Source: Lachnospiraceae bacterium (lineage in GTDB: Bacteria > Bacillota > Clostridia > Lachnospirales > Lachnospiraceae). From it: DNA of 32,784 bases. Below the pieces are notes generated by a model. It made no database searches and was not told the origin of the DNA. It saw nothing but the letters and a program-made list of their open reading frames with translations. Within the stretch, counting starts at the first letter, position 1. Each line of letters opens with the position of its first letter. The stretch spans positions 19,280-52,063 of the forward strand of contig JAUNNN010000011.1 in NCBI GenBank assembly GCA_030531435.1. The letters run 5' to 3'. A program made the translations under genes and the position numbers. This document shows, one piece after another, positions 1 through 32,784 of the stretch.

Positions 1-950
1 TTATCTTTCTTAGCATACTGAAGTCTTGATGCCTGATTATTAATAATACTTTTTACAATATTTAAAGCTGTAGTAGATATTTCTTTTTCTTCATCCTCTC
101 TAACTTCATATATGGCGTTAACAAGGTATGAACCATTTTCTTCTGCTAATTCTATTTTTCCTCTATATGCCAAGAAAAATGAATCAAACAATATAGTAAG
201 AACATCTACAGTGAAAAATATATCTGTAAGGATTTCCTCGGATATTTCTTTTACATTATCTATAAATTTAAAAAATTTCTTATCTTCAGGTTTATTAAAT
301 GAATTATTTATATTTCCAAAATACACGTCATATTCAGGCTGCCTAACCATATATAGCTGAATATAGTCGTTAATAATTCTATCGACATAAACATTTAAAG
401 ATTTTAGAGTTTTCTCAGTATTACCTGTAATAAACTTAAGACAATCATTATATGATCTAATAATCTCCTGATAGCTTTCCATTCGCTCATTGAGAATTTC
501 AGACATTTCCTGTAATGGTTTTAAATACTTATCATTAAGCTTATTTACTGATTTGCTCTTAATATTTATTTCTTCAACTCTGTTATACATATGAAGCGAG
601 TCTTCAATAAGGCTAGGCAAATCATCAAGAATCATGTTTTCCTTACAAAGAAGCTTGCTTATATGGTATTGGTTATATACGCTTAAAACTCTTTCAGTAT
701 CAGATTCATTAAAAATAAATATATTCTCAGTTTTAGGGTTCTTTTCTAAGATTATTTCACACATATCCTGCCCATCCATGACAGGTAGTCTGAAATCCAT
801 TACAGCAACTGCAATTTCATTATCTTCAGCAAAACGCATTGCCTCATCTGCACCAGCTGCAAAAAAGTATTTAATTGTTGGATCTGATAAAGACAATCTG
901 ACTCTTGACATCAGCGCTTCATCACTAATAACAACTAAAACTGACCTCAT
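1..950 (-). CDS. Receiver-domain (response regulator-like) protein, 3' end cut by window edge
   Basis: Reading the minus strand from the ATG at 950-948 gives about 316 codons with no stop, and the frame runs off the left edge, so the C-terminus is missing. Residues 1-110 look like a receiver domain: an acidic D10-E11 pair, a phospho-acceptor Asp at position 52 in MDFRLPVMDG, and a conserved-type Lys at 99 (ISKLL). The rest is mostly charged and helical, with no recognisable HTH, GGDEF, HD-GYP or EAL domain in the visible part. The final visible stretch (around 270-316) could be the start of a degenerate kinase-type ATPase domain, but this is a guess. The next codon upstream in frame but one is a stop, so ATG 950 is the first start. 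A GGTGA sits 4 nt before it. The gene follows leuS on the same strand but behind a terminator. Confidence 0.75.
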   Translation of the reverse strand, partial: MRSVLVVISDEALMSRVRLSLSDPTIKYFFAAGADEAMRFAEDNEIAVAVMDFRLPVMDGQDMCEIILEKNPKTENIFIFNESDTERVLSVYNQYHISKLLCKENMILDDLPSLIEDSLHMYNRVEEINIKSKSVNKLNDKYLKPLQEMSEILNERMESYQEIIRSYNDCLKFITGNTEKTLKSLNVYVDRIINDYIQLYMVRQPEYDVYFGNINNSFNKPEDKKFFKFIDNVKEISEEILTDIFFTVDVLTILFDSFFLAYRGKIELAEENGSYLVNAIYEVREDEEKEISTTALNIVKSIINNQASRLQYAKKD

Positions 951-983
951 ATATCACCATTTCAAATGAAATTTAAGCATCAT

Positions 984-1013
984 AAAAGGAAGTGCGCATA
1001 CACACTCCCTTTT
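984..1013 (-). terminator. Rho-independent terminator of leuS
   Basis: An 11-bp stem with one A.C mismatch (984-994 paired with 1003-1013) has an 8-nt loop. On the minus strand it ends in CCTTTT. It lies about 45 bases beyond the leuS stop and separates leuS from the receiver-domain gene. Confidence 0.7.
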
Positions 1014-1055
1014 ACTATACCATATTTTGTTTCAATTTCAAGTTTTTAATACTAT

Positions 1056-3458
1056 TTATTGTGGTTTTACAACGATGTTTACAATTTTTCCAGGAACATA
1101 TATTTCCTTAACAATTGTCATATTTTCAAGCCACTTTGTAACAACTTCCTTAGCTGCATTAATAGCATCATCTTTTGATGCATCCTTTGAAATTTTAACT
1201 ACTTCACGTGTTTTACCATTAATCTGAACAGCGATTTCGATTTCAGCATCTATTGTCTTTGCCTCATCGTATTCTGGCCACTCAGCTAATGAAATAAATC
1301 CTTCATTTCCAAGTGCTTCATAGATTTCTTCTGCAATATGAGGAGCAAATGGAGCAAGAAGCTTTACAAAAATCTCAAGCTGCTTTTTACCAATCTTACC
1401 TTCAGCATAAATAGTATTGATAAGTCCCATAAGGCATGCAATTGCTGTATTAAACTTTGTCTCTTCAATATCGCTTGAAACCTTCTTAATAGCCTTATGT
1501 AATGCTGAATCAATTGATGCTACATCTTCTTCAACCATAATATCTGTAAGACCAGCTACTCTTTCAAGGAATCTCTTACATCCCTTAACTGAGCTATCAT
1601 TCCATGGAGCAGCTGCGCCGTAGTCACCCATGAATAATACATAAGTACGAAGTGTATCTGCACCATAATCTTCAACAATATCAAGAGGATCAACTACATT
1701 TCCCTTTGATTTACTCATCTTATCGCCATCTGGTCCTAAAATAAGTCCCTGAATAGATCTCTTTGCATATGGCTCAAATGTATTAACAACGCCTAAGTCA
1801 TATAAGAACTGATGCCAGAATCTTGAATAAATCATATGACGTGTAACGTGCTCCATACCACCGTTATACCAGTCAACAGGCATCCAGTAATTTAATTTAT
1901 CCATTGATGCAAATTCTTTATCATTATTTGGGTCAACATATCTTAAGAAATACCATGAAGAACCAGCCCACTGTGGCATAGTATCTGTTTCTCTCTTTGC
2001 ATCCTTACCACACTTTGGACACTTACAATTTACATATTCTGCAACGTTTGCAAGTGGTGATTCACCATCTGAACCTGGTTCAAATTCCTTAACCTTAGGA
2101 AGTCTTAATGGGAGCTCTTCATATGGAACTGCAACAATACCACATGAATCACAATGGATAAGAGGAATAGGCTCTCCCCAATATCTCTGACGGTTAAATG
2201 CCCAGTCTTTCATCTTATACTGAACACCAGCCTTACCAATTCCCATTTTCTCAAGTTCTTCAATCATTCTTGCGATTGAATCTTTTTTATTTGTGAAACC
2301 ATTAAGGAATTCAGAGTTAATCATCTCTCCATCGCCTGTATAAGCTTCTTCCTCAATATTTCCACCCTTGATTACCTGGATAATATCAATATTAAATGCT
2401 TTTGCGAAATCATAGTCACGCTGATCATGAGCTGGAACAGCCATAATTGCTCCAGTACCATACCCCATCATTACATAGTCAGCAATGAAAATTGGAATCT
2501 TTTTGCCATTAACTGGATTAACAGCTGATAAGCCTTCAATCTTAACACCTGTTTTATCCTTAACAAGCTGAGTTCTTTCAAACTCTGTTTTCTTCTGACA
2601 TTCCAATCTATAATCAGTAATTGCATCCATATTAGAAATTCTGTCAGCATACTTATTAATAAGTGGATGCTCTGGTGCAATAACCATGAATGTAACACCA
2701 AATAATGTATCAGGTCTTGTTGTATAAATCTGAAGCTTTTCATCTACTCCATCTACTGTGAAGTCCACAAAAGCACCCTTTGATTTACCAATCCAGTTTT
2801 CCTGCTGTTGTTTAACATTTGCTGGATAATCAACCTGCTCAAGTCCCTGTAAAAGCTTGTCAGCGTACTCAGTAATTCTTAAATACCAAACAGTCTTTGA
2901 TTTCTGAATAACATCACTGTGACAAATATCACACTTACCACCCTGTGAATCCTCGTTAGAAAGAACAACCTTACATGATGGGCAGTAGTTAACTAATGCT
3001 GTATCTCTGAACACAAGACCTTTCTCAAACATTTTAAGGAAAATCCACTGTGTCCACTTATAGAAATTCTCATCTGTTGTATCTACTACTCTATGCCAAT
3101 CAAATGAAAATCCAACTTTCTTAAGCTGATTTGAAAACTTTGCAATGTTTTCATCAGTAATCTCTCTTGGGTGTTTTCCTGTCTTAATTGCATAGTTTTC
3201 AGTTGGAAGACCAAATGCATCAAATCCAATTGGGAATAATACATTGTAGCCCTGCATACGACGCTTTCTTGCAACTACTTCAATACTTGAATATGCCTTA
3301 ATATGCCCAACGTGCATACCAGCGCCTGATGGATATGGGAACTCTACAAGACCGTAGAATTTCTTCTTATCCATAACAAAATCTTCTGCTTTAAAGATAT
3401 CAGCTTCTTCCCACTTCTTCTGCCACTTTGGCTCAATTTCTTTGTATAAATGTCTCAT
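1056..3458 (-). CDS. leuS: Leucyl-tRNA synthetase
   Basis: This 800-residue class I aminoacyl-tRNA synthetase charges tRNA-Leu with leucine in the cytoplasm. The HIGH-type motif is HVGH at 49-52, after PYPSGAG. The KMSKS motif is at 580-584. A zinc-ribbon-like CPSC (159-162) and CDIC (176-179) pair sits between the catalytic halves, and the editing (CP1) region follows. The C-terminus has the usual Leu anticodon-binding fold and ends VNIVVKPQ. Length is normal for bacterial LeuRS. The start is supported by AAGGAG 7 nt upstream. It lies 14 nt downstream of the flavin reductase gene, so both are probably on one transcript from the promoter at 4111-4139. There is no room for a T-box leader directly upstream. 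Confidence 0.97.
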   Translation of the reverse strand: MRHLYKEIEPKWQKKWEEADIFKAEDFVMDKKKFYGLVEFPYPSGAGMHVGHIKAYSSIEVVARKRRMQGYNVLFPIGFDAFGLPTENYAIKTGKHPREITDENIAKFSNQLKKVGFSFDWHRVVDTTDENFYKWTQWIFLKMFEKGLVFRDTALVNYCPSCKVVLSNEDSQGGKCDICHSDVIQKSKTVWYLRITEYADKLLQGLEQVDYPANVKQQQENWIGKSKGAFVDFTVDGVDEKLQIYTTRPDTLFGVTFMVIAPEHPLINKYADRISNMDAITDYRLECQKKTEFERTQLVKDKTGVKIEGLSAVNPVNGKKIPIFIADYVMMGYGTGAIMAVPAHDQRDYDFAKAFNIDIIQVIKGGNIEEEAYTGDGEMINSEFLNGFTNKKDSIARMIEELEKMGIGKAGVQYKMKDWAFNRQRYWGEPIPLIHCDSCGIVAVPYEELPLRLPKVKEFEPGSDGESPLANVAEYVNCKCPKCGKDAKRETDTMPQWAGSSWYFLRYVDPNNDKEFASMDKLNYWMPVDWYNGGMEHVTRHMIYSRFWHQFLYDLGVVNTFEPYAKRSIQGLILGPDGDKMSKSKGNVVDPLDIVEDYGADTLRTYVLFMGDYGAAAPWNDSSVKGCKRFLERVAGLTDIMVEEDVASIDSALHKAIKKVSSDIEETKFNTAIACLMGLINTIYAEGKIGKKQLEIFVKLLAPFAPHIAEEIYEALGNEGFISLAEWPEYDEAKTIDAEIEIAVQINGKTREVVKISKDASKDDAINAAKEVVTKWLENMTIVKEIYVPGKIVNIVVKPQ

Positions 3459-3472
3459 ATCTATACTCCTTA

Positions 3473-4036
3473 CTATTTTTTCTGAATTGAATATCCGAAT
3501 TTACCTAATTTTTTACCTAATGAATAATACTGTCCATGGTTGTAACATAGAGGCTTTGCTTTTTCTAAATCAAATTTTCCAGTCTCATCCATGTACTGTT
3601 CATCTGCATGAATTCCTAGGACTTCTGCTGTGAACATTGTATGTGTTCCATACTCTTTTATATCAATAACCCTACATTCAATATTAACTGGGCTTTCTTT
3701 TATTAATGGTGCCTTAACGTAAGTGGCATCTTCCTTTGTTAGATTACAATTTTTAAACTTATCAACATTCTTGCCGCTTACAACTCCGCAGTAATCCGTT
3801 GCAAAAACTAAATCCTCTGTTGTTAGATTTATAACAAATTCTTTAGTCTCCATTAGCATTGGATATGAATGTCTTTCTGGTCTTACTGAAATGTATGCTA
3901 GCGCAGGATTTGTACAAATAGTACCTGTCCATGCTATTGTCAGTACATTATCATTACCTTTACCATCAGAAACCGTTACTAGAACAGCTGGCAAAGGATA
4001 AACCATATTACCTGGCTTCCATAGTTGTTTACTCAT
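3473..4036 (-). CDS. Flavin reductase-like FMN-binding protein
   Basis: This 187-residue protein matches the flavin reductase-like / flavoredoxin family of split-barrel FMN-binding proteins. Visible family features are the N-terminal NMVYPLPAVLVTVSD, a central segment ISVRPERHSYPMLMETKEFVINL, and a C-terminal CYNHGQYYSLG. Family members use NAD(P)H-reduced flavin or pass electrons to partner proteins. The physiological partner here is unknown. It has its own promoter and shares a transcript with leuS. I see no functional link to leucine charging, so the pairing may be only positional. Confidence 0.85.
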   Translation of the reverse strand: MSKQLWKPGNMVYPLPAVLVTVSDGKGNDNVLTIAWTGTICTNPALAYISVRPERHSYPMLMETKEFVINLTTEDLVFATDYCGVVSGKNVDKFKNCNLTKEDATYVKAPLIKESPVNIECRVIDIKEYGTHTMFTAEVLGIHADEQYMDETGKFDLEKAKPLCYNHGQYYSLGKKLGKFGYSIQKK

Positions 4037-4110
4037 AATAATACCTGTTAAATCATATTAAATTTTAAAGGAAAATTTTAGTTTTTCTAAAAATCCCCAC
4101 ACAAGGTATC

Positions 4111-4139
4111 ATTTTACACTTAAGCGATGATAATATCAA
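4111..4139 (-). promoter_or_regulatory. Promoter of the flavin reductase-leuS unit
   Basis: On the minus strand, TTGATA (4139-4134) and TAAAAT (4116-4111) are separated by exactly 17 nt. They lie 75 nt ahead of the flavin reductase ATG and just beyond the fusA-type terminator. The hexamers and spacing fit a housekeeping sigma factor. Confidence 0.6.
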
Positions 4140-4178
4140 GGTTTCAATATATATTCGTATATGAAGCATCCCAAAGAA

Positions 4179-4208
4179 ACAGGCGATCCAAATTAATGAA
4201 TCGCCTGT
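4179..4208 (-). terminator. Terminator of the EF-G paralogue gene
   Basis: A perfect 9-bp stem (ACAGGCGAT at 4179-4187 with its complement at 4200-4208) and a 12-nt loop lie 22 bases past the stop codon at 4231. On the minus strand it is followed by TTTCTTT. Confidence 0.75.
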
Positions 4209-4230
4209 CAAATACTATTTATATGTTAAA

Positions 4231-6327
4231 TTAATCTTCAGCAGTTAAATCAACAAGTTTAGATGCTCTTGCTGCAACTTCCTTTTCTTGAACATCTGAT
4301 GGGCACTGCTCATAACGAACAAATTCATATTCGTATTCGCCTCTACCACCAGTCATAGATCTAAGAACTGTGCAATATCCAAATAAGCTTGTCATTGGAA
4401 TTTCAGCTTCAATAATCTGCTTACCGTTCTGTGTAGGATTCATACCAAGTACACGGCCTCTACGCTTATTAAGATCGCCCATAACATCACCTGTATAATG
4501 ATCAGGTACTGTAACCTTAAGAGAAGCAATTGGCTCTAAAAGAACAGGTGAAGCCTTCATAAATCCATCTTTAAATGCCTGTATTGTAGCCATCTTAAAT
4601 GCCATTTCAGATGAATCAACTGGATGATATGAACCATCATATAAAGTAGCTTTAATACCAACTACAGGATAAGCTGCAAGAGGTCCAGACTGAACAGATG
4701 CTTCAAGTCCTTTTTCAACAGCTGGGAAGTAGTTCTTTGGAACTGCTCCACCTACTACGCATTCTTCAAAGATGTATGGTGTCTCATTATCTCCAGATGG
4801 TTCAAAACGCATCTTAACATCACCAAACTGTCCATGACCGCCAGACTGCTTTTTATATCTTCCCTGTACATCAGAGTTCTTTTTAATTGTTTCTCTAAAT
4901 GCAACCTTAGGCTGTGTAAGTTCTACTTCAACCTTATAAACATTAGCGAGCTTGCTTGCAATAATTTCAAGATGCTGATCGCCCATACCATAGAGAAGTG
5001 TCTGTTTATTCTCAGCATCATTGACATTTCTGATTGTTAAGTCTTCATGCATCATCTTCTGAAGAGCACCTGAAATCTTGTCAATATCAGCTTTATTCTT
5101 TGGCTTATATCTCATATATGTATAAGGCTTAGAAATTTCTGTTTTTGCATATGTAATTGTATTTGCCTTTGTAGAAAGAGTATCACCAGTTCTAGCCTTT
5201 GATACTTTTGCTAATGCTCCAATATCACCAGCATGAAGCTCAGGTACTTCAATTGGTTTATTTCCTCTTAAGATATATATTTTACCAATCTTTTCTTCTA
5301 CATCCTTATCTGCATTATAAAGAAGATCATCTGTCTTAATTACACCAGAACATACTTTAATGAGTGAGTATTTACCAATAAATGGATCAACAATTGTTTT
5401 CCAAATAAATGCTGACTTTGGTTTTGAGAAGTCATAATCAGCTTCAAAAATTTCACTTGTCTTTGTATTAATACCAGCAATCTTTCTTGTATCTGGTCCC
5501 TGGAAATACTTAACAATATCATCAAGAAGACAATACATACCCTGGCAAAGAATTGATGAACCCATAGTTACAGGAACCGTGCTTCCATCAATAACGTTAT
5601 TTCTAAGAGCTGCACGAATCTCTGCTTCTGAGAATGTATCTCCATTGAAATATCTATCCATAAACTCTTCAGATGTCTCTGCAACAGCTTCAAGTAATAC
5701 ATCTCTGAACTGCTCAAGATAAGGCTTTGAGTAATCTGGCATATCAATTTCAACGACCTTATGGTCAGGTGTCCATTTATTTGCCGTCTGAGAAACAACA
5801 TTTACATATCCTACAAATTTCTCATTTTCTCTAATAGGGAAATGGAATGGAGCAATTTTCTTACCATATCTGTCCTGAAGTGCTTCAACAACCTGACGGA
5901 ATGATGCATTGTCATCGTCCATATTTGTTACGAAGAATACTCTTGGAAGCTTATATTTTTCACATAATTCCCATGCTTTTTCAGTACCAACTTCAATACC
6001 AGCTTTACCATTAACAACAATAACTGCACCAGCTGCAGCTGCAACAGCTTCTTCAACCTCTCCTACGAAATCAAAGTAACCAGGAGTATCAAATAAATTT
6101 ATTTTATAACCTTCCCATTCAATAGGAACTACACTTGTACCAATTGAAAACTGGCGCTTCTGTTCTTCCTTGTCGTAATCACTAATTGTGTTACCATCAG
6201 AAGTCTTACCCATTCTTGTTGTAATGCCTGATAAATAAGCGATAGCCTCTGTGAGTGTAGTTTTACCACAGCCACCATGTCCCATTAAGACTACATTACG
6301 GATTTTGTCTGTTGTATAAACGTTCAT
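4231..6327 (-). CDS. Elongation factor G paralogue (EF-G2-type translation GTPase)
   Basis: This 698-residue protein has the EF-G domain order: GTPase, translation-barrel II, and domains III-V. The P-loop GHGGCGKT is at 16-23 and the G3 motif DTPG at 80-83. Where canonical EF-G has NKMD it has TNMD (134-137). Its switch I region (about 44-65, SDYDKEEQKRQFSIGTS) lacks the usual RGITI signature. These traits place it with the EF-G2 paralogues known from Thermus and many Clostridia rather than with the main translocase encoded next to rpsL/rpsG/tuf. No ribosomal protein genes are near it here. It is monocistronic, between its own promoter and terminator. The start is backed by GGAGG 9 nt upstream. 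Its role beyond ribosome-linked GTPase activity is uncertain. Confidence 0.9.
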   Translation of the reverse strand: MNVYTTDKIRNVVLMGHGGCGKTTLTEAIAYLSGITTRMGKTSDGNTISDYDKEEQKRQFSIGTSVVPIEWEGYKINLFDTPGYFDFVGEVEEAVAAAAGAVIVVNGKAGIEVGTEKAWELCEKYKLPRVFFVTNMDDDNASFRQVVEALQDRYGKKIAPFHFPIRENEKFVGYVNVVSQTANKWTPDHKVVEIDMPDYSKPYLEQFRDVLLEAVAETSEEFMDRYFNGDTFSEAEIRAALRNNVIDGSTVPVTMGSSILCQGMYCLLDDIVKYFQGPDTRKIAGINTKTSEIFEADYDFSKPKSAFIWKTIVDPFIGKYSLIKVCSGVIKTDDLLYNADKDVEEKIGKIYILRGNKPIEVPELHAGDIGALAKVSKARTGDTLSTKANTITYAKTEISKPYTYMRYKPKNKADIDKISGALQKMMHEDLTIRNVNDAENKQTLLYGMGDQHLEIIASKLANVYKVEVELTQPKVAFRETIKKNSDVQGRYKKQSGGHGQFGDVKMRFEPSGDNETPYIFEECVVGGAVPKNYFPAVEKGLEASVQSGPLAAYPVVGIKATLYDGSYHPVDSSEMAFKMATIQAFKDGFMKASPVLLEPIASLKVTVPDHYTGDVMGDLNKRRGRVLGMNPTQNGKQIIEAEIPMTSLFGYCTVLRSMTGGRGEYEYEFVRYEQCPSDVQEKEVAARASKLVDLTAED

Positions 6328-6409
6328 TAATATATTCCTCCGTTTGTTTTATTCTGATTGTGAAAAATAAATAAATGAATCATTATTTTTCACCAATCGC
6401 TTGTACATT

Positions 6410-6438
6410 ATTTTAAATTATTTATATGTTGTTTGCAA
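6410..6438 (-). promoter_or_regulatory. Promoter of the EF-G paralogue gene
   Basis: TTGCAA (6438-6433) and TAAAAT (6415-6410) are 17 nt apart on the minus strand. This gives a 5' leader of roughly 75 nt before the ATG at 6327. Confidence 0.55.
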
Positions 6439-6521
6439 TGACTTTTATACAATTTGTACAATTTTTTATAATATTTTATGTAATCTAAATGCAATTTGCA
6501 CATAATATATATAACAAATAA

Positions 6522-6550
6522 TTGACATTAACGTTTTAATAAGGTAAAAT
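6522..6550 (+). promoter_or_regulatory. Promoter of tyrA-aroA
   Basis: A perfect -35 TTGACA (6522-6527), a 17-nt spacer and TAAAAT (6545-6550) lie 37 nt before the tyrA start. It is divergent from the EF-G paralogue promoter in the same 260-base gap. Confidence 0.75.
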
Positions 6551-6587
6551 GTTATGGTTGTGCGTAGAATGCAAATAGGAATTATAT

Positions 6588-7442
6588 ATGAAGATTGGAT
6601 TTATTGGTTTAGGACTTATAGGTGGTTCTTTAGCAAAAGCTATTAGAGAAAATCATACAGATTATGAAATAATTGCATATGACATATACGGCAAGTTACT
6701 AGATAATGCCCTTGTTGATGGCACAATTAATAAAGCATGCTATGAAATTGGCGACGAGTTCTATAACTGTGATTTCATCTTCCTATGCGCTCCTGTCACA
6801 AGTAATGAAGAAAATCTAAAAGAAATAATTAAATACGTTTCTGAAGATACTATTCTAACAGACGTTGGATCAGTAAAGGGAAACATTCACAGAGCCTTAG
6901 ATAATATCGGATTTAAAGGTTGTTTCATTGGAGGCCATCCAATGGCCGGTTCTGAAAAATATGGCTATGATTTTTCGGATTCAAATCTATTAAAAAATGC
7001 ATATTTTGTTCTTACCCCATCAGATAATGTTAAGGAAGAACAGGTAAATAAATATATTGAGCTTGTTTCATCAATTGGATGTAAACCTACAGTAATGGAT
7101 ATGACATTACACGATACTGCAACAGGAGTTATCTCTCATATCCCACATGTTATTGCTGCTTCTCTTGTGCATTTTCTAATTAATCATGACAACGATAAGC
7201 AGACAATGAAAACATTAGCTGCTGGTGGTTTTAGAGATGTTACAAGAACTGCTTCTTCTTCAGTTAAAATGTGGGAAGATATTTGTATCGCTAATAACGA
7301 TATAATTTGTGAACTACTTGATGACTATATTGATGAATTAAAAGAAACAAGACAAACAATGTCTACAAAGGATAAAGAAAAAATCGCTAGATTTTTCTCT
7401 GATGCGAAAGAATACAGAGATTTCTTATATATTAATAAATAA
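6588..7442 (+). CDS. tyrA: Prephenate dehydrogenase
   Basis: This 284-residue enzyme oxidatively decarboxylates prephenate to 4-hydroxyphenylpyruvate in tyrosine synthesis. The N-terminus is a Rossmann nucleotide-binding fold (GLGLIGGS at 7-14). The family motif GGHPMAGSE lies near residue 115, and a helical dimerisation domain fills the C-terminal half. There is no ACT domain, which longer homologues carry for feedback control, and no fused chorismate mutase. AGGA sits 7 nt before the ATG. The stop is 11 nt ahead of aroA, so the two form one operon for aromatic amino acid synthesis. Confidence 0.93.
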   Translation: MKIGFIGLGLIGGSLAKAIRENHTDYEIIAYDIYGKLLDNALVDGTINKACYEIGDEFYNCDFIFLCAPVTSNEENLKEIIKYVSEDTILTDVGSVKGNIHRALDNIGFKGCFIGGHPMAGSEKYGYDFSDSNLLKNAYFVLTPSDNVKEEQVNKYIELVSSIGCKPTVMDMTLHDTATGVISHIPHVIAASLVHFLINHDNDKQTMKTLAAGGFRDVTRTASSSVKMWEDICIANNDIICELLDDYIDELKETRQTMSTKDKEKIARFFSDAKEYRDFLYINK

Positions 7443-7453
7443 TGGAGTAAAAA

Positions 7454-8740
7454 ATGTCAGTTATATTTACAAAAGCAAACAATTTAAAAGGTGAAATAGA
7501 TATCCCAGGAGATAAATCAATCTCCCATCGTTCTGTTATGCTTGGAGCACTTGCTAAAGGTACTACAGAAGTTGAACATTTCTTAGATGCTGCAGACTGT
7601 AATTCTACTATCAAGTGTTTTAATGCAATGGGAATTGAAGTTGAAAAGAAAGATGAAGATAAAATTATCATTCACGGCAAGGGATTACATGGTCTTAAAG
7701 AGTCTGAACAGGCACTTAACGTTGGTAACAGCGGAACAACAATAAGACTTTTATCAGGTATTCTTTCTGCTCAGGACTTTAATTCAAGAATATCTGGTGA
7801 TGATAGTATATGCAGACGCCCTATGGGAAGAATTATTAAGCCACTTACTATGATGGGTGCTGATATTAAATCAAAAGAAAATAATGATTGTTCTCCATTA
7901 TTTATCAATGGCAAAAAGCTTAATGGAATCGATTATATAAGTCCTATCGCTTCTGCTCAGGTTAAATCAGCTATTTTATTTGCTGGTATGTATGCAGAAG
8001 GTGAAACATCTGTTACAGAGCCATATATTTCAAGAAATCATTCAGAAAAGATGATTTCATATTTTGGTGGAAACATTCGTCAGGATGGAACAAAATGTAT
8101 CATTACTCCATATCCTCATCTTGAAGGTCAGAAAGTAATCGTCCCTGGTGACATCTCTTCTGCTGCATATTTCATGGTTGCAGGACTTATTACAGAAGGC
8201 TCTGAAATACTTGTTAAAAACGTTGGAATCAACCCAACAAGAGATGGTTTAATTGAAGTTATTAAAGAAATGGGTGGAGACATTGAACTCCTTAATATGA
8301 AGGATGAAATGGAGCCTTGTGCGGATATTCTTTGTAAATCAAGTAATCTTAAAGGAATTACAATTGGTGGAAGTATTATTCCAAGACTTATTGATGAAAT
8401 TCCAATCATTGCTGTTATGGCATGTTTCGCAGAGGGTCAGACAATTATTAAAGATGCCCAGGAATTAAAAGTAAAAGAGTCAAACAGAATTGATGTTATT
8501 GTAGAGAATCTTCAGAGAATGGGTGCTGATATTACACCAACTGATGATGGAATGATAATAAATGGTGGTAAGCCACTTAAAGGCGCTGTTCTTGGTTCAA
8601 GACACGATCACAGAGTAGCAATGAGCTTTGCTATTGCTGGTCTTGCAGCTGAAGGTAAAACAGAAATTATCGGATCTGAGTGTGTTAACATCTCATATCC
8701 TGCTTTCTATCGTGATTTAGAGTCACTTATGCAGAAATAA
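7454..8740 (+). CDS. aroA: 3-phosphoshikimate 1-carboxyvinyltransferase (EPSP synthase)
   Basis: This 428-residue enzyme transfers the enolpyruvyl group of PEP to shikimate-3-phosphate, the sixth shikimate-pathway step. Visible motifs are GDKSISHR near 19-26, GNSGTTIRL near 92-100, the RPM segment following it, the catalytic-Asp region PRLIDEIP and the C-terminal KVKESNRID. The NSGTTIR variant resembles Gram-positive EPSP synthases rather than the enterobacterial LFGNAGT form. GGAG lies 6 nt before the start. The gene is followed by a strong bidirectional terminator. Confidence 0.96.
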   Translation: MSVIFTKANNLKGEIDIPGDKSISHRSVMLGALAKGTTEVEHFLDAADCNSTIKCFNAMGIEVEKKDEDKIIIHGKGLHGLKESEQALNVGNSGTTIRLLSGILSAQDFNSRISGDDSICRRPMGRIIKPLTMMGADIKSKENNDCSPLFINGKKLNGIDYISPIASAQVKSAILFAGMYAEGETSVTEPYISRNHSEKMISYFGGNIRQDGTKCIITPYPHLEGQKVIVPGDISSAAYFMVAGLITEGSEILVKNVGINPTRDGLIEVIKEMGGDIELLNMKDEMEPCADILCKSSNLKGITIGGSIIPRLIDEIPIIAVMACFAEGQTIIKDAQELKVKESNRIDVIVENLQRMGADITPTDDGMIINGGKPLKGAVLGSRHDHRVAMSFAIAGLAAEGKTEIIGSECVNISYPAFYRDLESLMQK

Positions 8741-8762
8741 TGCTTTTAATTAAGTGCATAAT

Positions 8763-8793
8763 AAAAAAGAACACCTGATGGTGTTCTTTTTTT
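8763..8793. terminator. Bidirectional terminator between aroA and coaX
   Basis: A 7-bp GC-containing stem (GAACACC 8769-8775 with GGTGTTC 8780-8786) and TGAT loop are flanked by six A and seven T. It can therefore stop convergent transcripts: plus-strand aroA and minus-strand coaX. Confidence 0.88.
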
Positions 8794-8801
8794 ACTAGAT
8801 T

Positions 8802-9581
8802 TTATACTCTTCCTTTATTTTTATTATAAAGAATAAATAATCCTTTTATTAAAAGTTCTGAATCAATTGTAATATCTGTCTTACAACATGGGATTACTGT
8901 TCTTGCAAAGCCACCTGTTGCAACAACAGCTGTCTTATATCCAAGTTCATCCCATATACGTTCTACCATTCCATCTATACATGATGCATGGCCATATACA
9001 CTACCACTTTGCATAGCGCCAACAGTTGAACCATTAATAAGCTTATCTGGAAGCTTTATAGCAATATCTGGAAGATGTGCAGCATGAGCAGTTAAACCAT
9101 TAACGGAAACCTTAACACCAGGGATAATCATACCACCCATAAATCTGCGTTGATCATTAATTACAGAAATTGTTGTAGCAGTACCCATATCAATAAGAAT
9201 AAGTGGAGCTCCATATTGCTCAAGTCCAGCTACAGCGCCTACTAAAAGATCTGGTCCAAGTGAAGCTGGATCATCAATCTTAATATCAACTCCTGTTTTA
9301 ATTCCAGGTCCTACTTCAATTATAGGCTTATTTATAATCATTTCTGCAGCATTTTTCACCTGTCTTGTAACCGGTGGAACTGATGATGATAAAATACCAC
9401 CACTAATATCCTTTACCTTTACACCACGAATATCCATAATGTTTTTCATTTTTACAGCATATTCCATAGATGTACTTTCAAAGTCTGTGTGTATTCTCTC
9501 TTCAAAAATAGTTCCGCCAGTCTTATCATCAAGACATCCAAATGTAACATTTGTATTTCCAAGATCTATTGCAAGAATCAT
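8802..9581 (-). CDS. coaX: Type III pantothenate kinase
   Basis: This 259-residue kinase of the ASKHA fold phosphorylates pantothenate, the first step of CoA synthesis. The family's phosphate motif DLGNTN is at 6-11. The substrate region GPDLLVGAVAG and the motif IDMGTATT follow in the middle of the protein. Length is typical of CoaX. The start has a clear SD, GAGGTG, 6 nt upstream. It sits behind an ECF S component gene on the same strand, consistent with import followed by trapping of pantothenate. A hairpin lies between the two genes. Confidence 0.95.
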   Translation of the reverse strand: MILAIDLGNTNVTFGCLDDKTGGTIFEERIHTDFESTSMEYAVKMKNIMDIRGVKVKDISGGILSSSVPPVTRQVKNAAEMIINKPIIEVGPGIKTGVDIKIDDPASLGPDLLVGAVAGLEQYGAPLILIDMGTATTISVINDQRRFMGGMIIPGVKVSVNGLTAHAAHLPDIAIKLPDKLINGSTVGAMQSGSVYGHASCIDGMVERIWDELGYKTAVVATGGFARTVIPCCKTDITIDSELLIKGLFILYNKNKGRV

Positions 9582-9606
9582 TTAATTCACCTCAAATAGT
9601 TAAAAC

Positions 9607-9630
9607 ATGGGACAGCTAATGCCGTCCCAT
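9607..9630 (-). terminator. Hairpin between the ECF S-component gene and coaX
   Basis: A 7-bp stem ATGGGAC/GTCCCAT with a 10-nt loop is followed on the minus strand by GTTTTAA. It may act as a weak or partial terminator that lowers coaX expression relative to the upstream gene. The U tract is short. Confidence 0.5.
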
Positions 9631-9656
9631 TCATTATACCTAAACAATAATTTGTT

Positions 9657-10235
9657 TTACTTTGTTGCTGCACCGCTCTTTTTACCAATTTCAATTAATC
9701 TTACAATTACTGTACTAAGTACAAGGTTAATTAAAAGTTCAACAAGGAAATTGATACCAACAAAAGCTGTAATCATATAAACTCCAGCATTTGCAAAGCC
9801 AGCACCTTCTGCCCACATCTTAATTGTATCGTAGAAGAATAATCTACAACCAATAAGGAATAATCCTGTGTTAACAACTGGAGCAACAACACCAGCTCCA
9901 ATTACAGCTGTGAGTGTATTTTTCTTAAGTGCGTTGTATACAAAACCAGCAACTAATCCAGCTAACATACCTTTTAAAATACAAGTAATAATTGTACCAG
10001 GTACATTAATTGCAAGGAAAGCTCCTGCATCTGTAAATAACACTACGAGACCAAATACAAATCCAAGCCATGCTCCTACCCACTGACCATATAATGCCAC
10101 ACCGACTATTATTGGGATGAGTACAAGTGTAATGTTAAACACACCAAATCTTATGCCGATTGCCAATGCCTGTAATACTACAACAATGGCTGTCAGCAAG
10201 CCTACGCCAACAATTGTTTTTGTCTTATTATTCAT
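9657..10235 (-). CDS. ECF transporter S component, probably for pantothenate
   Basis: This 192-residue, very hydrophobic protein has about six predicted membrane segments, spread over residues 8-180. This is the size and pattern of ECF-transporter substrate-binding (S) components, which work with a shared EcfT and two EcfA ATPases encoded elsewhere. The N-terminus has a short basic lead (MNNKTKT) before a hydrophobic helix containing LTAIVVVLQAL, typical of the region that docks EcfT. Pantothenate as the substrate is inferred from the adjacent coaX. Folate, thiamine or another vitamin is possible. The ATG has GGAGG 6-7 nt upstream. Confidence 0.8.
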   Translation of the reverse strand: MNNKTKTIVGVGLLTAIVVVLQALAIGIRFGVFNITLVLIPIIVGVALYGQWVGAWLGFVFGLVVLFTDAGAFLAINVPGTIITCILKGMLAGLVAGFVYNALKKNTLTAVIGAGVVAPVVNTGLFLIGCRLFFYDTIKMWAEGAGFANAGVYMITAFVGINFLVELLINLVLSTVIVRLIEIGKKSGAATK

Positions 10236-10273
10236 TTTTATCCTCCTGCTACTGTCCTTAAATTTAGGTATAG

Positions 10274-10308
10274 TGCAAGTTTAATGTAACACGTTATTTA
10301 TAAAATAA
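10274..10308 (-). promoter_or_regulatory. Possible promoter of the ECF S-component gene, with palindrome
   Basis: On the minus strand a TTGTTA-like -35 (about 10311-10306) and TACATT -10 lie 17 nt apart, upstream of the ECF gene. A 7-bp inverted repeat, GTTATTT-ATA-AAATAAC (10293-10309), overlaps the spacer. It could be an operator or a chance AT palindrome. No clear terminator for gpmI is visible in this gap. Confidence 0.3.
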
Positions 10309-10361
10309 CAATTTATTTCTGCAAAATGCAAAGTATGTATCTAAAATAATACAAACTTTAA

Positions 10362-11900
10362 TTATTTCTTAATAAGAAGTGACTTACCTGTCATTTCCTT
10401 TGGCTGCTCCATGCCCATACATTCAATAAGTGTAGGAACGATATCTGCAAGACATCCACCTTCCTTTAATGTGTAAGCTGAATCATAGTTAACTAATACG
10501 AAAGGAACTGGGTTTGTTGTATGTGCTGTAAATGGAGCTCCTGTTTCGTAATCAACCATCATTTCACAGTTACCATGGTCTGCACAGATGAACATTACAC
10601 CATCAGTTTCTTTAACTGCTTCATATGCTTTTCCAACGCACTCATCAACTGCTTCAACAGCCTTAACTGCAGCCTCTTCAACGCCTGTATGGCCTACCAT
10701 ATCAGGGTTAGCAAAGTTGATAATGATTACATCATATTTATCTGACTTAATTGCAGTTACAAGCTTATCACATACTTCGTAAGCGCTCATTTCTGGCTTA
10801 AGATCATATGTAGCTACCTTTGGAGACTTAACAAGGATTCTGTCTTCGCCTTCATTAGGCTCTTCTACACCACCATTAAAGAAGAATGTAACATGAGCAT
10901 ACTTCTCTGTCTCAGCGATTCTAGCCTGCTTTAAGCCATTTGCTGCAAGCCACTCACCAAATGTATTTGTTACTGCAATTTTCTCAAATGCAATTGTCTT
11001 ATTCTCAATAAGTGGATCATATTCTGAGAAACATACGTACTTAACATCAAGCTTTCTATCTCTCTTAAATGATCTGAATTCATCATCACAGAATGCATGT
11101 GTAATTTCTCTTGCTCTGTCAGGACGGAAATTGAAGAAAACGATTGAATCTCCATCATTAATTGTTCCAACTGGAACACCACCGTTAACGATAACAGTTG
11201 GTTTTACAAATTCATCTGTTTCTTCTCTGTCATATGAACCATGAATAGCATCATATGCATTAGCAGCCTTAAGACCTTCGCCTTCTGTCATTGCAACATA
11301 TGCAAGCTTAACACGATCATAGTTATTATCTCTATCCATAGCATAGTAACGACCCATAATTGAAGCAATCTGTCCTACACCGATTTCTCTCATCTTTGAC
11401 TCTAACTGCTCGATATAATCAGCGCCAGACATAGGAGGTGTGTCACGACCATCTAAGAAACAGTGAACATATACGTTCTTTAAGCCTTCTCTCTTACAGA
11501 GCTCTAATAAACCATAAAGATGTGTAATATGGCTATGTACACCACCATCAGATAAAAGACCAAATAAATGAATTGCAGAACCTTTTTCCTTACAGTTATT
11601 AACAGCTTCCATAAGTCCACTATTTGTAAAGAATGTTCCATCTTCGATTTCCTTAGTAATTCTTGTAAGCTCCTGGTATACAATACGACCAGCACCCATA
11701 TTAAGGTGACCAACTTCTGAGTTACCCATCTGACCATTTGGAAGACCAACAGCCATACCACTTGCAAGGCCCTTTACACATGGATATTCACTCATAAGCT
11801 TATCCATTACAGGTGTATTTGCCATTGCTACTGCATTATGTTCTTTTTTATCATTTAGACCATAACCATCTAAAATCATTAAAACTACAGGTTTTTTCAT
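10362..11900 (-). CDS. gpmI: 2,3-bisphosphoglycerate-independent phosphoglycerate mutase
   Basis: This 512-residue, manganese-dependent enzyme interconverts 3- and 2-phosphoglycerate in glycolysis and gluconeogenesis. It has the alkaline-phosphatase-like metal site at D11 (ILDGYG), the phospho-serine at 61 (GQMGNSEVGH), a substrate-binding insert with GGVHSH near 120-127, and C-terminal metal ligands in GHTG and CADHGNCE. Length is standard. GAGG lies about 7 nt before the start, and the pilZ gene ends 24 nt upstream. It is the last clear member of the pheS-pheT-queA-pilZ-gpmI run. Confidence 0.97.
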   Translation of the reverse strand: MKKPVVLMILDGYGLNDKKEHNAVAMANTPVMDKLMSEYPCVKGLASGMAVGLPNGQMGNSEVGHLNMGAGRIVYQELTRITKEIEDGTFFTNSGLMEAVNNCKEKGSAIHLFGLLSDGGVHSHITHLYGLLELCKREGLKNVYVHCFLDGRDTPPMSGADYIEQLESKMREIGVGQIASIMGRYYAMDRDNNYDRVKLAYVAMTEGEGLKAANAYDAIHGSYDREETDEFVKPTVIVNGGVPVGTINDGDSIVFFNFRPDRAREITHAFCDDEFRSFKRDRKLDVKYVCFSEYDPLIENKTIAFEKIAVTNTFGEWLAANGLKQARIAETEKYAHVTFFFNGGVEEPNEGEDRILVKSPKVATYDLKPEMSAYEVCDKLVTAIKSDKYDVIIINFANPDMVGHTGVEEAAVKAVEAVDECVGKAYEAVKETDGVMFICADHGNCEMMVDYETGAPFTAHTTNPVPFVLVNYDSAYTLKEGGCLADIVPTLIECMGMEQPKEMTGKSLLIKK

Positions 11901-11924
11901 AATATTTCCTCTTTTCTTTTAAGA

Positions 11925-12257
11925 TTATTCTTCGCTGTTAAACATATCATAAATATCAATCTTACATGAATCAGCTTCTGTAAGACCAACAAAAGTTGCA
12001 CCATAAATCTTCTTATTATTTCTGTTATCACATCTAATAACAGTAATAAATGTATTAATCTTCTCTTTTGTCCAAAGAATAAGCTCAAGCTCATATACTG
12101 AGTTCATTTCAAGCTCTCTTGCACATTCAAAACCAACGCCTGACTTTGAAACGTCAACAACCTGAATTGGAACGATGTCATGCTTGTTGCCATCAATTCT
12201 GTTCATTGCAAGATTTGCATCAAGAATGATTCTCTTATTCCTTCTCTTTTCTTCCAT
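11925..12257 (-). CDS. PilZ-domain protein, possible cyclic di-GMP receptor
   Basis: This small 110-residue protein is essentially a lone PilZ domain. Both c-di-GMP-binding signatures are visible: the RxxxR box as RRNKR (5-9) and the (D/N)xSxxG box as DVSKSG (35-40). A beta-rich remainder includes GATFVGLT. Single-domain PilZ proteins usually act by binding a partner, but no partner is evident. It lies between queA and gpmI, 15 nt after queA, with the strongest SD in the run (AGGAGG, 5 nt from ATG), which suggests it is well translated. Confidence 0.85.
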   Translation of the reverse strand: MEEKRRNKRIILDANLAMNRIDGNKHDIVPIQVVDVSKSGVGFECARELEMNSVYELELILWTKEKINTFITVIRCDNRNNKKIYGATFVGLTEADSCKIDIYDMFNSEE

Positions 12258-12272
12258 GTAAGCCTCCTAATA

Positions 12273-13301
12273 CTATGATTTAATAAAACATGCATCGCCA
12301 AAAGAGAAAAATCTGTATTTGTTCTCAATTGCAATGTCATAAGCTCTTAATATATTTTCTCTGCCACATAATGCAGATACTAGCATAACAAGTGTTGATT
12401 CTGGCAGGTGGAAATTAGTAATTAGTTCATCTAATACCTTGAACTTATAACCAGGATAAATAAATATCGATGTATCTCCACTACATTCTTTTAATTTGCC
12501 ATTCTCATCTGCAGCACTTTCAATTGTACGACAACTTGTTGTACCAACGCAAATTACTTTATGACCAGTTTCTTTTGCTTTATTTATTTTATCAGCTGCA
12601 TCCTTATCTATAAAATAGGTTTCAGAATGCATTTCATGATCTGTAATTTCATCGGCTTTAACCGGTCTAAAGGTTCCAAGACCTACATGAAGAGTAACAT
12701 AGGCAATATCAACGCCCTTATCTTCTATTTTTTTAAGAAGCTCTTCAGTAAAATGAAGACCTGCAGTTGGTGCAGCTACACTTCCTTCAAACTTTGCATA
12801 AACTGTTTGATAACGTGATTTATCCTGAAGCTTATGTGTTATATATGGTGGAAGTGGCATTTCGCCAAGTTCATTTAATACCTCTTCAAAAATACCGTCA
12901 AAATAGAACTTTACTATACGATTTCCATTTTCAAGGCATTCAATAATTTCTGCTGTAAGTATTCCATCACCGAATGAAACTTTAGCTCCATTTCTAAGCT
13001 TTTTGCCAGGTTTTACAAGAGTCTCCCAAGTATCATCACTAAGTCTTTTTAGAAGAAATACTTCACAAGCGGCTCCTGTATCAGGCTTAACCCCAAGAAG
13101 TCTTGCAGGAATTACTTTTGTATTATTTAATACAAGACAATCGCCTTTATTTAGATAATCAATAATATCAGAAAATACTTTATGTTCTACATTTCCAGTA
13201 TTTTTATCTATTACAAGAAGCTTTGATGAAGATCTATCAGTTAATGGATCCTGTGCAATAAGCTCCTTTGGCAAATCAAAATAAAAATCCGATGTTTTCA
13301 T
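12273..13301 (-). CDS. queA: S-adenosylmethionine:tRNA ribosyltransferase-isomerase
   Basis: This 342-residue enzyme transfers the ribosyl part of SAM to preQ1 in tRNA, giving epoxyqueuosine in the queuosine pathway. Hallmarks are the N-terminal [14 protein letters not shown], the [10 protein letters not shown] segment, [11 protein letters not shown], and the C-terminal [14 protein letters not shown]. No SD precedes the ATG. The pheT stop is only 2 nt upstream, inside a perfect 12-bp palindrome (13304-13315). Translation therefore probably depends on ribosomes finishing pheT. Other queuosine genes (tgt, queC-G) are not in the window. Confidence 0.96.
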
Positions 13302-13303
13302 AA

Positions 13304-13315
13304 TTAAGATCTTAA
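13304..13315. repeat. Perfect 12-bp palindrome at the pheT-queA junction
   Basis: TTAAGATCTTAA spans the pheT stop codon and lies 2 nt before the queA start. It occupies the place where a queA ribosome binding site would be expected, so it supports coupling rather than independent initiation. Confidence 0.5.
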
Positions 13316-15724
13316 TGATATGCCAAGCTTGTTATCAAGATTCTTTAATATCTTCTTAACATATCCTTCTACCATTTCATCTGTAAACTCTTCATTCTGA
13401 GGAGTAAATACTACAGAAAATGCCATGCTTCTTTTATTTGCGCCAAGCTGAATGCCCTCATATACATCGAAAAGCTTAACATCTGTAACATACTTACATG
13501 CTTCTTTAATTCCATTTTCAATTGAAGCACATGTAATGTTTTTATCAACAACAAATGCAAAGTCTCTCTTTTCAATAGCGAACTTAGGAAGTGGCATAAA
13601 CTTCTGTTCTTTATCGTAATACTTAGAAATAAGACGGATATCAAGCTCTAAAACAAAGCTTGGAACTCTCATATCAAGTTCATCCATTATTTCATAGCTT
13701 ACTTTACCAAGATATCCAACCTTTTCTCCATCACAGATAATATCAGCTGTCTGGTATGGGTGAAGGAATGTTTTCTCTGATGGCTCGTATGTAAACTCGA
13801 GGTCAAATGTATCAGCTACAATCTTTGCAAAGCCTTTAAGTGTATAGAAGCTTTCATTTTCGCCAAATACGCCAACACAAAGTGTTTCTCTTTCATCAGG
13901 ATACTCTGTAAGTGGTAAATCCTTTGGAATAAAGATATTACCAAGCTCGTAAATTTTACCTTCAAGTAAATCTCTCTTCTGGTTTCTAGCCATTGCTCTA
14001 ATCATCTGTGGAGCAAGTGTTGTTCTCATAAGAGATAAATCAGCATTAATTGGATTAATAAGCTTAATAGCCTTTCTTTCCATTGCATCTTCAGGAAGAT
14101 TTAATAAATCAAGGTCTGATGGTGAGAAGAATGAATAGTGAATTCCTTCATAAGCACCAGCACCACATAATGCTCTCTTAAGCTTAAGCTCTGACATCTG
14201 ACGAAGATCAAATCCACCCATTGTAACCTGAGCTGTTGGCATAAATGTTGGAATAACATGTTCATATCCATACATTCTAATAACTTCTTCAGCTACATCT
14301 GGATAGCTTTCCATATCTTCTCTGTAAGCTGGAACCTGAATAGTTAATTCATCTCCATTTACAGATGGATTAAAGTCAAGTGACTTAAGAATTCTAATAA
14401 TATCTTCATTTGGAACAGTAATTCCAAGTACTTTATTAACTCTTTCAATTGAAACCTTCATTTCCTTTGGTTCAATTGAATTACCTGTTGAAACTTCAAC
14501 ATGTGTAGATGAAACTTTACCGCAGCCTAACTCTTCAATAAGATGAAGTGCTCTCTTCATAGCCATAACTGTTGTATATTCATATACACCCTTTGCATAC
14601 ATTGCTGATGAATCAGATGCTTGACCAAGTGCTCTTGAACTCTTACGAATGTTATCACGCATGAATTTTGCTGCTTCAAACATTACTTCTGTAGTTGTAT
14701 CAAGAATTTCTGAATTAAGACCACCCATAATACCTGCAAGAGCAACTGGTTTCTTACCATCACAAATTACAAGGTTCTGGTCATTTAACTCAAATTCTTT
14801 TTCATCAAGTGTAACAATCTTTTCACCGTTATTTGCACGACGAACATTTATCATATTGCCTTCAATGTATGATGAATCAAAAGCATGCATTGGCTGACCA
14901 AGCTCTGTAAGAACGTAGTTTGTAATATCAACAACATTGCTAATAGAACCAATACCAACAAGAGCAAGTCTTCTCTTCATCCAGAGTGGTGATTCACCAA
15001 TTTTTACATCGTGTACATAGTGTGCAATATATCTTGGACAAAGCTCAGGAGCATCAACAGTAACTGTAAATCCATCCTTTTTAACTTCATCCTCTGTATA
15101 TGATAAATCAAGTGGCTTAATTTCTTTATTAAGTACTGCAGCAACTTCTCTTGCAATACCGTATACACTCTGACAATCAGGTCTATTTGCTGTAATAGCA
15201 ATATCAAAAATCCAATCATCAAGGCCTAAAATAGGCTTAACATCTGCGCCTACTTCTGCATCATCAGGAAGAACTAATAATCCGTTGTATGATGCTCCTG
15301 GGAATAAATCATCAGATACACCAAGCTCAACACCTGAACAAAGCATACCTTCTGAATCGTAACCACGAAGTTTTCCCTTTTCAATTGTCATAAGGCCTTC
15401 AACAGTTACATGATCTTTTCCAGTCATAATAACCTGAGCGCCAACAAGAGCTAATGGGAACTTTCCGCCTGCTTTAACATTATCTGCTCCACAGCAAACC
15501 TGGAATGTACCATGGCTTCCTGCATCAACAGTACAAACATGAAGATGTGTCTCTGGAATAGGTTCACAAGTCTTAACTAAACCAACAACAACATCATGAA
15601 TGTCTTCTCCAACCTGTTTTAACTCTTCAACTTCAAAACCACATGAGAAAAGCTTGTCCTGTAATTCCTGTGGTGTACAGTCTATATCTACATATTCTTT
15701 TAACCAGCTTAATGGTGCTAACAT
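13304..15724 (-). CDS. pheT: Phenylalanyl-tRNA synthetase beta subunit
   Basis: This 806-residue subunit pairs with PheS as an alpha2-beta2 enzyme. Residues about 44-150 form the EMAP-like tRNA-binding domain ([18 protein letters not shown]). The B3/B4 editing region follows (about 210-380), then the B5 domain (about 405-480), a degenerate catalytic-like core, and the C-terminal anticodon-binding FDX-ACB domain (about 712-805, ending LGISLRS). Length is usual. GGAGG is 8 nt before the ATG, which lies 22 nt after pheS. Confidence 0.97.
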
Positions 15725-15746
15725 TTTCTAATCCTCCAAATACTAC

Positions 15747-16769
15747 TTATTCGTGAAGCTGCTTTAATACTCTCATATCTGATTCAAAGAGCATTTTGAT
15801 ATTATTAATTCCGTACTTAAGCATTGCAATACGCTCAATACCAATACCAAATGCAAATCCAGAATACTCGTTAGTATCAATACCACAGCCCTCAAGGACT
15901 TTATTATTTACAACACCAGCACCAAGAACTTCAATCCAGCCAGTACCTTTACAAAGCTTACATCCACATCCACCACACTGGAAGCAGCTAACATCTACTT
16001 CAACAGATGGCTCTGTAAATGGGAAGTATGATGGTCTAAGTCTTGTCTTTGTCTCTTTACCAAAGATTTTCTTAACGAACTCATCTAACATACCCTTTAA
16101 ATCACAAAGAGAAATTCCTTTATCAACAACAAGTCCTTCCATCTGTGAAAACATTGGTGAGTGAGTTGCATCATCATCTGAACGAAAAACCTTACCAGGT
16201 GAAATAACCTTAATAGGTGGTTTCTTTGCTTCCATAACATGAATCTGTCCAGCAGATGTCTGTGTACGAAGAAGAAATTCAGGTGATAAATAGAATGTAT
16301 CCTGCATATCTCTTGCTGGATGATCATCTGGTGTATTTAATGCAGTAAAGTTATAGTAATCAGTCTCAATTTCTGTTCCTTCGAAGACTTCAAATCCCAT
16401 AGAACCAAAAATATCAACAAGTTCATTTTTAACTAATGTAATTGGATGAAGCGAACCAGGTTCAGCTACAACTTCAGGCATAGTTACATCAATTTTTTCA
16501 GCCTCATATCTAAGCTTAAGTGCCTCTTTTTCAAGCTTCTTAAGCTGAGCCTCAAGCTTTGTTTCAATAGCATCTCTTGCTTCATTAACCCACTGACCAA
16601 CCTTTGGTCTGTCTTCAGCTGCTACATCCTTCATACCACGTAAAACTGCAGTAAGTTCGCCCTTTTTACCAAGGACAACATTTCTTACTTCATTAAGCGC
16701 TTCAAGATTGGCAGCATTTTCAATTTGTGAAATTGCTTTTTCTCTGATTTCTTTTAATTTGTTCTGCAT
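15747..16769 (-). CDS. pheS: Phenylalanyl-tRNA synthetase alpha subunit
   Basis: This 340-residue class II catalytic subunit has an N-terminal coiled coil (about 1-85) that contacts tRNA. Motif 2-type sequence and the Phe-specific [12 protein letters not shown] lie near residues 145-160, followed by [10 protein letters not shown] and the motif 3 region [10 protein letters not shown] near the C-terminus. Upstream are only 76 bases before the yihY gene. They hold no T-box-like leader and no convincing promoter, so pheS is either read through from yihY or has a weak promoter. AAGGAT is 7-8 nt before ATG. Confidence 0.97.
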
Positions 16770-16845
16770 AATACTATCCTTTTATATTAAAGATTATTTT
16801 AAACATTTTTACAGGAAATATATGTCTTTCCCATATAAACCCTAA

Positions 16846-17712
16846 CTAATTTATTTTATCTTTATTTACCTTTGTTGACAAGTAATAATTGACCTGTGCG
16901 CCTATAAAAAATATATACATACACGAATATAGCCATAGTAAAACAATTATTACAAAAGAAAGTGAACCATACATGCTAAATGCATTGAAATTATTTATAT
17001 AAATATTAAATATTGTTGAGAATGCATACCATATACATGCAACAAATAATGCTCCAGGTATTTCTGATTTTATTTTAATTTTATCGTTTGGCAAGGCAAC
17101 GAACATATATAGTGTTGCAATAAATGTAACGAGCAAAATAACAAGACCCTTCAAACTAAATGCTGTATGAAGCAATATATGTTTATCTGCTAAAATATCC
17201 GGATGAATTTTTGATGTAATGTAATTAAAAAGACTTGATGAAAATATACTCAAAATAAACATTACAACCATCATAACTATGAGAATAAGTGTAAAAAACA
17301 CTGCATTTAATCTTAAAATAGCAAAATTTCTTGTCTCAATTACACCATGTATCTCATTTAATCCCTTTTTAATGTACTGAACACCTCTTGCAGATGACCA
17401 GATAGCTGCAATTAATGAAATATAAACTACGGCAGCTGACTCATCTGTCACCTGAAGCATTACATCATAGGCAATTCCATCAAGTTTATCAGGCAAAAAA
17501 TCAAGCACAATATTATATACAAAATCATCAGTAATTGGTGTATATGGAATTATTGCCATAAATAAAATAATAAATGGAATTATAGACAAAAAAATAAAGA
17601 ATGCTGTACTTGATGAATACACATCTAAATGATTCTTTTTCATCAAGATGGAAAAATCATTGCATTCTTTATATATTAAATTAAATGCATTTTTTAATTT
17701 CTTCATAAGCAT
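16846..17712 (-). CDS. YihY/BrkB-family inner membrane protein
   Basis: This integral membrane protein of about 288 residues belongs to the YihY (formerly RNase BN/BrkB) family. About six transmembrane helices are visible, with family landmarks SSTAFFIFLSIIPFIILF near the N-terminus, WSSARGVQYIKKGLN in the middle and the C-terminal SMYGSLSFVIIVLLWLYSCMYIFFIGAQ. The transported or sensed substrate is unknown for the family. The start is uncertain: GTG at 17721, ATG at 17712 and ATG at 17706 are all in frame and none has a strong SD. I chose 17712. The gene follows a structured RNA (about 17760-17928), which could be its 5' leader. Confidence 0.85.
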   Translation of the reverse strand: MLMKKLKNAFNLIYKECNDFSILMKKNHLDVYSSSTAFFIFLSIIPFIILFMAIIPYTPITDDFVYNIVLDFLPDKLDGIAYDVMLQVTDESAAVVYISLIAAIWSSARGVQYIKKGLNEIHGVIETRNFAILRLNAVFFTLILIVMMVVMFILSIFSSSLFNYITSKIHPDILADKHILLHTAFSLKGLVILLVTFIATLYMFVALPNDKIKIKSEIPGALFVACIWYAFSTIFNIYINNFNAFSMYGSLSFVIIVLLWLYSCMYIFFIGAQVNYYLSTKVNKDKIN

Positions 17713-17759
17713 TACAAACACGCTTCTAAATTCTAACGTGTGTTTAAAATAAAAACACC

Positions 17760-17928
17760 CCGAAATGTTCTTGTTTTTTGACTCCTAGAAATATATCTAG
17801 GTGGGCAACCGCAACATAGTCTCTGTCTTCCACTGCGTAATGATGGCCTGACATCAAAAATGAAATATAGGAATCCCGTTTAAAGAACTGTAGGTTCAAA
17901 AACACAAGAATTTAAACATCCGAGGATG
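17760..17928 (-). ncRNA. ssrS: Structured RNA resembling 6S RNA
   Basis: Read on the minus strand, the element opens with a small hairpin (ACATC-CUCG-GAUGU near the predicted transcription start). A 14-bp closing helix with one bulge follows (17896-17910 with 17768-17781). Inside are an unpaired 5' strand containing ACGGGAUUCCUAUAUUUCAU, a terminal arm in which UUUCAUU can pair with AGUGGAA around a UGAUG/CAUCA hairpin, and a 3' strand with a CCUAGA/UCUAGG hairpin. A rod with a central bubble and a small hairpin on the 3' strand is the 6S RNA plan, and AUAUUUCAU also occurs in the E. coli bubble. Length is about 170 nt. A dedicated promoter precedes it. The 3' end is not defined by a clear terminator. 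Alternatively it is a leader of yihY. Confidence 0.6.
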
Positions 17929-17933
17929 TATTA

Positions 17934-17962
17934 ATTATATAGTAAATAAGCCTTTAAATCAA
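17934..17962 (-). promoter_or_regulatory. Promoter of the structured RNA
   Basis: TTGATT (17962-17957), a 17-nt spacer and a perfect TATAAT (17939-17934) lie on the minus strand immediately after the eam stop codon. The predicted start is near 17927-17929, at the base of the first hairpin. Confidence 0.75.
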
Positions 17963-17964
17963 TA

Positions 17965-19185
17965 TTAATAGTCGATTCTGACCTCTTTATTCTCCCATGT
18001 ATGGAGTTTAACATACATATCGTTACTTTCCTCAATATATGAAGGAAGAAGTGGTATTTTTCCAAGTCCTTCAGGTGCATTTAAAATATACTGAGGTATT
18101 GCCATACCTGATGTATGTCCTCTTAAATATTCAATGATCTTTAAGCCTTCATTAACCTTGATTTCAAAGTGTTTCGTACCCTGAACCTGCTTTGGATGGA
18201 AAATATAATATGGCTTAACTCTTGCTTTTAATAAGCCCTCATTAAGTAACTGCACAATATATTTATCATTATTTATTCCACGAAGAAATACCATCTGATT
18301 TCCAAGAGGGATTCCTGCAAATGCCAGCTTCTCACACGCCGCTACAGCTTCCTTTGTAAGCTCATATGGATGATCAAACTGAATATTAATAAATAATGGA
18401 TGATACTTTTTTAACATATCACAGAGATTATCTGTAATTCTCTGTGGCATTGTAGCTGGAAGTCTTGTACCTAGTCTTATTATTTCAACATGAGGAATTG
18501 CTCTTACTTTACTGATGATATTTTCAAGTAATTCATCTGGTAACATTAACGGATCACCACCAGTAATAAGAACATCTCTTATTTCCTTTGTTTCTTTAAT
18601 GTAGTTAATTGCTGCCTCGATATTCTCTTCAGACTCAATTCTATCGCATTCACCAATACGTCTTCTTCTCTGACAGTGTCTGCAAAATGCCGCACATGAG
18701 CTTGTTACATTAATAATAAGACGGTTGGGATAACGTCTTGTAATACATGGAGCAGGATTTGTATACTCCTCATTCATTGGGTCAAGTTCACCCTGATCAT
18801 TAAGTTCTGCCTCTGTAGGTAAACCTAATAAATTAATTGGATCAGACATATTTGAATAATCCATAAGAGATAAATAATAAGGAGTTACTGCCCATCTATA
18901 TTTTTTAGATACATCTTCAAACATTTTTATCTGTGATTCAGATAAATTTATAAACTTTGTTAAAAGATTAACTGAGCTAATTCTATTTTTAAGCTGCCAG
19001 TGCCAATCATTCCATTCTTCTTCTGTGGCATTAAAATAAGACATAAGCTCATTTTTATGCCAGCTTGTCATAGAAGCTCTTTCTTCTTTTTCTTCAATGA
19101 ATTTTTCTTTAAACTCTAAAAAGTCTTTTATGCAGTCATTAAGTTCTTCTGCACGTTTTAATGAAATTTCTCTCTTATTATCCAT
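17965..19185 (-). CDS. eam: Glutamate 2,3-aminomutase (radical SAM, PLP-dependent)
   Basis: This 406-residue member of the KamA family carries the radical SAM cluster motif C164-xxx-C168-xx-C171, the PLP-binding lysine K376 (GLGKIPL), and R173 in CQRRRR. In lysine 2,3-aminomutase, Asp293 and Asp330 bind the side-chain amine of lysine. By direct alignment the same positions here are K332 (HPKQV) and N369 (ILNAP), the substitutions published for glutamate 2,3-aminomutase. The predicted reaction is therefore L-glutamate to beta-glutamate, a compatible solute in some anaerobes. The start is 15 nt after the dltD-like stop with a weak SD, so it reads as the last gene of the tyrS-dlt-like operon. 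Beta-glutamate might serve as an osmolyte or as substrate for that system. Known family, inferred context. Confidence 0.85.
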   Translation of the reverse strand: MDNKREISLKRAEELNDCIKDFLEFKEKFIEEKEERASMTSWHKNELMSYFNATEEEWNDWHWQLKNRISSVNLLTKFINLSESQIKMFEDVSKKYRWAVTPYYLSLMDYSNMSDPINLLGLPTEAELNDQGELDPMNEEYTNPAPCITRRYPNRLIINVTSSCAAFCRHCQRRRRIGECDRIESEENIEAAINYIKETKEIRDVLITGGDPLMLPDELLENIISKVRAIPHVEIIRLGTRLPATMPQRITDNLCDMLKKYHPLFINIQFDHPYELTKEAVAACEKLAFAGIPLGNQMVFLRGINNDKYIVQLLNEGLLKARVKPYYIFHPKQVQGTKHFEIKVNEGLKIIEYLRGHTSGMAIPQYILNAPEGLGKIPLLPSYIEESNDMYVKLHTWENKEVRIDY

Positions 19186-19200
19186 AATAAATACCCATCT

Positions 19201-20229
19201 TTATTTCTCATTCATGAGAGTATTATATCTTTCAAGTTTTTTATCAAATACAGCTTTAATACTGTTATCTTCTCTTACATCAGAGACTGAATAATTATTT
19301 ACAATGTATTCACCAAGTACAGTAGAAAACTTCTCAGCACCATAGCTATTCATATGCTGTCTGTCAGTTAAATCTTCTAACTCTAGTCCAATACTATCAT
19401 AATCTTCGATAAATGATTTATACTTAATGCCATTTAAATCAGCAAAATCTGACATTTGTTTATCAAGGTCTTTATTCCAGTTACATTCATAGCTTGGCAT
19501 TTTAATTAATGCAAGCTGAACATCATTTTCCTTGCATAAATCAGCTAATTTCTGAAGATATTCCATGTTTTCGTCACATGCAATAACGCCTTCATCAAGA
19601 TGATATGGATCATAACTTACAGCTCCATCAAACAAATCAAACTGAATAAGCTGACCATTTGCTGTAACTGTTGGTTTGTAAAATAAATATTTTAGGTCCT
19701 CACTCTTTAAGTCATTCCATCTTGAATGAAATCTTAAAATTGGGAACATATAATCAGTAAAATATTCTGTTTCATCCATCATTGCCTTTATAGCATTAAC
19801 TTTAGAACTGTTCCACTTCATTCCATCTAAGGATTTTCTTGAAGCTCCTTCATCAACGTAGTCAGCTGCTTCATAAATGAAGCCTACATCAGCAACGATA
19901 AGCTTTGGCTTATTTCTTTTAATTGTATCCTCTGCAATATAATATGATAGAGCTATCGTCTGTGAAGAATTAGACCTATCATAAGCTGATATTCCATATT
20001 CCCTATACAAAACCATTGGCGAAATACCTGCATGTACTAGAGATGATCCTGTAAAAATCACATCAATAGGAGTTTTTTCTCTGTAAAACTCTGCTGTAAT
20101 TCTGCCATCAGCATTTTCTTCAATATATTTTGGCATAAATAACAGATTAAGACATACAAATAATGCAATAGCCACACATACTTTAAAAATAATCACTATT
20201 AAATTTTTAACAGTACTATTATTTTTCAT
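19201..20229 (-). CDS. DltD-like SGNH-fold extracytoplasmic protein
   Basis: This 342-residue protein has one N-terminal membrane helix (about 10-31), and the rest is predicted to face outside. Its SGNH/DltD-like marks are T60-G61-S62-S63 (nucleophile region) and D289-RQ-H292 (the DxxH block). It lacks recognisable DltD signature blocks beyond these and is shorter than typical DltD (about 380-420 residues). In Dlt systems DltD works with the MBOAT protein in the last transfer of the activated group onto the acceptor. The ATG directly abuts the stop of the MBOAT gene (TAAATG), so their translation is coupled. Confidence 0.75.
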   Translation of the reverse strand: MKNNSTVKNLIVIIFKVCVAIALFVCLNLLFMPKYIEENADGRITAEFYREKTPIDVIFTGSSLVHAGISPMVLYREYGISAYDRSNSSQTIALSYYIAEDTIKRNKPKLIVADVGFIYEAADYVDEGASRKSLDGMKWNSSKVNAIKAMMDETEYFTDYMFPILRFHSRWNDLKSEDLKYLFYKPTVTANGQLIQFDLFDGAVSYDPYHLDEGVIACDENMEYLQKLADLCKENDVQLALIKMPSYECNWNKDLDKQMSDFADLNGIKYKSFIEDYDSIGLELEDLTDRQHMNSYGAEKFSTVLGEYIVNNYSVSDVREDNSIKAVFDKKLERYNTLMNEK

Positions 20230-21825
20230 TTAGAAATTTCCATAAATGAAGCTAGAAGCCTCATATCCCAGTCCATATGAACCAAATACAATTACAACAG
20301 TAAACAAAGCTGAGACAAGAACCCACTGAACAAAGGTATTCTTTTCAAGAACCCTTTTCCTTACAGGGCCACGTCTTGCCATTAAATCAGCAATAAATAA
20401 TGCAATAATTGCAATTACTACAACAATAAAATCATCATGACTTATTGAAAGGTTTTCATAAACAGATGCCATGTTAAAGTTATTCCATGGTCTGAATATC
20501 ATTGAAAAGCATCTAAAAGCATCCTTTGCATCTTTTGAAATGTCAAATAATCTAAGGAAACTCATAAGCCAGAACGTTTTAACTATTCTATAGCTTTTAA
20601 ACCAAAATCCATTAACCTTTATATTAAATTTATTTATAAGCTTTTCTGATACTGGCTCAAATTCTGTACCTAAAATGATAAGCACAAAGTTCATAAGTCC
20701 CCAAACAACAAATCTCGACTCAGAACCATGCCACATACCAGTTGTAGTCCATACAATGAGAAGAGGCAAATAAAGTGGTGCTCTTTTACCAATTTCATCG
20801 CCAAAATGCTTTTTAAGCCATTTTGAAATATTTAAGAAAGTTTTACTAATTGATAATGGATAAAAAATATAGTCTTTAAACCATGTACCAAGTGTAATGT
20901 GCCATCTTCTCCAATATTCAGCGATACTCTTTGAGAAAAATGGTCTCTCAAAGTTTTCAGCCACTTTAATATCAAGCATTTCAGCCACACCAAGTGCAAC
21001 ATCTATACCACCTGAGAAATCACAGTAAATCTGCATTGAATACATGAATACTGCAAGTAATATGTAAAATCCATCATATCCATAATCTTTAAAATTCATA
21101 ACACTTGATACAAATGGGCTTACACGTTCAGCAATAACAAGCTTTTTAAATAAACCAAATAGAATTCTAATAAAGCCAGATTTTATATTGTAAATATTAA
21201 ATGTTTTCTCTTTATATAATTCAGGAGCTAACTCATTAAATCTTGAAATAGGTCCCTGAATTATCTGTGGAAAAAAGGAAACATATAATGCATACTTAAA
21301 TATATTTTCCTCAGCTTCATATTTTCCGTTATAAACATCAATAATGTAGCCTACTGACTGGAAGGTATAAAAAGAAATACCAAGTGGCATAAGTATAGTT
21401 ACTGGATTTACAAAATCAACTATACCAAACCACATCAGTCTGTAATAATTAAAGTATGCAATTCCCCAGTTAATATACTTGAGATATGCAAGAATACCTA
21501 TATTTATAAAAACACACAATAAAAGCAGCCACCTTTGTTTTTTCTTAAAGGTAGCTTTTATTTGTTTCTTTTCTTCTTTTGAAAGATCTTTATTCGCTTT
21601 TATATAATCCTTTTGCGCTTTAACTGACTTTGATATGAACTTAGCACACAAAAATACAGTTATTGTCGTAACTAAAAGATAAATAATAAGCTTCTCACTA
21701 CATATAAAATAAAATACATAGCTTGCTACAAGTAAAACTATCCACTGATATTTCTTTGGAACAATATAGAAAAGACTTACTACTATAGTTACAAATAACG
21801 CAAAAGCAAGACTAACAAAGGACAT
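20230..21825 (-). CDS. DltB-like MBOAT-family membrane acyltransferase
   Basis: This 531-residue polytopic membrane protein belongs to the MBOAT family (DltB/AlgI/PatA group), with about ten hydrophobic segments. Family blocks are QGPISRFNEL near 190-199, YCDFSGGIDVALG near 267-279, EYWRRWHITLGTWFKDYIFY near 303-322 with H309, and TTGMWHG near 361-367 with the invariant H366. In Dlt pathways this protein takes the group from the carrier protein and passes it across the membrane. A long charged cytoplasmic loop (about 68-97) is rich in Lys. The start is 2 nt after the carrier gene, with GAGGAG inside that gene's end. Size is larger than classical DltB (about 400) and closer to AlgI-type members. 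Confidence 0.88.
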   Translation of the reverse strand: MSFVSLAFALFVTIVVSLFYIVPKKYQWIVLLVASYVFYFICSEKLIIYLLVTTITVFLCAKFISKSVKAQKDYIKANKDLSKEEKKQIKATFKKKQRWLLLLCVFINIGILAYLKYINWGIAYFNYYRLMWFGIVDFVNPVTILMPLGISFYTFQSVGYIIDVYNGKYEAEENIFKYALYVSFFPQIIQGPISRFNELAPELYKEKTFNIYNIKSGFIRILFGLFKKLVIAERVSPFVSSVMNFKDYGYDGFYILLAVFMYSMQIYCDFSGGIDVALGVAEMLDIKVAENFERPFFSKSIAEYWRRWHITLGTWFKDYIFYPLSISKTFLNISKWLKKHFGDEIGKRAPLYLPLLIVWTTTGMWHGSESRFVVWGLMNFVLIILGTEFEPVSEKLINKFNIKVNGFWFKSYRIVKTFWLMSFLRLFDISKDAKDAFRCFSMIFRPWNNFNMASVYENLSISHDDFIVVVIAIIALFIADLMARRGPVRKRVLEKNTFVQWVLVSALFTVVIVFGSYGLGYEASSFIYGNF

Positions 21826-21827
21826 TA

Positions 21828-22058
21828 TTACTCCTCTTCAAGTCTCTTTATAAGATTCATAATTGCATCAACAGAGTTGAAATTTTCAGGAATCATTGTT
21901 TCAGCTGTGATTTCAACATCGAAATTATCAATAAGTTCGCTAACAACAGAAACAACATCGAATGAATCAAAAATTCTGTTATCAATGAGCTTATCTTCTA
22001 CTTCATAATCAACTTCTGGATGAACTGACTGTAAAATTTCAATAATCTCTTCTCTCAT
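21828..22058 (-). CDS. DltC-like acyl/aminoacyl carrier protein
   Basis: This 76-residue acidic protein has the four-helix carrier fold and a phosphopantetheine attachment serine at S32 in IFDSFDVV. Replacement of the usual DSL by DSF resembles DltC (typically DSF/DSL) more than the fatty-acid ACP. It should hold the amino acid activated by the adjacent adenylation enzyme as a thioester. GAGG lies 6 nt before the ATG. It lies 9 nt after the adenylation gene and 2 nt before the MBOAT gene. This is the tight order seen in dlt operons, though here C precedes B. Confidence 0.88.
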   Translation of the reverse strand: MREEIIEILQSVHPEVDYEVEDKLIDNRIFDSFDVVSVVSELIDNFDVEITAETMIPENFNSVDAIMNLIKRLEEE

Positions 22059-22067
22059 AACTTACCT

Positions 22068-23579
22068 CTATAAACAATTTTCTTTTAAATACTTTCTATC
22101 TACCTTTCCATTTGCATTCATTGGAAGCTTATCCATCTTCTTGAATACATTTGGAATCATATATCTCTGAAGCTTCTTTTTAAGCGCCTCTAAAACATCC
22201 TCATCGCCTTTAACTTCAGATTCATAGAAAAGAACAATTTTCTGTTTCTTTTCATCAAATGCACAACATGCATTTTTTATATCAGCAATGGACATAACGG
22301 CTGTTTCAATTTCACCAAGCTCAATTCTATGGCCCATATGCTTAATTTGGAAATCTTTACGAGAAACAAAAACAAATTCTCCACGCTCATTATATTTAGC
22401 AAGATCACCAGTTCTATATATCTTCTCTGGATAATATGGATTTAATGGGTTCTGAGTAAATACTTCATTAGTTTTCTCAGGAGCATTGTAATATCCAAGT
22501 GCAAGGCATGAACCCTTAACACATATTTCTCCAATTGTATCAGCTCTTGTTATAAGCTTATCATCTTCATCAAGCAAGAATACATCTGAATTCTTAAACG
22601 CCTTACCAATTGGAATAGTCTCTGAGTCTTCGTAATCTCTATCTACAATATGGTATGTACACACACCTGTAATTTCTGTTGGTCCATAAATCTGAACAAA
22701 TACAGCCTCTGGATAGTTTTCTTTCCAGTAGTTGTAGCACTTTGTAGGCATTGATTCAGCACCAAATATGATTTTTCTAAGCTTATCTGGCTTAAGTGAC
22801 TTAAAGCCTTTAAACATTGAAATCATTTTCATTGCTGATGGAACCCAACGAATTGTTGTAATGTTATTATCCTGTAAAAATGAAAGCAGCTTCATAGGAA
22901 CTGAGAAATAATCTATTGGAACAATTCCCATAGTTGCACCCATTTTTAATGTACAGTAAATATCAATAAGTGATGCATCAAAGTAAAATGGAGCCTGATT
23001 GGCAATTATGTCATCACTTGTAATATCAACTTCATCACAGAAATGGTCAATGTAATCAACTAAAGATCTATGTGATACAACAACACCCTTTGGAACACCA
23101 GTTGAACCTGATGTATATAAAACATATACAGGGTCAGTATCAAGTGAAGAATCTATTTTATCATTAATAGCTTTATCATCAATTTCTGTATCAATACTCT
23201 GCTCAAATACAAATACATGCTTACAAAATTCCTTGGCAGCATCATAATGAGCTGTATCAGTAATAATTGCCTTAGGTTTAAGATTCTCAACAATAAGATT
23301 AATCCTGTATTCTGGCATTGATATATCAAGAGGTACGTAAAAATTACGACTCATGACTGTGCCAAAGAATGCAGCAAGTACACTAGGTGACTTTTCAAGA
23401 TAAATAAGTACTGGCTGATTTGCACCTGGAAGCTTTTTAATAAGCGTTGATGCAATAGCTTTAGAATCCTTTAAAAGCTTACTATATGTATAGCTTCTAG
23501 TTTCATCAAAATAAGCTGTTTTATCAGGATACTTTTCTGCTGAATCTAATAAATAGTTAATTACATTAATGTTTTTCAT
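22068..23579 (-). CDS. DltA-like amino acid adenylation enzyme, specificity probably not D-alanine
   Basis: This 503-residue stand-alone ANL-family adenylation protein of DltA length has A3 (YTSGSTGVPKG near 155-165), A4 with D201 (FYFDASLIDIY), A5 (YGPTE 298-302), A7 (YRTGD 388-392) and the A10 lysine K492 (NGKVDRK). D201 matches Asp197 of Bacillus cereus DltA, which holds the amino group. The D-Ala-discriminating Cys269 aligns with G273 (IIFGAES), and the equivalent of NRPS position 278 is R244 (TIRWVP). My hand-read pocket is D-A-I-R-I-G-I-G-V-K. The basic residue at 278 recalls the Lys in aspartate-activating domains, so an acidic amino acid is plausible. Its ATG overlaps the tyrS stop (TAATG). 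Confidence 0.82.
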   Translation of the reverse strand: MKNINVINYLLDSAEKYPDKTAYFDETRSYTYSKLLKDSKAIASTLIKKLPGANQPVLIYLEKSPSVLAAFFGTVMSRNFYVPLDISMPEYRINLIVENLKPKAIITDTAHYDAAKEFCKHVFVFEQSIDTEIDDKAINDKIDSSLDTDPVYVLYTSGSTGVPKGVVVSHRSLVDYIDHFCDEVDITSDDIIANQAPFYFDASLIDIYCTLKMGATMGIVPIDYFSVPMKLLSFLQDNNITTIRWVPSAMKMISMFKGFKSLKPDKLRKIIFGAESMPTKCYNYWKENYPEAVFVQIYGPTEITGVCTYHIVDRDYEDSETIPIGKAFKNSDVFLLDEDDKLITRADTIGEICVKGSCLALGYYNAPEKTNEVFTQNPLNPYYPEKIYRTGDLAKYNERGEFVFVSRKDFQIKHMGHRIELGEIETAVMSIADIKNACCAFDEKKQKIVLFYESEVKGDEDVLEALKKKLQRYMIPNVFKKMDKLPMNANGKVDRKYLKENCL

Positions 23580-24799
23580 TAAACAGTAACCTTCTTGTAG
23601 CTCTTTTTACCCTTTTTAATAATTAAACCGTCGCCATCTAAATCTTCTTTTGTATAGCTAGCTTTGATATCATTTACTTTTTCATTATTAACAGAGATAC
23701 CATTCTGCTCAATCTGACGTCTTGCGTCTGAACGAGTTGTGCATAAACCTGATGCAACTAAAAGCTGCATTAAATCAACAACGCCGTCTCTAAAGTTATC
23801 ATCTGAAATAACAACAGCCTCAAGCTGTGATGCATCTCCAGCACCATACATTGCTTTAGAAGCACTTCTAGCCTTTTCTGCTTCTTCATCACCATGAACA
23901 AGCTTTGTAAGCTCATATGCAAGTATATCCTTTGCCTCGTTAAGCTGAGCGCCTTCCCATGTATCCATTCTATCAATTTCTTCTAATGGAAGGAATGTAA
24001 GCATTCTGATACACTTAAGGACATCTGCATCACCTACATTTCTCCAATACTGGTAGAAATCATATGGAGAAGTCTTCTTTGGATCAAGCCATACAGCACC
24101 TGACTGTGTCTTACCCATCTTCTTTCCTTCTGAGTTAAGAAGAAGTGTAATTGTCATTGCGTATGCATCTTTTCCAAGTTTCTTTCTAATAAGTTCTGTA
24201 CCACCAAGCATGTTTGACCACTGATCATCGCCACCAAACTGCATGTTACAGCCATATTTTCTATAGAGCTCAAGGAAATCGTAGCTCTGCATAATCATAT
24301 AGTTAAATTCAAGGAAACTAAGTCCATTTTCCATACGATTAACATAGCAACGAGCTCTTAACATATCATTTACAGAGAAACATGCACCTACTTCTCTTAA
24401 TAAATCTACATAGTTTAAATCAAGAAGCCAGTCTGCATTGTTAACCATCATTGCTTTTCCATCTGAAAAATCAATGAATCTGCTCATCTGTTCTTTAAAA
24501 CAATCAATATTATGCTGGATATCTTCCTTTGTAAGCATCTTTCTCATATCAGATCTTCCAGAAGGATCACCAATCATACCTGTACCACCGCCAAGTAATG
24601 CAATAGGCTTGTTTCCTGCCATCTGAAGACGCTTCATAAGACAAAGTGCCATGAAATGACCAACATGAAGTGAGTCAGCAGTTGGATCAAATCCAATATA
24701 AAATACTGCCTTACCATTATTAATTAAATCTTTAATTTCTTTTTCGTCTGTAACCTGTGCAATTAATCCTCTTGCAACAAGCTCTTCATAAATACCCAT
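23579..24799 (-). CDS. tyrS: Tyrosyl-tRNA synthetase
   Basis: This 406-residue class I synthetase has the HIGH-type motif HVGH at 45-48, the tyrosine-site segment GGDDQWSNMLGG near 189-200, the signature loop KMGKT at 227-231 (the TyrRS form of KMSKS), and a C-terminal S4 RNA-binding domain (about 340-405). It charges tRNA-Tyr in the cytoplasm. AAGGAG is 6-7 nt before the ATG. Unusually for a housekeeping gene, its stop overlaps the next start by one base (TAATG), making it the head of the Dlt-like operon. The 103-base upstream gap is too short for a normal T-box leader and none is visible. Confidence 0.97.
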   Translation of the reverse strand: MGIYEELVARGLIAQVTDEKEIKDLINNGKAVFYIGFDPTADSLHVGHFMALCLMKRLQMAGNKPIALLGGGTGMIGDPSGRSDMRKMLTKEDIQHNIDCFKEQMSRFIDFSDGKAMMVNNADWLLDLNYVDLLREVGACFSVNDMLRARCYVNRMENGLSFLEFNYMIMQSYDFLELYRKYGCNMQFGGDDQWSNMLGGTELIRKKLGKDAYAMTITLLLNSEGKKMGKTQSGAVWLDPKKTSPYDFYQYWRNVGDADVLKCIRMLTFLPLEEIDRMDTWEGAQLNEAKDILAYELTKLVHGDEEAEKARSASKAMYGAGDASQLEAVVISDDNFRDGVVDLMQLLVASGLCTTRSDARRQIEQNGISVNNEKVNDIKASYTKEDLDGDGLIIKKGKKSYKKVTV

Positions 24800-24827
24800 T
24801 TATTTCTCCTTAAGCGGTGTATTTGCT

Positions 24828-24856
24828 AAAATAGCATACAATTGAGTAGGAAGGAA
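24828..24856 (-). promoter_or_regulatory. Possible extended -10 promoter of tyrS operon
   Basis: On the minus strand TGC-TATTTT (24836-24828) forms an extended -10, with a poor -35 (TTCCTT, 24856-24851) at 17 nt. It would give a short leader of about 20 nt before tyrS. Weak match. Confidence 0.3.
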
Positions 24857-24871
24857 ATTTCCCTCCTACTC
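24844..24871 (-). terminator. Hairpin after the coiled-coil protein gene
   Basis: An 8-bp perfect outer stem GAGTAGGA/TCCTACTC plus two inner GC pairs and an AAATTT loop lies 31 bases past the stop at 24903. It is stable, but no U tract follows on either strand. It may stabilise the 3' end rather than terminate well. Confidence 0.45.
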
Positions 24872-24902
24872 ATGATTTTCATTATGAATTTATGACTGTT
24901 AT

Positions 24903-25664
24903 TTAGTCATACCAGTGCATTATATCATGATCTGTTGGAACTTTAAGATCGTTCTTTTCAGCGAACTCTCTTGAAGCTTCAATACATGAACGTACGTAGA
25001 AATCATAGTTTGCCTGGTCTTCATTTGTAGCCCAGTTAAGGTTATTGATTTCGTACTCGTATATAGCCTTTAACTCATTAGCTCTAAGCTGCTTTGCTGC
25101 ATAATCAGCCTGTGCATTAACAAGTGCTGTATTTAAAATGTTATAAACATTTGCAAGTCCTGGATTTGACTGATCAACACCTGCAAGCTCTCTTGCTATA
25201 TTATCAACTGAAGCCTTTGCTGAGTTTGCAATATCCTGAGCATTATCAGCATTTAATTTTGCTCTGTCGATTTCAGCTCTGTTTGCCCACTTAACTCTCA
25301 TATCAAGTTCAATCTGCTCTGATCTAGCTCTTGACTTAACAGCATCAATGTATAACTGTGCATTGTATACTAATGAACGAGCATAGTCGAGCTGGTTGTT
25401 CTTGTTAACCATGTTATCGTAAGCAATTGTCTTATCAAGATCTGATGGATTGCTAGCCATTACTAACTGGAAATTCCAATCTGCTAAAGCCTTAGCGTAT
25501 GCACATTTTGCAACTTCTGCCTGTGCTGATGCCATCTGAGCCTCAGCCTTCTGAAGTTCAGCCTCTGTACATGGCATTCCTTCTGCCTTTACTGTAGTTG
25601 GAGCTGTAAATGCAAATACAGCTGACATAGCAATTCCTAATGCAATAATTCCGAGTTTTTTCAT
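24903..25664 (-). CDS. Secreted coiled-coil protein of unknown function
   Basis: This protein of 253 residues starts at the ATG at 25664 (AAGGA about 10 nt upstream). A longer frame begins 13 codons earlier but would put extra residues before an obvious signal peptide. The signal is MKKLG followed by a hydrophobic core and a likely cleavage after VKA (residue 27). The mature part of about 226 residues is almost all helical and rich in Ala, Asn, Lys and Glu. Heptad-like stretches (AELQKAEAQMASAQAEVAK near its start) suggest a coiled coil. It has no cell-wall anchor, repeat or enzyme motif that I recognise. It has its own promoter and a 3' hairpin, so it is probably monocistronic. Likely an extracellular or envelope-associated structural protein, but that is only an inference from composition. 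Confidence 0.8.
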   Translation of the reverse strand: MKKLGIIALGIAMSAVFAFTAPTTVKAEGMPCTEAELQKAEAQMASAQAEVAKCAYAKALADWNFQLVMASNPSDLDKTIAYDNMVNKNNQLDYARSLVYNAQLYIDAVKSRARSEQIELDMRVKWANRAEIDRAKLNADNAQDIANSAKASVDNIARELAGVDQSNPGLANVYNILNTALVNAQADYAAKQLRANELKAIYEYEINNLNWATNEDQANYDFYVRSCIEASREFAEKNDLKVPTDHDIMHWYD

Positions 25665-25701
25665 AACAAAATATTCCTTTCTAATATTTAAATAATCAGC
25701 C

Positions 25702-25757
25702 ATCTATCGTATAGATAACTGCTATCTACATTATTTGCGTAAAGCCTATTTATTATA
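25702..25757 (-). promoter_or_regulatory. Promoter -10 and alternative hairpins before the coiled-coil gene
   Basis: A perfect TATAAT (25757-25752, minus strand) with only a weak ATGATT at -35 precedes a leader of about 80 nt. The leader holds two mutually exclusive inverted repeats that share one arm: 25702-25707 with 25711-25716 (3-nt loop) and 25712-25717 with 25723-25728 (5-nt loop). Confidence 0.45.
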
Positions 25758-25796
25758 CAAAATTTTAGAAGAAAAATCATCCACTACATATAGGTG

Positions 25797-27218
25797 TTAA
25801 TCAACGATTTCACCCATATAATAAAATCCATTACATTCTGTAAGTTTAACAGTAACTATTTTACCAATCAGCTCTTCTGTACCTTTAACATGTACACAAA
25901 GATTATTTGAAAGTCTTCCTGTTACCATGGTGGCATCATGATCATTTATTTCTTCAATAAGGACATCCTCAATGCTATTTGTTTTAAGAACAGCCCTATC
26001 TTTTGCTCTTTCCTGAACTGTATTTAATACCCGATCAAAGTGTTCCTTAACAAATTCTTCAGTAACCTGGTTTTCCATACTTGCTGCAGGAGTTCCAGTT
26101 CTCTTTGAATATACAAAGGTAAAAGCGCCATCATATTTTACTTTATTGATTACATCTATTGTTTCATCAATATCTTCTTTTGTTTCCCCAGGAAAACCAA
26201 CAATAATATCTGTTGTAATAGCAATATCAGGAATTTCCCTCCTGATTTTTTCTGCAAGAGCAAGATAACTATCTTTTGTATAATGCCTGTTCATTGCTTT
26301 AAGAATTCTTGTACTTCCTGACTGCAATGGAAGGTGTAAATGTCTGCAGATTTTTTTAGAATTCTTCATTACATCGATTAATTCATCCGATAAATCCTTT
26401 GGATGAGAAGTCATAAATCTGATACGTTCAATTCCTTCTATCTTCTCAATTTCTTTAAGAAGTTCAGGGAAAGAAATACCATTATCAAGGCCTTTTCCAT
26501 AAGAATTTACATTCTGTCCAAGAAGCATTACTTCTTTTACACCATCTTTTGACAGTTTTTCAATCTCGTTAATGATTTCCTTTGGCTCTCTGCTTCTTTC
26601 TCTTCCTCGAACATATGGAACTATACAGTACGTACAGAAATTATTACAGCCAAACATAATATTTACGCCAGACTTAAATGGATATTTCCTGTCTACAGGA
26701 AGATCTTCAACAATTTTGTCTGTATCTTTCCATATATCAATAACCATTCTGTCGCTTTCATACATAGTATAAATAAGCTCTGCAAACTTAAATATATTAT
26801 GTGTTCCAAATATAAGGTTTACATAACTGTAACTAGACTTTATTTTCTCTATAACAGTTTCTTCTTGCATCATGCATCCACATAATGCAATTTTCATTTC
26901 TTTATTTTTCTTCTTCTGTGCCTTTAGAGTTCCAAGTCTTCCATAGACTCTCTGATTTGCATTATCTCTAACTGTGCACGTATTAAAAATAACAAAATCA
27001 GCTTTATCTTCATCTGGTATCTCAATAAAGCCAATTGCCTTTAAAATACCTGAAAGCTTTTCTGAATCTCTGGCATTCATCTGACAGCCAAAGGTGGTAA
27101 CATGAAAAGTAAGCTCCCTTCCGAGAGCTTTCTTTTTGTTTGCGATTAATTCTTTTGTTTTTTCTATATATTCAAGCTGTCTTGAATTTTCTAAAGCATT
27201 TTCTGCCTTATTGTCCAT
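25797..27218 (-). CDS. miaB: tRNA-2-methylthio-N6-dimethylallyladenosine synthase
   Basis: This radical SAM methylthiotransferase adds the 2-methylthio group to i6A37 of tRNAs reading UNN codons. It has three parts. The UPF0004 domain carries auxiliary-cluster cysteines (TFGCQMNA, FNTCTV, CGCMM), the radical SAM core has C-xxx-C-xx-C in GCNNFCTYC, and a C-terminal TRAM domain ends the protein (MVTGRLSNNLCVHVKG). In the longest frame, which starts at 27230, these cysteines are 49, 85, 119, 195, 199 and 202. I prefer the ATG at 27218 because GGAG lies 6 nt before it, while the 27230 ATG lacks an SD. Either way the 5' end overlaps the cyclo-ligase gene. Confidence 0.95.
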   Translation of the reverse strand: MDNKAENALENSRQLEYIEKTKELIANKKKALGRELTFHVTTFGCQMNARDSEKLSGILKAIGFIEIPDEDKADFVIFNTCTVRDNANQRVYGRLGTLKAQKKKNKEMKIALCGCMMQEETVIEKIKSSYSYVNLIFGTHNIFKFAELIYTMYESDRMVIDIWKDTDKIVEDLPVDRKYPFKSGVNIMFGCNNFCTYCIVPYVRGRERSREPKEIINEIEKLSKDGVKEVMLLGQNVNSYGKGLDNGISFPELLKEIEKIEGIERIRFMTSHPKDLSDELIDVMKNSKKICRHLHLPLQSGSTRILKAMNRHYTKDSYLALAEKIRREIPDIAITTDIIVGFPGETKEDIDETIDVINKVKYDGAFTFVYSKRTGTPAASMENQVTEEFVKEHFDRVLNTVQERAKDRAVLKTNSIEDVLIEEINDHDATMVTGRLSNNLCVHVKGTEELIGKIVTVKLTECNGFYYMGEIVD

Positions 27219-27783
27219 AAATTGCTCCATTTTCCGTTACTATAACATCCATTCTCACATCATTCACATCTGCTGGAATCATATTAACCTGCTGAAAACC
27301 ATATGCGATGCCAATTTTAATTCCAACATCATGAGAATTGAAATAATGATCATAAAAGCCTTTTCCATAACCTATTCTATTTAAATTTGCATCAAATGCA
27401 ACCATAGGTACGATTACAACATTAGGAAAGAAATCAGCCTTTTTAACTGACATTTTTCTTCTGTCTGGCTCAAGTATGCCCTTATATCCTTCAACAAGAT
27501 CAGCACTAGAACGTATTTCATAAAATTCCATATGAGGAACACCATCCTTTGTGTATGAACAAGGAAGAGCAACTCTCTTACCTTCCATAAGTGCTCCATC
27601 AATTATTTCTTTAGTATCTGCTTCATTTCTATATGATGCATAGCAAAAAACAGTTGATGCGCTCTGGTAGGCTAAAACCTGTCTTAAATTGTCATAGATT
27701 GTATTAGAAAGTACTGTACACATCATCTCCGATAATGATGACCTCATAGCCAGTACATTCTGTCTAATTTCATTTTTTACCAA
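27208..27783 (-). CDS. 5-formyltetrahydrofolate cyclo-ligase
   Basis: This protein of about 191 residues belongs to the MTHFS/YgfA family, which uses ATP to convert 5-formyl-THF to 5,10-methenyl-THF, returning stored folate to the one-carbon pool. Landmarks are the basic N-terminus VKNEIRQ, a MEFYEI segment, VIVPMVAFD and the substrate/Mg motif YGKGFYDHYF. No ATG fits the family start. The outermost start is GTG at 27792, but the TTG at 27783 has AGGTGA 5 nt upstream and is my choice. The gene overlaps the DUF896 gene before it and miaB after it, so it is part of a translationally linked cluster. Confidence 0.88.
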   Translation of the reverse strand: MVKNEIRQNVLAMRSSLSEMMCTVLSNTIYDNLRQVLAYQSASTVFCYASYRNEADTKEIIDGALMEGKRVALPCSYTKDGVPHMEFYEIRSSADLVEGYKGILEPDRRKMSVKKADFFPNVVIVPMVAFDANLNRIGYGKGFYDHYFNSHDVGIKIGIAYGFQQVNMIPADVNDVRMDVIVTENGAIYGQ

Positions 27784-27985
27784 ATTTTTCACCTAAATTT
27801 GTAATACTGCCATCTTTTTCTTTAATATCAATATTATCAAGCTGTGCTTTAAGATTAGCCTTAAAGCTATCAATATAATCTCTTCTAAGACTTGCCTGTT
27901 CTTCTTTTTCTTCGTCAGTAAGCCCTACATCCTGAGATTTATGATAAAGCTCATTTATTCGTGTAATCTTTTCTTCTAATGTCAT
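27770..27985 (-). CDS. DUF896 (UPF0291/YnzC-like) small protein
   Basis: This 71-residue helical, highly charged protein has the family pattern: RINELYHKS near 9-17, then LTDEEKEEQASLRRDYI (about 26-42), and a FKANLKAQLDNI segment. The best-known relative is B. subtilis YnzC, a helical-hairpin protein of unknown function. Its ATG overlaps the proB stop by 4 nt (ATGA). Its 3' end holds the start of the cyclo-ligase gene. Confidence 0.88.
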   Translation of the reverse strand: MTLEEKITRINELYHKSQDVGLTDEEKEEQASLRRDYIDSFKANLKAQLDNIDIKEKDGSITNLGEKFGKK

Positions 27986-28839
27986 TGTCTTGTCATTCCT
28001 ACGTAACCAGCAATGTTAAATGCATCATCGCGTTTTCCAACAAATAATGTACCGTAGTCTCTTCCTTCCATGATTTTATGTATAACGCTGACATCATCAC
28101 CATTTGCAATAAGCATATCGCATCCGGCATTTACAGCAACAGTTGCTGCATGAAGCTTAGCGCTCATTCCGCCAGTTCCAACACCACTTCCTGTTGTTTC
28201 TTTTCCCATAAGCATATATGAATCATCAAGATTCTCAACTAAGCTAATAAATTTTGCATCTTTATTAGCTCTAGGATCATCTGTAAATAATCCATCAATA
28301 TCAGAAAGAAGAATTAATAAATCTGCATCAACAATTACTGAAACAATAGCTGATAAAAAGTCATTATCACCAAATGTATCTTCGACTTCGGCAACGGCTA
28401 CTGTATCATTTTCATTAACAACAGGTATAACACCCATTTTAAGAAGCTCATTAAATGTATTTTCTGCATTTCTTCTTGATTCTGGATTAATAATAGTCTG
28501 CTTAGTCATAAGTACCTGAGCAGTAAGATGGTTATATTCAGCAAATAATCTCTCATATACCATCATAAGTCTTGCCTGTCCAACAGCAGCACAAGCCTGT
28601 TTTGCAGAAGTATCCTTAGGAGTTACATTTAATACCTTTCTACCAACTGCAATTGCACCAGATGAAACAAGAATAACATCCTTCCCCTGGTTTTTAAGCT
28701 CGCAAAGCTCTCTAATAAGTCTTTCCATCTTAGTAAGATTAAGCTCTCCTGTTTCCATATGATGAAGAGATGAAGAACCAATCTTTACTACAATTCTCTT
28801 TTTATCCTTAAGTTTATCTCTGAATTCTTTTTCTGTCAT
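27982..28839 (-). CDS. proB: Glutamate 5-kinase, short form without PUA domain
   Basis: This 285-residue amino acid kinase phosphorylates glutamate as the first step of proline synthesis. It has VVKIGSSSL near 21-29, VSSGAIAVG near 59-67, NENDTV near 139-144, and GTGGMSAKL near 220-228. The E. coli enzyme (367 residues) has a C-terminal PUA domain that is absent here. Compact forms like this are known in Firmicutes. proA, the usual partner, is not adjacent. AGGT lies 6-7 nt before the ATG, and the gene follows the FAD oxidoreductase by 9 nt. Confidence 0.93.
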   Translation of the reverse strand: MTEKEFRDKLKDKKRIVVKIGSSSLHHMETGELNLTKMERLIRELCELKNQGKDVILVSSGAIAVGRKVLNVTPKDTSAKQACAAVGQARLMMVYERLFAEYNHLTAQVLMTKQTIINPESRRNAENTFNELLKMGVIPVVNENDTVAVAEVEDTFGDNDFLSAIVSVIVDADLLILLSDIDGLFTDDPRANKDAKFISLVENLDDSYMLMGKETTGSGVGTGGMSAKLHAATVAVNAGCDMLIANGDDVSVIHKIMEGRDYGTLFVGKRDDAFNIAGYVGMTRQ

Positions 28840-28848
28840 GACTTACCT

Positions 28849-30516
28849 TTAATTAAATGATTTATATTTTTTAACAATCTCTTCTGCAACTTTTATGCCA
28901 TCTATTGCAGCACTAGTTATGCCACCAGCATATCCTGCGCCTTCACCACAAGGGTAAATACCAGAAATATTGCTTTCAAGATTTTCATTTCTAACAATTC
29001 TAACCGGCGACGATGTTCTAGCTTCAATACCAAATAGTAAAGCTCCGTCACCATCAAAGCCTTTCATAGTATAGCCGAATTTCCCTATTGATTCAATAAT
29101 TGCATCATTAATATTATCAGAAAATAGCTCTCTTAAATTTGCCTTTTCATATTTTCCTTTTGTAATAGGTTCAACACCTAAAAATTCTTCTGTCTTTTTA
29201 TTTAATTTATAGTCGATAAAGCATTGAACAGGTATATTACCTTTACCAATTTCATATGCTTTTTCTTCAAGCCTTTCCTGAAAATACATTCCAGCAAGTA
29301 CATCCTCTGAACCAAAATCAGAAGAATCAACATTTACAATAAGTGCACTGTTAGCATTCTTTTCATCTCTTTTGGAATTACTCATACCATTAACGCATAA
29401 TCTCTTATCTTCAGATGATGCATTAACAACAAATCCACCAGGGCACATACAAAAAGAATAAACATTCTTGCCATTAGATGCTTTATTTGTGAGCTTATAA
29501 TCGGCAGCAGGTAATGATTTATCATGTCCAATACCATATTGAATATCATTAATTAGTGACTGAGGATGCTCTATTCTTAAACCAACAGCAAAATTCTTCT
29601 GCTGCATATCAAGCTTTTTATCATAAAGCATACGGAATGTATCTCTTGCAGAATGTCCAATGGCAACAATCACATTATCAGAATAAATAGTATTTATACC
29701 TTCTCTAACAGTAATACCATCTGATAAATCATATTCACAGCCTGAATAATTATCCACAATTACTGCTTTTATAGCATTATTCTCTATGACTAAATCAGTC
29801 ATCTGACATAGATTTATAAAGTGACCACCACAGTTAATAATATGCTCTCTCATGTTTTTAACAACATCTCTAAGAGTATCTGTACCAACATGTGGTTTTG
29901 AATCATAGGATACTTCTGGCTTTGCGCCAAATTTTACAAATGTATCAAGAACGAACTGATTTTTTCCGCTTGGATCTTTTACTACTGTATTAAGCTTTCC
30001 ATCAGAAAAAGTACCAGCGCCACCTTCACCAAACTGAACATTTGTATTCTTGTTGACTGACCCATTCGCCCAAAAATCATTGACATTTTCCACACGATTA
30101 TCAACTTTTGCACCACGTTCAATAATAATTGGCTTATACCCTCTCTCTGATAAAATAAGGGCAGCAAATAATCCCGCTGGACCACTTCCAATAATTAATG
30201 GTCTATTATTTAAAGCTATGTCTCCGCTTTCTGGAACCTTATATGTAACTTTGTCATATATAGACACATTATTATTACCACATTTCTTTAAAACTTGATT
30301 TTCAACACCAGTACTATGAAAATCTACAGAAATTGAATACACATAAAATATTTCCGGTTTTTTCCTGGCATCTATAGATCTTCTAATAATGTCATATGAA
30401 AAACTCGGAATATTTCCTGAAAACAACTTATTTAGCTTAAGCTCTTTTATTATTTTTTTCTTAATATCACTTCCAGAATGTACAACTGGAAGCTTAACTT
30501 GTGTTATTTTAAGCAT
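28849..30516 (-). CDS. FAD-dependent dehydrogenase (COG2509-type)
   Basis: This 555-residue flavoprotein has an N-terminal ferredoxin-like or ACT-like alpha/beta segment (about 1-95), then a dinucleotide-binding GSGPAG at 110-115 and a full FAD-binding fold. Later motifs are FGEGGAGTFSDGKL near 182-195 and a C-terminal YPCGEGAGYAGG with the flavin site. This matches the uncharacterised FAD-dependent dehydrogenase family that accompanies BaiN/HI0933 genes in Clostridia. Its substrate is unknown. The start codon lies inside the end of the preceding oxidoreductase gene (13-nt overlap). Confidence 0.88.
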   Translation of the reverse strand: MLKITQVKLPVVHSGSDIKKKIIKELKLNKLFSGNIPSFSYDIIRRSIDARKKPEIFYVYSISVDFHSTGVENQVLKKCGNNNVSIYDKVTYKVPESGDIALNNRPLIIGSGPAGLFAALILSERGYKPIIIERGAKVDNRVENVNDFWANGSVNKNTNVQFGEGGAGTFSDGKLNTVVKDPSGKNQFVLDTFVKFGAKPEVSYDSKPHVGTDTLRDVVKNMREHIINCGGHFINLCQMTDLVIENNAIKAVIVDNYSGCEYDLSDGITVREGINTIYSDNVIVAIGHSARDTFRMLYDKKLDMQQKNFAVGLRIEHPQSLINDIQYGIGHDKSLPAADYKLTNKASNGKNVYSFCMCPGGFVVNASSEDKRLCVNGMSNSKRDEKNANSALIVNVDSSDFGSEDVLAGMYFQERLEEKAYEIGKGNIPVQCFIDYKLNKKTEEFLGVEPITKGKYEKANLRELFSDNINDAIIESIGKFGYTMKGFDGDGALLFGIEARTSSPVRIVRNENLESNISGIYPCGEGAGYAGGITSAAIDGIKVAEEIVKKYKSFN

Positions 30517-31775
30517 CCTGCAACATATCCTGATGACCAGGCAAACTGAAGATTATATCCGCCACAATCACCGTTTACATCTATTATTTCCCCTGCAAAA
30601 TATAAATTCTTAACGATTTTAGACTCTAGTGTGTTTTTAAGCTCATCGCATCTTACTCCACCCGAGCAAACCTGTGCGTTATCGTAAGAATTAGTTGTTA
30701 CAACTTTAACTTTAAAGTTCTTAATTACTTTACAGAGTTTATTAATCTCATTTCCTTTAACTTCACCACAGCTGATTTTGCCTGAAATATCTGAAATTTT
30801 ATTAAATAACATGCATAAATTCTTATGGAATAGACCAACAAGCAGCTCATCCATGCATTTACCAGGATTATTTCTTATTCTTTCAGTAATTAGATCATAT
30901 AGTTCATCTATAGTATCAATATCAGGCATAAAATCAATAATAGCATTTACTGATTTACCTTTATTAATTGCTCTCGCTGCAAGGTAACTAACCTGAAATA
31001 CAGGAATTCCTGAAATACCATAATCGGTAAGCTGGATTTCTCCTGTGTCTTCTTTTTTTATTTCACCATCAATTAAAAGCTTAACAGTTCCACTACACCT
31101 AATACCTGCAATTGATTTAAAGAAGCCTTCTTCGCATCTAAGAGCGCAAAGTGCTGGTAATGGCTTTTTTATATTATGATTAAGACTTTTAGCAATACTG
31201 TATCCACTGCCATCAGAGCCTGTCTTTTCATTGGCTTTAGAACCACAGGCAATTATTATCTTATCAAAATAAAAAATACCCTTATTTGTATCAACTCTAA
31301 AAACTTCGGGGTATGAAAACTCAGTATATTTACCTTTAGAGGACTTAATATACTTATACGCTTCTATATCATTAGTTGTAGTTATTTTTTCGGGATGGCA
31401 TTCGACATAAACATCTATTTCAAGTTTAATGATTTCATTTCTAAGACAATCAAGTACTGCACTTGCCTGTTCAGAATATGGGTAAATACAGCCATTCTTT
31501 TCCTTTGGAAATACTCCCAGTTCATTAAAGAATTCAACTGTTTTCTTCTGATCAAATGCACGTAATACAGAATCAATAAACGCTTTATCCCCGCCATGGA
31601 AATGCTTTAATGACATATCCACATTAGTATAATTACAGCGTCCATTACCAGTTGATAAAATCTTTTTACCCACTCTGGCATTATGTTCAATTATTGTAAC
31701 CTTGTGCCCGCGCCTTGCAGCTGTAATTGCCGCCATCATTCCAGACGCGCCACCACCAATTATTCCAATATTCAT
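30504..31775 (-). CDS. BaiN/HI0933-family NAD(P)/FAD-dependent oxidoreductase
   Basis: This 423-residue flavoprotein has GGGASG at 7-12 for FAD-binding, the family signature GKKILSTGNGRCNYTN near 36-51, SDGSGYSIAKSL in the middle (from KTGSDGSG), and a C-terminal FAGEIIDVNGDCGGYNLQFA. Relatives include bile-acid 3-dehydro-4-oxidoreductase-like BaiN and HI0933 of unknown role. Family membership does not prove bile acid metabolism. It heads the run of genes down to miaB. The ATG has no SD, and the likely promoter places transcription start at or very near the ATG (see findings). Confidence 0.9.
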   Translation of the reverse strand: MNIGIIGGGASGMMAAITAARRGHKVTIIEHNARVGKKILSTGNGRCNYTNVDMSLKHFHGGDKAFIDSVLRAFDQKKTVEFFNELGVFPKEKNGCIYPYSEQASAVLDCLRNEIIKLEIDVYVECHPEKITTTNDIEAYKYIKSSKGKYTEFSYPEVFRVDTNKGIFYFDKIIIACGSKANEKTGSDGSGYSIAKSLNHNIKKPLPALCALRCEEGFFKSIAGIRCSGTVKLLIDGEIKKEDTGEIQLTDYGISGIPVFQVSYLAARAINKGKSVNAIIDFMPDIDTIDELYDLITERIRNNPGKCMDELLVGLFHKNLCMLFNKISDISGKISCGEVKGNEINKLCKVIKNFKVKVVTTNSYDNAQVCSGGVRCDELKNTLESKIVKNLYFAGEIIDVNGDCGGYNLQFAWSSGYVAGCLK

Positions 31776-31780
31776 ATTTA

Positions 31781-31810
31781 TATATTACTATATATATTTT
31801 TATGTGTCGA
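31781..31810 (-). promoter_or_regulatory. Promoter of the BaiN-like gene cluster
   Basis: TCGACA (about 31810-31805) and TAATAT (about 31787-31782) are 17 nt apart on the minus strand. The -10 ends only 6 nt before the ATG at 31775. Confidence 0.45.
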
Positions 31811-31831
31811 CATAACTATAACATAGATGTA

Positions 31832-31867
31832 ATAAAAAAGAGACACACCCAAACGAGTGTGCCTCTT
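31832..31867 (-). terminator. Terminator of pckA
   Basis: A 5+5 bp stem with one central A.C mismatch (AAGAG-A-CACAC, 31838-31848, with 31857-31867) and an 8-nt loop is followed on the minus strand by six T. It lies 20 bases past the pckA stop. Confidence 0.85.
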
Positions 31868-31886
31868 GTATTATTATGCTAAATTA

Positions 31887-32784
31887 TTAAGCCTTTGGGC
31901 CTGCAGCAACTAATGCCTTACCAGCATCATTTGTTGTGTACTTAACAAAGTTCTTAACGAATCTTGAAGCAAGATCCTTAGCCTTTGTTTCCCACTCTGT
32001 AGGATCAGCGTATGTATCTCTAGGATCAAGGATCTTAGGATCAACACCTGGAAGCTCTGTAGGAACTTCGAAATCGAACATTGGGATCTTCTTTGTAGGA
32101 GCTGTAAGGATGTCACCATTAAGGATTGCATCGATGATACCACGTGTATCCTTGATTGTGATTCTCTTACCTGTTCCGTTCCAACCTGTGTTAACAAGGT
32201 AAGCCTTTGCACCAGACTTCTCCATCTTCTTAACAAGTTCCTCACCATACTTTGTTGGGTGAAGCTCTAAGAATGCCTGACCGAAGCAAGCTGAGAATGT
32301 AGGTGTTGGCTCTGTAATACCTCTTTCTGTACCAGCAAGCTTAGCTGTGAAACCTGAAAGGAAGTAGTACTGTGTCTGTTCTGGTGTAAGGATTGATACT
32401 GGAGGAAGTACTCCGAAAGCATCAGCTGATAAGAAGATAACGTTCTTAGCAGCAGGACCAGCAGATACGCCGTTAACCTTTGAAGCAATATTTGTAATAT
32501 GATCAATTGGGTAAGAAACACGTGTGTTTTCTGTAACTGACTTATCATCAAAGTCGATCTTACCGTTAGCATCAACTGTTACGTTCTCAAGAAGAGCGTT
32601 TCTCTTGATAGCGTTGTAGATATCTGGCTCAGATTCCTTATCAAGACCGATAACCTTAGCGTAACATCCACCTTCGAAGTTGAATACGCCGTTGTCATCC
32701 CAACCGTGCTCATCATCACCGATAAGACGTCTCTTAGGATCTGTAGAAAGTGTTGTCTTACCTGTTCCTGAAAGACCAAAGAAG
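31887..32784 (-). CDS. pckA: Phosphoenolpyruvate carboxykinase (ATP), C-terminal part
   Basis: The frame is open from the right edge to the stop at 31887, giving 298 residues. Since the family is about 530 residues long, the N-terminal 45 percent is missing. The first visible residues form the kinase-1a P-loop [11 protein letters not shown], followed by DDEHGWDD (metal and substrate), a Lys/Arg-rich ENTRVSYP segment, and [15 protein letters not shown]. This enzyme interconverts oxaloacetate plus ATP and PEP plus CO2. In anaerobes that fix CO2 into succinate it often runs in the carboxylating direction. Codon use is richer in C-ending codons (TTC, GGT, AAG) than in the neighbours, consistent with high expression. 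Confidence 0.95.

Follow-up and report, generated by a model that had tools for sequence, protein, structure and literature searches.

A Dlt-like operon of a Lachnospiraceae bacterium (GCA_030531435.1, contig JAUNNN010000011.1) appears to encode an aminoacyl-decorating system that uses beta-glutamate (3-aminoglutarate), supplied by a glutamate 2,3-aminomutase (EAM) from the same operon and transferred to an extracellular glycan. We put the probability of this reading at roughly 60%, on the basis of sequence comparisons. Since the Dlt-like operon travels with EAM, and the substrate pocket of its adenylating enzyme is changed in the sole lineage that lost EAM, surface decoration with beta-glutamate is probable. 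All positions refer to the window, that is, the whole stretch of 32,784 nt that was analysed.

Organization of the locus

Six genes follow one another in the same direction on the minus strand at 17965..24799: tyrS, coding for a tyrosyl-tRNA synthetase (23579..24799; TIGR00234, 408.8 bits against a cut-off of 113.8), followed by genes for a DltA-like adenylating enzyme (22068..23579), a DltC-like carrier of 76 aa (21828..22058), a DltB-like MBOAT acyltransferase (20230..21825), a DltD-like membrane-anchored SGNH-type acyltransferase (19201..20229) and EAM, a radical SAM enzyme of the KamA family (17965..19185). The initial annotation had described tight packing with overlaps or gaps of 0–15 nt, and all six ORFs were confirmed in place and on this strand. 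tyrS overlaps the dltA-like gene by 1 nt, and the successive junctions down to EAM have gaps of 9 nt (dltA-like/dltC-like), 2 nt (dltC-like/dltB-like), 0 nt (dltB-like/dltD-like) and 15 nt (dltD-like/EAM). The sole terminator-like site detected sits within tyrS, and the count of promoter-like sites across the locus was not above that in shuffled sequence.

The operon had also been taken to be bracketed by tyrS and eam. Both ends are present here and the linkage to eam is kept, but tyrS is not a stable member. It is an incidental neighbour that is not beside the dlt-like genes in three other genera or in several members of the genus, and at one locus (L024) it lies downstream of EAM. Because its position is not conserved, tyrS was ruled out as a functional part of the system.

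The DltA-like protein scores above the cut-off of the adenylation-domain model TIGR01733 (345.3 bits) and below that of the DltA model TIGR01734 (321.1 against 559.85 bits). Likewise, the DltB-like protein matches PF03062 (72.1 bits) and scores 136.5 bits with TIGR04091 (cut-off 375), and the carrier scores 26.7 bits with NF003464 (cut-off 68). Judged by these sub-cut-off scores for DltA, DltB and DltC, the window proteins are Dlt-like, not Dlt. The DltD-like protein of the window matched none of the NCBIfam or Pfam models and was assigned by its position and gene order and by the residues G61-S62-S63, D289 and H292, of which D289 and H292 are invariant across 46 sequences; the copy at a relative locus (L055) matches PF13472 below that model's cut-off. 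The MBOAT histidines of the DltB-like protein, H309 and H366, are invariant across 48 sequences, as is the phosphopantetheine serine of the carrier (S32, in D31-S32) across 44. The predicted DltA-like structure has a fold that matches adenylation domains and says nothing on the substrate.

The last gene is predicted to encode EAM

The proposal that the last gene is eam was borne out by family score and by predicted diagnostic residues. Its product scores 599.8 bits with TIGR04368, under the curated cut-off of 650, versus 413.5 bits with the lysine 2,3-aminomutase (LAM) model, and C164, C168, C171 and K376 are present. K332 and N369 align with LAM D293 and D330 of 2a5h, and this replacement of the two aspartates by K and N is what we take to separate EAM from lysine 2,3-aminomutase. 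K/N is found in 28/28 operon-group EAMs (a set that includes L026, whose contig retains no dlt gene) and in 39/39 other EAMs, while D/D is found in 7/7 LAM-type rows. Score and K/N residues together ruled out a lysine 2,3-aminomutase. Eleven family matches at 470–505 bits were judged to be lysine-type, not EAM; the seven that came through filtering by length and score read D/D, and the other four were judged by score. The one lysine-type locus scanned (L009) adjoins genes for the lysine 5,6-aminomutase alpha and B12 subunits and a BKACE gene.

EAM is linked to the dlt-like genes

Comparison of gene order gave a positive answer to the question, raised by the initial annotation, of whether eam follows the dltD-like gene repeatedly: it does so in the genus and also in three more genera of Lachnospiraceae. 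Of the 29 EAM-bearing genomes within the genus, 28 carry EAM downstream of dlt-like genes and the 29th stops at a contig break; the other genera are represented by G052 and G972 (one genus), G241 and G273. EAM-strength matches (591–606 bits) occur in 4/299 genomes of the family sample, all four after a dltD-like gene. For other EAM loci elsewhere in the class, a Dlt-like neighbour was found in 0 of the 40 loci fetched. The linkage is far above chance expectation; in G300 (locus L029) and G332 (L030) as well, dltC-, dltB- and dltD-like genes stand beside EAM. Moreover, the 28 operon-group EAMs form one clade (SH-aLRT 100), and EAM and its DltA-like partner diverge in step (Spearman 0.88, 21 loci), which argues for one recruitment followed by joint inheritance. 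The carriers of the EAM-linked operon are gut and rumen bacteria.

It could be supposed that the beta-glutamate made by EAM serves as a compatible solute and that the operon is just a co-regulated stress cluster. According to passages of PMC1224877 and PMC9337991, beta-glutamate is among the known osmolytes and Na+ riboswitches can control eam, and the 40 EAM loci just mentioned manage without a Dlt-like neighbour. However, riboswitch control of eam finds no support in the window, which has no Rfam match at the gathering level, and a stress cluster would leave unexplained the single-clade recruitment, the joint inheritance and the pocket covariation described below. We regard this explanation as distinctly improbable.

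The DltA-like pocket and an EAM-less lineage

The window pocket reads DAIRIGIGVK (a DltA-like set of n=105 was assembled, with near-identical copies counted once and the TIGR01734-type loci L114–L116 excluded). The form DAIR[IV]GIG[VI]K is found in 34 of 37 DltA-like orthologues, a count that excludes G332, which yielded no DltA, and the DltA fragment of G300. In L114, a DltA above the cut-off, the pocket is DLMTLCTVAK. The D-alanine pocket residues given in part of PMC11253843 are L198 and C269 in B. cereus DltA numbering; at these positions the window protein has A202 and G273, and L114 has L and C. On this alignment, the DltA-like pocket is different from the D-alanine pocket. The presence of the Dlt set of parts (adenylating enzyme, carrier, MBOAT and SGNH-type protein) would fit a genuine D-alanyl Dlt operon next to which eam lies by chance and without relation to it, but we consider this highly improbable in view of the DltA-model score, the A and G at the L198 and C269 positions, and the linkage conserved across four genera. 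D-alanine was ruled out as the substrate because the pocket is without the known D-alanine residues. R244 (codon 22848..22850, minus strand; GrsA position 278 by alignment) is proposed as the pocket residue that probably holds the free carboxylate of the substrate.

The remaining three orthologues (G193, G301 and G308) constitute one lineage that has the operon and lacks EAM, the only such lineage seen, nested inside the other 34 with tree support of 98/94. At the 133 columns invariant in the other 34, its DltA-like protein carries two changes, both in the pocket (hypergeometric p 0.003): I205 to V (GrsA 239; window codon 22965..22967, minus strand) and I297 to N (GrsA 322; 22689..22691, minus strand), with R244 retained. 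The corresponding numbers of changed invariant columns are 0/22 for the DltC-like, 1/102 for the DltB-like and 0/38 for the DltD-like protein. None of nine other (overlapping) clades examined shows the same pattern of pocket changes, and 0 of the 68 DltA-like proteins with a different pocket type have an EAM-like neighbour, whether or not an identity filter is applied. The pocket thus covaries with the presence of EAM, which supports loading of the EAM product; this covariation reflects a single EAM loss (n=1 on the tree). Two DAIR-pocket genomes without EAM were also found, G320 (85% complete) and that of L134, and in both the contig ends before the place of eam.

According to section 2.3 of PMC11253843, hallmarks of beta-amino-acid adenylation are a beta13–beta14 loop shortened by one residue and, at positions 236 and 301, bulkier residues. 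Both are absent from the window DltA-like protein: its loop is full length compared with LgrA, with no gap between YGPTE and the next strand, and the residues at 236 and 301 are A and G. Assignment to the known beta-amino-acid adenylation class was rejected on both hallmarks. A full-length loop and small residues at these two positions are typical of alpha-amino-acid enzymes, and the machine might load an ordinary acidic alpha-amino acid (L- or D-glutamate, aspartate) while EAM serves another need, e.g. glutamate-pool balance. The nearest related Dlt-like operons often encode an Asp/Glu racemase, so that such a pocket may take an alpha-amino acid, and the EAM-less lineage keeps both the operon and R244. 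Against this, EAM was never seen without dlt-like genes in the genus and family samples, save at one contig end, and the loss of EAM coincides with only two invariant-position changes in DltA, both in the pocket. We consider loading of an alpha-amino acid unlikely.

The acceptor polymer

Searches of the organism's own genome (97.45% complete) gave no match to PF00884 (LtaS-type) or PF04464 (TagB/F-type), though both searches give matches in the positive controls B. subtilis and L. lactis. Because no LtaS- or TagB/F-type gene is detectable, classical teichoic acid would be an unlikely acceptor here, and a cell-surface glycan seems more likely than lipoteichoic or wall teichoic acid. Among the 20 neighbour genes scanned in relatives are GT2, GT11 (twice), RmlD and Bac_transf; a clear glycan role is lacking for 15. 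A teichoic or lipoteichoic acid acceptor, compatible with beta-glutamate as the substrate, would mean that the synthesis enzymes were missed by Pfam or are encoded in the part absent from the assembly. Homology to Dlt and the matches in other members of the genus (PF00884 in 20/37 genomes, PF04464 in 17/37) favour such an acceptor, but given the empty searches here and the matching controls, we find it doubtful. Glutamate esters occur on actinobacterial teichoic acids. Nothing useful was found in support of this last point, the relevant portion of PMC3196553 not bearing on the question.

DISCUSSION

In the proposed pathway, EAM would convert cytosolic L-glutamate to beta-glutamate, an activity suggested by its family and diagnostic residues. 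The DltA-like enzyme would activate one carboxylate of beta-glutamate with ATP, R244 probably gripping the other, and would attach it through a thioester bond to the phosphopantetheine of the 76-aa carrier. By analogy with the Dlt mechanism, the DltB-like MBOAT and DltD-like SGNH proteins would then pass the beta-glutamyl group through the membrane and attach it as an ester to a surface polymer. Such an ester would add a zwitterion, unlike the net positive charge of D-alanine.

The initial annotation had suggested loading of glutamate or beta-glutamate and attachment outside the cell. The eam linkage and the pocket covariation argue for this suggestion, while the beta-amino-acid hallmarks are absent and a classical teichoic acceptor now looks unlikely. 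Against the proposed pathway we counted the absent hallmarks, the single EAM loss, the related racemase operons and the EAM score below cut-off, as well as the two DAIR genomes without EAM, the PF00884 and PF04464 matches in the genus and the 15/20 neighbours without a clear glycan role.

Dlt systems, regarded as D-alanine machines, determine surface charge as well as resistance to cationic peptides. The related Dlt-like operons with other amino-acid enzymes suggest a modular family. At what we judge to be even odds, the Dlt-like operons of Lachnospiraceae and their neighbours would make up a modular family for surface aminoacylation, with every pocket type accompanied by its own amino-acid-making or -trimming enzyme: beta-glutamate with EAM (the branch of the window), probably D-aspartate or D-glutamate with an Asp/Glu racemase, a decarboxylated acid with a LysA-like enzyme, and a formylated one. 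If so, the Dlt fold would be a general platform for placing chosen amino acids on the surface glycans of gut and rumen bacteria, here as a zwitterionic tag. The pairing of pocket and neighbour allows substrates to be predicted directly, and in a testable way, for dozens of uncharacterised operons; with its two pocket differences, the EAM-less lineage would be a natural substrate-switch experiment. To our knowledge there is no earlier beta-amino-acid ester on a bacterial surface polymer, and the window branch would be the first. The open-licence literature gave nothing joining beta-glutamate with dltA, or a dlt operon with a beta-amino acid, and gave off-topic matches only for dltA with aspartate racemase or with Lachnospiraceae exopolysaccharide; no specificity codes were found in PMC11355689.

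Comparison with known systems

Like dltABCD, the window combines an adenylating enzyme, a stand-alone carrier, an MBOAT and an SGNH-type protein in a single operon. It differs in its scores below the curated DltA, DltB and DltC cut-offs, its pocket (DAIRIGIGVK versus DLMTLCTVAK), the gene order A-C-B-D, the linked EAM and the lack of an LtaS- or TagB/F-type match in the genome. With the glutamate 2,3-aminomutase reportedly described by Ruzicka and Frey in 2007, as cited in PMC11284099, the window EAM shares K332/N369, the radical SAM cysteines and the PLP lysine; elsewhere in the class, EAM loci have no Dlt-like neighbours (0/40), whereas the operon copies form one clade below the curated cut-off. 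In the incednine system (IdnL4, IdnL3 and IdnL1), as presented in sections of PMC11284099, a likely EAM, IdnL4, for which in vitro activity was not observed, similarly supplies a stand-alone adenylating enzyme and carrier. In that pathway, decarboxylation turns beta-glutamate into 3-aminobutyrate ahead of loading, and the unit ends up in a polyketide, whereas the window operon has no decarboxylase and its partners are MBOAT and SGNH-type proteins. AlmE, which in part of PMC11253843 is a DltA-like enzyme for the glycylation of lipopolysaccharide, differs in placing glycine on LPS with no aminomutase, and resembles the window system as a DltA-like enzyme that serves envelope decoration with an amino acid other than D-alanine.

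Organization of the operon and identity of its last gene

The minus strand of the window carries six consecutive ORFs in the order tyrS, dltA-like, dltC-like, dltB-like, dltD-like and eam, with a 1-nt overlap between tyrS and dltA-like and subsequent gaps of 9, 2, 0 and 15 nt. The tight cluster described in the initial annotation is present, and the observation proved stronger than its author could have known. The genome (2.19 Mb, 95 contigs, 97.45% complete) has Lachnospiraceae MAGs, several of rumen origin, as its closest named relatives. A curated model clearly assigns tyrS, and the DltA-, DltB- and DltC-like proteins fall under the Dlt curated-model cut-offs. Aminoacyl-tRNA synthetase genes are abundant at the locus (13304–24799), with tyrS and pheST here and trpS in relatives (loci L025, L026 and L029). 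The 266-aa product of positions 24903–25703 begins with a stretch resembling a signal peptide and matches no family; a 34% identical counterpart lies upstream of the operon in a relative (L024).

The product of the last gene scores 599.8 bits against the glutamate 2,3-aminomutase (EAM) model (cut-off 650) and 413.5 against the lysine model. In an alignment, K332 and N369 occupy the places of D293 and D330 of lysine 2,3-aminomutase (2a5h), which grip the lysine side chain. K/N was found at both positions in all 28 operon-group EAMs (including that of L026, whose contig retains no dlt gene) and in 39/39 other class EAMs; D/D was found in all seven lysine-type homologues retained after filtering by length and score, from 11 such loci fetched. 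Across all 74 compared sequences the radical SAM cysteines are identical, as is the PLP lysine. Judged by its sequence, the last gene is one encoding EAM.

Linkage of eam to dlt-like genes

Conserved linkage was the comparison proposed in the initial annotation, and eam does follow dlt-like genes repeatedly. EAM orthologues (at least 70% identity, counting fragments in genomes G299, G302 and G327) occur in 29 of 37 genus genomes; two others have a distant KamA family member alone and six have none. Twenty-eight of the 29 have a dlt-like gene upstream of eam on the same strand, either adjacent or separated by one to three genes; in the remaining genome (G310, locus L026) the contig edge falls inside trpS, a gene that in L025 and L029 separates dltD-like from eam. 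Genes of similar length occupy the trpS place in other relatives (L027, L030, L032–L035). A full-length DltA orthologue (at least 62% identity) is present in 31/37 genus genomes, four of them without EAM (G193, G301, G308 and G320), while four genomes have neither. Among 299 family genomes, four gave an EAM-strength match (591–606 bits), each with eam after dltD-like, and another genome, G972, has the order dltB-dltD-eam as well.

In the class sample (391 genomes), EAM matches of at least 608 bits were obtained in 41 other genomes. Forty of these 41 loci were fetched with flanks of up to 7 kb per side, some shortened by contig ends, and none of the 40 contained a Dlt-like gene. The operon EAMs form a single clade. 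Together with the counts in genus, family and class, this argues that eam and the dlt-like genes probably came together a single time, in this family, and have stayed together since. Several unlinked class EAM genes (L100, L101, L103, L107 and L113) are followed by a gene for a 469–485-aa protein, whose length alone hints that it may be a transporter.

Specificity pocket of the DltA-like enzyme

The ten specificity positions (GrsA numbering) were read in 105 distinct DltA-like proteins. As a mapping control, L114, a DltA above its cut-off, reads DLMTLCTVAK, so that D197, L198, C269 and V301 fall at pocket places named in PMC11253843. The 37 window-type orthologues comprise 34 with DAIR[IV]GIG[VI]K and three with DAVRIGNGVK. 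In 24 of these 34 loci, EAM is encoded downstream at a distance of no more than 11 kb; the other ten stop within 3.1 kb of dltA-like, and in eight of these EAM lies on a different contig of the same genome. EAM was not found in the remaining two genomes (G320 and that of L134). Among the 68 DltA-like proteins with a different type of pocket, none had an EAM-like neighbour, with or without an identity filter.

One lineage, that of the three DAVRIGNGVK proteins, lacks EAM: in G193, G301 and G308 (L055, L058 and L056), tyrS-dltACBD is followed by pheST and eam is absent, and EAM was found nowhere in G193 and G308 (each 99% complete) or G301 (70%). Its DltA-like proteins form one clade (100/100) nested within the EAM type (98/94), and differ at exactly two of the 133 columns invariant in all 34 EAM-type proteins. 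Both changes, I205V and I297N, are identical in all three proteins and correspond to GrsA 239 and 322, which are pocket positions (hypergeometric p 0.003, with 8/133 invariant columns in the pocket). In nine other, partly overlapping control clades, 0–5 such changes were counted, no more than one of them in the pocket (G312 clade, I to V; L006+L135, V to I); none of 34 single-row changes fell at a pocket position. Elsewhere in the EAM-less operons, 0/22 invariant columns changed in the carrier, 1/102 in the DltB-like and 0/38 in the DltD-like protein. This is the pattern that a substrate switch after losing the supplying enzyme would produce; as EAM loss with pocket change is one event, it is suggestive rather than proof.

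Acceptor and related Dlt-like operons

Searches of the genome with PF00884 (LtaS fold) and PF04464 (TagB/F) gave no match, while the positive controls B. subtilis and L. lactis both matched; across the genus sample, 20/37 and 17/37 genomes matched, several weakly. Five of the 20 neighbour genes that were scanned in relatives point to glycan work (L046, GT2; L039 and L051, GT11; L027, RmlD; L006, a priming transferase that adjoins greA and a ribosomal gene) and the other 15 do not. We weakly favour a surface glycan as the acceptor.

Other pocket types have other neighbours: a LysA-like PLP decarboxylase for DVK..SLCNK (23/28), an Asp/Glu racemase for DAKC..LG (9/14; TIGR00035 above cut-off in both loci scanned) and a formyltransferase-like gene for DNLFLCLD (14/23). 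Neither a LysA-like gene nor a racemase was found beside any of the 37 window-type genes. One set of the LysA-like type is present on another contig of the same genome (L002:138-3032, contig C22), with pocket DVKTLSVCNK, the decarboxylase and a 76-aa carrier; in L054, a dltB-like gene adjoins such a set. The racemase is directly upstream of the DltA-like gene in L138:9207-14444 and in L137, L140, L147, L167, L170, L171, L175 and L195, making these operons candidate D-aspartate or D-glutamate decorating systems. The formyltransferase-like gene lies between the DltA- and DltC-like genes in L158:9992-14338 and L068, and a DNLFLCLD-type pocket occurs without it in Treponema ruminis (L149).

Amino acid loaded and comparison with known systems

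Loading of glutamate or beta-glutamate had been proposed for this operon. Our best reading, to which we give a probability of about 60%, is that the DltA-like enzyme loads beta-glutamate. As the EAM product, beta-glutamate would fit as the substrate, and R244 (position 278) could pair with its free carboxylate. R244 is invariant in EAM-type DltA-like proteins and is retained by the EAM-less lineage. According to PMC11253843, beta-amino acids are recognized in VinN-type enzymes by a beta13-beta14 loop of reduced length together with bulkier side chains at positions 236 and 301. In contrast, the loop of the window DltA-like enzyme is of full length in the alignment, and the residues at 236 and 301 are alanine and glycine. 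These hallmarks being absent, which counts against the proposal, beta-glutamate, if loaded, would be recognized by another solution. A precedent is incednine, for which PMC11284099 records no observed aminomutase activity of IdnL4 in vitro and describes this protein as a likely EAM that feeds an adenylating enzyme and a free carrier, the beta-glutamate product being decarboxylated first.
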